From an uncultured Chlorobiaceae bacterium (GTDB taxonomy: Bacteria; Bacteroidota; Chlorobiia; Chlorobiales; Chlorobiaceae), in NCBI GenBank assembly GCA_903840935.1, contig CAIMHT010000015.1, positions 1 to 64,000 of the forward strand: a stretch of DNA of 64,000 nt, in the 5' to 3' direction. The position numbers were made by a program, and so were the translations under genes. The first letter of the stretch is position 1. Each line of letters begins with the position of its first letter. Under the pieces are notes generated by a model. The model was not told the DNA's origin and did not search any database. It saw nothing but the letters and a program-made list of their open reading frames with translations. This document shows, piece by piece, positions 1 through 64,000 of the stretch.

Positions 1-294
1 CCCATCCAGGTCAAAGCCGATCGAGGCGACATTGGTGATTAAATCGTTTGTCGACTCTTCAAACGCCATGAAGACGCCGGGTTCATCATATTGCGTTGCA
101 CCTCTGAGCAAAAACTCCATGGCGAGCAAGGTTTTTCCGGTACCTGTTCCTCCGCAAATGAGTGAGGCACGACCCTTCGGCAGACCTCCCTCGGTAATAA
201 TATCGAGCCCCTCAATCCCCGTTAACACTTTGGGAAGTTGTGGCCTCTGTTCCGCCGTCACCTTTGGTTTCTGATTTACTTTTGCTTTTTTCAT
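1..294 (-). CDS. KaiC/RadA-like RecA-superfamily ATPase, N-terminal part (gene runs off the left edge)
   Basis: Reverse-strand reading from ATG at 294: MKKAKVNQKPKVTAEQRPQLPKVLTGIEGLDIITEGGLPKGRASLICGGTGTGKTLLAMEFLLRGATQYDEPGVFMAFEES...; Walker A GGTGTGKT and KaiC-type GLDIITEGGLPKGR. Not in the ORF track, which lists the antisense ORF 32..274. Confidence 0.88.
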   Translation of the reverse strand, partial: MKKAKVNQKPKVTAEQRPQLPKVLTGIEGLDIITEGGLPKGRASLICGGTGTGKTLLAMEFLLRGATQYDEPGVFMAFEESTNDLITNVASIGFDLDG

Positions 295-679
295 AATGTA
301 TTGGCGTCATGATTGCATTTGACCAGAATGCGGTAATACGTTCTTAACGGGCGCATGAGTATTCAGATCGGCGTAGCGCGTCAGGCACTTTTTGGTCTGC
401 TTCCTCGAGAGAAAAAGTTGTTGTTTCGGAAGTGTTGTTATCTGCAGGATCAATGTTTTTTTTCGCCGCTATGTTTTTGCTTGTGCTTGTGCACGTCCAA
501 TGGAACCAATAAATTATGAAAGTTACGTTTTTTTTGTAATTCTTTTTTAAAAATACCTTTTCAGGCAAGGGCCCTCCTTGAGGATATGGTTGTGGCGGGT
601 GCATGGTGGAGCAAGGATCTCGGCACCTGACTCAAGCTCGGAGATGATCTCAGGATGTTTGCTGAGCGAGAGCGGCTAT

Positions 680-1930
680 TCAGTTTGTCTTGAGATCAAG
701 CGAGCGGCTTGTGGCAATAAGGGCTGCCTTTCGTGCGGGATAGAGGCTTACCAGAAAACAGAGGAGGATGGCCGTGATGCTGACGGCAATAAAATCACCG
801 GCTTGCATGTTGACCGGATAAGCAGGGATAATAAAGGCGCTTTTCGAGGGGAGCTGCACAATGCCGTACAGTTCCTGAAGTTTGCAGACGCTCCATGCCA
901 AGATGGTTCCGGCAGCAGTTCCGGCGATTCCGGTCATTCCCCCCTGAATGATAAAAATGGCCATGAACTGCGGCTTTTCCATTCCGAGACATCGGAGAAA
1001 GAAGAGCTCACGCTGTTTGTCGATGGCGGTCATGGCAAGTGCTCCGGTGAGGCTGAGGGCGGCCACAAGGATAATGAGCATCAGCACGCTGAAACTCACC
1101 CGTTTTTCGAGCTGCATGACGGCAAAGATGTTGTTGTATTTTTCTTCGAGGGTACGGACCCGTAAGCTTGTTTTAAGAGGGCTTTTTGCCAGCCACTCCC
1201 TGAGGTTTGCGGTGAAGGTATCTCCCGATACTCCCTCTTTTCCCCTGATATCGATTCCTGAGTACTCTCCACGTCCCATGAGCAGGATCTTTTGGGCAAA
1301 GAGGTTTGAGGTGAGGACGTAGCGGTCATCAAATACTTTTTGCAGGGAAAATAGTGATGAGACGGTGGCTTCAGGAATGGCAAGCATCGGGATCAGGTAG
1401 GGTTCCGAGAGCGATTCAAGACCAAGAGAGATCAGTTCCGGGCTGAAAATTTTGACATCTTTGAAGGGGTTGAGGCTTGTGCGATAGGCTAAAAGCTCTC
1501 CGACGGCAATGGTTTCAGAAGTAAAAAAAGGGCTTTTTGTATGGGTCTGGCGCATCAAATGGCGTTGAGCTGGTTCAGTGATTCCTTTCACAACAACCAG
1601 TTCACTTTTCTCCCTGGTTGCCATAATGGCCTCTCCTTCGGCAAATGGCTCTGCGGAACCAACGCCCTCGAGAGAGCGTATCGATTGCAGGATGTTGTCG
1701 GAGACTTTCATGGTTCTGCCGTCAAGGGGAACAAGCTGGGCGGGACTGTCGAGGGTGACAAAAAGATCCCGTGCAAGCTTCTGGAATCCGTTCAAGACGC
1801 TCATGACCACCAGCAGTGTGCTGACGCCGATGACAATTCCGGCAAGGCTGATTGCGGAGATGATGTTGATGACCCTGAACCGTTTTCGGGCAAAACTGAA
1901 GCGTTTGGCAATCCATAAACCTGTTTTCAT
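680..1930 (-). CDS. LolC/LolE-family (FtsX-like) lipoprotein-releasing ABC transporter permease
   Basis: MKTGLWIAKRFSFARKRFRVINIISAISLAGIVIGVSTLLVVMSVLNGFQ N-terminus; FtsX-like C-terminal membrane domain. Confidence 0.85.
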   Translation of the reverse strand: MKTGLWIAKRFSFARKRFRVINIISAISLAGIVIGVSTLLVVMSVLNGFQKLARDLFVTLDSPAQLVPLDGRTMKVSDNILQSIRSLEGVGSAEPFAEGEAIMATREKSELVVVKGITEPAQRHLMRQTHTKSPFFTSETIAVGELLAYRTSLNPFKDVKIFSPELISLGLESLSEPYLIPMLAIPEATVSSLFSLQKVFDDRYVLTSNLFAQKILLMGRGEYSGIDIRGKEGVSGDTFTANLREWLAKSPLKTSLRVRTLEEKYNNIFAVMQLEKRVSFSVLMLIILVAALSLTGALAMTAIDKQRELFFLRCLGMEKPQFMAIFIIQGGMTGIAGTAAGTILAWSVCKLQELYGIVQLPSKSAFIIPAYPVNMQAGDFIAVSITAILLCFLVSLYPARKAALIATSRSLDLKTN

Positions 1931-1952
1931 ACAAGCGAGAGTAATGTTTTGT

Positions 1953-3227
1953 TCAAGTTCCCAGTGCGGTGCCGGGTTTAAGGGAAGCGGCAATCCGTGC
2001 AGGAATAAAGGCAAACAGCAGGGTGAGGGCCATAACCGAGATAGAGACAACAGCGTAGTCCACCGGTTCGATCAGGAGTGGAACATATTTGATGAAATAG
2101 CTTTTTTCGGGCAGGGTGATGAGATGAAAGCGCAGCTCGAAAAGCGAGAGCGAGAGCGCAAGAATATTGCCGATGACCACACCGGAAAGCGAGACAAGGA
2201 ATGCCTGCGCCATAAACACTGAGCTGATTTTGCCGGGTTCAAGACCGAGGGCGCTGAGCATACCAATTTCACGGGTCTTTTCAATAATCAGTACCAGAAG
2301 CGTCGAGATAATGTTGAAAACCGCCACGATGGTTATGGTCACAATGAGTAAGGGTGTGATGTTTTTCTGAAGCTTCAGCCATTCAAAGAGATTGGCATAG
2401 CGCTCAAAAACCGTAAAGCCATAAAAGGGAAATCCGAGGGTATTGACCAGCTCGTTGACCGTGCCTGGCAGTTGCTTGAGGTTATTGACGTTGGCATCAT
2501 AGCCGCTGATCATCAGGGGATTAAACCGTTGTTGCAGCTCTTTCAGATCGGCGATCACCACAAAATCATCAAATCCTTCTTGAAGCCCTGTGTCGTAGAT
2601 GCCTCGTATCACTCCAACTTCAAGGTCAAGAGAGGAGAGCATATCGACAATGTTTTTGTTGCCGGCAATAAGTTTTGCGCCCGACGCATTGCTTCCAAGG
2701 CCGACAAGCATCACCTTTTTGCCAACCTTGAGATCAAGATTTTCGGCCAGCGTCTGACCGGCATAGAGTGCAATGCCGGTAACATTATCTTTAGCATTAA
2801 AGCTTCCAGACCGAAGAAATTTTTTCAGAAAGACTCGGCGTTGTTCTTCGCCCAATCCCCTGACCACAACCGGTTTGCTGTGCCAGATTTCACCATTGCT
2901 GCCGTTATTGCGGTTGCGAAGCACAAAACTTTTTTCAAGAAAAGGTGAGGCGGTCGCAATGTTCGGGTTGGAGGTTATCCTTGCCAGATTGGTTCGGCGG
3001 TCCTGAAAAAGCTGTTCGTCAGGATGGCGAATTTGCAGATGAGCGCTGAGGCTGATCAGCTTGCTTTCCACACTGCTGGCAAATCCGTTCACAATCGAAA
3101 GTGTGAGGATAAGTGCTGCCGTCCCTACGGCAATACCGATAACGGCAACCATGACGATAAAGGTTGGTTTCGTTGTCGATCGCTGTTTGAATGCAAAGCG
3201 CCTTGCAATGTAGAACTCGGGTTTCAC
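1953..3227 (-). CDS. LolC/LolE-family (FtsX-like) ABC transporter permease, second tandem gene
   Basis: MKPEFYIARRFAFKQRSTTKPTFIVMVAVIGIAVGTAALILTLSIVNGF; same family as the adjacent gene. Confidence 0.85.
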   Translation of the reverse strand: MKPEFYIARRFAFKQRSTTKPTFIVMVAVIGIAVGTAALILTLSIVNGFASSVESKLISLSAHLQIRHPDEQLFQDRRTNLARITSNPNIATASPFLEKSFVLRNRNNGSNGEIWHSKPVVVRGLGEEQRRVFLKKFLRSGSFNAKDNVTGIALYAGQTLAENLDLKVGKKVMLVGLGSNASGAKLIAGNKNIVDMLSSLDLEVGVIRGIYDTGLQEGFDDFVVIADLKELQQRFNPLMISGYDANVNNLKQLPGTVNELVNTLGFPFYGFTVFERYANLFEWLKLQKNITPLLIVTITIVAVFNIISTLLVLIIEKTREIGMLSALGLEPGKISSVFMAQAFLVSLSGVVIGNILALSLSLFELRFHLITLPEKSYFIKYVPLLIEPVDYAVVSISVMALTLLFAFIPARIAASLKPGTALGT

Positions 3228-3229
3228 CG

Positions 3230-4087
3230 TTATTTCAGAATTATTGTGCGTTCAACAAGCCTGTACGGGGCAAGGGAGCTTCTTTCGAAAGCCTTCTGCC
3301 CTGCGCCACTGCTGAGCCACGAACCGAATCCTGCAGCAAGCGCATCGCCGGGATAATAGAGATAGTAAACCAGAGTAACAAGCGGATAGCTTCCGTCGAA
3401 GATGTTTTGCTGTGTTGGCATACATGGTGCCCCATCCCCTTTTGCGATAGGGAGGAAACGGATGTTTGCCGTGTTGAGGGCTTTTTCGAAAGAGGAGCGG
3501 AAGAGCAGCCCGACAGCACGCCTGTCGGTTGATACTCTTTCAATCAGTGCAGCATCGCTGTTGCATGACCAGGAGTGAAGCTCCCCTCTTTTTATTCCTG
3601 TTGTTGCGGCCAAAAGAGAGAGCAGGCGGAAATCGTCAGCTCTGACAAGCGGTATAATAGCTCCCCCATCCCCTTTTGCGGACAAGAGGGTGCCAAGCTC
3701 TGTTGTTGAGAGCATGTTGGTAGGGTTGCTGCGATTGACAATACAGACAATGGCGTCACGGGCAACCGGTTCTCGGCGAATGGGGCGTTTGAGTTCGCCA
3801 AAAAGAGAGTCTTCAACAGCTTCAGGGTTACCGCTGATTAATGCGGCCTTGACCGAGCCCTCAAGCAGATGTTTCAGACTTTTTCCGGAGGCGTCAGGCA
3901 GCAGCGTTACCGTTGCGGCTGGATAATAACGGCTGAAGCTTTCCGCCTGGATAGCAGCGATACCCTCAAGATGGCGATCGACTGCGAGGTTAATGCTTCC
4001 GCTTTTTGCGGTTTCTCCAGTTTGTTGCTGCGTACAATTCAATAATAATAAAGCTGAGCAAAAAAAGAGCAGGCCTCTTGTGACCAT
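3230..4087 (-). CDS. PstS-like substrate-binding lipoprotein
   Basis: Lipoprotein signal MVTRGLLFFCSALLLLNC; periplasmic-binding-protein-like fold with LSTTELGTLLS... segment. Confidence 0.65.
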   Translation of the reverse strand: MVTRGLLFFCSALLLLNCTQQQTGETAKSGSINLAVDRHLEGIAAIQAESFSRYYPAATVTLLPDASGKSLKHLLEGSVKAALISGNPEAVEDSLFGELKRPIRREPVARDAIVCIVNRSNPTNMLSTTELGTLLSAKGDGGAIIPLVRADDFRLLSLLAATTGIKRGELHSWSCNSDAALIERVSTDRRAVGLLFRSSFEKALNTANIRFLPIAKGDGAPCMPTQQNIFDGSYPLVTLVYYLYYPGDALAAGFGSWLSSGAGQKAFERSSLAPYRLVERTIILK

Positions 4088-4389
4088 GAAGATGGCTCTT
4101 TTTTTTTGTTTTTTTTTCACAGTCACTCCTCTTTTCTCCTTTACCTCTTTGACATCGCTCTCTGGATGTTTAATTGCTAAGATAATGAGAAAAAATATGT
4201 TGCCATAAAAAACAGCTCCGATGTTACCGTGGTGAAAAAAAACATTTCGCATTCTTGAAAATCACGTAAAAAAGGTTAATATTTCGGCCTTCCGGAACAC
4301 CTTGTTGCGAAAACATATCTTTTTATATTGAAAACGCTTATTACAACCATATTATCGGCATGGCGGCACCTGTAGCGGAGAGTTCGACA

Positions 4390-5394
4390 ATGTATTCAGT
4401 ATCGATAATCGGAGCGTCCGGCTATTCCGGAGCTGAGTTGACACGGCTGCTTCTTCAACATCCAAAAGTCGAGTTGCAGAAACTCTATGCTTTTTCACAG
4501 GCCGGTAAACGCGTTTCGGATCTCTATCCTGCCCTCTGCTGCAACAACGTGTACAAGCCCTATTGCGGCGAGAGCGGGAGTGATATTTATTTTCTTGCCC
4601 TTCCCCACGGTGAAGCTCTGCAACTGGTTCCTGCCCTTGTGGCTGCGGGAAAAAGGGTGATTGATCTTTCCGGCGACTTCAGGCTCAAAAGTGCGCTTGA
4701 GCATGAGCAGTTCTACAAACAGCCAAAATCTCCCGAATCGGTGATGACCTACGGTATGGCGGAATTGTTTCGTGACGAGATTGTCAGGGCGAAGGCGATC
4801 AGTAATCCCGGTTGTTTTGCAACAAGCATCATTCTTGGCGTTGCACCTCTTTTTGCTGGCCGTGAGAGCGGCATCAAGGTTCGTGCCATCAACTGCACTT
4901 CCACCTCCGGTATTTCCGGAGCGGGACGAAGCAGCAAAACAGAGTTGTCTTTTTCGGAGATGAGTGAAAATGTCAGGGCCTATAAGGTAGGTGTTCATCA
5001 GCATATTCCTGAAATCATGCAGGCTCTTGGCACCTCCGCTACCACACCATCGTTTGATTTTACCTTTACGCCAATGATTGGTTCGCTGGTGAGGGGTATT
5101 TACAGTATCCTTAACGTTCAGTTGGAAGAGTCTGCAGATGCAGAAGGTATCAAGAAGCTTTACCGAGAGTTTTATCTGAATGCTCCATTTGTCAGGCTGC
5201 GCGACACCATGACCGAGGTGCGGCATGTTACCCATACGAATTTTTGTGATATTCATATCGCTCATGCCTCTGCAAGCGGTTCAATGGTCATTGTCACCGC
5301 CATCGACAACCTTCTGAAAGGTGCCGCCGGGCAGGCAGTCCAGAACATGAACCTCATGCTTGGCCTGGATGAAACAACCGGATTGTCGTTTTAA
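4390..5394 (+). CDS. argC: N-acetyl-gamma-glutamyl-phosphate reductase
   Basis: [38 protein letters not shown] active-site Cys. Confidence 0.97.
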
Positions 5395-5503
5395 TTTTAT
5401 AACCATTAATCAGGCCAATACTGCATTGGAGAAATTCCATAAAGGGCTTAAAGTTATCCGTCAGCTTTCTGCTGTAACTCCCTGGCCGGTATCGGTCACC
5501 CCC

Positions 5504-6709
5504 ATGTCGGCGGATTCAGACGGAACGCACGGCTTCTGGCCTGAGGGTTTTTCTGCGGGCGCGGTCTCTGCTGCCATCAAGTATGAGCGCAAAGACCTGA
5601 TGCTGCTCGTGGCGGATCGCCCTGCAAGCGCCGCAGCACTCTTTACCCGGAACCTCTGTTGTGCTGCACCGGTACTGCTTTCGCGTGACCATCTGCAGCG
5701 CTCCCCAACCTCAATTCGTGCCATTGTATGCAACAGTGGAAATGCCAATGCGGCTACCGGCAAAAAAGGAATGGATGATGCACTCGCCATGGCTGAAGCC
5801 GTTGCACGGGAGCTTGCCATCAAGCCGGAAGAGGTGCTTGTTGCTTCAACCGGTGTTATCGGTCAACTCCTTCCTATGGAGAGGGTTCTCGGCGGCATTT
5901 CCACACTTCCGTCCAGTTTGCAGCATGAGTCGGTGTTTGATGCAGCCCAGGCAATCATGACGACCGATACCTTTCCAAAATTTTTCTCGCTTGAAGTCCA
6001 GCTTTCGAATGGACTTGTCCGCTTGAGTGGCATAGCCAAAGGCTCAGGTATGATTTGCCCGAACATGGCGACCATGCTGGCCATTCTTGCCACTGATGCT
6101 ACAATAGCCCCTGACCTTCTTCAGAAAGCGTTGAAGCAGGCAAACCAGAAGAGTTTTAACGCCATTACGGTCGATGGCGATACAAGCACGAACGATATGG
6201 TCTCTCTTCTTGCCAGCGGCACCGGTCCTGAAATTGTAGCAGAGAGCGATGATTTTGTTCTTTTTTGCGAAGCACTTGAAGCGCTGACGACCTTTCTTGC
6301 CAAGCTCATTGTCATTGATGGAGAGGGTGCTTCAAAACTGGTTACCATTACTGTTGAAGGGGCGGTTGATGACCGGGAGGCAGAGCTTGCGGCAAGAACC
6401 ATAGCGCAGTCGAGTCTGGTCAAAACAGCCATTCACGGAGAAGATGCTAACTGGGGAAGAATCGTTGCCGCAGCAGGTCGCTCTGGCGCGACCTTTAACC
6501 AGGAGGAACTCGAACTTTATTTTAACGACCTCTCCCTTCTCAAGCCAGGCTTCATTGCCGACTTCTCTGAAACGGCGGCATCAGAGATTATGGCAAGAGA
6601 TTCCTATACCATCACACTCCGTCTGGGCAGCGGCCCAGGGCGGGCAACCGTATGGAGCTGCGATTTGAGCAAAGAGTATGTCGATATCAACGGAAGCTAC
6701 AGAAGCTGA
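5504..6709 (+). CDS. argJ: Bifunctional glutamate N-acetyltransferase/amino-acid acetyltransferase
   Basis: [24 protein letters not shown]; autoproteolytic [21 protein letters not shown] motif. Confidence 0.96.
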
Positions 6710-6744
6710 CACTTCCCTTAACCATCAAGAGCAATTTTTCCGCA

Positions 6745-7659
6745 ATGGAGACGTTACCGTGCAATGAACTCAGTTCGGCCAGAAAAGCCCCCCATGCCGC
6801 TATCGGGCCTGTGCTTATTGAGGCGTTACCCTATATTCGCAAGTTCGAAGGCAAGACTTTTGTGATTAAATATGGCGGTGCCGCCATGAAGGATTCCTGC
6901 CTTAAAAGCAGTTTCGCCCAGAATGTCACCCTTCTGCGGAAAGTGGGTATCAAGATTGTGCTGGTGCACGGCGGAGGCGACGCCATTACCAAAACGGCTG
7001 AAAAACTTGGAATCGCTTCGCGATTTTTGCACGGGCGCAGGGTTACCGACAAAGAGATGATCTCGGTTATCCAGATGACCCTTGCCGGAAAGGTGAATCA
7101 GGATATTGTCCAGTTAATCAGTGAGCATGGCGGCAAGGCGGTGGGTGTTACCGGCCTTGATGCCGATACCATCAAGGCTCTGCCCCACCCGAATGCTGAA
7201 ACGCTTGGCCTGGTGGGTGAGGTCGAGCAGATCAACACCGGCTACATTGATCTGCTCTGCGGTGCAGGGCTCATTCCGGTCATCGCCCCGACAGGGTTTG
7301 ACGACAAGGGAAATATCTACAACATCAACGCTGATGATGCAGCAAGCGGTATTGCCATTGCCCTGAAAGCTGAAAAGCTCATTTACGTCAGTGATGTCGC
7401 AGGCATTCATGTAGGCGACAGAATTCTCAAAACCATCTCCAAGGGCGAAGCCGCTGACTTTATTGAACAGGGAATCATTTCTGGCGGCATGATTCCAAAA
7501 GTCCTCTCGGCATTCAAAACGCTCGACAGTGGAGTCGGAAAAGTTCATCTCATTGACGGAAAATCAACACATTCGCTTCTGCTCGAAATATTTACGCATG
7601 AAGGGGTTGGCACCCAGTTTGTTGCAGGGCAGGAGAGTGATCAATTTTTAAACAGGTAA
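6745..7659 (+). CDS. argB: Acetylglutamate kinase
   Basis: [12 protein letters not shown]...[10 protein letters not shown]...GLDADTI; amino-acid kinase family. Confidence 0.96.
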
Positions 7660-7663
7660 CGGC

Positions 7664-8680
7664 ATGGAAGAGGTTCAAATAAAAAAAGCCCCCGCTAAAC
7701 GTGATTTTCTTGGCTTTTCACCGCTTGATGGCAGCAAAATTATTGAGTTGTTCGACTACTCTCTCTATATCAAGAAAAAAAGGAGAGAGCGCTCTCTTGA
7801 TGCACCATTTCTGCCGCTGCGCGACAAAACGGTCGCCATGATTTTCAGCAAGCCCTCACTGAGAACAAGGGTCTCTTTTGAACTCGGGATTCATGAACTG
7901 GGCGGATATACCATTAACCTCGATGGTCAATCCATTGGCCTTGGCTCACGCGAATCGGTGCAGGATGTGGCTCAACTGCTCTCCCGCTACAATGATGCCA
8001 TTGTGGCCCGTCTGCACGAACATGCCATCATCGAAGGGCTTGCGGAGTACGCCTCCATTCCTGTCATTAATGCGCTGACCGATCTGTCGCACCCCTGCCA
8101 GATACTGGCCGATGCCTTTACGCTCTACGAAAAGTCGCTGTGGCATGAGGGAGTCAAGGTGGTTTTTGTCGGGGATGGCAACAATGTGGCCAATTCATGG
8201 ATAGAACTGGCCGGTATGCTCCCCTTTCACTTTGTGCTTGCCTGCCCGGAAGGGTACATGCCAAATGAAGGAGTGCTCAAAGCCGCCCGCAAGAAGGGGA
8301 TCAGCCGCATCGAGATCCTGCATGACCCGAAAGAGGCGGCAGCCAACGCCGATGTGCTCTATACCGATGTCTGGACAAGTATGGGAAAGGAGAAAGAGAT
8401 AGAGGAACGACTCAAAATTTTCTCCCCTTTTCAGATCAACAGCGCGTTGCTTGCTGAGGCAAAACCCGGTGCGGTGGTCATGCACTGTATGCCCGCACAC
8501 CGTGGTCAGGAGATAAGCGCAGAGGTGATGGACGGGCCGCACTCCATCATTCTTGACGAGGCCGAAAACCGTCTGCATGTCCAGAAAGCGCTTCTGGTCA
8601 AACTGCTGAACCATGAAGAGTACAGAAAGTTTCACCTGACCCACCGGCTTTTGAATGCCGCCAAAAAAATAAGGAGCTGA
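7664..8680 (+). CDS. argF: Ornithine carbamoyltransferase
   Basis: FSKPSLRTRVSFE, HPCQILAD, HCMPAHRG motifs. Confidence 0.97.
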   Translation: MEEVQIKKAPAKRDFLGFSPLDGSKIIELFDYSLYIKKKRRERSLDAPFLPLRDKTVAMIFSKPSLRTRVSFELGIHELGGYTINLDGQSIGLGSRESVQDVAQLLSRYNDAIVARLHEHAIIEGLAEYASIPVINALTDLSHPCQILADAFTLYEKSLWHEGVKVVFVGDGNNVANSWIELAGMLPFHFVLACPEGYMPNEGVLKAARKKGISRIEILHDPKEAAANADVLYTDVWTSMGKEKEIEERLKIFSPFQINSALLAEAKPGAVVMHCMPAHRGQEISAEVMDGPHSIILDEAENRLHVQKALLVKLLNHEEYRKFHLTHRLLNAAKKIRS

Positions 8681-8796
8681 CAAGGGTGATGAGACCATGT
8701 ACAAGTGCGATGGTGGGTTGCATGTTCGTTCCTCTTCTGTACTGAAATCATATATTCAAAAAAATCTTTCCCAAAACTGATAATTCACGACATACC

Positions 8797-9999
8797 ATGA
8801 GCAAGGAAAAAATTGCAATAGCCTATTCCGGTGGACTCGATACCTCCATCATGATCAAATGGTTGAAAGACAAATATGATGCCGAAATTGTTGCTGTTAC
8901 CGGCAATCTTGGTCAGCAGAAAGAGATTGAGAACCTCGAATCGAAAGCAATCGCCACGGGTGCCTCGAAATTCCAGTTCGTTGATTTGCGCAAAGAGTTC
9001 GTTGAAGAGTATATCTGGCGTGCACTCAAGGCCGGAGCTCTCTATGAGGATGTCTATCCGCTTGCAACCGCTCTTGGACGCCCCCTGCTTGCAAAAGCGA
9101 TTGTTGATACCGCACTTGCTGAAGGATGCACCATGCTCGCCCACGGCTGCACCGGAAAAGGGAACGACCAGGTACGATTTGAAGTGACCTTTGCCTCACT
9201 TGCACCCCACCTCAAGGTACTTGCTCCCCTGCGCGAATGGGAGTTCACCTCAAGGGAATCTGAAATTGCCTACGCTCTTGAGCACAACATCCAGGTCTCT
9301 GCTACCAAGAAAAACCCCTACTCCATTGACGAGAACATCTGGGGTATCAGCATTGAGTGCGGTGTGCTTGAAGATCCGATGGTTGCACCTCCCGAAGATG
9401 CCTACCAGATCACCACGTCACCGGAAAATGCACCGAACACTCCGTCCGTTGTTGAGATTGAGTTTGAAAAAGGAATTCCCGTCTCCCTTGACGGCAAAAA
9501 GATGAGTGGCCTTGACCTCATCATCCGCCTGAACGAAATCGGTGCAGCCAATGGCGTCGGACGCCTCGACATGATCGAGAACCGCGTTGTCGGCATCAAG
9601 TCACGCGAAATTTATGAGGCCCCGGCAGCAACTATCCTGCACTTCGCACACCGCGAACTCGAACGGCTCACGCTTGAAAAAACCGTTTTCCAGTACAAAA
9701 AGAACATCAGCCAGGACTACGCTAACATCATCTATAACGGACTCTGGTTCTCGCCAATGAGAAAAGCGCTTGATGCCTTTGTGGATGAAACACAGCTCCC
9801 GGTAACCGGTCTTGTGCGTCTGAAGCTTTACAAGGGTGGCGTCACCCTGCTTGGCCGCAACTCCCCGTACTCGCTTTACAACGAAGAGCTTGCCACCTAC
9901 ACCGAAGCCGACACCTTCAACCACAAGGCCGCAGCAGGCTTTATCCACCTCTATGGACTTGGGCTGAAAACCTACAGCGAAGTACACTCCGCCAAATAA
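8797..9999 (+). CDS. argG: Argininosuccinate synthase
   Basis: [18 protein letters not shown]-loop; [14 protein letters not shown]. Confidence 0.97.
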
Positions 10000-10011
10000 G
10001 AGCCGCACCCT

Positions 10012-10290
10012 TCAGTCATCCGCGCAGGCAATAATTTCCAGACCTGCGCGGCGGTGGCTTGCATCATAGTCATCCTGCAAACCTAACCAGAACTTTGCGG
10101 AATTCCCGAAATATTGTGAAAGACGCAATGCCGTATCGGCTGTAATACGCCTCTTTCCTTTCACTATTTCGGATATCCGGGTCTGAGGTATCCCGATATC
10201 TTTGGAAAGTCTGTAGGCCGAAATCTCCAAAGGAATTAAAAACTCTTCCATCAAGACCTCTCCCGGATGAATATTTCTCAGTTCGTTCAT
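10012..10290 (-). CDS. higA: HigA/VapI-family XRE antitoxin
   Basis: MNELRNIHPGEVLMEEFLIPLEISAYRLSKDIGIPQTRISEIVKGKRRITADTALRLSQYFGNSAKFWLGLQ. Confidence 0.9.
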   Translation of the reverse strand: MNELRNIHPGEVLMEEFLIPLEISAYRLSKDIGIPQTRISEIVKGKRRITADTALRLSQYFGNSAKFWLGLQDDYDASHRRAGLEIIACADD

Positions 10291-10291
10291 T

Positions 10292-10350
10292 TTAGTGATA
10301 GTCGATAATTTCTGAGTCTCCTCTTCTGAACCATGAAAAATGCGCACCTG
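10292..10350 (-). pseudogene. Possible HigB-like toxin C-terminal remnant
   Basis: Frame ending just before higA reads ...GAHFSWFRRGDSEIIDYH*; resembles the HigB tail (W..GD...(V)EI(V)DYH*) and has the usual TAA-aATG spacing, but no full toxin ORF lies upstream. Confidence 0.5.
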
Positions 10351-10379
10351 TTTTTATCAGATTTTCCTTTTTCAAAAAA

Positions 10380-10810
10380 TTATCTGCACAAGCAAAAATA
10401 TTTATTACAGGGGGCAAAAGCCTTGTAGGCCATAAACCACAAGGCCAGTGGCACAAACCAGTAAAAAACAAGATTGGTAAAGAGGCGTGGGAGACCCTCT
10501 TTGAAGCTGAAAAGAGCGGGAATGCTCTCGATGGTGTGCTCGTCGGAGTTTCCTGTCTTCTGGTTGAGATGCAGGCGCTCTCTTTCGAGCTTTAAACCAG
10601 TGTCCGTAAACGATGTGAAGATAGGCAGTCAAAAGAACAAGGAGAAACGGGGCTACGCAGAGAAAGCTCTGAAAAGAGATGGAGGTGCCAAGGAACGGGG
10701 TTTGAATGGTTGCAGTTCCCCTTGAGGTGGCACAGGATACACCACCGGCGGGGCGCACAATTTCGGTCGCTGATTCTTGCAAGGATGCTTTTTAGCTTCC
10801 AGTTAGCCAT
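10380..10810 (-). pseudogene. Frameshifted small membrane protein gene
   Basis: LCVAPFLLVLLTAYLHIVYGHW continues, after removing one base in the TTT/AAA run near 10594-10597, as LKLERERLHLNQKTGNSDEHTIESIPALFSFKEGLPRLFTNLVFYWFVPLALWFMAYKAFAPCNKYFCLCR*; a second +1 shift near the N-terminus would join MANWKLKSIL to QESATEIVRPAGG. Confidence 0.6.
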
Positions 10811-10979
10811 GATTATTCTGCTTTATCGTGATTGCTCATACTCCTCTTTTATGACAATATGAACCTGATAATGCGGCTTTCAAAAAAAACGGGCTTAGCG
10901 TAATCTGTTGAGCAGGTCACATCCCTGGCCTGCGCATCTGGAGGTGCCATCTGCCGACTCATTCACTATGAGGCTACAG

Positions 10980-13880
10980 TCAGGATTTGTTCACGATATT
11001 CTGCACCATTCTGGAGAGGGATTTGAGGGAGAAGGGCTTCTGGATAAAATTAGTCCCATCTTCAAGCAAATTGTTCCTCGCTATAACATCGCTTGAATAA
11101 CCCGACATAAAGAGGACTTTGAGTGATGGATTGAGCTGTTGAAGCTTTTTGAAGAGATCACATCCATTCATGCCTGGCATGATGACATCGGTCAGAAGGA
11201 GTGTAATGACTCCCTCATATTCTCCGGCAAGCCGAAGTGCTTCATGGGGTGAGAGTGCTCCCAGTACCCTGTATTCTTTGTTTTCGAGCTCAATTTTGCA
11301 GAGCTCCAGGATATCTTGTTCATCTTCAACGAGCAGTATGGTCTCTTTGCCGTATTTGTCTGCTGTTGAGGGTTGTTGACTCTTGATAAGATCCGCAAAC
11401 ACCTCTTCCTTGTATCGCGGCAGGTGGATCTTGAAGGTCGTCCCTTCTCCCTCTTCGCTTCTGCACTCAAGACAACCGTTGTTTTGTTTGACAATACCAT
11501 AGACCGTCGAAAGCCCCATGCCGTAACCTTTTCCCTTTTTTTTGGTAGTGAAAAACGGCTCGAAAATATGGGGCAAATTCTTTTTTTCGATACCCTTGCC
11601 GTTATCGGTGACGGAAAGCGTTACATAGTCGCCGGGAACCTTGCAGGGATGGTGGGGAGTTTGACTGATTTTGTGATCACAGAGTTTGCCAATTTCGATG
11701 GTGATGATACCGCCATTGAGGTCAACGGCATCACGGGCATTGACGCAAAGATTGACAAGAATCTGGTCGAGTTGTGTGGGATCAGCTTTTACCAGAGCGG
11801 GCTCAGTGTCGGGTCTCCAGATAATGGTGATATTTTCACCAATCATTTGTTTCAGAACGGTGAGCATCTTGTCGACCAGGGAATTCAGTTCGAGAACGAT
11901 TGGCATCACTGTATCCTTTCGGGCAAAGGCAAGGAGTTGACGGGTAAGATTTGCCGATCGGTTCGTTGCCGCAAGAATATTTTTGAGGTTGTATTGCAAT
12001 GGCTCATCAAGAGTCTCTGTTTGATCCAGAGCCATTTCAATATTACCAAGTATCACGCCAAGCATATTGTTGAAGTCGTGGGCGATTCCACTGGCAAGCT
12101 GCCCTACGAGATCCATTTTTTGCGACTGAACCAGTATTGCCTGCATCTCATTTGCATGTGTTTCCGCACGTTTACGGGAGACAATATCGCTTGCAATAGA
12201 TGTAAGTGTACGCAATAGCTTGAGATCATCATCATTATAATCCGAAGGTTTGTTTCCTACTCCAAGAATGGCCATTACTTTGCCAGCATGAATCATGGGA
12301 ACAACAAGAGTGCGACTGATTTCGGGATGGCCATCCGCAAACCTGATTCCCTGATCCTCTGAGCTGTAATTGTTGGTAATCAATGTTTGCTGATGCTTTA
12401 TGACGCCGGCCCATAAATCTGAGTTAGCCAGAGACGGATGTGATATATCACCCTCAAACCCGTGTATTGACTTCTGAATAGTTGATGAGGCTCCATCAAA
12501 AAATTGAAAATCGGGATCCTCCTCAATAAAGTGGCACCAACCGATAGGACTCTCCGTAATCAGTTCGGCTTCGTTGAGCGTGGCCCTCAGGATTTCCTCT
12601 GCTGAATGGGACTCTGCCATCTGGAGAATAAGCAGGCGGAATTCTGTAAAGGATTCATAGCGCTTGCGTCTGGTGATATCAAAGCATAAGCCGATTGTGC
12701 CGGAATTTCCCCAGTTCTCATATTTCTGCACATGCAGCTCACCCCAATATATCGAACCGTCCTTTTTTTTCATGCAGTGTTCAACAATCCTTTTTTGCGA
12801 AGCACTTGATCGTATTTCAGCAAAACCTTTGATAGCCTCTGAAATCTCTTTTTCGATGAGAAACTCTGTAAATCGATGGCCAATCATCTCCTCGGGTAAA
12901 AATCCTGAAATTTTTTCGGAGACAGGAGATACATAGGTGAAGATTCCATCACTATCGCAAATAAAGATCTCTCCATCCAACTGCTCAGCAATAGTGCGGA
13001 ACTTCATTTCGCTGAGCTTCAATGCCTCTTCCGCCTGCTTGCGCTTATCGATGTCTATACCAATTGCTATCAAAAAGGAGTTGCCGTCGATAACAACTCT
13101 TTTGGCCTTCAGGAGAAACCATCGGAATTTCGCTCCACCACAAGAGAGTACTCTCACTTCAGCATGCTCTTCAATACCATCGATTAAAACATTCCGGATT
13201 TTTTGCTGGATCAGTGGTCGGTCGTCCGGATAAACGATAGTTATCGCATCATTGCCAGCAATCTCAGTATCTGATTTACACAGAATTTCGTCGCGCATAC
13301 GAGCATTCCATGCAGTAAATCGCCCGCTTTTATCAATCATACAACATACCCCGGGGGTGGCATCAATAAGCGTCTGTATGAAACGCTGTTTATTTTCTAC
13401 CTCATTCTCAATCCTTTTGTGCGAGGTGACATTTTGAGCAATAATCAGTAACCGGGTGATATCACCTGCTGAAGAGCGGAGTGGATAGAGTGTTGAGCGA
13501 TAGACCTGGCCATCCTGCAGATCATCAAAAGAGAGTTGCTTGCCTGAGCGCAGAACTTCTTCTGCGATTTTTCTGCGTTGTGCTGTAACTTCAGGCGTGA
13601 GAAGATCACAAGAAAGCAAATCGTAAACGTTGGCACCCAAGCACTCTTCCGGGAATTTGCCAAACCTTGACGCAAATGTACTGTTGGCTTCAAGAATCGT
13701 TCCTTCACGATCTATAATAAAAACCGGTCCAGCAAAGGAGTCAAACAAAGCGGGAATACTGTTATCGAATTGTTGACCTTTGTCTGCTCCAGTTTGTTTT
13801 TTTTCGCTTTTTGCTTCTTGCATTGAAATATTCTGTAGTGTTTTTGCAATCCCCTCGGATAATCCCGAATGTGTCGTCAA
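10980..13880 (-). CDS. Hybrid histidine kinase: PAS repeats - GAF - HisKA - HATPase - REC
   Basis: PAS segments; SGIAHDFNNMLGVILGNIE H-box; VTDNGKGIEKKNLPHIFEPFFTTKKKGKGYGMGLSTVYGIVKQ; REC LLLTDVIMPGMNGCDL. Confidence 0.94.
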   Translation of the reverse strand: MTTHSGLSEGIAKTLQNISMQEAKSEKKQTGADKGQQFDNSIPALFDSFAGPVFIIDREGTILEANSTFASRFGKFPEECLGANVYDLLSCDLLTPEVTAQRRKIAEEVLRSGKQLSFDDLQDGQVYRSTLYPLRSSAGDITRLLIIAQNVTSHKRIENEVENKQRFIQTLIDATPGVCCMIDKSGRFTAWNARMRDEILCKSDTEIAGNDAITIVYPDDRPLIQQKIRNVLIDGIEEHAEVRVLSCGGAKFRWFLLKAKRVVIDGNSFLIAIGIDIDKRKQAEEALKLSEMKFRTIAEQLDGEIFICDSDGIFTYVSPVSEKISGFLPEEMIGHRFTEFLIEKEISEAIKGFAEIRSSASQKRIVEHCMKKKDGSIYWGELHVQKYENWGNSGTIGLCFDITRRKRYESFTEFRLLILQMAESHSAEEILRATLNEAELITESPIGWCHFIEEDPDFQFFDGASSTIQKSIHGFEGDISHPSLANSDLWAGVIKHQQTLITNNYSSEDQGIRFADGHPEISRTLVVPMIHAGKVMAILGVGNKPSDYNDDDLKLLRTLTSIASDIVSRKRAETHANEMQAILVQSQKMDLVGQLASGIAHDFNNMLGVILGNIEMALDQTETLDEPLQYNLKNILAATNRSANLTRQLLAFARKDTVMPIVLELNSLVDKMLTVLKQMIGENITIIWRPDTEPALVKADPTQLDQILVNLCVNARDAVDLNGGIITIEIGKLCDHKISQTPHHPCKVPGDYVTLSVTDNGKGIEKKNLPHIFEPFFTTKKKGKGYGMGLSTVYGIVKQNNGCLECRSEEGEGTTFKIHLPRYKEEVFADLIKSQQPSTADKYGKETILLVEDEQDILELCKIELENKEYRVLGALSPHEALRLAGEYEGVITLLLTDVIMPGMNGCDLFKKLQQLNPSLKVLFMSGYSSDVIARNNLLEDGTNFIQKPFSLKSLSRMVQNIVNKS

Positions 13881-14146
13881 CTCTCTGCTATTTTGATAAT
13901 CAGCAATAAACTATCGAGACTGTGTAACAGTAAAGTATCATTTTATTTCAAAAATAATCTTATCCATTAATCCTTAGAAGTCGTCAACAGGCAAGTTACC
14001 GGTTGCATGATTAACGCGATGCGAACGTCGCTGGCAATCGGCATCAAAAAAAGCGCCTTCCCCTGCCCGGTCTGCAGGAATCGGAAACAAGGCAAAAGGA
14101 TAAAATTTAGTATTTTACAAATAAGTTCAAATCAAAAACAACCAAG

Positions 14147-15535
14147 ATGTTTATGAACAGCAAGAAAGAATTACTCTGGCAGAGCCGATTTTCATTACCC
14201 TTTGACCGCGACGCGCTTTTGTTTTCTTCGTCGGTTCATGTCGACAAGAAGCTCTATCGTGAAGATATTCAGGGCTCAATTGCCCATGTTACCATGCTTT
14301 CCGAAGAGAATATTGTCAGTGTTGAGGATGCTGCCCAAATCATTGAAGGACTTAGGGAGATTGAGGAAGAACTTTCAGGTGGTACCCTTCTTCCCCAGTG
14401 GGAGGATGAGGATATTCATACGGTTATTGAGAACAGGTTGAAGGAAAAGGTGGGAGTTGTCGCAGGCAAACTTCACTCTGGCAGGAGTCGAAACGATCAG
14501 GTGGCAACCGATACCCGTCTCTACATGCGCCGCCAGATTACCGAACTTCAGGAGGCTCTTGGTGGACTTTTAGGGGTTCTTGTGGAAAAAGCAGAGTGCT
14601 ACCACAAAACCATTATCTTCGGTTATACCCACCTGCAGCGTGCCCAGCCGATTTCTGCCGGACACTACTACCTCGCTTATTTCAACATGTTCAGCCGCGA
14701 TCGTCAGCGGTTGCATGATCTCATGAAAAGGGTGAATATCTCTCCACTCGGTGCAGCAGCCTTTGCCGGCAGCACTCTGCCGCTCAATGCAGAAAGAACC
14801 GCCGTATTGCTTGGTTTTGACGATCTTTTTTCAAACAGTATTGATGCTGTCAGTGATCGCGATATTGTTATTGAGTTTATTTCTGACTGTTCCATGATTA
14901 TGATGCACCTGTCACGGTTTGCTGAAGATCTGATTCTCTGGAGCTCCTACGAGTTCGGTTATCTTGAGATCAGCGACGCTTTTGCAACGGGATCGTCAAT
15001 CATGCCACAGAAAAAAAATGCCGATATCGCTGAACTGGTAAGGGGCAAAACGGGAAGGGTCTACGGCAATCTTATGGCCATGTTGACCATCATGAAAGGG
15101 CTCCCGCTCTCGTACAATCGAGATATGCAGGAAGATAAACAACCTCTCTTCGACAGCGCAGAAACAACGATCGGAAGTGTCACCATCTTTGCAAAACTGC
15201 TTGAGCATACCAAACTGAAGGAGGATCGACTGGCTAAACTGACTGCGGAAGATCTCAGCCTGGCGACAGAAATAGCTGAATATCTTGTTCGCCGTCAGAT
15301 TCCGTTCCGCGATGCCCACCGTATTACCGGTAAAATTGTCACCTGGAGCATTGCCTCGGATGTTACCCTGCCGAAGATCCCGATAGAAAAGTTCAGGGAA
15401 TTCTCTGATGCTTTTGAACCCGATATTTACGACTGTCTCAAGGCGGATGTAAGTGTGAACTCAAAAAAAACACATGGCAGTTGCTCTTTTGACTCGGTTG
15501 CCCTCCAGATTGCTATGGCCAGAAAAGAGCTTTAA
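14147..15535 (+). CDS. argH: Argininosuccinate lyase
   Basis: [48 protein letters not shown]. Confidence 0.97.
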
Positions 15536-17592
15536 TGTGATAACGGCAGAGTTTTTGCTGACGTTTGCGCGGCATCAAGCTCTGCCAGATCAGCAACAAC
15601 GGCCACCGACTGGTTGAGTACAGCGTCATTGCTCAGCTCTTTGGTGGCATCAGGCTCTTTGACCCACTCTTTCTCTATCCTTTTTATCGTCTCTGTTTCC
15701 GATTTGGCTGTCGCATCCTGAAGTGATACTGCCTTTTTTTTACGAATTTGATCAAGGGTATCCAAGTCACGCAGATAGCTTTGATAGAGGGGATTTTTCG
15801 CTGATCGTTCCTGAAATTTTTGACGGAGTATCTCGATTTTTCGAGGGTTGATCTCCGCAAAAGGGGTATAAAATGAGGGAGTGAGAGTGCTCCATGGCAG
15901 ACTGCTGGTATAGGTATCCTCGCCAATTCTTGCCGTGTCTATCATGGAGGGCATGGTAATATCCGCCTCTACTCCCTTATGCTGAGTACTGGCTCCTGAT
16001 ATCCGGTAAAACTTCGCTATGGTAAGTTTTATTTCTCCCAACTCAGGTCGCTTGCCAGTAAAAGAGTCTGGCCTTGAAAGTTTGATGAGGCTTTGAACAG
16101 TTCCCTTTCCGAATGTCCTCTCCCCGATGATAACACCGCGGCCGTAATCCTGAATGGCGGCAGCAAAAATTTCTGATGCTGATGCACTGTAACGATTGAC
16201 CAGCACGGCAAGCGGTCCACTATACTGCACCCTGCTGTCTTCGTCCTTGAGTACTATTTTTCCGCCCGTTGAGTTACTGATCTGAACAACGGGCCCGCTT
16301 GGAATAAAGAGTCCGGTAACCGTTACAGACTCTTCAAGCGAACCGCCACCATTATCACGAAGATCAACAATGATACCATCAACATGCTCTGCATTCAGTT
16401 CTTCAAGAATACGGGCGACATCGCGGCTTGTGCTGTTGTAATTGCCTGTATTCTGTTGTTCACCTTCAAAATCAAGATAAAAGGAGGGTATGGTAATAAC
16501 ACCTATTTTTTTTGAATTTTGTACGATAATGCTTTTCTTTGCGGCCTGTTCCTGCAGGTTGACCTTGTCGCGTATAAGTTCGACTATTTTTTCCGGGCCA
16601 CGTCCGCCCTGGCTTGCCGGCAAAATTTTCAGTCGGACAATGGTACCTTTCTTGCCCCGGATCAGCTTTACCACATCATTGATTCTCCAACCGGAGACAT
16701 CAACAATGTCAACGGCTCTTCCCTGACCGACTCCAATAATTTTATCCCCTTTTTTCAGTCTGTTGCTTTTGAATGCCGGTCCTCCTGGAATGAGCTCATT
16801 GACAACGGTATACTCCCCTTCTGTCTGAAGTTTGGCGCCGATCCCTTCAAGTGATCGGCTCATGTCGATCTGAAAATTTTGATATTCGTCCGGAGAGAAA
16901 TAGTTTGTATGGGGATCGAACGATGTTGTCAACGCATAGGTATAGGCATGAAAAGCATCATCCGGTTTTTGGCGGTTAAGAAGATTCAACCTGCTTTTAT
17001 AGCTTTTTGCAAGCGACACTCGAATTGCCTTGTCACTTTCTCCGGAATATTTCAGGTTGAGCCACTGATATTTCAGCTCTTTTCTCCACAGTTCGGTTAA
17101 CTGATGCTGGTCGGCAGGCCAAGGATCGCTTTTTCGATCAAGATCAAGGGTTTCTGGAGATGAAAAGTCGAGATGAACTGTATCGGCAGCAGCCCTCATA
17201 TACCGCATTTTCTCCCTGGCCCGTTTAAGAAAGAGATTGTATATGTCAAACCCTACAGTTGCTTTGCCAGCAAGAAATTCGTCATCAATCTGGTTGCCGT
17301 AGATCTTTCTGAGACGTTCAACATCGCTTGCCACAAAGTAGCTTTTGCTGCCGTCAAGATTATCGATATAACGGTTAAAAATCTGCTGAGACAGGGAGTC
17401 ATTGACTGCAACCTTCCTGTAGTGGTTCTGCAACAAATATTTACTGATATAGTTGCCAGCTTCATTTTCGGCGGCAGTCGGCTTGAGGGTCGTCGCAACT
17501 TTAGGCGAGGCCCTCTCTACGATGTTTCTTGCATAAAGTGGTGTAACACTTCCTGATGCAACCATAAAAAGAAAGAGACTTTTTCTCAGCAT
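15532..17592 (-). CDS. Carboxy-terminal processing (S41, Prc/Tsp-type) protease, copy 1
   Basis: PDZ plus S41 [60 protein letters not shown]-terminal region of Prc. Confidence 0.92.
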
Positions 17593-17610
17593 TGTCGTGT
17601 ATGATAAATC

Positions 17611-18129
17611 TTATGAGTAAACCCAGACAGAGGCTGGTGGAATGTTTTTTATAACAAACCGCTTTCTTACTTTACTCTGGAAATTCACTTCACCAAGAGG
17701 ATTATTGAGGCCATAAGTATACATGACACACCATTTGAGGAGACCATTGCTGTAGAGCGTGTTTATGATGGGAACAAATGATGATTTGAACGGGTTGTTG
17801 ATCAGCGGAATGGAGAGTACCAGTCCGAATCGCTCATCAACTTTTTTTAACTGCTCCAGTGCACATGAATTGATTGTCTTCAAATGAGGATAATTTTGCC
17901 TGAGCACAGCACAGAATTCCTTGTCTATTTCAACCAATACTGGATTCAAGCTTGAGATATGCTTTGTAATAGCTCCGGTTCCCGCGCCGATCTCGATGAC
18001 TGAGGTTTGATCCAGCTCTTTAATTGATTTAAAGATAGCCTTTGCCAAAAAATCTGATGAAGGTATGACCGAACCTACACTCTGGGGATTTTTTAAATAT
18101 TTTTTCAGAAACAGTATCTCTTTGCGCAT
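17611..18129 (-). CDS. SAM-dependent methyltransferase (phospholipid N-methyltransferase / rRNA adenine dimethylase-like)
   Basis: YLKNPQSVGSVIPSSDFLAKAI...VIEIGAGTGAITKHI. Confidence 0.75.
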   Translation of the reverse strand: MRKEILFLKKYLKNPQSVGSVIPSSDFLAKAIFKSIKELDQTSVIEIGAGTGAITKHISSLNPVLVEIDKEFCAVLRQNYPHLKTINSCALEQLKKVDERFGLVLSIPLINNPFKSSFVPIINTLYSNGLLKWCVMYTYGLNNPLGEVNFQSKVRKRFVIKNIPPASVWVYS

Positions 18130-18145
18130 CTACTTGTTTTATGTT

Positions 18146-18361
18146 TTATGTTTTCTTCTTGGCCGAAACATCTTCTTCATCTTTTGATGCGGCAGTATCA
18201 ACGGCCTTATTGAATTCGTTTTCAAGATCAGCCTGTGCTTTTTTGAACTCCCTCATTCCTTTGCCGAGCCCCTTGGCCAACTCTGGCAGTTTTGACGGGC
18301 CAAAAAATAACAGGACGACAAACAGGATAAGCAACAATTCCTGACCACCAAGTCCAAACAT
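18146..18361 (-). CDS. tatA: Sec-independent protein translocase TatA/E
   Basis: [42 protein letters not shown]. Confidence 0.93.
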
Positions 18362-18472
18362 GATAATTCCCCCTGATCGTTTACGTTATCGATAAAACAT
18401 TTTTCAAAAAAGATTTATCGTTATTCTCATTGACAGTAATACGCACTCCGCCTGATTTTCTTTCAACAACCC

Positions 18473-20545
18473 TTAATTCAACGAGGGCAAAGTCCGGGTA
18501 ATCGTGTGGCGCTGGGTTGCCTTAAGTTCTGCAAGGTTAGAAACAACTGCGGCAGACTGGTTGAGCAGCACATCCTTGCTCTGGCTTTTGGTAGAATCCT
18601 GATCCACAAACCATTGACCCTCAATCTGCTTTATTTTTTCTATTTCCGACTTGAAGGCTGAGTCCTGAAGTGATACCGCCTTTTTTTTGCGAACCTGGTT
18701 CAGGGTATTCAAATCATGCAGGTAACTTTGGTAATAACGGCTCTTCAATGCTCTTTCCTGCTGCTTCTGGCGGAGCAGTACAATCTCTTCCGGGCTGACC
18801 TCTGCTGTCGGACGATAAAATGAGCGGGATATAGTACTCCATGGCAGACTGCTGCTATAGGTGTCTTCTCCAACAACCGAGGTGTCAATCATTGAGGGCA
18901 TGACAATGTCGGGTATAACACCTTTATGCTGAGTGCTGCCCCCTGATATCCGGTAAAACTTTGCAATGGTAAGCTTAATCTCGCCGAGTTCAGGCTGTTT
19001 TCCGAAAAAAGCAAACGGCCTGAGTTCGGAAAGCTTTTTGAGGCTTTGAACAGTCCCCTTCCCGAACGTCCTCTCACCAATGATAATACCTCGTCCGTAA
19101 TCCTGGATTGCTGCAGCAAATATTTCAGATGCAGAGGCGCTGTAACGGTTGACAAGCACTGCAAGTGGACCACTATAGAGTACCCTGCGGTCTTCGTCCC
19201 TGAGTACCATTTTTCCTCCTGTCGAGTTGCTGATTTGCACCACTGGGCCGGCAGGAATAAAAAGTCCTGTGACATTTACAGACTCTTCAAGCGAGCCACC
19301 CCCGTTATCACGAAGATCAATGAGAATGCCATCAACATGCTCTGTATTAAGTTCATTCAGTATACGGGCTACATCACGGCTGGTGCTGTTGAAATTGCCA
19401 GTGTTTTGCTGTTGACCTTCGAAATCAAGATAAAATGAAGGGATGGTAATTACACCAATTCGCTCTCCATTTTGTGTGATAATGCTTTTCTTTGCCGCCT
19501 GTTCCTGCAAGTCCACCTTCTCTCGTAAAAGCACAACTATTTTGGCTGGTCCTCGTCCGCTCTGGCTTGCCGGGAAGATTTTCAGACGAACAATGGTGTT
19601 TTTCTTTCCACGGATCAATTTGACCACATCGTTGATTCTCCAGCCAAAGACATCCACAATTTCACCACTCCTGCCCTGACCAACACCAATAATTTTATCC
19701 CCTTTTTTCAGTGTATTGCTTTTAAATGCCGGTCCTCCCGCAATAACCTCATTAACAACGGTATACTCGTTTTCAGTCTGGAGTTTTGCCCCGATTCCCT
19801 CAAGAGAGCGACTCATGTCTATTTGAAAGTTTTCATATTCATCCGGAGAAAAATAATTTGTATGGGGGTCAAACGATGTTGTCACAGCGTATGTGTAAGC
19901 CTGAAAAGCATCTTCCGGTTTCTGGCGGTTCAGAAGGTTCAGCCGGGTTGTAAAGCTTCTTGCAAGAGTCTCCCGGATACTTTTGTTATTTTCCCCTGAA
20001 TATTTCAGGTTAAGCCACTGGTATTTCAGCTCTTTTTTCCACAAATCGGTGAGTTCACGCCTGTTGGCGGGCCAAGGATCGTTCTTGCGGTCAAGGTCAA
20101 GGGTTTCTGGTATTGAAAAGTTGAATCGCACGGTATCGGCAGTTGCCTTCATGTACCGCATTTTTTCTTTGGCACGTTTAAGAAAAAAATTGTAGACTCC
20201 AAATCCTGAATTTACCTTTCCAGCAAGAAATTCGTCATCAATACGGTTTCCGTAAACATGGCGGAGGCTTTCAACTTCGCTTGCTACAAAATAGCTTTTG
20301 CTGCCATCGAGATTATCGATGTAGCGATTAAGTATCTGCTGAGAAAGAGAGTCGTTGACTGATATTTTTCTATAATGGTTCTGTAGAAGATATTGACTGA
20401 TATATTTGCTTGCCTCCTCCTCGGCAGTCGTCGGTTTGAGGGTCACGACGGTTACGGCTGGAGCAGTATTTCCTGCATGTATTGAGGATAACGGGACAGT
20501 ACTTCCCAATGCCATAATCATGAGAAGAAGATTTTTTCTGACCAT
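18473..20545 (-). CDS. Carboxy-terminal processing (S41, Prc/Tsp-type) protease, copy 2
   Basis: Near-colinear paralogue of 15532..17592 with the same S41 catalytic motif; signal peptide at MVRKNLLLMIMALGSTVPLSSIHA. Confidence 0.92.
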   Translation of the reverse strand: MVRKNLLLMIMALGSTVPLSSIHAGNTAPAVTVVTLKPTTAEEEASKYISQYLLQNHYRKISVNDSLSQQILNRYIDNLDGSKSYFVASEVESLRHVYGNRIDDEFLAGKVNSGFGVYNFFLKRAKEKMRYMKATADTVRFNFSIPETLDLDRKNDPWPANRRELTDLWKKELKYQWLNLKYSGENNKSIRETLARSFTTRLNLLNRQKPEDAFQAYTYAVTTSFDPHTNYFSPDEYENFQIDMSRSLEGIGAKLQTENEYTVVNEVIAGGPAFKSNTLKKGDKIIGVGQGRSGEIVDVFGWRINDVVKLIRGKKNTIVRLKIFPASQSGRGPAKIVVLLREKVDLQEQAAKKSIITQNGERIGVITIPSFYLDFEGQQQNTGNFNSTSRDVARILNELNTEHVDGILIDLRDNGGGSLEESVNVTGLFIPAGPVVQISNSTGGKMVLRDEDRRVLYSGPLAVLVNRYSASASEIFAAAIQDYGRGIIIGERTFGKGTVQSLKKLSELRPFAFFGKQPELGEIKLTIAKFYRISGGSTQHKGVIPDIVMPSMIDTSVVGEDTYSSSLPWSTISRSFYRPTAEVSPEEIVLLRQKQQERALKSRYYQSYLHDLNTLNQVRKKKAVSLQDSAFKSEIEKIKQIEGQWFVDQDSTKSQSKDVLLNQSAAVVSNLAELKATQRHTITRTLPSLN

Positions 20546-20713
20546 TTTTATTGCGTGGTGATTCAAAGGTTTAACGGCAGTATGCAAGCTGTTCTTGAAT
20601 GAGAGAGCAAATATACGTATATTACGAACCACTTGACAAGTCTTTACCAGCAGAGATCCTGAAGAAAAAGCAACGCACATAATAATAAATAATAAATAAA
20701 AGAGAAGCGTTCA

Positions 20714-21688
20714 ATGGAAAAGAAAAAAATCAGTTATAAAGAACTCGGACTGTGCAACAGCCGGGAACTTTTCAAAAAAGCTGTGACGGGCGGTTACGCA
20801 ATTCCTGCCTACAACTTCAACAATCTTGAACAGATGCAGGCTATCATCCTGGCCTGTGCTGAAACCAGCTCTCCGGTTATCCTGCAGGTTTCAAAGGGGG
20901 CCAGAAGCTATGCAAACGAAACCCTGCTTCGCTACCTTGCCCAGGGAGCTGTAGCTTATGCCGCTGAACTCGGCAACCCCATCCCTATTGTTCTTCATCT
21001 CGATCATGGTGACAGCTTTGAACTCTGTAAAGATTGCATCGATTCCGGTTTTTCTTCAGTGATGATTGATGGCTCACACCTTTCTTATGAGGACAACATT
21101 GAACTGACCAAAAAAGTTGTTGCCTATGCTCATCAGTACGATGTTACCGTTGAGGGTGAACTTGGTGTTCTGGCTGGTATTGAAGATGAGGTTTCTGCAG
21201 CCCATCATACTTATACCCAGCCAGAAGAGGTTGAGGATTTTGTTGCTAAAACCGGCGTAGACAGTCTTGCCATCTCTATCGGTACCTCACACGGTGCGTT
21301 CAAATTCAAGCCAGGCGAAGATCCGAAAATCCGTCTTGATATCCTTACTGAAATTGAACACCGTATTCCGGGATTTCCTATTGTGCTGCATGGTTCCTCT
21401 TCCGTTCCGCAGGACTTGGTTAAAACGATCAATGAGCACGGCGGAAAACTGAAGGATGCAATTGGTATCAGTGAAGATCAGCTTCGTCTTGCAGCCAAAT
21501 CAGCGGTATGCAAAATCAATATTGATTCCGACGGTCGTCTTGCCATGACTGCCGCTATCCGTAAAGTGCTTGATGAAAAACCAGAAGAGTTTGATCCGAG
21601 GAAATATCTTGGGCCAGCCCGTGATGCTCTCAAAAAGCTCTATGTTCACAAGATCATCAATGTTCTCGGCTCTAACGGAAAAGCATAA
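20714..21688 (+). CDS. fba: Class II fructose-1,6-bisphosphate aldolase
   Basis: YAIPAYNFNNLEQMQAII; VLHLDHGDSFELCKDCIDSGFSSVMIDGSH; GTSHGAFKF; VLHGSSSVP. Confidence 0.95.
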   Translation: MEKKKISYKELGLCNSRELFKKAVTGGYAIPAYNFNNLEQMQAIILACAETSSPVILQVSKGARSYANETLLRYLAQGAVAYAAELGNPIPIVLHLDHGDSFELCKDCIDSGFSSVMIDGSHLSYEDNIELTKKVVAYAHQYDVTVEGELGVLAGIEDEVSAAHHTYTQPEEVEDFVAKTGVDSLAISIGTSHGAFKFKPGEDPKIRLDILTEIEHRIPGFPIVLHGSSSVPQDLVKTINEHGGKLKDAIGISEDQLRLAAKSAVCKINIDSDGRLAMTAAIRKVLDEKPEEFDPRKYLGPARDALKKLYVHKIINVLGSNGKA

Positions 21689-21705
21689 TTTATTTTACCG
21701 TCAAA

Positions 21706-21735
21706 CAAAGGCGCCAGCAGGCGCCTTTGTTCTAT
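21706..21735 (+). terminator. Rho-independent-like terminator after fba
   Basis: Perfect 10-bp stem CAAAGGCGCC-agca-GGCGCCTTTG followed by a T-rich tail. Confidence 0.85.
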
Positions 21736-21773
21736 GACAAGACCGGGGAGCATGAAAAAGCGAAAAAGGTTAT

Positions 21774-22991
21774 TCAAGCAGTCTGAAGAAGGCGTAAAGC
21801 CGAATAGGCAAGTAATCCACTGCCAATTTCAAGGGCGCGTTCTTCGGGATTGAAGGTCGGAGAGTGGAGTGTATTGCTTTTGTCATGTTGCAGGGTTCCT
21901 GTCCCGATCTGCCAGAATGTTCCGGGACACTCCTGCAGGTAGTAGGCAAAGTCCTCTGCAGTCATGATCGGTTCACTCTCATGCACATTCTCTGCACCCA
22001 GATATTCCCTGCAAATGTTCTCCGCTTTTTCGGTAACAGCAAGATCGTTGAAAAGTACCGGATAACCCTTTCTGATTTCTACTTCAGCATTAACACCAAG
22101 TCCTGCTGCAACATGCGTGACCGTCTGGCGCAACCTCTCTTGCACCAGAGAGCGAACATCTTCGTTCATGGTCCTCATTGTCCCGGACATGGTCACCTGT
22201 CTCGGTATGACGTTGGGCGCATTGCCACCATGAATGGATGCTATTGAAACAACTGCCGGTTCATGAGGAGGAACAACCCGGCTGACGAGATGCTGAACTG
22301 CTGTAATGATATGAGCGGCTGCCAGAACAGGATCGGCTGCCCTGTGGGGCGCAGAGGCATGACCACCCTGCCCTGTTACGGTAAAATACAATTCATCGGT
22401 GGCAGCCATAAAACTTCCTTTGCAAAGGGCAACTTTTCCGGTTTCAACATTTGGAAAGCAGTGCTGACCGATAATCATTGCTGGATTGAAACGTTTGAAA
22501 AGACCTGCGTCAAGAAATGGTTTTGCTCCACCAGGTGCTTTTTCCTCAGCTGGCTGAAAAACAAGAAGCACATCGCCTTCGAGCTCATCTTTCATTCCTG
22601 AAAGGATTTTGGCTGCACCGAGAAGCATTGCTGTATGCATGTCATGTCCACAGGCATGCATTTTTCCGGATTCGAGGGAACAGAAGCCATGCAGATTCTC
22701 TTCAAGAAGCGGAAGGGCATCAATATCGGCTCTTAAGGCCACAACCTTCCCTTTGTTCGATTTATGCTCTCCATGGATCAGAGCAATAACCCCGGTATCC
22801 AGCAAAGGCTTTTCTGGAGTGATACCAAGATCAACAAGATAGTTCGTTATTAATGCGGTTGTTCTTTTCTCCTCATAAGAAAGTTCAGGATGGAGATGAA
22901 TATCTCGGCGCAAAGCAACAACTTCTGAAAAAATATCTGCTGCACGTTCCTGAATTCGTTCAGCAAGCCCGGTAAAGTATTCTGTTTCCAT
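21774..22991 (-). CDS. M20 family amidohydrolase (N-acyl-amino-acid/hippurate hydrolase-like)
   Basis: LRRDIHLHPELSYEE; ALRADIDALPL; HACGHDMHTAMLLGAAKIL; FQPAEE. Confidence 0.92.
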   Translation of the reverse strand: METEYFTGLAERIQERAADIFSEVVALRRDIHLHPELSYEEKRTTALITNYLVDLGITPEKPLLDTGVIALIHGEHKSNKGKVVALRADIDALPLLEENLHGFCSLESGKMHACGHDMHTAMLLGAAKILSGMKDELEGDVLLVFQPAEEKAPGGAKPFLDAGLFKRFNPAMIIGQHCFPNVETGKVALCKGSFMAATDELYFTVTGQGGHASAPHRAADPVLAAAHIITAVQHLVSRVVPPHEPAVVSIASIHGGNAPNVIPRQVTMSGTMRTMNEDVRSLVQERLRQTVTHVAAGLGVNAEVEIRKGYPVLFNDLAVTEKAENICREYLGAENVHESEPIMTAEDFAYYLQECPGTFWQIGTGTLQHDKSNTLHSPTFNPEERALEIGSGLLAYSALRLLQTA

Positions 22992-22992
22992 A

Positions 22993-23682
22993 CTACATTT
23001 CCATTAAGCGAATAAATTCAAGGGCCTTTTCTCGCATATCATCATCTTTTTCCTTAAAGGATGGCGAGGAGTAGCGGATTGAATAACCATATTTCTCAAG
23101 GTTTTTTACAAGACGAAAAAGGTCGTATGTCTGAATTCTGAAGGTAACCACAATCCCCTCACCTTCCGGATTCGCAGGGTACATACCAAAACTCAACACG
23201 GTTGTATCGTTTTTTTCAAGTGCGGCAATAACTTCTGAAAGTTTCAGGTCAAATGACGGAACATCAAGTTCAAGGGTCACTGCCTCTTCACCCAAATGAA
23301 AGATAGCAGCTATACGCTCAAGAAGGATTGTTTTTTCCATAACACCAGCATACCGACCGCCCTGTCCTGATACAGGAATGAGTGTTGATGGAAAGGTGCG
23401 AATCCGTGAGAAAATATCGAATATATGCTCATCAAGTCCAATACATTCAGCTTGTTCAAGCTTAAGCTCACAGAGACGCACTCCTTTTGTTTTTTTTGAC
23501 TGCTCCAAAGGCAAGAGATCCATAAGATTCACCATTGCCGTGATCAGCCCATCATGCAGTACCGGTGCGCACTCAAGGCCCTCTTTTTGCATGAAGGCGA
23601 GAACTTCCCCAACCAAAGCGTCATCAGCAAACACCGGAGAGGTTGTGTCAAGGGTATTTTCTATGTATTCATTTAGCAGCAT
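22993..23682 (-). CDS. CBS-domain protein
   Basis: Paired CBS-like segments (SPVFADDALVGEVLAFMQKEGLECAPVLHDGLITAMVNLMDLL) plus C-terminal ACT-like region. Confidence 0.7.
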   Translation of the reverse strand: MLLNEYIENTLDTTSPVFADDALVGEVLAFMQKEGLECAPVLHDGLITAMVNLMDLLPLEQSKKTKGVRLCELKLEQAECIGLDEHIFDIFSRIRTFPSTLIPVSGQGGRYAGVMEKTILLERIAAIFHLGEEAVTLELDVPSFDLKLSEVIAALEKNDTTVLSFGMYPANPEGEGIVVTFRIQTYDLFRLVKNLEKYGYSIRYSSPSFKEKDDDMREKALEFIRLMEM

Positions 23683-24107
23683 GGTTCGATTTTATTCACT
23701 CTTTGCTGGTGCCTCCCTCCTTCAAAATCGGTAGAGAACCAGTTGTGAAGACTTTGTTCAATTGTGGCCTTATCAGTAAAGCGCGCGGAAAAACAGATGA
23801 TATTGGCATTATTGTGCTGACGGGCCAGTGTCGCAAATTCAGGATTGCAGGCAACTGCTGCACGGATACCCTTGATTTTATTTGCCGAGATAGAGACACC
23901 TATGCCAGTACCGCACAGCAGTACCCCGGAATCACAGAGCCCTTCGGCAACAGCTTTTGCAACTTTACGAGCATAATCGGGATAGTCAACTGATCCTTCA
24001 TCATAAGGTCCCATATCGGTGAATTCATAGCCGCTTCGCTCCAGCCATGCCAGTACCGTTTTTTTGAATTCAAATCCGGCATGATCGCTCCCAACTGCAA
24101 TGTTCAT
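23673..24107 (-). CDS. rpiB: Ribose 5-phosphate isomerase B
   Basis: [41 protein letters not shown]. Confidence 0.95.
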
Positions 24108-26254
24108 AATTTTTTCGCATTAAATTTACAAGAATTTTTTTTCAGACTTGCCCGAATTAAAAAAAGAGCCTGACTGTTCATTTTGGGTTCGTCATTATGA
24201 ATCTTCGAATATATGCCGTCAGCATTCATCTGCCAAGCCTTGACGTTATCGCTCAGGATAAGATCAAGATCTGATTTGACCAACTGAATGAACGCTTTGT
24301 CGAACACAGGAAAAAGTGTTTCAACCCGATCATCGAGGTTTCGTGGCATGATATCTGCACTTCCGAGATATAACTGCTCCTTCCCTCCATTATGGAAGTA
24401 GTATGCCCTGCTGTGTTCAAGAAAGCGCCCGATAACACTGATGACCCTTATATTTTCACTGATTGCCGGTATTCCAGGTTTCAGGCAGCAGACACCTCGG
24501 ATGATAAGATCGATTTTAACCCCTTCGCATGATGCCCTGTACAGTGTCCGTATGGTTTTTGCATCCACAAGAGCATTCATTTTCATGATTATTCTTCCCT
24601 TGTTCTCCTTCCGGCTCCATTCGATCTCCCTTTCAATCATCTCGATAATTCTTTTTCTGGTATTGATCGGCGAAACGAGCAGTTTTCTGTACTCGGTATG
24701 CTTTGAATATCCGGTCAAGGCGTTGAACAGTTCTGCAACATCGTTGGCAATTTGTTCGTTTGTCGTAAAATAGCTGTAGTCTGTATAAATCCTTCCTGTT
24801 GTCAGATTGTAATTACCTGTACCAAGATGAAGATATCTTTTCAGTTTCTGTTGTTCACGGCGCACAATAAGGGTAAGCTTCGCGTGGGTTTTAAGACCTG
24901 GCAGACCATAGGCTACATGTGCTCCGACATCTTCAAGTGCTCTTGCCCAGACGATGTTGTTTTCTTCATCAAATCTTGCCTTGAGTTCAACCATCACGGC
25001 AACCTGTTTACCCTCTTCAGCAGCTTTCATCAGTGACTGGACAATCGGCGAATTACTCCCAACCCTGTACAAGGTTTGTTTTATCGAAAGCACATCTGGA
25101 TCAAGAGCTGCCTGGTTGATAAAATCGACCACAGGCTGAAAGGAGTCGTAAGGATGGTAGAGTAGACGATCTTTGGCTTTTATAGCACTGAAAATATCAC
25201 TGTCGAACTGCTCAGCAATGCGGTTACTGGGCACAAAAGGCTCATCTTTAAGCTCTGGTCGATCTATCTTTAAAAGATCCAGAAGACAACTAAACCCGAA
25301 CGCTCCATCTATTTCATAAACATTTCTTGCGGTCACTTCAAGATTTTTCATAAGAAGTCTTCTGACCGAATGGGGCATTTGTGGAGTAATGTCAAGCCGA
25401 ACAACCTTTCCGTAACGGCGTGACCGGATTCCCTGCTCAATGGTTTCAAGCAGATCGCCCGCCTCATCTTCCTCAATTTCGATATCGGCATCACGAATCA
25501 ATCTGAAAAGATGCGATTGTATAATCCTCATTTTCGGAAACAGGTGTGCCAGATTGCTTTCAATGAGATCTTCTATCCAGATAAACCGAATGATCCCGTC
25601 ATCATCATGAAAACCCTTGATATCATTGAGCCGTAGAAGTCGGGGAAGAATGCCTGGCACCTTTACGCGGGCAAATTTCAGTGCTTTGCTTTCCTCGTCT
25701 TCCAGTTCAATGGCAAGATTCAGCGAAAGGTTCGACATAAAAGGAAATGGATGACCTGTATCGAAAGCGAGCGGGGTCAGTACCGGATAGATCTCCTTTC
25801 TAAAATAGTGACTCAGAGCTTTCTGCTGTTGAGGGGAGAGCTCTGAAACTCGCAGGAATTCAATTCCTTCACGTTGCAATGCCGGCACCAGATCGTGATA
25901 AAAACAGTCGTTTCTTTCGCGAAACTGACGCAAAACCATCATGCGAATCTTTTCGAGCTGTTCGAAAGGTGTTTGGCCATCAATTGTTCGATCCTGAATA
26001 CCTGCCTCATACTGATCCTCAATGCCGGCAACACGGATCATAAAATATTCATCGAGGTTTGAACTGAAAATGGAGATAAATTTCACTCGCTCAAGAAGAG
26101 GATGTGCCGCAGGATCAAGCGCTTCTTCAAGTACCCGTTGATTGAAATCGATCCAACTTAGCTCTCTGTTGACATAAAGGCAGGTGTCAATAAAATCAGG
26201 AGGCATTTGTCCTGTTCCATTTTCTTCATTCCCTGTTTGCATAAAAAGCTTCAA
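24104..26254 (-). CDS. ppk1: Polyphosphate kinase 1
   Basis: [45 protein letters not shown]. Confidence 0.96.
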
Positions 26255-26856
26255 AGATTAGAGTTGAACCGAGTGATTCCCTCTTCATGAACGACAGCAT
26301 CAAGAGGTTCATCCCATGAGTCGGCAGGAACAGCATCAACCTTCTGCTGAAGGAATGAAAGCCCGATACGACGCGGGGTTATTCCCTGCCGTGAAAGCCG
26401 TTGTAAAAAACGATCATAAAACCCCTTCCCATAACCGATACGAAATCCTCTTTCGTCAAACGCGAGGAGCGGCATCAGTATAACATCAAGATTCGACTCA
26501 TCCACAATCGAGGGCTTTTGAGGCTCAGGTTGACCAAATTGTGCAGGCCGAACAAGCTCCCCTTTACGGAAAGCTGCCGTCAAAAGCTCATCATTTCGGA
26601 TAACAGGAACAAAAATTTTTTTATTCATTGCGGTGAGCCGATCAACAATTACCGAAGTAGAGACTTCAGCCAAAGCTTGAATGGAGAGATAAATATGAAT
26701 ATGACAGGAATTGACCACTTCAGCCAAATTGATCACATATTCTGCAATGGCCTTACTCATTTCAGCCCGGGATTTTTCCGAAATTGAGCACCTGCTGGCG
26801 ATCATCGTCACCCTCAGTGCGGCTTTTTCAGCAGCAACAGTTGCATCTCTATCCAT
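26251..26856 (-). CDS. 5-formyltetrahydrofolate cyclo-ligase
   Basis: [28 protein letters not shown]. Confidence 0.9.
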
Positions 26857-27142
26857 GGCGTTTTATCTCTTCATCCGTACTGTTCAATTGATCCCGCATT
26901 TTGCGATGTCAACAATAATAAACAGATCAACCACCGTACTATCAAATGCAAAATAATAAAATAGAGCACTTTCTCTCTTGATCAATACACGATGTCAAGA
27001 TGCGGAATCGCTTTTATCATAAAGAGGCATTGTAACTGTGTGTGTGCCACGATCCAGTCATGCTTCTCCATTATTTGTCGTATCTTTAATGACAGTGCAG
27101 TGGTAAACTTATTCAGGGGAACATTAAAATTATCCAGGAACC

Positions 27143-28471
27143 ATGAGCGTTATTTTTCAACAGGCCCGCATCATCAATCCTCTTGAGCACGTCGATAGCA
27201 CAGGCACGGTAAAAGCGGACGATAACGGAATCATCGAAGCTGTTGTTTATGGTAGCCAGACTCTTGCTTCATCACCGGGCGACCGGGTTATTGATCTTCG
27301 TGGGCAGATTCTTGCTCCTGGACTTTTCGATATGCACTGTCATTTCAGGGAACCTGGTCAGGAATACAAGGAGACTCTGGAAAGTGGATCAAATGCAGCG
27401 GTGGCAGGTGGATTTACCGGCGTAGCCCTCATGCCGAACACAAAGCCAGTTATTGACAGTCCGCTCGGTGTAGCCTATATCCGCCATCATGCGACAACAC
27501 TTCCTATAGATATCGAAGTGATCGGGGCAATGACCGTTGGAAGCAAGGGTGAACACCTCGCTCCGTTCGGAAAATTCTGCTCTTACGGAGTCACGGCTGT
27601 TTCGGATGACGGTTCCGCAATTCAGAACAGCCAGATCATGCGTCTTGCCTTTGAATACGCATCAAACTTTGATCTTCTCATCATTCAGCACTGTGAAGAG
27701 CGGTCGCTTACCATGGGAGGAATCATGAATGAAGGGCTTTTTTCGACACAACTCGGCCTCAAGGGAATTCCCGATGTTTCCGAAGCCATTACCCTCAGCA
27801 GGGATCTGCTTTTGATGCACTATCTCGAACAGCACAAACTGCATCACCCGCTCAGAAGGCCACGCTACCATATCGCCCATATCAGTACAAAAGCAGCACT
27901 TGATCTTGTCCGGAAAGCAAAGCGGGATGGGCTTCAGGTTACCTGCGAAGTAACGCCACATCATTTTACCCTCTGTGATGAAGATCTTTTTCATGCAGGG
28001 ATGAAAGGTAATTATATCATGAAACCCCCGCTTTCTTCAAGGGAAAATCGTGAGGCTTTGCTTGAGGGTCTTGCCGATGGAACTATTGATGTCATAGCAA
28101 CAGACCATGCGCCCCATGCATCCCATGAAAAAGAGTGCCCTTCCGACCAGGCCGCATTTGGCATTACAGGTCTTGAAACTTCCCTGGCCCTGACCATAAC
28201 AGAACTGGTTGATAAACATATCATCACCATGTCGCGTGCTATCGAACTGCTGTCGATAAATCCAAGAAAAATAATGCGGCTGAAACCACTTCTTTTTGCA
28301 CCGGGAGAAGAGGCTAATTTTACAATTATTGACCCAGAGGCCCAATGGAGTGTGACCTCCAGTTCACTCAAATCCAAATCGACAAATACACCCTTTCTCA
28401 ATCACTCTCTGAAAGGAAAAGCGAGCAGAATCTATCATAAGGGACAACTTCTTGAATCGGATACCTTTTAG
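27143..28471 (+). CDS. pyrC: Dihydroorotase (type I)
   Basis: LAPGLFDMHCHFREPGQEYKE; VIATDHAPHASHEK. Confidence 0.95.
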   Translation: MSVIFQQARIINPLEHVDSTGTVKADDNGIIEAVVYGSQTLASSPGDRVIDLRGQILAPGLFDMHCHFREPGQEYKETLESGSNAAVAGGFTGVALMPNTKPVIDSPLGVAYIRHHATTLPIDIEVIGAMTVGSKGEHLAPFGKFCSYGVTAVSDDGSAIQNSQIMRLAFEYASNFDLLIIQHCEERSLTMGGIMNEGLFSTQLGLKGIPDVSEAITLSRDLLLMHYLEQHKLHHPLRRPRYHIAHISTKAALDLVRKAKRDGLQVTCEVTPHHFTLCDEDLFHAGMKGNYIMKPPLSSRENREALLEGLADGTIDVIATDHAPHASHEKECPSDQAAFGITGLETSLALTITELVDKHIITMSRAIELLSINPRKIMRLKPLLFAPGEEANFTIIDPEAQWSVTSSSLKSKSTNTPFLNHSLKGKASRIYHKGQLLESDTF

Positions 28472-28585
28472 AAATAATTCAAGGATAAGGTTTTTTGATT
28501 ATCGATGAAATTTTTATTACCTTTGTTGACTTTTTGGGCAGAAAAACAAATCCGCCTTTTAACCTAAAGAACTATCGTACGAGTC

Positions 28586-28780
28586 ATGGCAAAGAAACAA
28601 TCGTTTGCAGATAAAGGCAAAAAAACGGGTACCAGCGATTTCAAGTGTGCCAAAGTCATTTTTTCTGTAAAATCAGAGAAAACCAATGCATGGAAATTCA
28701 TTGAAAAGAACGTCAGGATTCCTAACGGAGAAAATGACCAGGTGATTCTTGCAAAGGCAATCACCGATTACGCAAAATAA
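28586..28780 (+). CDS. Small basic conserved-type hypothetical protein (64 aa)
   Basis: Complete ORF MAKKQSFADKGKKTGTSDFKCAKVIFSVKSEKTNAWKFIEKNVRIPNGENDQVILAKAITDYAK in a clean intergenic slot, followed by a hairpin. Confidence 0.65.
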   Translation: MAKKQSFADKGKKTGTSDFKCAKVIFSVKSEKTNAWKFIEKNVRIPNGENDQVILAKAITDYAK

Positions 28781-28797
28781 TCATACCCCGATACCTC

Positions 28798-28823
28798 TTC
28801 AGGGCATCGCAGGGTGCCCTGAA
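28798..28823 (+). terminator. Hairpin after the small ORF, terminator-like (weak T tract)
   Basis: Perfect 9-bp stem TTCAGGGCA-N8-TGCCCTGAA; T7 tract lies about 15-20 nt downstream. Confidence 0.4.
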
Positions 28824-28858
28824 TCTTACCTGCTTCATCACCTTTTTTTCTCCTGGGT

Positions 28859-29647
28859 ATGACTGATTATTCAGATAGTTCGGAGACGAACTCGTCAATG
28901 CTCTGGTTTGAAGAGTGGTTTAACCATCCGCTCTATCTTGAGGTTTACAGCCACCGTGACCGTGATGAAGCTGTACGCTGTATTCAAACCATTCTCTCCC
29001 TTTCCGGCCTTGAAAACCAGGAGCTTGCATCGCTATCGGTACTTGATATCGCATGTGGCGCTGGCCGACACGCTCTTGAGCTTGCCCGACTCGGCTGTAC
29101 AGTCACAGGAAATGACCTTTCACCGTTTTTGCTCGAAGAAGCCCGGAAAGAGGCCATAAAAAGCCAGTTACAACTGAGCCTTACCTGCTGTGATATGAGG
29201 CAAGTGCCCGCTACTGGTGATTTTGATCTTATCGTTCAGCTCTTTACAAGTTTCGGTTATTTTGAACGGAAGGACGATGACCGGTTGGTGCTTGAAATGG
29301 CTTATGGTGCGCTTAAAGAGGGTGGATGGTACGTTCTGGATCTTCTTAATCCGATCCCTCTTGAGCGAAACCTGGTGCCTCACTCCCTGAAAACTGCTGG
29401 CAATCTTACCATTCATGAAGAGCGTGCATTTGACAGCGACAGGATTACCAAAACAATTACCATTACCCGTTCAGCAGGCGAAACGCTAACATTTTCTGAA
29501 TCGGTAAGGCTTTATGGGAAGGAGGAGATTCTGTCAATGCTTATGGAGGCTGGCTTTTCAGTGGCTCATATTGCAGGCAACTACCAAGGCGAACCTTATA
29601 TGGTAAATGATTCGCCAAGGATGATGCTTTTTTGCCAGAAACCGTAA
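28859..29647 (+). CDS. Class I SAM-dependent methyltransferase
   Basis: SVLDIACGAGRHALELARLGCTVTGNDLSPFLLEEAR. Confidence 0.85.
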   Translation: MTDYSDSSETNSSMLWFEEWFNHPLYLEVYSHRDRDEAVRCIQTILSLSGLENQELASLSVLDIACGAGRHALELARLGCTVTGNDLSPFLLEEARKEAIKSQLQLSLTCCDMRQVPATGDFDLIVQLFTSFGYFERKDDDRLVLEMAYGALKEGGWYVLDLLNPIPLERNLVPHSLKTAGNLTIHEERAFDSDRITKTITITRSAGETLTFSESVRLYGKEEILSMLMEAGFSVAHIAGNYQGEPYMVNDSPRMMLFCQKP

Positions 29648-29681
29648 AAAGGAGAACTCTCAACTTCTGCAGGGTAATATC

Positions 29682-30674
29682 CTAAAGCATTTTGCGATCC
29701 CTGTACCACTCGTATGCGTTGCGGATGCTGTGTTCATGGGGTTCATACTGCATATTCAGTTCACGTGTTGCCTTGGCTGAATCAAAATAGAGGAAATGAG
29801 AGGCGACCCCGAACATCGACATATTGAAAAGCTTCGATATCCGGTTCTTGTTTTTATAGAGATCAAGCGCCAGTTTCAGTATTTTGGCCATCCAGAACGG
29901 AAGAGGGAAATGAACCCTTGGTGCTCCGGTAATCTTCGAAATCGTATCAGCAAGCTGCTTGTAAGAGACGTTTTCTCCTCCAAGGATGTAACGCTCCCCT
30001 GTTTTTCCTTTTTTCATGGCGGTGATGATCGTATCTGCAACGATCTCAACATCGACCACACAGATGCCGCCAAGAGGATAAAATGGAAGCTTTCTGTTGT
30101 AAATATCCTTGATGATCCGTCCGGCATTAAAATTGATGTCTCCTGCACCAAACACAAATGCGGGATTTACAATCACACAGTCCAAACCTTTTTTGACTGC
30201 TTCAGCGACCTCTACTTCTGAAAGGTGTTTTGTTCTGGCATACTCAAGGTCGATCTGATGGAAATTCCAGATAACGGATTCATCAACAGGTTTTTTGTCG
30301 AAGGCAATTCCTACTGCGGTTATGGAACTGACATGCACCACTCTGGTAACACCAGCGGCGGCAGAAGCCTGCAGAATATTGCGGGTACCTTCAACATTAA
30401 TTTTATAGAGCAGCGCATTTTTCTTGTCACCCATATAGGTAAGACCTGCTGAGTGATAGACCAAATCAATACCTTTCAGCGCCCTGTCCAGCGAAGCCCG
30501 GTCAGTAATATCGCCATAAACAAGCTTGACCTTGTGCAAAACATCGGTGAGTGATGTTAAATCCGAATTTTTTCGTACAAGAATTGATACTTCATCGTCG
30601 GTTAAAGCCAGTTTTTTCACCAAACTTGAACCAATAAAACCAGTTGCCCCGGTTACAAGGATTTTTTTATTCAC
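29682..30674 (-). CDS. NAD-dependent epimerase/dehydratase (SDR family)
   Basis: KILVTGATGFIGSSLVKKLA; YARTKHLSEVEV. Confidence 0.88.
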   Translation of the reverse strand: MNKKILVTGATGFIGSSLVKKLALTDDEVSILVRKNSDLTSLTDVLHKVKLVYGDITDRASLDRALKGIDLVYHSAGLTYMGDKKNALLYKINVEGTRNILQASAAAGVTRVVHVSSITAVGIAFDKKPVDESVIWNFHQIDLEYARTKHLSEVEVAEAVKKGLDCVIVNPAFVFGAGDINFNAGRIIKDIYNRKLPFYPLGGICVVDVEIVADTIITAMKKGKTGERYILGGENVSYKQLADTISKITGAPRVHFPLPFWMAKILKLALDLYKNKNRISKLFNMSMFGVASHFLYFDSAKATRELNMQYEPHEHSIRNAYEWYRDRKML

Positions 30675-30764
30675 CAGTATTGTACTTCAAATCAATTAAC
30701 AATCCTTTATTTTTCCGCTCACCCCAAAAAGCAGCCGGTTTCATACTGGCGGCTCCTGCAACCA

Positions 30765-31808
30765 TTATTGTACAACGGCGGTCTCATCGACAACAATTTC
30801 TCCTACTAATAATTTTTTTCTGATATCCTCCAGTTGTTGATGATTTTTTATGCCAATCAATGAAGCGTTTTTTTTGTTGTAAACGTAGTCCGTATAACGA
30901 TCGGCCAGACCGAATACCGAGACGCAACCACCCTTGAAACTGCCGTCAAGAAACGTCTCGACTGTTTTCAGCAGAGCCCTGTCAACAGCTTTGGTCATAC
31001 TTGTCAGCACGAATCCTGGAGCTTCTGGTTCCTGATCGCGATCAGTGCAGATAACAAGCTTTTTACTTTCCTTCGCGGCTTCGATGACACCGAGTCCACT
31101 GGCTCCGGCTGCCTGATAAACAATGTCCGCACCTCTGCCATATTGACCAAGTGCAAGTTCTTTGCCCTTGGCAGGATCTGCAAAAGCGCTTCCGGTCATA
31201 CCGATATAACCGGAAATAACTCTGATGGCGGGATTGATTGAGCGGACACCCTCAATGAAACCACTCTCAAATTTCTTGATGACGCTTGACTCCATTCCTC
31301 CGATGAACCCAACAGTTTTTGTTCTGGTAACCATCGCAGCAAGGGCTCCTGCCAGAAAAGATCCTTTTTTCTCTTCAAAAGCAATACCCTGAAGATTAGC
31401 GGGTATGACAACTTTCGGTTGGTGAATATAGTCAATGCAGACAAATTTTTTGTCGGGAAATTCTGCGGCTATGGCAGTAATATCCTCACTGAAAAGCATA
31501 CCAACACCGATGATCAGTCCTATATCCGGATCCACGGCCATCTGGCGTAAAGAAGCCTCTCGATCGGCTCCCTCTCCCTGTGGTTCTATGAAGATAAAGT
31601 TGACACCGTGCTTCGATTTTGCAATTTCCAGGCCATTATAGGCAGAATCATTGAATGATTTATCACCCCTGCCGCCAACATCAAAGACCAGTCCAATCCG
31701 GGATTTGCTCACTGAAGTGGGTACACTGACTTGTTTTTCCCTTTTTTGGCCTGAACAGCCAGCAAGAAAAAACAAAAAAAGCACAAACAAAGAAAGCGAT
31801 GGCTTCAT
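30765..31808 (-). CDS. BMP/PnrA-family substrate-binding lipoprotein
   Basis: LFFLAGCSGQ lipobox; IGLVFDVGGRGDKSFNDSAYNGLE; GADIVYQAAGASGLGV. Confidence 0.9.
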   Translation of the reverse strand: MKPSLSLFVLFLFFLAGCSGQKREKQVSVPTSVSKSRIGLVFDVGGRGDKSFNDSAYNGLEIAKSKHGVNFIFIEPQGEGADREASLRQMAVDPDIGLIIGVGMLFSEDITAIAAEFPDKKFVCIDYIHQPKVVIPANLQGIAFEEKKGSFLAGALAAMVTRTKTVGFIGGMESSVIKKFESGFIEGVRSINPAIRVISGYIGMTGSAFADPAKGKELALGQYGRGADIVYQAAGASGLGVIEAAKESKKLVICTDRDQEPEAPGFVLTSMTKAVDRALLKTVETFLDGSFKGGCVSVFGLADRYTDYVYNKKNASLIGIKNHQQLEDIRKKLLVGEIVVDETAVVQ

Positions 31809-31935
31809 CGATTTTTTTGAAAAAGGTTATGCAAAACCCCGATAACTTTTTGACGCTGCCAATTTATGAAAAACTCGCTATAATTAAAAGCTGCAACAGA
31901 GATAAAAGCTGTTATCTGGTGCTCGCCCATTGCGA

Positions 31936-34023
31936 TCAGGAATTGACAAGAATTTTATCAACAGCAGCAAGAAATGTTTTGATGGAAAAAGGCTTCTGGA
32001 TAAAGTCCATTTCGAGATCAACACCCCTTTGATTATTGACAATCTCTGAGTTGTAACCAGACATAAAGAGGGTTTTAAGGTTTGGGAATGTTGACTGAAG
32101 TCTTTTTGAAAGATCACAACCATTCATCTCGGGCAACACAACGTCGGTTATAAGCAGTTTAATTTGGCACTTGTACTCATCGGCAATACGGATTGCGGCA
32201 CTTGGTGAAGCCGCATCAAGTACCCTGTATCCTCTGTTTTCAAGCACGAGCTTGCATATACTCAGGTTATCGGGCACATCTTCAACAAGCAGTATCAGCT
32301 CTTTACACTGAGTTGTCGAAAGCATCGGCTGGTTATGCTCATGCAGATCAGCCAAAGGATAACCTGTGTGTTGCGGGAACCAGACTGTAAAGGTAGTTCC
32401 CCTGCCTGGCTCGCTGGTGCATTCGATTGATGCTTTGTTCTGCTTGATGATACCATAAACTGTTGCAAGGCCCATGCCAGCACCTTTTCTTTTCTCTTTT
32501 GTGGTGAAAAACGGTTCAAAAATGAAGGGAAGATTTTTTTTTGTGACTCCGCATCCGTCATCAGTCACGAAAAGAACGACATAATTGCCCGGTTCCTTGC
32601 ATGGATGGCCATCAGCGCATTCAGCTTTTTCAACATGAATCAAGCTGGTTTTGATGGTAATTTTGCCAATACCATGTATAGCATCCCGGGAATTGAGGCA
32701 AAGGTTGCCAAGAATCAGCTCAATTTGTTCGGGATCAATCTTGACGGAAAGAGTGCGGGGGGCGGGTATCCATACCAGAGAGATATTTTCACCAATAAAC
32801 CGCTTCAAAATACCAAGCACCCTTTCAACCATGGTGTTAAGATCAAAAACTATTGGCATGACGCACTGATTACGGGAAAAAGCAATAAGTTGATTACAGA
32901 GATAAGAAGAGTGCTCCGCAGCCTTAAGAATTGCCTTCATATTATACAGAAGCGGCCCATCAATAGCCTCTTGATTCATAGCCATTTCGGCATTGTTATG
33001 AATCACTCCCAACATATTATGGAAATCATGAGCAATACCTCCGGCAAGCTGGCCAACCAGTTCCATTTTTTGAGACTGAAAAAGTGACTTCTGGATCTTT
33101 TGTTCCGACAACTCTGCACGTTTACGAGAGAAAACATCCCAGGCAAAATTAGCCAGAATGCCCGCCATTATTGAGTCATCCTCATCATAATCGTACGATT
33201 TGCCTTCCACGCAAAGCAGTGCATGAGCGGTGACTCCCCGCATGAGGGGAATCAAGAGGAGCCGTTTGATGGCAGAATCGGCATCCGGTGCATCACCATG
33301 CTTTGTTGATGCTTTGTAATTATTGAAAATAAAAGCATCTCTCTGCTGTATCGCAGCGGCCAATATCTCCTCTTCGTTCAGGAATATGTTATGTTGTTCT
33401 GCTTCAAGATTTTTGGTGCTGGTTGAGTATACCCGCATTGAAAATTTGACCTGATCGTCACTGAGAACATGAAAAAACCCAATTGAACTTTCCGTCAGAC
33501 GTTCAACTTCATCTATGGCAACCCTCAATAGCCCATCGAGGGAAGCGGTATCCATAATATCGTGAAGACGCAGACGAAACGCCGTGATGGCTTCAAGCCG
33601 CTTGCGCTCCGTGATATCAATACCAACAGCAACAACAAAAGGTTCTTCATCGATTACTATCCTCTTGCCTGTTATCATTCGCCATTGGTATTTCGGTCCG
33701 CCGCGAAGCAAGACTCTCCCTTCACCAGTCTCTTCAATGCCGTGGTTCAGGACGTTGAGCATTTTGTCCAATACAAATGCTCTGTCATCTGGATGAAATA
33801 CCTCAAGAGCATTGGTCGAAAACATCTCGTGATCATCTTTTCCGACAAGCACCTCTTGATGATAGGTGTTCCACCAGACAAGTCGTCCATTGGCATCACT
33901 GATAGAAAACGAGCCGGGTAAACTCTCAATCATGATTTTAGTGAACGCCCGTTCGCGCTTCTCTATCCCCTCTCTTTCTGAGGAGATGTCATCGTTTTCT
34001 TTCTCACAATCCTTCTCTTTCAC
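31936..34023 (-). CDS. Hybrid histidine kinase: PAS - GAF - HisKA - HATPase - REC
   Basis: GGIAHDFHNMLGVIHNNAE; VTDDGCGVTKKNLPFIFEPFFTTKEKRKGAGMGLATVYGIIKQ; LITDVVLPEMNGCDLSKRL. Confidence 0.94.
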   Translation of the reverse strand: MKEKDCEKENDDISSEREGIEKRERAFTKIMIESLPGSFSISDANGRLVWWNTYHQEVLVGKDDHEMFSTNALEVFHPDDRAFVLDKMLNVLNHGIEETGEGRVLLRGGPKYQWRMITGKRIVIDEEPFVVAVGIDITERKRLEAITAFRLRLHDIMDTASLDGLLRVAIDEVERLTESSIGFFHVLSDDQVKFSMRVYSTSTKNLEAEQHNIFLNEEEILAAAIQQRDAFIFNNYKASTKHGDAPDADSAIKRLLLIPLMRGVTAHALLCVEGKSYDYDEDDSIMAGILANFAWDVFSRKRAELSEQKIQKSLFQSQKMELVGQLAGGIAHDFHNMLGVIHNNAEMAMNQEAIDGPLLYNMKAILKAAEHSSYLCNQLIAFSRNQCVMPIVFDLNTMVERVLGILKRFIGENISLVWIPAPRTLSVKIDPEQIELILGNLCLNSRDAIHGIGKITIKTSLIHVEKAECADGHPCKEPGNYVVLFVTDDGCGVTKKNLPFIFEPFFTTKEKRKGAGMGLATVYGIIKQNKASIECTSEPGRGTTFTVWFPQHTGYPLADLHEHNQPMLSTTQCKELILLVEDVPDNLSICKLVLENRGYRVLDAASPSAAIRIADEYKCQIKLLITDVVLPEMNGCDLSKRLQSTFPNLKTLFMSGYNSEIVNNQRGVDLEMDFIQKPFSIKTFLAAVDKILVNS

Positions 34024-34329
34024 TGAAAATTCTTATTAGCTTTCGTTCGAGCAAATGGTATCGTTTGTCTATATTCAAAAAAGATTTTTTTTGCAGAAAA
34101 AATACACTAAAGCATTAATTCTTATTAATTTATACAAAAAAAACAGACTTCAGTTAACTTTATTTTTCTTGCGGAAAATTGCTCAATGACAAGAGATATT
34201 TTTCATTTATCCGTAAAGCTACTGCAAGCTTTCAAAAATTGGTTACTATTTTGATTGCAGGCAATCGAAATGTCCGTTATGTACTCACCAAAAATTGCAT
34301 TACGGGACACTAACCCTCCAATCGTCTCT

Positions 34330-34920
34330 ATGAAACGTTTGTTTAAGATTGCCCTTATATCTTGTCTTTCCGCAGGTACTGCAGCAGCGCTCTTTTTTTT
34401 AAGCCTTGGTATACTTGTTTCACAACATGCTGCCAATCCTGAAAAAAGTGATGTTATTGTTGTGCTGGGAGGTGATAGTGGACTCCGGGTACGCAAAGGG
34501 GCTGAACTCTACAAGGCTGGATATGCCACTCACGTTGTTCTGACAGGCATTGATGAAAGATTTTACCGTCCCGCTCACCTCAACTGGCGTGAACGGCGTA
34601 TGAGGGCACTTGGCGTCCCCCAAAAAGCAATTATCATCGATGCGAAATCAAAAACAACCTGGGATGAAGCAATAAATACATCAAAAATGATGGAAAGCAA
34701 TGGATGGCAAAGTGCAATTGTCGTCAGCGATCCACCCCACATGCTCCGCCTTCATCAAACATGGAGCCGGGCATTTGAAGGATCTCCCAAAACATTTATT
34801 CTTGTTTCGACAAACCCTTTATGGTGGCACAGGGTGCTTTGGTGGAAAGAGAGGGAAAGTTACCAGTTTGTAATCAGCGAGGTCAAAAAAAACATCTTCT
34901 ACGCAGCGGTACACTACTAA
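34330..34920 (+). CDS. YdcF/SanA-family (DUF218) membrane-anchored protein
   Basis: DVIVVLGGDSGLRVRKGAELYKAGYATHVVLTG. Confidence 0.85.
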   Translation: MKRLFKIALISCLSAGTAAALFFLSLGILVSQHAANPEKSDVIVVLGGDSGLRVRKGAELYKAGYATHVVLTGIDERFYRPAHLNWRERRMRALGVPQKAIIIDAKSKTTWDEAINTSKMMESNGWQSAIVVSDPPHMLRLHQTWSRAFEGSPKTFILVSTNPLWWHRVLWWKERESYQFVISEVKKNIFYAAVHY

Positions 34921-35039
34921 AAAAAAGGAGCGGTTACCGATAGCGTTTTTGCTCAACTGGAAATGGATAAATACCTTTGTTGATTTAGCGAGTTAAAGTT
35001 AGCAGCAGTTGTCGAAATCTGGTGATAATCGAGACGGTG

Positions 35040-35300
35040 TCATATTTCCTGTCTTTTTTGTTGAAGTACCTCTCTGGCGGCTTCAAGCTTTTTATCGCGT
35101 TTTGTGAAAATCTCTATGTCACGGCACTCCAGTTTCTCATTGGAGGCAATATAACCAATCGCACCGTGCAAACGTTTATCGTTGTAGTATCGAATATACT
35201 TCGTAATCTGATGTCTTGCTTCTTCCAGTGAGAGCGGCACCTGCGGAGGAAACTCAGCGATGAGGATGTCCGCCATTATCAGCGCATCATCGTGGCCATG
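35040..35300 (-). mobile_element. IS3-family transposase (integrase core) C-terminal remnant
   Basis: LSLEEARHQITKYIRYYNDKRLHGAIGYIASNEKLECRDIEIFTKRDKKLEAAREVLQQKRQEI; no catalytic core upstream; the ORF is fused to unrelated sequence up to 35417. Confidence 0.75.
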
Positions 35301-35480
35301 ACCGAAACAGAGATGATTATGAGGTTTTATATGCCGACCGTTGAGTGTGGAGTATTCATACGCAAAAAAATTATTAAAATGGCCATGATTTTCGTTAATT
35401 TTCTTCGAAATGTTCATGATGGGTAACTGTAAAAATATCTGTGTTGCAGAAAACCTTCAAAGGTCGAAAGTAGGCGAACC

Positions 35481-38224
35481 ATGCCGCAAAAAATAAACCA
35501 CGAAATATCAGACTCCACTCAAACGCAAAAACGAATATAAGTAATGTCGAAAATGATCATGATTTCGTCAAAGAGATCATCGAGGCTATTCCTGGTCTAT
35601 TCTATTTGCTGGATGCCAACGGGCAGTTTGTGATGTGGAACGACTATCTGCGCGATTCAGTCATGTTTAAATCCGAACAGGAGATGACGGCGACCAGCGC
35701 ATTGGAAAGTATTCATCCGGATGACCGCTTGTTGGTGAAAGAAAAAATTTTGAACATCATCAACAACGGCGTTGAGGATTGGGCTGAAGTGAGAGCTTTT
35801 CGTCGAGGTGGTCCGGAATTTCTGTGGTATCTCTTAAGGGGCAAAAGGGTTATTATTGATCATAAGCCATTTCTTATTGGTCTTGGAAACGACATTACCG
35901 AGCGCAAGAAGTCGGAGAGCGAGCTTCAGAGATTGAACCGCACACTCCTGGCGTTAGGCAAATGTAATGAGAGCATTCTTCATGCTTGTAGTGAGGCGGA
36001 TTTGTTGCATGCGGTTTGCGATATTATCGTTGAGATTGGCGGCTATCGGATGGTATGGGTCGGTTATACGGCACAGGGTAAGGCAATAAGCCTCCGCCCC
36101 GTTGCCCAGGCAGGTTTTGATGAGGGGTACCCGGAAAAGGTGATGGTCTCCTGGGCTGATGTTGATCGTGGATGCGGCCCTACGGGAATAGCAATTCGTA
36201 CGGGTAAGCCATCGTTAGTGTATGATGTTTTAAACGATCCGCAATTCGAGCTATGGCGTATGGATGCCATAAAGCGAGGTTACGCTTCCGTTCAGGCTTT
36301 TCCCTTGAAAGTAAGCAAGAAAGTGTTTGGCGCAGTAACTGTTTATTCCGCCCATCCGGATGCTTTTGATTCAATGGAGACAGCTCTGCTTGCAGCACTG
36401 GCTGACAACCTGGCTTATGGAATTACCGTATTACGGAGCCGTAAAGCACAGCGACTGGCGGAGAAAAATTTGCGTCTGAGTGAAAATCGTTACCGGCACC
36501 TCTTTCAGAACCATCATACCGTGATGCTTATCATTGATTTCGAGGATGGCAGGATTATTGATGCCAATCCGGCAGCAGCAGGGTTTTACGGTTGGCCAAT
36601 CGAAACACTTTGCCGAATGCATATACAGGAGATCAATACACTCTCTCCTGAACAGGTCATAGCCGCCATGCAAAAAACCAGATCAGCAGAGAAAAATCAC
36701 TTTTCATTCCGGCACCGGAGGGCAAACGGTTCTGTTCGTGATGTGGATGTGTTCAGCAACAAGGTTGAGATTGCTGGCAAGGATTGTCTCTATTCGATTA
36801 TTTATGATGTTACCGACCAGAAACGTTACGAAATGGTTATAGCATTTCACCACTCTCTTATTTTGATGGAAGCAACCCATTCGATAGAAGAACTCTTGCA
36901 AAGGACAATTGATGAAGCCGCACTATTAACAGAAAGCTCGATTGGTTTTTATTACTTTGTTACTGAGGATCAGATGATGCTCTCAAAGCATGTGTGCACA
37001 ACCATGACGACAAAAAATATGTGCACAGCGAAAAGTGATGCTCGATACTGTTCTCTGAACAAGGCGGGAATATGTGCAGATGCTGTGCGCGAAAAGAGAG
37101 CAGTTATCCGTAATGATTATGCGGCAGTCAAGGATCGTACATGGATTTCGGAGGGTCATGCCGAGGTAAGGCGTGAGATGGTTGTTCCAGTTTTGCGCGA
37201 CGAAAAGGTTGTTGCAATTCTTGGGGTTGGCAATAAGCTCCGTGACTATGATGCGGATGATGTCAAATGGATGGAACTCCTTGCCAACAAGTTATGGGAT
37301 ATTGTCGCTAAAAAAATTGCTGAAGATGAGCAGAAAAAAATGCACGATCAGCTTCAGAAATCAATGAAAATGGAGATGATCGGGCAGCTTGCAGCCGGAA
37401 TTGCTCACGAAATAGGTAACCCTCTCAATTACATCACTCTCAACGAATATAACCTCCAAGATGATTTTGAGGATCTTTGTGAACTTGTGGGTCAGTATCG
37501 CGGCCTCATTGATAAATTCATAGCCGGAAGTGCTGAAACCGAAGAGGTAGAGCAACTCCGTAATAAAGAGAGAGAGCTTCAGATTGATCAACTCCTCAAA
37601 AGCATTCCAGAAACTCTTGAAAACTCAAAAAATGGGATCGAACGCATTACGGCCATAACCCGCAGTATGAGAAGCTACTCTTTCAAGAATGTGCTGAATA
37701 ACATAAGCGCACTTGATCTAAACAAGGTAGTTCGGGAAACTCTCGTCATTGCAAAACAGGAATACAGCACTATTGCTACTGTTGCCTTAAAGCTTGAAGA
37801 TCTCCCCCCTCTCTTTTGCGATCCATCACAAATCAATCAGGTCGTCCTCAACCTGATCATCAACGCCAGCCATGCCATCAAGTTACAAAACCTGAAGAGT
37901 CCCGGCCTGATTGAAATTAAAACATGGGCCACCCCCGAAAGCATCTTTTTTTCCATCACAAATGAAGGCCCAGGAATTCCTGAAGAGATACAGAAAAGAA
38001 TATTTGACCCCTTTGTCAGTACAAAAGAGCATGGTACTGGAACCTGCCTTGGTTTAAGCATTAGCCACCACATCATCGTTAAAAAATATCAGGGAAACCT
38101 TTCCGTAGACTCTCCACCTGAGGGAGGCACAACTTTTCTATTTTCACTGCCAATACAAATACCTCCAAAGCTGCTGTTGAACTCTGAAGAGAAAGCTCTC
38201 GAAATATCGAAAAGTAAAGTTTGA
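35481..38224 (+). CDS. PAS/GAF multidomain sensor histidine kinase (apparent frameshift near the 5' end)
   Basis: Track ORF 35606..38224 starts at an internal TTG inside a PAS domain. ATG at 35481 reads MPQKINHEISDSTQTQK then stops; adding one A to the A5 run at 35527-35531 joins it in frame. HK motifs AAGIAHEIGNPLNYIT, FDPFVSTKEHGTGTCLGLSISHHII. Confidence 0.85.
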
Positions 38225-38426
38225 GCTGCTCTTTCATACAGGAGAGCCGGTTCACTTTAAAGATGAAGCTATCAATGAGACCTGTGAGGCTGATCGCAAT
38301 CAAAAGGTACGCTATCAGCTTGCAGTCTATCCAGCCTATGACAACAATGGGAACATCGTTTTACTGGCTTTTTCTGTTATAAAAACAGCAATTCGCATGA
38401 TGTTGATATTTAAAACAACGAATTGA
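38223..38426 (+). pseudogene. Decayed PAS-domain fragment
   Basis: Reading in the frame of 38223: ELLFHTGEPVHFKDEAINETCEADRNQKVRYQLAVYPAYDNNGNIVLLAFSVIK...; PAS-like 'tG.pv.fed....VYP.yd..GnIv.la.' pattern with no start or remainder of gene. Confidence 0.5.
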
Positions 38427-38473
38427 AAGCAAATAGCCGACTTTTCACATATCGGTGTAAAATTATTTAAATA

Positions 38474-38938
38474 TTAACGGCCAAGAGGCAAGTTGTTTTT
38501 AAGCCGACAAGCCTCTATCCTGTCCCCTGCTGCAAACACAATGTCGCCTTTTTTTTCTCTTGCCAGTGCCCGATTCTGATATGCCGTATGTAAAATCAAG
38601 CTGTTTTTTGGCTTTCGGTCAATGATTTCGCTAAAATCATTGATGGCCCCATCCAGATCACCCGTTTCAACTCTCGCCATTCCTCGGTTACCGTAGGCAT
38701 TGATGGCCTCTCGAAACCGGAGTCCAATCTTGAGTGCCATAGTATAATCCCTGACAGCATCGTTATACTCCCCACAACTGCTCCATGCGTTGCCCCGGTT
38801 ATACCAAGCCTCCGCATTGCCAGGCTCTTCCATGATAATCCTGCTGATCTCAATCGCCGTCCCCCGATATCCTCCCATCGCATCTTTCAGCACGATTTTT
38901 CCCTGTTTAAATTTCGGAAACTTCACTTGATTGACCAA
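38474..38938 (-). CDS. TPR-repeat protein
   Basis: NAEAWYNRGNAWSSCGEYNDAVRDYTMALKIGL...YGNRGMARVETGDLDGAINDFSEII. Confidence 0.85.
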   Translation of the reverse strand: MVNQVKFPKFKQGKIVLKDAMGGYRGTAIEISRIIMEEPGNAEAWYNRGNAWSSCGEYNDAVRDYTMALKIGLRFREAINAYGNRGMARVETGDLDGAINDFSEIIDRKPKNSLILHTAYQNRALAREKKGDIVFAAGDRIEACRLKNNLPLGR

Positions 38939-38971
38939 GCAGCTTCTCAGAACCCGTCATACAAAACCGTC

Positions 38972-39868
38972 TTAAACCCACTCTTCCGCCAGAGTCTCAC
39001 CCTGCAAACCTATAACAATTTTTTTGACCGGCACCTTGCGTGACGCCTTTCGAAGTGCTTCGGCAACAATCGACATCAGGCCGCCGCAACAAGGCACCTC
39101 CATAATCGCCACAGTGATCGTATTAATATGTGACAGGTCGATCATCGTGGCAAGTTTATCAACGTAAATGTCCATCTCCGAATCAAGCTTCGGACAGGCA
39201 ATTGCCAGGCTTTTGCCGTGCATGAATGAGCTGTGGAAGTTGCCGACAGCAAAAGCGGTACAGTCTGCAGCAAGCAGCAGATCTGAACCCTGATAATAGG
39301 GAGCCTGTGGAGAAACAAGGTGAAGCTGAATCGGCCACTGTCGAAGTGCGCTCTTGATGGCCACACCAGACACAGGAGCAAGCGTTCCTGCAGCAGAATG
39401 ATCTTTTACACTGAAATCAACCACTCTGCTTCCGGGACATCCCCCGCCATGAGGTGCCTTTTGGTGACCTTTATGCGACTGTTGGACGACCAAATTATCG
39501 GATAGTTCGCTATCAAGCGGGTTGGCAATTCCCTGCTCTTCAAGATAGGCAATTGCCTGCTGCACAAAATCATTTTGGCCATGATCGATAAGGTGATGCA
39601 GATGAGCGGCAATTACCTTCGGGCCGCCACGAACAATGCTTTCATGCATTACCCGTTTTTCATTATAAGGGTCAGCATCCCGGGATTCAATCTTCATTGC
39701 TCCAGTTGGGCAATGACCAATACAGGCTCCAAGACCATCGCAAAAAAGATCACTGATCAACCGGGCTTTACCGTCGATCACCTGCAATGCTCCTTCTGGA
39801 CAACCCGGAATACAGTCGCCACATCCGGTACATCGTGTTTCATCTATCGTTATAATCTGCCGTTTCAT
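38972..39868 (-). CDS. Dicluster 4Fe-4S ferredoxin-domain protein with His/Gly/Cys-rich linker
   Basis: CTGCGDCIPGCPEGALQV and CDGLGACIGHCPTGAM; HKGHQKAPHGGGCPGSR linker. Confidence 0.88.
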   Translation of the reverse strand: MKRQIITIDETRCTGCGDCIPGCPEGALQVIDGKARLISDLFCDGLGACIGHCPTGAMKIESRDADPYNEKRVMHESIVRGGPKVIAAHLHHLIDHGQNDFVQQAIAYLEEQGIANPLDSELSDNLVVQQSHKGHQKAPHGGGCPGSRVVDFSVKDHSAAGTLAPVSGVAIKSALRQWPIQLHLVSPQAPYYQGSDLLLAADCTAFAVGNFHSSFMHGKSLAIACPKLDSEMDIYVDKLATMIDLSHINTITVAIMEVPCCGGLMSIVAEALRKASRKVPVKKIVIGLQGETLAEEWV

Positions 39869-40248
39869 AAGTTTCTTACACCGTTATTGTAATTTTTTGT
39901 ATGAATTGCTCATTTGTGGACACAGAACAACACCTCGAAACAGCAAACATCAACCGTGCCGCTATGGCGTTATCAATCCCTTTTGTCAGTATCTTCACGG
40001 ATATCCGCTTAATTGATATAAATATAGTATCAGTTATAACAAAAACAAATTATTTTATAAAAACCGGGCTTATATGAAATGCAGGATGAAATCCTGTCAC
40101 CTTCAAGGAGAGGTCGCAAAGCAAGGATAAGAGGGTGTTCAACAGAGGAATTGGAGAATAATAGAGGTGAAATACATAAAAAAATGGTAAACTGATTTGT
40201 TGTGAGTTCGAGAATTGCAAATTCAGGTTACCATGAGGAAATTCATCA

Positions 40249-40557
40249 ATGCTTGTCAGAAAAATGTTGCCGCTTCATCCTGGAACGGTTCTGCTTGAGG
40301 ATTACCTCACCCCTATGAATCTCAGTGAAAAGAGAATTGCCGAGGATCTCTGTATTCCCGTCTGGCGCATAAATGATATTATTGCCGGAAAACGGTGTAT
40401 AACAGCCGAAACTGCTCTGCGCCTTGGCCGTTATTTTGGTACTCCGCCACAGTTCTGGTTCGGGTTGCAAATGGATTACGATCTTAAAGTGGCCCTGAAT
40501 AATGATGGCGCAAGGGTCGAGAATGAAATCAAGGCTTACGACGAGTCGAGATCATAG
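40249..40557 (+). CDS. higA: HigA/VapI-family XRE antitoxin, orphan
   Basis: LHPGTVLLEDYLTPMNLSEKRIAEDLCIPVWRINDIIAGKRCITAETALRLGRYFGTPPQFWFGLQMDYDL. Confidence 0.87.
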   Translation: MLVRKMLPLHPGTVLLEDYLTPMNLSEKRIAEDLCIPVWRINDIIAGKRCITAETALRLGRYFGTPPQFWFGLQMDYDLKVALNNDGARVENEIKAYDESRS

Positions 40558-40563
40558 ACATTG

Positions 40564-41559
40564 TTACTCGTTCTCGAAAGTATCACTTTCCACTTCAGCA
40601 GCAAGTTCCTGTGCTATCTGGCGGCTTACCTTTGCTCCGAGCTTGCGAATCTCCTCAATCCGTCCCGCCAAATTTCTCCGTCCCTCTTTCAGGCGTTTAA
40701 GAGCGAGGTCAAACGACTCTGATACTCCTGAAAGTTTTTTATGTGCATCAATCATGGCTTCAAAAACAAGAACAGCCTGATCATAAATCTTTCCAGCCTT
40801 TTCAGCAATAAGCTCGGCATTACGGTTCTCATTCTCCCGCCGCCAGATCTGTGCAATCAACTTGAGCGTGATCATCAGCGTTGTTGGACCACACAAAACC
40901 ACACTTTTGCCGGCAAGATCATACATTAATTCGGGATCACCCTGCATGGCCGCCTGCCATGCAGATTCGAGAGGAATACACATGATGATAAAATCGAGCG
41001 TCCGGTTGCCGCCGATTCCGCAGTACTCTTTTGACTGCACATGCTCCCGGAGTGCCGTCTGCCGTTGCGTTTCTTCATCAAAGCTGCAGAAACGCTCATA
41101 AGCGGCCAGTGACACTTTGGAATCGACGATCACCGCTTTGTCATCAGGTAGCAACACCATGAAATCCGGGCGTTTAAGTAAACCGTCCTCTCCCCGAAAG
41201 CCCTCCTGCACCATATATTCACGCCCTTTTACGAGCCCTGAGGATTCAAAGATCCTCTCAATAATTATCTCGCCCCACTCCCCCTGCTTTTTTGTGTCGC
41301 CCTTTATAGCTCGTGCCAGCATGTTTGCCTCATCACTCACTCTGCCACTGAGCTCCTGCAATTGGCGCACAGCCTGTTCTGTATCACTATGATGCACCTC
41401 GTCAACCCTTCTCCGAAAAGAGTCAAGCTGTTCGCGCAAGGGTTGCAGAATTCCGGCCATGCGTTCGCGGTTTTCCAAACCAAGTACCCTTCCTCGCTCC
41501 TCGAAAATGGCGTTTGTGAGAGGATGAAAAACCTTGTTTTTGTGGCACATACGACTCAT
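40564..41559 (-). CDS. rmuC: DNA recombination protein RmuC, short form lacking the usual N-terminal TM/coiled-coil region
   Basis: RERMAGILQPLREQLDSFRRRVDEV; KKQGEWGEIIIERIFESSGL; RPDFMVLLPDDKAVIVDSKVSLAAYERF. Confidence 0.88.
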   Translation of the reverse strand: MSRMCHKNKVFHPLTNAIFEERGRVLGLENRERMAGILQPLREQLDSFRRRVDEVHHSDTEQAVRQLQELSGRVSDEANMLARAIKGDTKKQGEWGEIIIERIFESSGLVKGREYMVQEGFRGEDGLLKRPDFMVLLPDDKAVIVDSKVSLAAYERFCSFDEETQRQTALREHVQSKEYCGIGGNRTLDFIIMCIPLESAWQAAMQGDPELMYDLAGKSVVLCGPTTLMITLKLIAQIWRRENENRNAELIAEKAGKIYDQAVLVFEAMIDAHKKLSGVSESFDLALKRLKEGRRNLAGRIEEIRKLGAKVSRQIAQELAAEVESDTFENE

Positions 41560-41657
41560 ATAACGATAATAATAATGTTTATCTGTTGAAGCAACAAATA
41601 AGGGTCTGCCCCGATTTGCAAAGAATAACTTTTTTCTTACCTTAACACTCCCGTGAT

Positions 41658-41728
41658 GGCGAAGTGGCCGAGTGGTTAGGCAGAGGTCTGCAAAACCTTG
41701 TACAGCGGTTCGAGTCCGCTCTTCGCCT
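41658..41728 (+). tRNA. tRNA-Cys (GCA)
   Basis: GGCGAAG...CTTCGCC acceptor stem; anticodon loop CTGCAAA; T-arm GCGGTTCGAGTCCGC. Confidence 0.93.
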
Positions 41729-41736
41729 CAAGCAAC

Positions 41737-41767
41737 AAAAAAAGCCTGCGTGATGCAGGCTTTTTTT
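41737..41767. terminator. Bidirectional intrinsic terminator between tRNA-Cys and the convergent sugar operon
   Basis: AAAAAAAGCCTGC-gtgat-GCAGGCTTTTTTT; A7/T7 on both sides. Confidence 0.9.
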
Positions 41768-41789
41768 GTATTAACAACTCCCCTCCTCG

Positions 41790-42947
41790 CTATCCGATTT
41801 TTTTTGAACCGGAGACGATGGCCTGAACAAGCTTCTCAATCGTTACGTCATCCATCAGTACAGGAATGTTCAGACAGATACTGCTGCGCAGCATGATACC
41901 GGTTTTCGGCCAGAGCGCTTCAAGATCGGCATCGCGGTACCGGTCATATTCTCCAAGAAGGTGTCCCCATACCCCGGCATAGTGCCAGTCGAGCGCTTCA
42001 GGCAGAATCTTGGTACCGAAACCATGTTCCATCAGGTGTGCTTCAAACTGCAGGGCTGCTTCACGATCCCTGACCCTGAAAATAAGGGTATCTCCCTGTG
42101 AGCCAGCTTCATCACTGAAAGGTCTGAAGATAAGGTTGTCAAGATGACGGATTGACTCCTTGATTTTCTTTTTGTTCTCTCTTGATTTTGAAAGAATGGC
42201 ATCAATTTTTGCAAGCTGTGCCAGTCCGATTGCCGCAGTCACTTCACTGAGTCGCAAGTTAAGCCCTTTTGAGCGTCTGGGATCTTTACCTCTCGGTAAA
42301 CCGGGCTGGTGCATGTGACCATGGTCAGAGAACTCCGCTGCGCGGTCATAGATCTCTTTGTCGTTGGTTACAATGATTCCGCCCTCACCGGTGTGAAGCG
42401 TCTTGCCTGCATCAAAGGAGAATGAGGCAACACTCCCGAAAGTGCCAAGTTTCCGGCCTTTGAAAGTGGCTCCAAGCGCTTGTGCAGCATCCTCAATCAA
42501 TATCAGGCCATGCTTGCGGCAAAGCGCAGACAGCTCATCCATTTTTGGTGAAGCCCACATGGGAATTGCCACCACGGCTTTCGTGGCTGGTGTAATAGCT
42601 TTTTCAACCTCAAGCGGGTCAAGATGATAGGTTTCATCAAGCTCAACCGGCACGGGCAGAGCGCCAAGCGCACTGATAGCCTCGACTGGAGCGATAAAGG
42701 TCCATGCTGTTGTGATAACCTCATCACCAGGGCCAATTCCTGCACCAGCAAGGGCGCAATGGATTGCAGCGGTACCGGAAGAGACCGCATGGGCATACTT
42801 TACACCCATCCATGCAGCAAATTTCTCCTCAAACTCCCTTGCCTTGTAATTGCCACCGCCGTAACGGTATAAATTGACTTTTTCGTGACTGAAAAGCTCC
42901 TGTATTTCAGCCAATTCCTCACTTCCGATCAGTTCTGCGCCAGCCAT
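41790..42947 (-). CDS. DegT/DnrJ/EryC1/StrS aminotransferase, KdnA-like
   Basis: SSGTAAIHCALAGAGIGPGDEVITTAWTFIAPVEAI; EDAAQALGATFKGRKLGTFGSVASFSFDAGKTLHTGEGG; FSDHGHMH...GLNLRLSEVTAAIGLAQLAKID, resembling KdnA. Confidence 0.85.
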   Translation of the reverse strand: MAGAELIGSEELAEIQELFSHEKVNLYRYGGGNYKAREFEEKFAAWMGVKYAHAVSSGTAAIHCALAGAGIGPGDEVITTAWTFIAPVEAISALGALPVPVELDETYHLDPLEVEKAITPATKAVVAIPMWASPKMDELSALCRKHGLILIEDAAQALGATFKGRKLGTFGSVASFSFDAGKTLHTGEGGIIVTNDKEIYDRAAEFSDHGHMHQPGLPRGKDPRRSKGLNLRLSEVTAAIGLAQLAKIDAILSKSRENKKKIKESIRHLDNLIFRPFSDEAGSQGDTLIFRVRDREAALQFEAHLMEHGFGTKILPEALDWHYAGVWGHLLGEYDRYRDADLEALWPKTGIMLRSSICLNIPVLMDDVTIEKLVQAIVSGSKKIG

Positions 42948-42969
42948 AATAGGTATCCCGCTCTTTTTT

Positions 42970-44100
42970 TTAGGTTAATTGAGTAACAACAGCCAGTGCT
43001 GATTCTTCAGTAAATGCAACCGGATTACCCGAAAAAGAGCCTTTCAGGGCTTCTGATGCGTTACGGGCAAATTCGGCTACATTACCCTTTCCATACCCGT
43101 AAGGGACAAGTGAAGGAATCTGAAGTTGCCGATAGAGTTCATCCATCTCTTCAAGCAGTTCGACCGTAGCCTCTCTGGGCGAAGGGGTTGAACGCATGGG
43201 ATTAAGGAGTGCATATTTTTCATATCCGTGAAGGTGGTTATAGCGCATTACCTCCTTGAGAAAAATCGCGCCGGCAAGACCGTGCGGTACACGGTGTTTT
43301 ACGCCGAGATAGTAGGCAAAACCATTGGTCGGACCATCTCCGGAGTTCATGAGTGCTGCCGTGCCACAGACACTGCCAATGGCAAGATCAAGTCGCGACT
43401 CTGCCCGATCAAGCTGGTTTTGTTGTAACGCATAAAAGGTTCGCTGGAATCCCTCTACAGCAAAAATCCTGCTCAAAGCGGTATGCTTTATCGAACCGAA
43501 ACTGTCAACGCAATGCACAAGACTGTCCATAGCCGACGCAATAACGCTTTCAAGAGGTGCCGTCATGGAGAGTTGCGGATCAATAACAGCTTTTTTGGGG
43601 AAATTCTTCCGGCTGTTAATGCCAAGCTTGCGCCCCTCGACTTCATCAATAAAGACCGCATTAAAGCTGATTTCCGCCCCACTTCCAAGAAGGGAGGGTA
43701 CCGTTACAAGCGGCAGAGGATCGTTCACACCGGAAGGAAATCCTTTGAGCGAAAGAGCCGGGACGGTGTTGGTCATAAGCAGTGCAACCCCTTTGCCAAG
43801 ATCAAGGGTACTGCCTCCGCCTATGGCAACTATGGCGTCAGGTGGATTACTTCGGAAAAATTCAGCCACCGTTTCAAGATGGGTATAGGTCGGCTCTCCG
43901 CCGAATTCGTTGCAATAGAGCACGGCATTGGGATATCCCGAGGTGATGTTCCTCAATACCTCCTGAAAATAGAGCGTTCCGGCTATGTTGGCATCATAGA
44001 CAATGCCAGGCTTCTTCACCGATAATTGTGCCAGATGCTCATTCAGCTTCAGTGCCTCGTTAACCCCGATAACAAGATCGGTAGATAAAAAAAAATTCAT
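42970..44100 (-). CDS. Iron-containing alcohol dehydrogenase, KdnB-like (Kdo 8-oxidase-type)
   Basis: AIGGGSTLDLGKGVALLMTNTVPAL; TVPSLLGSGAEISFNAVFIDEVEGRKLGINSRK; family III ADH metal-site His-containing segments. Confidence 0.8.
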   Translation of the reverse strand: MNFFLSTDLVIGVNEALKLNEHLAQLSVKKPGIVYDANIAGTLYFQEVLRNITSGYPNAVLYCNEFGGEPTYTHLETVAEFFRSNPPDAIVAIGGGSTLDLGKGVALLMTNTVPALSLKGFPSGVNDPLPLVTVPSLLGSGAEISFNAVFIDEVEGRKLGINSRKNFPKKAVIDPQLSMTAPLESVIASAMDSLVHCVDSFGSIKHTALSRIFAVEGFQRTFYALQQNQLDRAESRLDLAIGSVCGTAALMNSGDGPTNGFAYYLGVKHRVPHGLAGAIFLKEVMRYNHLHGYEKYALLNPMRSTPSPREATVELLEEMDELYRQLQIPSLVPYGYGKGNVAEFARNASEALKGSFSGNPVAFTEESALAVVTQLT

Positions 44101-44112
44101 AAAATCAGTATT

Positions 44113-44826
44113 CTAATGGTTCTGTTGATTTGTATCCTGAATGCCCAATTTTTTTTTATACAAGTAATACTCAATCAAATCTATTTCCTCGACCGTATCA
44201 ATCTCCCAAGTTTGCCAGAACTCCATTTCATAGGTAGAGAGCTTTTGACCGATTCTGTTGCCATAAGTAACAAGAGTTTCAGGCTTGAAAATATAGATCG
44301 AGCCATTTTCAATGAACTGCGTTGGGCGATCCTGTCGCATACCGCGATTGCGGTAATCAAAATTGACACTCTTCCACTTCCCTTCCCTTGATTCCCACAA
44401 GGTAAGATCATCGGCTCTGGTGACTGAAATGAGCGAATCAGCTTCTTCCCTAAAAAACAGTTCTACCGCACGATCAATATCTCCCGGCTTCCGCAAGGGT
44501 GAGGTGGCTTGAAGAAAGACAATGGTACTGAGCGGCATATTGTACTCCCGTTCAATAACCCCTGCGGCATGCAAGAGAGCCGATTCTGAGCTTGCCTTGT
44601 CGCCGGCAAGTTCCGCAGGGCGCACAATTACCTCCGCACCATACTCAGAAGCAACTTTTGCTATCACCTCGTCGTCCGTTGTCACAAAGACTTTTTCAAT
44701 GCTTGTCGATGTCAATGCCTGCAAAACAGTCCACGCCAACAAGGGTTTTCCTGCCACGGGATAAATATTTTTCTCTTTCAGCCCTTTCGATCCGCCTCTT
44801 GCCGGAATGATTGCTACGGTGTGCAT
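44113..44826 (-). CDS. NeuA-like acylneuraminate/CMP-sugar cytidylyltransferase
   Basis: [49 protein letters not shown]. Confidence 0.9.
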
Positions 44827-44848
44827 AATGAATAGTTGTTCTTTGTTG

Positions 44849-45805
44849 TCACCCCTCTATTACCTGCCGGCAGACATCAGCGATTTTTTTTGCTGCAGAT
44901 TTATTCTGTAACGGCGTCAGCGCTTTTAACTCTTCAGGGGGCAGGCTGCAATGCACAATTTTGTTAAGGGCGGATGCCACAAAAATGGTCGATGAAAACT
45001 GTGCTATCAACATCATAGAGTTGGCTATCATCTCTTCGGTTTTTCCTTCACTGAAAACAAGGCTCCGGGGAGCGTAGCGTTCAATTTCCCTTGTCGCCCG
45101 TTCGATATTTTCATTGGGATGCAATTTGAAAAGAAGCTGACGGCCATCGGCTATTTCAAGATACTTTCTGATGTTTTTGAGGCGATTTTCGTAAATAAAC
45201 GTTTCACGGTTATCCGATGTACAAACAAGCACGTAATCGTGCCAGGCAAAATCGTTCTGAAGATACTGTTCGCAATTGTCAAAGTTTGGAATGCTTGTCA
45301 CCTCAATCTTTGCCGGACTTACCCCTTTGCGGATAAACAGATTACGATAGCCTTCACTGGCAACACAAAACTTTTCATAGGCATCAGATAACCCCGTAGT
45401 GGCCGTACCCGCAATCCAGCGAGGCATCCACTGGAAGTTTCGTGCAAGATGATAGAGAAGAGTTTCCGGTTCAGTCATTCCTTCCTGTACCAGCACAATT
45501 TTTTTTCGCCGGATATGTTTCGGTACAATAAGATCCGTACAGGTCACCACTAAATCATAAGCATGCGCAAGACCTCCAATATCAAGTTTCAGATGGTTGT
45601 GACGCAGATAATGAAGTGTACGCTCCGACCGCTTGCGGCCCATGATCGTAAACTCAAGAAGTCCTCGGTCACTTGCAGATCCGAGGAGACCATCACTGAA
45701 AAACGGAGAAAAATACTGCTCATAATCGGTCAGAAACCCAGCGATCTGATGCATCTGGGTGGTCTGGTTCATCGAACCGCAAATAAATAATACTTTCTTT
45801 TTCAT
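44849..45805 (-). CDS. GT-B-like glycosyltransferase with sialyltransferase/polysialyltransferase-like motifs
   Basis: [21 protein letters not shown] (HP motif) and AQFSSTIF (SS/T motif); operon context with CMP-sugar synthetase. Confidence 0.55.
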
Positions 45806-46863
45806 AACTCTCCGTTCTTCACCCCTTCCGCATCATGCAGATGAACCCCTGAAAAAAACATGACACCATAACCGAAACTGTACCAGAGTAGCTCCTTGAA
45901 TCGCCTCAAAAGGACAAATGCGCCATAATCAGCGAAATTATGCATGCCGAGCGCTTGAAAAAAGAGACGATACCCTAACTCCTGTACTCCGAGTCCTGAT
46001 GGGATGAAAAAAAAGAGAGCCCGGAGCATGGTAATTGTTGTATCCATTGCAAGCACCTGTAAAAAAGAGAGCTCGACACCAAGCAATCGCAGAATAATAT
46101 AACTTTCAAGTGCAAGCATGAACCATGCAAGAATATAAATGAGTAATACAAAAAGCAGCCTGCCAGCAAAAGGCGCGTCAAAACTCTTCAACTCCTCATC
46201 GGTATCAAGAAATCCCGCCTCCTTTGCAAGCAACCATGTCTTCACCTTTTTGAATGGCACCAACATCAAAAATCTATGCACATTCTGTGCAGCGTTTCCG
46301 TTAAGCAAAAGAAAAAGTGAAAAGAGAAAAATGAGAAAAACCATTGTACCAGCTCCAACCATAATATAACCAAGCACAGCAAAGGGAAATATCGGAATGG
46401 AAACTGCCTGCAGAAGCGAAAAACCGGCCATGGCACCGATAATGGTATAAAGTCCCTGTGCCACACCAAGCATGAGTTTGCGCACAGCGACACTTGCAAC
46501 GCCTGCAGGAAGTGGAATTCCAATAAATCGGTGACAAAGAAAAGGACGAAGAGGTTCGCCGACAGCCATCCCTGCCGGAAGTGTCATGGATATGGTTTCG
46601 GTTATAAACTGTATTCTCAGCAGTTTTGAAAATGATATTGCTGTTATGCTTGGAGGAAAAACTCTTATCCATGCAAACGTTTCCAAAAGATGAAGCATCA
46701 GAAATGGCAAGAGGATAAATGCCGAGGAAAAGCCAATTGAGGAGATCCGCCCAATCACACCAGCAAAATCAATTTGACGAAACTGAAACACAACCAGGGC
46801 AATACCAAGAGCAAGACCAATATAACCGACCAGAGTACTGCTGGCTTTTTTCGTCAAACCCAT
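45802..46863 (-). CDS. Flippase-like integral membrane protein (LPG synthase TM / UPF0104-like)
   Basis: Multi-TM protein; FFIPSGLGVQELGYRLFFQALG and PAGMAVGEPLRPFLCHRFIG motifs. Confidence 0.8.
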   Translation of the reverse strand: MGLTKKASSTLVGYIGLALGIALVVFQFRQIDFAGVIGRISSIGFSSAFILLPFLMLHLLETFAWIRVFPPSITAISFSKLLRIQFITETISMTLPAGMAVGEPLRPFLCHRFIGIPLPAGVASVAVRKLMLGVAQGLYTIIGAMAGFSLLQAVSIPIFPFAVLGYIMVGAGTMVFLIFLFSLFLLLNGNAAQNVHRFLMLVPFKKVKTWLLAKEAGFLDTDEELKSFDAPFAGRLLFVLLIYILAWFMLALESYIILRLLGVELSFLQVLAMDTTITMLRALFFFIPSGLGVQELGYRLFFQALGMHNFADYGAFVLLRRFKELLWYSFGYGVMFFSGVHLHDAEGVKNGEL

Positions 46864-47081
46864 AAAGAATCAGGAAACAAAGCTAAAAAAAACATAAAAA
46901 TCATTTTCACAATTTGCAAAGATAAGAATGTATGGTTAAATATTTATCATTCATTGAAATTGCCACAAATGAACTGCCCGGGGAGCTGAGTCAAAGAAAA
47001 TTATCTACGTAGACGCTCCGGTGAAATCCTTGGCTGTTTTCCCTTTGAGGGATATCTTCCACAAGAAAAAATCTTGCTCTG

Positions 47082-48914
47082 ATGGGACTTATCAATCCGG
47101 ACTTCCAGACATTACCAGAACTCTTTTCCTCTGTTTTTTACCATTTCAAAGGGCAGGAGTCGAAATTTCCAATCGCAAGGAAAATCAATGGGGTGTATGA
47201 ACCCATCTCTTATGATGCTTTTGAAAAAGATGCCCAAGTTCTCTCCGCATTTCTGAAACGCAACGGCATCACGGCAAAAGAGCGGGTTGCCATTCTTTCG
47301 GAAAACAGACCAGGATGGTACCTTGCTGACATGGCTATACTGAATATTGGGGCTATAAATGTGCCGCTCTACCCCTCCCTGCCAGCTAACCAGATTGAGT
47401 ACATCCTCAACAACTGCAGTGCGAAGGCCATCATAGTCTCAAACATGCTTCAGCTTGGCAAAATTCTTTCGATCTGGCAGAAACTTCCTGAGTTGACACT
47501 TGTGGTGGTCATGAATCGGCTTGAGGAAGCCATCGAAGATGTTCTTGATCTGAACCAGGTCAAGGCAATGGGTGAAAAAATTCTTGAAGAAAAGCCGTGG
47601 ATCCTTGACGGAACGATTGTAGAGCCAGACGATGTTGCGACCATCATCTACACATCCGGCACGACGGGAGTTCCAAAAGGGGTAATGCTCACGCACCGCA
47701 ATATTTGTGAAAATGTCAAATCCTGCTCATCCGTTATCCGCCTCGATGATTCTGATTGCGGACTTTCCTTTCTTCCTCTCTCCCATGCCTATGAGCGAAC
47801 CGGTGGTTATTACCTGCTCTTTTCCTGTGGAGCAACCATCTATCTTGCCGAAAGTGTTGAAACGATTTCGCTGAACATGAGTGAGGCTCGCCCAACCATC
47901 ATCTTTACTGTCCCGAGACTGTTTGACCGCATCAAGATGAGCATTCTCAAGCAGATTTCAACACAGAGTGCCATAAAGCAGAAAATCTTTTACTGGGCAC
48001 TGAATACGGGCGAAAAGTATCACAGGGAAATCAATGAAAGAGGTACAGCACAAAAACTTCTTTCTTTGCAACATGTACTTGCTGAAAAGCTGGTTTACAG
48101 CAAAATCAAAAGCAAATTCGGCGGAAGGTTGCGCTATTTTGTTTCCGGAGGGGCTGCCCTGCCACAGAAAATTGGCGAGTTTTTTCAGGCACTCGATATC
48201 ACGATTCTTGAGGGATTCGGTCTGACTGAAACCTCACCGGTAACCCACGTAAACAGACCGGAAAAGATCAAGTATGGTACTGTAGGGCCTGCGGTAAACA
48301 ACGTTGAGGTCAAGATTGCGGGGGATGGAGAAATACTGCTGAAGGGCCCGAATATCATGAAGGGGTACTGGAAGGATGATGAGGCAACCCGTGAAGTTAT
48401 CCGGGAGGGATGGTTCCACACCGGCGACATAGGTATTATTGACCGTGATGGCTATCTGAAAATAACCGACAGAAAAAAACATATCATCGTTACCTCCGGT
48501 GGTAAAAATATTGCGCCAATGCCAATTGAGGAGCTGATTTCCGAAAGCCCTTTCGTCGATCAAGTTATTGTCATTGGTGAAAAAAGACCATTTCTGATCG
48601 GCCTTATTGTGCCTGATTTCAACAAACTCAAAGAGGTTGCTGCTGCTGAAGGAATTTTTGCCACCACAAACAAAGAACTTATTGAGAACAAAAGTACCCT
48701 GCAGATTTTTGAAAAGCTCATTCGTACCGTTTCACGGCAGCTTGCCACACATGAAAAGGTACGTAAGTTCCTGCTGGTCGACACGGCATTCACCATTGAA
48801 AACTGTCTCATGACCCCAACAATGAAACTCAAACGCAAGGAAATTACCTCCCGCTATGCCGCCGAGATCGACAAGGTATATAATACACTCAATATGGTTT
48901 ATAATACAGAGTAA
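47082..48914 (+). CDS. Long-chain acyl-CoA synthetase (AMP-dependent)
   Basis: [55 protein letters not shown]. Confidence 0.94.
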
Positions 48915-48968
48915 ACCGACAGAACCCACAGGGAGGATAAAGAGGGCTTCCAGTTTGCCTGAACGCGT

Positions 48969-49829
48969 TTACCTCTGCTCCTCCCTGATTTTCAACACTC
49001 TGCCGCCCGGTTCGCTTGGGCTTTCAGTTTCATCCACAAGGCCTTCACGGACGAGCCCGTCTATAATTTCATGCAAACCCCAGGGACAGGAGCCATACTT
49101 TTTTTCGATCTCTTCAAGAAAGATGGCTTCCGAAGCCACAATTTCCTTCAGCAGTCTGCCGCGATACCAGCGCTTTGAACCCTGAAATTTCGATTGCTTC
49201 GTTAATGGACGAATGCCTGTTTTGCGACTGGTGAGATGGATCGATCCGTAATCCATGAGGGCGTTGTGCCATTCACGGCTTTGGCCTTTCGGCAAAAGCT
49301 GCTCAGCAGCAAACTGAATCTTATGTTTCGGGCTATCCTCAGGCAGGGCGAATTCATGGATGATGATACGGCGAATGTTGGTATCAACGGCGGCAACATC
49401 GAGATTGTCGGCAAAGACCGGAATGGAACGACAGGTATAGTCGCCTATACCGGGCAGGGTTTTCAGTTGTTCGGGAGTGGTTGGCACCATGCCGCCGAAA
49501 CGATCCATTATCACCTTTGCACAGGTTTGCAGCCGTTGGCCTCGCGAGTTATAGCCCAAGCCACTCCAGAGTAAAAGAACCTCCCTGAGTGAAGCTGAGG
49601 CAAGGGTTTCTGTATCAGGAAAACGATCCATCCAAGCCAAAAACTTCCCTGCAACCCGTTCTGCCTGAGTCTGCTGAAGCATGATCTCGCTGATCATGAC
49701 AGCATACCGATCAGTGCATTCCCTCCAGGGGAAGCTCCGTTTGTTCAAACGGTAAAAGTTGAAAATCTTTTCGCGAAAAAGTTCAACCTTCTGACGATGC
49801 AACTCAGAACTCACAGGTTGAAATACCAT
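48969..49829 (-). CDS. mutY: MutY/HhH-GPD adenine glycosylase-like protein lacking the 4Fe-4S cysteine motif
   Basis: FPWRECTDRYAVMISEIMLQQTQAERV; LPGIGDYTCRSI; VDTNIRRI; no C-x6-C-x2-C-x5-C after ALMDYGS. Confidence 0.85.
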   Translation of the reverse strand: MVFQPVSSELHRQKVELFREKIFNFYRLNKRSFPWRECTDRYAVMISEIMLQQTQAERVAGKFLAWMDRFPDTETLASASLREVLLLWSGLGYNSRGQRLQTCAKVIMDRFGGMVPTTPEQLKTLPGIGDYTCRSIPVFADNLDVAAVDTNIRRIIIHEFALPEDSPKHKIQFAAEQLLPKGQSREWHNALMDYGSIHLTSRKTGIRPLTKQSKFQGSKRWYRGRLLKEIVASEAIFLEEIEKKYGSCPWGLHEIIDGLVREGLVDETESPSEPGGRVLKIREEQR

Positions 49830-49894
49830 AGCAACTTCCAGCAAGGGATTGTGAACAGAAAAGAGGGATACTCAAGGGGGGGCTTGAAAAGAGT

Positions 49895-49924
49895 ATCCGG
49901 CAGGGCTTTACGGCCATGCCGGAT
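49895..49924 (-). terminator. Terminator downstream of rplS
   Basis: Minus strand: ATCCGGCA-N14-TGCCGGAT then ACTCTTTTC. Confidence 0.65.
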
Positions 49925-49938
49925 TGCTGAAAAAAAGA

Positions 49939-50301
49939 TCAGACCTTCTCCACAATCTTGCGTTCCTTGACTTTCAATGCGGCTTTGCCTGTACGTTTGC
50001 GCAAGTAGAAGAGTTTTGCCCTTCTTGCCTTGCCATGCTTGACCACCGTAACGCTCTCAATGTTGGGGGAGTTTACCGGAATAATCCTTTCAACACCGAC
50101 ACCATGAGAAATCTTGCGAACGGTGATGGTTTTATTGCCTCCAGCACCCCTGTCGCTGATAACAACCCCCTCAAAAGCCTGAAGTCTCTCCTTTTCGCCC
50201 TCAATAACCTTCAACTGAATTTTGACGGTATCACCCGGATTGATTTCCGGAAAATCTGTAACTGCCTGAGTGGCTTCAACCAACCTGATTAACTGATCCA
50301 T
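49939..50301 (-). CDS. rplS: 50S ribosomal protein L19
   Basis: [32 protein letters not shown]. Confidence 0.97.
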
Positions 50302-50320
50302 GACAACTATGCTATTTACG

Positions 50321-51031
50321 TTATTTTTCCTTTAATTCTAAACTATTTTGACCAAGAAGATCCGGACGACGCTTGCGCGTTCTCTCAAGAGCATTCTCGC
50401 TACGCCACTGCTCAATATTGCCGTGGTGACCTTTCAACAAAACTTCGGGCACCTTCATTCCCCTGAATTCCGCTGGACGGGTGTAATAGGTACAATCAAG
50501 GATTCCTGCCTGAAAAGAGTCGGTCAACGCTGACTCACTGTCGCCAAGAACACCAGGAATAACCCTCACAAGAGCATCCATAAAAAACAGTGCCGGTATC
50601 TCCCCGCCTGAAACAACAACATCACCAATGGATATCTCCATAGTAATCAAATTCTGACGAACTCTTTCATCAACCGCCTTGTAGTGACCGCAGAGAAGAA
50701 TCAGGTTCTGCATCCGTGAAAATCTGTTTGCCATAGACTGCTCAAACAACTCTCCATCCGGCGAGAAAAAAATCACCTCATCATACTCTCTTTCAGCTTT
50801 AAGTGCATCGATGCAGGCAAAGACCGGTTCCGGACGAAGCACCATTCCAGCTCCACCGCCAAAAGGCGAATCATCAACCTGTTTGTACCTGCCCAGTCCA
50901 TAGTCATGCAGGTTATGCAGATGAATTTCCGCGTGTTTTTTTCGGCAAGCAATGCTTAACAATCCATTGCCAAGCGGCGAATCAAAAAACCCCGGAATGA
51001 CGGAAATCACATCAATCCTTATGGCACTCAT
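50321..51031 (-). CDS. trmD: tRNA (guanine37-N1)-methyltransferase
   Basis: [38 protein letters not shown]. Confidence 0.97.
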
Positions 51032-51072
51032 GAGCTGAGAAAGGTTTCAAAAGAGTTATCATGCACTACCAT

Positions 51073-51576
51073 TTACAGGAATTCATCAAATCTTGGTACA
51101 ACAATGTACTGTTCACGAAGATTAAACTCCTCAACAAACTGCTCTATGGCTGGCAGCAGAATCTTTTTTTCGCCGACCTTAACCTCATAGACATCATGCG
51201 CCGGCATGGCAAGGACATTGGTAATGATGCCAACCTCACGACGCGTGCGGTCAAGAACCTTCATCCCTATGATCTCATGAAGATAGGCCCGATCAGGCGG
51301 CTGAGGCAAGAGTTGACTCTCTTCAACAAACAGTTTCCAGCCCGTAAGCCCTTCAGCTTTTTCCATGCTGTCAACCCCTTCAAAGAACAACCACGCAAAG
51401 CCCCCCCCAAGAGCGGCTTTCTGTACCGTTAACCGCTTGGCCGAATCGACGGAAACCCCTGCGTAATACTCCTTGCGGGAGAGAAAACTTTCAGGGAAAT
51501 CCGTAATCGGCTCCACCTTCACCTCACCCTTCAACCCTTTCGGCTTGAGAATGATGCCTGTCAGATAGAGTTCCAT
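51073..51576 (-). CDS. rimM: Ribosome maturation factor RimM
   Basis: GIILKPKGLKGEVKVEPITDFPE; position in rpsP-rimM-trmD-rplS operon. Confidence 0.94.
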   Translation of the reverse strand: MELYLTGIILKPKGLKGEVKVEPITDFPESFLSRKEYYAGVSVDSAKRLTVQKAALGGGFAWLFFEGVDSMEKAEGLTGWKLFVEESQLLPQPPDRAYLHEIIGMKVLDRTRREVGIITNVLAMPAHDVYEVKVGEKKILLPAIEQFVEEFNLREQYIVVPRFDEFL

Positions 51577-51600
51577 ATTGAGCGCACCGGAAGAGAGTTA

Positions 51601-52011
51601 TTAAGCCTCTCCACCTGTAGCAGCTTTCGCTTCGGCCTCTTTCTTGGCGCTACGGCGATGGGATTTCAATGCAAGCCTCTTCTGGCGTCTTACGTTCTGA
51701 TGCTCCTGCCACTTCCCCATCTCTGCCGAAATTTCTTCCTCGCTGCGACCCATGCTTTTGAGTCGGAGTTCATAGAGTAACCCGGTCGTGCGGATAAGGC
51801 TGTTTACGGTTGCTGTAGGCTGTGCGCCAGTCTGCATCCAGTACACAATACGATCTTTTTTAATGGTGACAGCATGTGGTTTCGCTGTTGGCTGATAAGT
51901 GCCAACAACCTCAAGAAATTTGCCATCCCTTGGTGAGCGCGCATCGGCCACGACAATCTGGTATACCGGCAATTTTTTTCTTCCTGCTCTTTTCAGTCTG
52001 ATCTTTACCAA
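51601..52011 (-). CDS. rpsP: 30S ribosomal protein S16
   Basis: [41 protein letters not shown]. Confidence 0.97.
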
Positions 52012-52059
52012 GGCTAAAGTATTTTAGTTAATGTTTACTGTTGACACTGAATGTGCAAT

Positions 52060-53409
52060 CTATCGTTTTAAAAACTTTTCAAGCGCAAGATTCTGCGACG
52101 TAATCTTCCTGCCGGACTGCGACAGTTTTGAAACCGAACGCATCATCTTTTTCATCTCTCCGAATTGTTTCAGCAGAAGGTTAACCTCCTGGACTTTCGT
52201 GCCGCTCCCCCGGGCAATTCGCTGCCGGCGGCTTCCATTAATAATATCGGGAGTCTTTTTTTCCTGCTTTGTCATGGAATTGATCATGGCTTCAATGGGC
52301 TTGAAATCAAGATTCTCAAGATCCTGCTTTGGCACCATCTTGTTCAGGCCAGGGACCATTTCAATCAATCCCTGAATCGAACCCATTTTCTTGAGCTGCT
52401 GCAACTGGTCGAAAAAGTCATTGAGATCAAACTCATTCTTCATCAACTTCTTCTGCATCTCAAGCGTCTTCTCAAGATCGAGGTTTTCCTGGGCTTTTTC
52501 AACAAAGCTCACGATATCACCCATACCCAGAATCCTCTGGGCCATACGATCGGGATAGAAGAGATCAAGGTCGTCAACCTTTTCTCCGATACTGATAAAT
52601 TTTATCGGCTTTTCAACAACCTGACGAATCGAAAGCGCTGCACCGCCCCTCGAATCACCATCAAGCTTGGTAAGTACAACGCCGTCAAAATCAAGACGAT
52701 CATTGAAAGCCTTTGCGGTATTAACCGCCTCCTGCCCCATCATGGAGTCAACAACAAAGAGAAGTTCGTCAGGCTTGAGTGCATGCTTCAAAGCCTCTGC
52801 CTCAGCCATCATAAGCTGATCAATCTGCAACCGTCCGGCAGTATCGATAATGACAACATCTTTTGCTGCCGACCGCGCAGCCTCCAGCCCCTGAAGGGCC
52901 GCCTTCAGAGCATCCTGCTCTTCAATGGCAAATACAGGAACATCAACCTGCTGACCAAGCGCCTTAAGCTGATCAACCGCTGCCGGACGATAAACATCAG
53001 CCGCAACAAGCATCGGCTGTTTTCCGCTCTTTTTCAGCCGTAACGCCAGCTTGGCACAGAATGTTGTTTTTCCGGAACCCTGCAATCCTGCGACCATGAT
53101 GATTGCCGGCAGTTTCTTTGGAGCAAGGTTGAGTGGCTTCTGCTCTCCACCCATCAGTTCGGTCAGCTCGTCATAAACAATTTTCACAATCATCTGAGCC
53201 GGTGATACGCTTTTGATGACCTGTTCGCCGAGAGACTTCTCCCTTATTTCTTCAATTAATTTCTTTGCTACCTTGTAGTTGACGTCGGCACCAAGCAGAG
53301 CTCTCTTGATATCGCGCATGGCGAGACCAATATTAACCTCATTAATGGTGGCCTGACCAGCAAGCTTTTTAAAGGTGGCTTCTAATTTATCACTTAAACT
53401 ATCAAACAT
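52060..53409 (-). CDS. ffh: Signal recognition particle protein Ffh
   Basis: [39 protein letters not shown]-terminal M domain. Confidence 0.97.
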
Positions 53410-53557
53410 TGGTTCCTGCTTTTTTACAGATAACGCTTAAAAATGCTTAGCTTTAATTATAACAAAAAATAGCAAAAAATAAAACGGTACAATCATAACA
53501 ATCATTGCTGAACCCGATTTTGTTGCTATTTTTCAGTGAACAACGACAGAACACATC

Positions 53558-54559
53558 ATGAAACAAGACGTTATGGCAACTCTCTCCATAAAAAACATTC
53601 TCGACGCTTTTCACAGCAAGCGAATTGCTGTTATCGGCGATATCATGCTTGACAAGTATATTTTTGGCCATGTCTCGCGCATTTCACCGGAATACCCGGT
53701 ACCGGTTGTCGATGTCACCCATGAAGATCACCGGCTTGGGGGAGCCGCAAATGTGGCACTCAACACACTCTCACTTGGAGCAGAGACCCTGTTGATTGGT
53801 ATTACCGGGGCTGATAGCAACAGGGAGATTCTTCTGGATCTTTTTCGCAATCGCGGGCTTGCAACCGAAGGACTGGTATGCGATCCATCCAGGCCAACAA
53901 CAAGCAAAACAAGAATCCTTTCGCAAAACCATCATATTACAAGAGTAGACTTCGAAAGCAGAAAAGAGGTCGACAACGAAATTGAACGATTGATTCTCGG
54001 CTCTTTTGACGCCATAATCGACTCGATTGACGCTATCGTACTGGAAGACTACAACAAAGGGTTGCTCAGTGCGCAAATTATTCAACACATTATTACATCA
54101 GCACAGCAGCGTAATGTCCCGGTGCTTGTTGATCCAAAACTCCATAATTTTTTTGCGTATAAAGGGTGCTCTGTTTTCAAGCCAAACCTTTTGGAGATGG
54201 CGGCATCGCTGGGCATCGTCCTCCACAACAATGACGATGAGGTTGAACAGGCTTGCCGCCTGCTCCATGAAAAAATCAAGGCAGAAACCATTATCGTGAC
54301 AAGAGGCGAGAAGGGCATGACCATCTATAACGGCTCCTTTACCCATATTGAAGCAACATCGCTTGAGGTGGCCGATGTCTCAGGGGCCGGGGATACGGTT
54401 ATCGGTACGCTTGCACTCGGTGCTGCTACTGGTGTTGATATCGTGACCAATGCCACTATAGCCAATCTTGCTGCCGGAACGGTCTGCCAGGAGGTGGGCG
54501 CTGTGCCTGTCAGACCCGAAAAACTGCTCAAGGCTTATCAGGAACATCTTAATCTATAG
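53558..54559 (+). CDS. HldE/RfaE1-type PfkB carbohydrate kinase (heptose-7-phosphate kinase domain)
   Basis: [45 protein letters not shown]. Confidence 0.9.
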
Positions 54560-55166
54560 AGATGTGCTGTTCTATTTCCTCCGGATAGGGCGGGTTATAT
54601 GAACCATCCATCACAAGATTCTTCATATTGTTCAATGAATAAAAAGGCACCTCAAACATGCCTGCATTACTGACCGGAGCGGGAACATCTTTTCCTGGAT
54701 CAACATGCATCACAAAAGAGATATGGACCGTTCCCTGATCGGTAGGGGTAAAAACCCACATCCCCATTGAGTGCCGCACCCGATGGTAGTTCGGATTGTC
54801 CGGCAGATAATCCGGTTCACCTTTCATGGTAACCCCTATAGCATTCTCTCCTGCAGATACAAGCCCTGTACGCATAATAATCTCTCTCTTTTGCAAAGGC
54901 CATGGAGTATTGATAATCTGGCGCACAACGTACTCGACGCCTTCAGTTTTTTCAAGGATATCCATATCAGCAAGCTGATGAACCCAGCGAGGATAGCTTG
55001 CCATATCGTGAAAAAGGCTTATCAACTTTTTCAGCGAGACCTTCACCTCGGTTTCTCCCTTGAAACCGCAAACGTCTGAACCGTTTACCCTCGAAGAATA
55101 TATTTTGATTCCCTTATGCTCAACGCGAAACGCCCAATTCCCATCAAGGATCATTGCGATATCCAT
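54549..55166 (-). CDS. START/SRPBCC-domain protein 1
   Basis: [21 protein letters not shown]...[21 protein letters not shown]-like signature. Confidence 0.8.
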
Positions 55167-55217
55167 ACTCTCTTTTTTGTAAAATTATTGACCATACCGC
55201 CGCAAAACACAAAAAAA

Positions 55218-55874
55218 TCACTCGGTTATAAATTTTTCATAATGCTGGATAACATCTTTGGCTGATTTATTAAATGGAGCATCGACCGGTGTCATGTACT
55301 TTTCCTTCTTGACCATTTCCCGCAAATTGACCATGGTGTGATAGGGAGTATCGATAACAGCGATATTGGCAAGCCAGGATGGAATCTCTCCACCGGGTTC
55401 GATATGAAGGCGAAAAACAACCCTGCACTGATTCTCTGAAAGAGGAATAATGTTCCATCCCCCCTGCAGCTCGGGGACTCGGACATATTTATCATTTTTT
55501 GGCAGATAATCCGCTACGCACTCAAGTTTGATAAACACTTCGGACGTCTCAGGATCCATATACCCCTGCGAGCGGGTTATAATTTCGCGATCGGAAACAG
55601 GCCAGGGTGCACTGACAAGCTGATAGACTATCCGTCCCTCATCTTCACTCAACTCCTGCAGCAGACGCATCTCTTTTGTTTTCCAGACCCATTCGGTAGC
55701 AACCTCAATGTCATACAAAAGACTCAAGACGGCATGTTGTGGAGCATCAATGGTCGCAATGGTAACAAATGAGAGGAAATCAGAAGTTGGAACAGGACAG
55801 GTAAATATTTTAAGCCATTCATTTTTCAGCCGTAACGTACAGGTTGCGTCATTGATTTTTTCAAGTATCGACAT
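55218..55874 (-). CDS. START/SRPBCC-domain protein 2
   Basis: [18 protein letters not shown]...[19 protein letters not shown]; similar architecture to neighbour. Confidence 0.8.
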
Positions 55875-55934
55875 AAAAAAAAAGTTTAAACGATTAAAAA
55901 AATAACCAGCATCGCACTCCTCACTGCCCGACAT

Positions 55935-57584
55935 TCAATATTTTCTGACCGGCACACTTTCAGCTACCTTGACAACCGGGTCACCATAAAGCACAAAAAA
56001 CCTTAACTGACCCTCTGCGCCAAAAAGCTGATGAGCCATTTTCGATTTTACAGCCCGCACAATGTATTTTCTATCCCGAATAAAACCAACCCGATCAAAG
56101 GGAATCTTTTTTTCCCGGCAGGTTTTGATCACAAGAGCTTCAAAATGGCTCTCCTCAGAATAACCAACAATAAAGCGCTCCGGCGAGGTACGGTAAAGCT
56201 GAGTCAAGCTTCGGGGATTATCAAGAATTTTTCTTGCCATATACTCAAAAGAGCCTGATTGGGAAAGTTTCTCATAAAAATCGGAATAACCTTTCCCAAC
56301 TACCCAAAAATCAGGAATAATGCCTCCAGCATCTTTCAGTGCAGACAGTTTACTTTGCGCCTTCGCTCTTGTCACGGGAATCGATGCCACCTGTTGAGGC
56401 AAGGAAGCTGTATTATAAACAGAAACCTCATTGTTCTGCAAGTAAAATAAACTATCAGGATGGGTGAAGAGTTTCCGGGGAAGGATATCGGTCATTGCAT
56501 CCTGAAAATAATGTTCACGCCCCGCCATCCCCCTGCGATACACGCGCTGAATCTGTCGGCCCGAAGGAGTATAATATCTTGAGACGGTCATCCGAAGGGC
56601 TGAGCCATCAGCAAACGGGATCTGGCGCTGCACAAGACCTTTGCCGAAAGAGAGTTCACCGACAACAAGAGCTCTTCCATTGTCCTGCAGTGCTCCGGCA
56701 AGAATTTCAGATGCCGATGCACTTCCCTTGTCGATGAGCACAATCAGATCTCCTTTTTCGTAACCTCCACCAGACTTGGCGACATAACGCAAATCCTCAG
56801 CGCCGCCCTTGCGGCTTTTCGTATAGACAATCAACTGTCCTTGAGCGAGGAATTCATCAGCAACCTCAACAGCCTGTTCAAGAAATCCTCCTGGATTGCC
56901 TCGCAAATCAATCACCAGCCTTTCCATACCCTGGCGTTTCAACATGGCAAGTGCTCTTCGGAATTCATCAGCCGTCGTTGCAATAAATCGACTCAATCGA
57001 ATGTATCCCACACGATGATCAATCATGAACGCCGCATCAATACTCGAAGTCGATATTTTTCCCCTGGTCACCAAAAAGTCAATCAACTTGCCACTGAGAG
57101 GGCGGAGCACCTTTAACCGCACCTTCGTTCCACGGGCTCCTCTCAACTTTCTGAGCACACCCTGCTGCGTAATTCCAACCGCTGAAACAGAGTCAATGGC
57201 AATTATTCGGTCACCAGAAGAAATTCCCGCAGCAGCGCTCGGTCCCCCCGAAAGGGGAGTTACAACGAACAGCGTATCGTTAATAACATCAAACTCTATT
57301 CCAATGCCATCAAAATTCCCGTCGAACTCTGCCTGCGAATAAGATACTTTTTCCGGTTCCAGATAAACCGAATGAGGATCCAGATGCCCGGCCATGCCTT
57401 GAATACCCGCACCGGCAAGACTGTCCCCATTAACCTCATCAACATAATAATCCTTTATCAAACCATAGGCCTCAAGGATTTTTTTTTGTGACCGGGAACC
57501 ACCGTTCTGTCTTCCTCCACTGAAGCTCCAGCCTGCAATAGCTCCACAAACAAACACGACAAGAATAATCAGTATACGGGACAT
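55935..57584 (-). CDS. S41 family C-terminal processing peptidase (CtpA-like)
   Basis: N-terminal TM; PDZ; LIDKGSASASEILAGALQDNGRALVVGELSFGKGLVQ. Confidence 0.93.
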   Translation of the reverse strand: MSRILIILVVFVCGAIAGWSFSGGRQNGGSRSQKKILEAYGLIKDYYVDEVNGDSLAGAGIQGMAGHLDPHSVYLEPEKVSYSQAEFDGNFDGIGIEFDVINDTLFVVTPLSGGPSAAAGISSGDRIIAIDSVSAVGITQQGVLRKLRGARGTKVRLKVLRPLSGKLIDFLVTRGKISTSSIDAAFMIDHRVGYIRLSRFIATTADEFRRALAMLKRQGMERLVIDLRGNPGGFLEQAVEVADEFLAQGQLIVYTKSRKGGAEDLRYVAKSGGGYEKGDLIVLIDKGSASASEILAGALQDNGRALVVGELSFGKGLVQRQIPFADGSALRMTVSRYYTPSGRQIQRVYRRGMAGREHYFQDAMTDILPRKLFTHPDSLFYLQNNEVSVYNTASLPQQVASIPVTRAKAQSKLSALKDAGGIIPDFWVVGKGYSDFYEKLSQSGSFEYMARKILDNPRSLTQLYRTSPERFIVGYSEESHFEALVIKTCREKKIPFDRVGFIRDRKYIVRAVKSKMAHQLFGAEGQLRFFVLYGDPVVKVAESVPVRKY

Positions 57585-58228
57585 GAGGGGGTTGTTGATT
57601 TCCGGTTTTAGCAAGCAGGATTATTTCCTGAGCCACAGTTTACCGATCACGAATCAAAATCACAAAAAAACATTATGCAACAAACATACAACACCCATCA
57701 AAAACCTCATAGTGCTCAGGAAGCTGCAAGCCCCCAAACGAAAGAAAAAACAACTACAATAACAAAAATTATAGATCAGAATAAAACAAAACGCAATAAA
57801 GATGTCCCAACCAAAAAGAAAGCAACACACCGAGATTATATCACTACAAATAACAATCAAAAAAAGAAAAATAAAAACAAGCAAAACAAAAGACAAGAAT
57901 ATAAAATAATGACAAATAAATGATAAGAAGCCTGCATTTAATAAAAACTAATAACATGCAAATATTGGAAAGTATATTTACTATAAATACACAATTAAAA
58001 TATATTAAAAACATAAAAAACAACTTAAAAAAAATTTCATATAAGCTAATATAAAGTATTTAATTGAAATAAATTGGCTCTTTTTGTATAAACTTTATGA
58101 TAGTATATTAAGATTGTTTTTTTTATAAAAAAAGACACAGTAAAATCACCACTATCGGTGTTGCATGTAAAAATAATATTCAAAATAATAGTGTTGTTTT
58201 TATAATTTAAATGATATAAATTTTTCGA

Positions 58229-58262
58229 ATTGCCATGATTTTTTTCAAAAAATCATGGCAAT
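58229..58262. repeat. Perfect 16-bp inverted repeat (hairpin)
   Basis: ATTGCCATGATTTTTT-tc-AAAAAATCATGGCAAT. Confidence 0.85.
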
Positions 58263-58357
58263 GAATATGTTTTTTATGGTAAGATCAATTGCGGGATTGA
58301 TGGTGTTTTTTGCGGGATTGAAACGCCTGGTGGTAAGAATAAGTGTCGTCGTTATTC

Positions 58358-58837
58358 TTAGATGATGGGGAATTTGCACTGCACAATAAGCTCGATCTCA
58401 AGGCTTGCATCAAGAGGTAATCCCGAGACACCTACGGCGCTTCTTGCGTGACTTCCCCGCTCCCCGAAGATCTCGTGCAGCAATGAAGAGGCTCCATTGG
58501 CAACGATATGCTGGCTTGAAAAATCCTGTTCGCTGGCAACATAAAGGGTAAGCTTGACAATTCGTTCAATACTGTCGAGCGTTCCTGTCACCGATTTAAT
58601 CGCAGCAAGCGCATTAAGGAGTGCTACTCTGGATGCATGGACAACGTCCTCTTTACGCTCCTCATTAACCCTGCCTTTTCCACCTGGCTCCACCAGTTTC
58701 CCCTCAAAAAGAGGCAATTGACCAGACGTAAAGACCAGGTTTCCACTCCGGATGGCAGGAGCATAAAGCCCTGCAGCGGCGGCTGGTAGCGGTAAAATGA
58801 AGCCGATCTGGAGAATTTTTTCTTCGACGATACCCAT
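58358..58837 (-). CDS. RidA/YjgF family protein
   Basis: [74 protein letters not shown]. Confidence 0.94.
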
Positions 58838-59014
58838 TATTAACGAGTTCGATAGGTTACTGAAGCTGTTGCTGAAGATTCTTAAAGCAAGCAGTTTGAA
58901 AAAAAGCATTGAAAACAAGATAAGCGGCCCGACAAAAAAACAGCAAGAAAAAGTTTTTGATGCTACTATGCTTAATAGTATTTATAGTCTGGCACAAATC
59001 AAAGTGTTTTCATA

Positions 59015-59662
59015 ATGAATGGCAATCAAACAAAAAAAAGTCATCTTCCACCCCTCTGCCTCATCAGCAGCGGAGAGGATAGTGCTGATAAGGGCAAACT
59101 ACTCCTTAATCAACTTGTCAGGCTCCCCCAATCACTCCCCTGTATGGTGCAGATCAGGGAAAAAAAGCTCAGCACAAAAGATCTATTGATGCTGGCCCTT
59201 AAAGCCCGGGAAATTCAGCTTCCCGCAGGCACTCTTTTGCTGGTAAATGAGCGTGTTGATCTTGCCCTTGCGGCCAGCCTTGACGGAGTGCATCTGCCGG
59301 AAAATGCCTGTTCAGCCAAAGTGCTTCGCACGCTTGCTCCAAAATTGATCTATGGTTGTAGCGTACACTCTCCCGCTGCCCTGCATATTGCTGAAGAGGC
59401 TGGCGCTGATTATCTGCTTTTTGGCCCGGTATTTGATACCCCCTCAAAAAGAATCTACGGTGCACCTCAGGGTCTCGAAAAACTTGGCGAGCTCTGCCAG
59501 GCAACCTCGCTTCCCGTCTTTGCGCTGGGCGGCATAACTCCTGAAAATGTTTCGCTCTGCATGGCAAAAGGAGCTTATGGAATAGCCGCCCTCTCTCTCT
59601 TTCGAGATACCGACCGGCTTGCTGATACCATTGAAGAACTTTATCTCCACCTGAATCCATAA
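59015..59662 (+). CDS. Thiamine-phosphate synthase family protein (ThiE/TenI-like), paralogue 1
   Basis: VQIREKKLSTKDLL; LLVNERVDLALAASLDGVHLPE; GADYLLFGPVFDTPSK; ALGGITPENV. Confidence 0.85.
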   Translation: MNGNQTKKSHLPPLCLISSGEDSADKGKLLLNQLVRLPQSLPCMVQIREKKLSTKDLLMLALKAREIQLPAGTLLLVNERVDLALAASLDGVHLPENACSAKVLRTLAPKLIYGCSVHSPAALHIAEEAGADYLLFGPVFDTPSKRIYGAPQGLEKLGELCQATSLPVFALGGITPENVSLCMAKGAYGIAALSLFRDTDRLADTIEELYLHLNP

Positions 59663-59667
59663 CGCCC

Positions 59668-60291
59668 GTGATGCTCTCCTCACCATTTCTCTGCGTCATA
59701 ACCGATGAAGCGCTCTGCCCTCTCTCCCTTGCAGAAAAGGCGCTCATGGGAGGAGCGACCATGATCCAGCTCCGCCACAAACAGGCATCGGGAAGCCAGC
59801 TTTTTTTATGGGCTGTTGAAATCCGCAAGCTTTGCAAGAAACATCAGGCGCTTTGCATCATCAATGACCGTGTGGACATTGCCATGGCGAGTCAGGCAGA
59901 CGGCGTGCACCTCGGCCAGCAGGACATGCCAATTGAAGCCGCGCGAAAACTCCTCGGAAAACATCGCATTATCGGAGTTTCTGCTTCATCGGTCAATGAG
60001 GCCGTTCAGGCAGAAAAGGATGGGGCCGACTATATCGGCTTCGGTCATATTTTTCCGACCTCTTCAAAAGAGAAGGACTACTCTCCATTGGGTACCGAAA
60101 CCCTCCGACAAGCAGCAGCCCTTCTCTCTTTGCCGATTATTGCCATTGGAGGCATCAGCCATGAAAATGCAGCATTGCTTATCTCATCAGGAGCCTCCGC
60201 TGTAGCAGTCATTTCCGCTGTCAGCAGGGCGCCTGACCCCTCTTTTGCTGCACACAAACTGCTCTGCGCCATAAACAAAAGCCGTTCATGA
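59668..60291 (+). CDS. thiE: Thiamine-phosphate synthase
   Basis: MIQLRHKQASG; CIINDRVDIAMASQADGVHLGQQDMPIEAARKLLG; GADYIGFGHIFPTSSK; AIGGISHEN. Confidence 0.93.
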   Translation: MMLSSPFLCVITDEALCPLSLAEKALMGGATMIQLRHKQASGSQLFLWAVEIRKLCKKHQALCIINDRVDIAMASQADGVHLGQQDMPIEAARKLLGKHRIIGVSASSVNEAVQAEKDGADYIGFGHIFPTSSKEKDYSPLGTETLRQAAALLSLPIIAIGGISHENAALLISSGASAVAVISAVSRAPDPSFAAHKLLCAINKSRS

Positions 60292-61142
60292 AAAATAAAT
60301 ACACAACTATCCTCACCATTGCAGGCTCTGACGGAAGTGGCGGAGCCGGAATTCAGGCGGATATCAAAACATTTGCCGCACTGGAGTGTTACGGTTTATC
60401 GGTCATCACCGCCCTGACAGCCCAAAATACCCTGGGAATAAATGCTGTCTACCCGGTTAGCGTGTCCTATGTGGTCGAGCAGTTCAGGAGCATTGCATCC
60501 GACATCCCTGTTGATGCGGTAAAAATCGGTATGCTTGGAAACGCCCGCATCATCAAAACGGTTGCTCTCTTGCTCAGGGAACTGCAAGGCACTCCCCCGG
60601 TCATTCTCGACACCATTTTCGCCTCTTCCGGAGGTACTCCCCTTCTTGCGAAAAAGGCTATCCAGCTTATGAAAGAAGAGCTCTTTCCCCTGACCACACT
60701 CATTACACCCAATCTGCCCGAAATTGCCCGGCTCCTGGGCATAAGAGAAGTTCCCGCGACTCCGGAATCCATAGAAGAGGCTGCAATGAAGTTGCATGAA
60801 AGGGGGGCGGCCTCTGTCCTTGTAAAAGGAGGGCATGGTGAGGGCGAAAACTGCGCCGACTGCCTTTTTTACGACAATCATTTTTTCTGGTTCAGCTCAA
60901 AAAAAATATTAACAGGCAACAGTCATGGAACAGGGTGCACCCTCTCATCGGCCATTGCGGCCTTCATGGCCAAAGGAGAAAAAATGGAGTGCGCTGTGGA
61001 AAAGGCAAAAGCCTATCTTGATGATGCGCTGCTGGCAGGTGCTGTTTACCGTCTCGGGAGGGGAAACGGCCCGCTGCATCACCAGTGCCGGCAATGGAAA
61101 CAGGGTCAGATAACTCCACGGGGTGGACGGCCTATGGAGTAA
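60288..61142 (+). CDS. thiD: Hydroxymethylpyrimidine/phosphomethylpyrimidine kinase
   Basis: [52 protein letters not shown]. Confidence 0.95.
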
Positions 61143-62443
61143 TAGGTAAATCCCGACTGCTCCATAAAATCAGGACTGTAGATATTGCGGCCATCAAAAA
61201 CAACCGGATGAGAGAGATCCCGTTTAATCATATCAAAATCAGGACTGCGGAAAACAAGCCACTCAGTCAGCACCACAAGGGCGTTTGAGCTTTTAATGGC
61301 ATCCTCCGGATTTGAAGCATAAAAGATCTCATCACATTCACCATAGATTCTTCTGACCTCATCCATGGCAACCGGGTCATAAACCCTTACCCGTGCGCCA
61401 CCACCCAAAAGCTCGTCAATAACCCTGCGGCTCGGCGCTTCACGCATATCATCGGTATTCGGTTTGAAAGAGAGCCCCCAGATTGCAAAAACACGCCCTT
61501 CAATATCATCGGCAAAATGTCCCCTTATCTTTCTGACCATACAGCTTTTCTGGTCATGGTTGACCGCCTCGACAGCCTGCAAAATCCGTGAATGATAACC
61601 ATGCTTGTGTGCCGTTCTTTCGAGCGCTTGTACATCCTTGGGAAAACAGGAACCCCCATAGCCAATTCCTGGATAAATGAAGGAAAACCCAATCCTCGAA
61701 TCAGAGCCGATACCTTTTCGTACAGCCTCAACATCGGCGCCAACCCGATCAGCGATGTTGGCAATCTCATTCATGAAACTGATTTTTGTTGCAAGCATGG
61801 CGTTTGCGGCATACTTGGTCAGTTCCGCTGAGCGAACATCCATGGCGATAAAACGCTCATGACTGCGATTGAAGGGAGAATAAAGAAAACGAAGCAGCTC
61901 TCTGGTCCGCGGATTATCGACGCCAACAACAATTCGTTCCGGTTTCATAAAATCGTTGACCGCATCACCCTCTTTGAGAAACTCGGGATTTGATACCACA
62001 TCAAAGTCGATATCCGCTTTTCTCTCAGCAAGAACAGTACTTATTTTTTCCCTCACGAGATCGGCTGTACCAACCGGCACCGTCGATTTATTGATGACAA
62101 TCCGGTACTCTTTCATGAAGGTACCAATACTTTCAGCAACACTGAGCACATGGCGCAAATCTGCCGAGCCATCTTCATCAGGCGGAGTTCCTACTGCAAT
62201 AAACTGGTAAAGTCCAAAGTCAACGCCCTCACGCAAATCCGAGGTAAAGCGCAACCGTCCCTCCCTGATGTTTTCGGCAACAATTTCATCAAGACCAGGC
62301 TCATGAATTGGAATCTGGCCTTCATTGAGACGGTCAATCTTCTTCTGGTCTATATCAACACAAAGAACATCATTACCGACTTCTGCAAAACATGCGCCCG
62401 TAACAAGCCCGACATAACCTGAACCGAATATGGTTATTTTCAC
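61106..62443 (-). CDS. ugd: UDP-glucose 6-dehydrogenase
   Basis: [57 protein letters not shown]. Confidence 0.95.
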
Positions 62444-62498
62444 AAAAAGAGAATCTTGTTAAAAATTACAAAAAACCAACAAGCCTGATTTATTATTA

Positions 62499-63350
62499 TC
62501 ACTCCTCTACAACAATCACAAGGCACCGTGACTTCTGCCAGAAAGCGTTCTCATCACGAATAAGAAGCAGCGATGAGGTTTTGCCACCGGCAAGTTCGTA
62601 TGAACCTACGGTATGTGGTGTGATTATTTTCAGGTTTTTCAGTGGCTTGTCAAAAAAGAGATCCCTCGTTTCAGTAATATCAATTTTCTTGAAAAGATTC
62701 ACATTAAAGTCAGAGGCAAGACGGTAATCGCTGCCGAAAATCCCCCCAAGCTGATTGATGCGCACAAGAATACCTTTGGCAACCAGTTGGCTGAAGGTAC
62801 CTGAAATATAATAGGCTGTATAGAGTTCACGTTCCTGTCCCTGAATATACTCATCGAGTACATCTACAGTGGCAATAAGTGAAGAGACCTGATTGTTCAG
62901 TTTCTGGACATGACCCTTGAGCGCATTGACCTCCTTGTCCTTGGTGTTGATGGCAATTTTCAGCTCAGAAACAAGCCGGTCAAGAGACTCTACACGATAG
63001 GAGGATGAGCGGTTCTCCTCCTCAAGCTTCCGTATAAGATTTTTACTTGACACCAGTGAAGAATCGATAAAACGGATACTGGTCATGATATCCTTGCCGA
63101 TTTGCTCCACATTTGTGGTCTCCTTGCCTTCAATCCCGGAAGAAAGGCGTTCAACAACAGCCTCTTTTTGCTGAATCCTGCCGAGATTTTTCTGTACCTG
63201 GGCAAGAATCGCCATCATCGACTCGACATGCTCCTGTCGGGGATCGGGCTTTTGCTTCTCCGGGCTACACGAAGAGAGCATCAGAAGAACTGCAAAAAAA
63301 ACAACACTGGCAACCCTGAGCCGACTATCCCTTACAGCCATTGAATCCAT
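62499..63350 (-). CDS. Putative coiled-coil lipoprotein, function unknown
   Basis: [15 protein letters not shown] lipobox-like; long coiled-coil 80-200 aa. Confidence 0.7.
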
Positions 63351-64000
63351 TGTTTTACCCCTTCTTTTGTGCCATACCATCTGGTATGCGGTGTTGGAAG
63401 ATGTCCTGCATCTGCAATAGTAACATTTTCAGCACCTTCAAGAAAACAGCTTTTTGCAGGGACAATCCCGTCTCCCCGCACGTTGCCATCCTCCTGAACG
63501 CTTTTATAAAACTTGAAACACGTTTTCTCTAAAAAACCTCCCTGATCATTGCCATGATACTTATCGCAAGCGACAGAAACAACACGACAACGCTCAAAAA
63601 AATCCATTTGCAGATTGCTGAAGATAAAATCGGTCTTTATCTTCGCATAGTGCTCATAAGTATGAAAGGGAGTACCAAGCGTGAGCAGCTTCGAAACCCT
63701 TCCTGCAGTATGATAAACATCTCCCTGAAATGGCTTTTCAAGAAGATAGATCATCGCAACTGTTCCCCCGCCGCTGTGAGCCACAAGCGTCACCGGTTCA
63801 CCGGGAAACCTCCTCTCCATCTCCCTGACCGCCCGGTCAACCGCCTTCATCACCCGGTTTGTTGATTTTTCCGGCGAAGGAGGAAACCCTACCCAGTCAA
63901 CAAGCGACACCGGTGCCACAATAACTCGCTCTCTGGATATATAGCTCGCAAGCTCCTCCTTCATCGTATCGTACAACGTATCCCAGAAAAGCACTCCGGG
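63332..64000 (-). CDS. Alpha/beta hydrolase (lipase-like), likely partial at right edge
   Basis: [19 protein letters not shown] nucleophile elbow; frame open to the window edge. Confidence 0.75.

Follow-up and report, generated by a model that had tools for sequence, protein, structure and literature searches.

A five-gene operon conserved in Chlorobiaceae and a putative split pathway to a terminally aminated nonulosonic acid

Which activated sugar is made by a compact operon that combines an Fe-ADH oxidoreductase, a DegT aminotransferase and a cytidylyltransferase is the question raised by the window analysed here, a stretch of 64,000 nucleotides of DNA from an uncultured Chlorobiaceae bacterium. 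The Kdo8N pathway of Shewanella, in which KdnB and KdnA are accompanied by a KdsB-type synthetase (PMC5125639, PMC6357163, PDB titles), is similar in that an Fe-ADH oxidoreductase and a KdnA-related transaminase feed a cytidylyltransferase, and the initial annotation had proposed an amino-ulosonate built from Kdo or a related ulosonate. Our analysis indicates that the operon probably encodes the later steps of a pathway to a terminally aminated nonulosonic acid that is common to the family and divided between loci.

Layout and conservation of the operon

All five genes were recovered in the same direction when the minus-strand ORFs of the window were read again, in agreement with the gaps and overlap first described: the flippase-like and glycosyltransferase (GT) genes overlap by 4 bp, and the following gaps measure 22 bp (GT/cytidylyltransferase), 12 bp (cytidylyltransferase/Fe-ADH) and 22 bp (Fe-ADH/DegT).

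45802..46863, minus strand, 353 aa: gene 1, LPG_synthase_TM/HpnL-like membrane protein, putative flippase or lipid-linked GT partner
44849..45805, minus strand, 318 aa: gene 2, putative GT-B-fold glycosyltransferase without a named Pfam family
44113..44826, minus strand, 237 aa: gene 3, putative NeuA-type CMP-nonulosonate synthetase (CTP_transf_3)
42970..44100, minus strand, 376 aa: gene 4, Fe-ADH oxidoreductase (PF00465/PF25137), proposed terminal-alcohol oxidase of the nonulosonate
41790..42947, minus strand, 385 aa: gene 5, DegT_DnrJ_EryC1, KdnA-sister aminotransferase, proposed terminal-carbon transaminase
41736..41769, both strands: bidirectional intrinsic terminator, common to the operon (minus) and tRNA-Cys (plus)

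The strong closing terminator also stands, as a hairpin of 15 pairs at about 41736-41769 (-21.9 and -22.4 kcal/mol on the two strands, z -7.8 and -7.1). Because it folds equally well on the plus strand, where it lies directly behind a tRNA-Cys (41658-41729), we consider it bidirectional and common to both transcripts. The terminator scan did not pick up this hairpin, probably since its T-run pairs into the stem, and the promoter scan was uninformative (6 found versus 7.4 expected).

The order flippase-GT-NeuA-Fe-ADH-DegT, sought in relatives, is conserved across Chlorobiaceae, being kept in 20/20 wide loci and complete in 66 of the 76 named loci, and the operon is therefore no chance assembly. 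Among the ten partial loci, five lack DegT, three the flippase and GT, and two the flippase; these cases probably reflect contig ends, and a real loss of DegT was rejected for the two that were looked at (G006 and G013), whose contigs stop there. Such family-wide conservation rules out a strain-specific O-antigen locus. The operon is carried by almost every green sulfur bacterium, and its pathway seems to belong to the core traits of the Chlorobiaceae.

The enzymes of the operon

The best PDB match of the aminotransferase is KdnA (5k8b, 273 bits; the next reaches 165). In the tree it is sister to the KdnA clade (98/94) and not inside it, the joint clade being supported at 100/99, and does not group with perosamine or other sugar-nucleotide transaminases. 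In the alignment, DegT and KdnA have the segments DHGH and WH[YF]..xWxHL in common, and the PLP-lysine K182 is retained. On this placement the idea of an amino-ulosonate survives, the enzyme being a sister of KdnA and not of perosamine type.

The KdnB- and KdnA-like motifs quoted in the initial annotation are found in the two enzymes, but the assignment of the Fe-ADH to KdnB did not hold. It matches KdnB (5k8c) with just 59.7 bits and groups with Fe-ADHs of NeuB loci (96/95), whereas KdnB forms a separate clade (100/100). Moreover, the third metal-ligand His is replaced by Asn259, an Asn in all Chlorobiaceae aligned, while all KdnB-type enzymes examined keep the His. Trees and missing ligand together rule out a KdnB orthologue, and the chemistry of this enzyme may differ from that of KdnB, one canonical metal ligand being absent.

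That the synthetase is of NeuA rather than KdsB type is supported by its best PDB matches, which are CMP-Neu5Ac synthetases (125 bits, versus 36 bits for KdsB), and by a tree that separates it from KdsB and places it among the synthetases encoded at NeuB loci (100/99), even if NeuA, NeuB and the NeuB-adjoining phosphatase described below all fall under every NCBIfam equivalog cut-off.

For the GT, there was no match in Pfam, and a PDB sequence search with a GT profile returned chance matches alone; neither search gave a match to a known sialyltransferase family. Its AlphaFold model (pLDDT 75.8, pTM 0.75) finds by Foldseek a series of GT-B folds, namely UDP-GlcNAc 2-epimerases, TagF, the bacterial polysialyltransferase 5wcn and the CMP-bound capsule enzyme 8a0c, and the GT is thus predicted to have a GT-B fold. 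It would share this fold with the polysialyltransferase and capsule enzymes, from which it differs in having no sequence-family match and in that UDP-GlcNAc epimerases score equally well. The flippase-like protein matches PF03706 (87.8 bits) and HpnL (TIGR03476, 90 bits, under the cut-off of 195.65), and its gene lies upstream of the GT in 20/20 wide Chlorobiaceae loci and in 8/29 distant Bacteroidota loci. A CMP-activated amino-ulosonate served by a dedicated GT and flippase, as first suggested, is plausible.

NeuB elsewhere in the genome and outside Chlorobiaceae

It is literally true that the operon holds no NeuB- or KdsA-type synthase, but a profile search of the genome, family by family, identified both at other loci, and a lack of synthase can be discarded. 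The Kdo route is separate in the genome (KdsA, KdsB and WaaA, with KdsB at another locus). The NeuB (PF03102, 254.8 bits) is devoid of a SAF domain and lies beside a KdsC/KDN-9-P-type phosphatase in 11/11 genomes checked, both genes being outside the operon in Chlorobiaceae. This HAD phosphatase has KDN-9-P phosphatase as nearest model, with 147 bits against a cut-off of 180, and is above the KdsC-family cut-off. A TGA flagged in the NeuB match of one genome (G000) is not an internal stop, since ORF coordinates identify it as the stop codon of the gene itself. In eight Chlorobiaceae genomes we found no NeuC above cut-off and no convincing NanE, only weak, partial matches in long frames, which argues against a ManNAc-derived sugar and suggests a non-N-acetylated, KDN-like one.

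The CMP-KDN pathway of Bacteroides thetaiotaomicron, consisting of the synthase BT1714, a Kdn-9-P phosphatase and a CMP-Kdn synthetase (PMC6200933), likewise has a synthase of the NeuB family acting together with a phosphatase of KdsC type and a synthetase of NeuA type. However, Chlorobiaceae add the Fe-ADH/DegT amination pair and their own GT and flippase, and their synthase and phosphatase are unlinked from the synthetase. Neu5Ac and legionaminic acid loci (NeuB, NeuC, NeuA) have the NeuB and NeuA families in common with Chlorobiaceae, which differ by the absence of NeuC over cut-off or convincing NanE and by a NeuB without SAF domain.

Outside the family, GT orthologues are present in 54 of 309 Bacteroidota genomes, and every one of these also has this SAF-less NeuB, against two genomes with the NeuB alone and 253 with neither (Fisher p 2e-58, a test that ignores phylogeny); the two genes are neighbours in 22/29 loci. 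The GT forms the core of a family that extends across Bacteroidota and is linked to NeuB without SAF domain. In these other Bacteroidota the pair is accompanied by another synthetase, together with an SDR and an aminotransferase of class III, and in most cases by a split transketolase; the GT family thus need not have one fixed donor.

The complete NeuA/Fe-ADH/DegT trio was identified outside Chlorobiaceae in few genomes: a gammaproteobacterium (L260), a Bacteroidetes MAG (L174) and a Thermoplasmatales MAG (L194), the MAGs on short contigs, with NeuB in or near the locus in each. In L260 the trio has the same order, its DegT is 64% identical, and it stands beside Chlorobiaceae in the DegT, Fe-ADH and NeuA trees. 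L174 and L194 additionally carry NeuC and LegC/PseC-like aminotransferases, while a polysialyltransferase-family gene occurs in L260 and L174. At a fourth locus, from Methanomicrobiales (L195), Fe-ADH, NeuA and NeuB are joined by a NeuC-like gene, and a KdnA-like DegT is missing.

Proposed pathway and its alternatives

From the computed gene content, conservation, clade memberships and association of the GT and of the trio with NeuB, we infer every substrate and acceptor, as well as the direction and order of the Fe-ADH and DegT steps. A CMP-activated, terminally aminated nonulosonate moved by a GT-B enzyme is most likely the best reading, its substrate, amination site and acceptor included in that inference. 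At another locus, SAF-less NeuB would condense PEP with a hexose-6-phosphate (most simply mannose-6-P, which would yield a KDN-like acid), and the adjoining phosphatase would take off the terminal phosphate. The freed terminal CH2OH would be converted to an aldehyde by the Fe-ADH and then to a terminal amine through transamination by the KdnA-sister DegT. The NeuA-type enzyme would then make the CMP donor, and the GT-B enzyme would move the sugar onto a lipid or glycan, the LPG_synthase_TM protein assisting in presenting or flipping the product. An aminoglycosphingolipid, reportedly described by Jensen in 1991 from Chlorobium limicola f. thiosulfatophilum 6230 (cited in PMC11762602), offers no more than a lead as to the acceptor.

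The first alternative is that the KdnB/KdnA-like enzymes make Kdo8N from Kdo and that the NeuA-like enzyme activates it for a dedicated transferase. Kdo is indeed made, as the LOS of Chlorobaculum tepidum holds it (DMB-HPLC, PMC12285230), and the DegT is the nearest group to KdnA, with signature segments in common. However, derivation from Kdo is not supported by a DegT that is sister to KdnA, by an Fe-ADH outside the KdnB clade and short of one metal ligand, by a synthetase that is not KdsB-like, or by the link of GT and trio to NeuB; true KdnA-KdsB-KdnB clusters in other Bacteroidota also differ in make-up. The complete trio is moreover present in a Thermoplasmatales MAG, and Kdo synthesis is not known from archaea. 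We consider this alternative unlikely.

Less likely again is that Fe-ADH and DegT act at a stage preceding NeuB or at a different carbon, for instance by supplying NeuB with an amino-hexose to condense, so that the amine sits elsewhere on the nonulosonate. The Fe-ADH clade has diverged at the metal ligand, and the LegC/PseC-like aminotransferases and NeuC of L174 and L194 would fit such a route; but the presence of a phosphatase next to NeuB points to a substrate hexose phosphorylated at position 6, where earlier oxidation is then blocked (C6), and the KdnA-like segments of DegT favour an ulosonate substrate. Finally, a non-ulosonate CMP- or CDP-activated amino compound for a glycolipid, to which the sub-cut-off synthetase score, the breadth of PF02348 across other CTP transferases and the CDP-glycerol enzyme TagF among the GT-B matches might point, is the most improbable, given a synthetase of NeuA type by sequence and tree, the association with NeuB within and beyond Bacteroidota, and polysialyltransferase-family genes at two trio loci.

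Returning to the terminally aminated nonulosonate, we tentatively put forward a more specific possibility: that the family makes a new sugar, a 9-amino-9-deoxy-nonulosonic acid and thus an analogue of sialic acid, through a Kdo8N-style pair for oxidation and transamination placed on a KDN-like NeuB pathway, and that the GT/NeuB core, which recurs in no fewer than 14 further families of Bacteroidota alongside a different, swappable amination module, would define an undescribed surface-glycan or glycolipid system. We found nothing relevant in the published literature searched on Chlorobium neuraminic acid, KdnA/KdnB in such a context or 9-amino nonulosonates, and no description of sialic-acid-like sugars in green sulfur bacteria in searchable papers. 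If true, a whole photosynthetic family may wear an undescribed sugar. The pathway predicts one specific unreported sugar and names the missing upstream enzymes, and it illustrates how annotation by nearest homologue (from KdnA to Kdo8N) can mislead where genomic partners differ. Chlorobaculum tepidum is a model species, and its LOS has already been analysed with DMB, a reagent that labels alpha-keto acids generally.

A conserved five-gene operon

The initial annotation described five minus-strand genes closed by a strong terminator. The genes were recovered with the spacing claimed, and profile matches agree with the families assigned to them:

41790-46863, minus strand: operon of a flippase-like protein (LPG_synthase_TM), a glycosyltransferase (GT) without Pfam family, a NeuA-type synthetase (CTP_transf_3), an Fe-ADH and a DegT aminotransferase
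41658-41729: tRNA-Cys

The closing hairpin is indeed strong, yet bidirectional, being common to the operon and tRNA-Cys. The source genome is a draft from Chlorobiaceae of 2.02 Mb in 100 contigs, 85.7% complete. Among 86 Chlorobiaceae genomes, 80 hold a full or partial DegT orthologue (full-length copies 79-100% identical) and 83 the GT. The order flippase-GT-NeuA-Fe-ADH-DegT is kept in 20/20 wide loci, all with an AMP-ligase gene upstream and 18 with tRNA-Cys a few kb or less downstream. All five genes occur in 66 of the 76 named loci; the ten partial ones are without DegT (five), flippase and GT (three) or flippase alone (two). Two of these, in genomes G006 and G013, do not represent true losses, as contig ends account for the absence. 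Because order and presence are conserved across the family, the operon counts among the core features of green sulfur bacteria, and a variable O-antigen locus is ruled out.

Origin of the sugar

An amino-ulosonate made from Kdo or a related ulosonate, by enzymes resembling KdnA (transaminase) and KdnB (Fe-ADH) of the Shewanella Kdo8N pathway, had been proposed as the product. An amino-ulosonate is likely; Kdo as its origin is unlikely. The aminotransferase speaks for the first part: its closest solved structure is KdnA (5k8b; 273 bits, the next 165). In a tree of 14 Bacteroidota KdnA-type proteins, Shewanella KdnA, other DegT enzymes and the Chlorobiaceae proteins, the latter form one clade with three relatives (97/96), sister to the KdnA clade (98/94) rather than grouped with perosamine enzymes, the two being joined at 100/99. 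Both share the segments DHGH and WH[YF]..xWxHL in the alignment; near the second, an [FY]W[FY]-type stretch marks most of the KdnA side, against GTK/GVK..P on the Chlorobiaceae-type side. KdnA-type, KdsB and KdnB-type genes cluster in other Bacteroidota (L175-L178, L180, L185, L188), which suggests Kdo8N beyond Shewanella.

The Fe-ADH points elsewhere. KdnB lies far below the top of its matches (59.7 bits; 65 with the profile), and the tree separates the clade of Fe-ADHs encoded in Bacteroidota KdnA loci (100/100) from that of Chlorobiaceae and NeuB loci (96/95). The third metal-ligand position is His in the compared KdnB-type and E. coli enzymes, Asn in Chlorobiaceae and their gammaproteobacterial relative, and Gly in loci L174, L194 and L195.

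A NeuB-family synthase is encoded in 11/11 Chlorobiaceae genomes examined, with a second, different one in G013; that of the window's genome has no SAF domain. In G000, a HAD phosphatase directly precedes NeuB, flanked by ppa and htpG, and the pair recurs in the other genomes examined. This phosphatase exceeds the KdsC-family cut-off, and its nearest model is KDN-9-P phosphatase (147 bits, below the cut-off of 180). Since a search of eight Chlorobiaceae genomes gave neither a NeuC above cut-off nor a convincing NanE, a KDN-like, non-N-acetylated NeuB product is favoured.

There is a separate Kdo route (KdsA, KdsB over cut-off, WaaA), and Kdo was detected in Chlorobaculum tepidum LOS (PMC12285230). 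In Chlorobiaceae, the KdsC-like HAD protein beside KdsA (L169:6503-7120, minus strand; L105-L108) is without the nucleophile Asp of DxDGVL (PVDGVL, SLDGVL) and is a predicted pseudo-phosphatase, so that the NeuB-linked enzyme may serve Kdo-8-P too. KdsA of G016 (C1:2232049-2232812), an otherwise single-contig genome, seems split across two frames, through either sequencing error or frameshift.

We propose that NeuB and the phosphatase, both found, would form a putatively KDN-like nonulosonate; by analogy with KdnB/KdnA, Fe-ADH would oxidise its terminal carbon and DegT aminate it. The NeuA-type enzyme, of established family, would activate the product, and the GT would transfer it, probably assisted by the flippase-like protein.

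The trio outside Chlorobiaceae

Scanning GTDB genomes with the Fe-ADH alignment, we kept 80 loci, of which only four were non-Chlorobiaceae, three of them with the complete NeuA-Fe-ADH-DegT trio:

L260, gammaproteobacterium: trio in Chlorobiaceae order (DegT 64%, NeuA 49% identical); directly behind it, at 12319-14565, a 748-aa protein in which CBS, NeuB and SAF domains are fused with a xylose-isomerase-like TIM barrel
L174/L193, Bacteroidetes UBA2364: complete trio; NeuB and NeuC in the locus, both over cut-off
L194, Thermoplasmatales: complete trio; NeuB and NeuC over cut-off, opposite strand
L195, Methanomicrobiales: Fe-ADH and NeuA, with NeuB above cut-off and a gene that is NeuC-like by similarity only; no KdnA-like DegT in the locus

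Polysialyltransferase-family genes also occur in L260 and L174. L260 is the closest relative of Chlorobiaceae in the DegT, Fe-ADH and NeuA trees alike, as expected of a trio travelling as a unit. Kdo synthesis is not known from archaea, and the trio of L194 should therefore not act on Kdo, with the reservation that L194 is a MAG on a contig of 13 kb.

The glycosyltransferase and NeuB

Among 309 Bacteroidota genomes outside Chlorobiaceae, 54 have GT orthologues and 56 a SAF-less NeuB. All 54 GT-bearing genomes have NeuB, which stands without GT in two only, one 81% complete (Fisher p 2e-58, shared ancestry ignored). The pair spans 14 families, some of which (f6, f10) mix both-present and neither-present genomes, and the two genes are adjacent in 22/29 distant loci: GT and NeuB belong together. 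The distant clusters (L139-L167), of which we found no published description, read GT, CTP transferase, split transketolase, class-III aminotransferase, SDR, HAD, NeuB and a fatty-acid-hydroxylase-like gene, some being without the transketolase pair. By comparison, Chlorobiaceae retain flippase and GT, whereas their synthetase differs in the tree and Fe-ADH/DegT replace the remaining genes, which we interpret as a swap of amination modules. The AlphaFold2 model of the GT (pLDDT 75.8, pTM 0.75) has a GT-B fold, and its Foldseek matches (UDP-GlcNAc 2-epimerases, TagF, polysialyltransferase and a CMP-bound capsule enzyme; query TM-scores ~0.4-0.6) would be compatible with CMP-sugar use.
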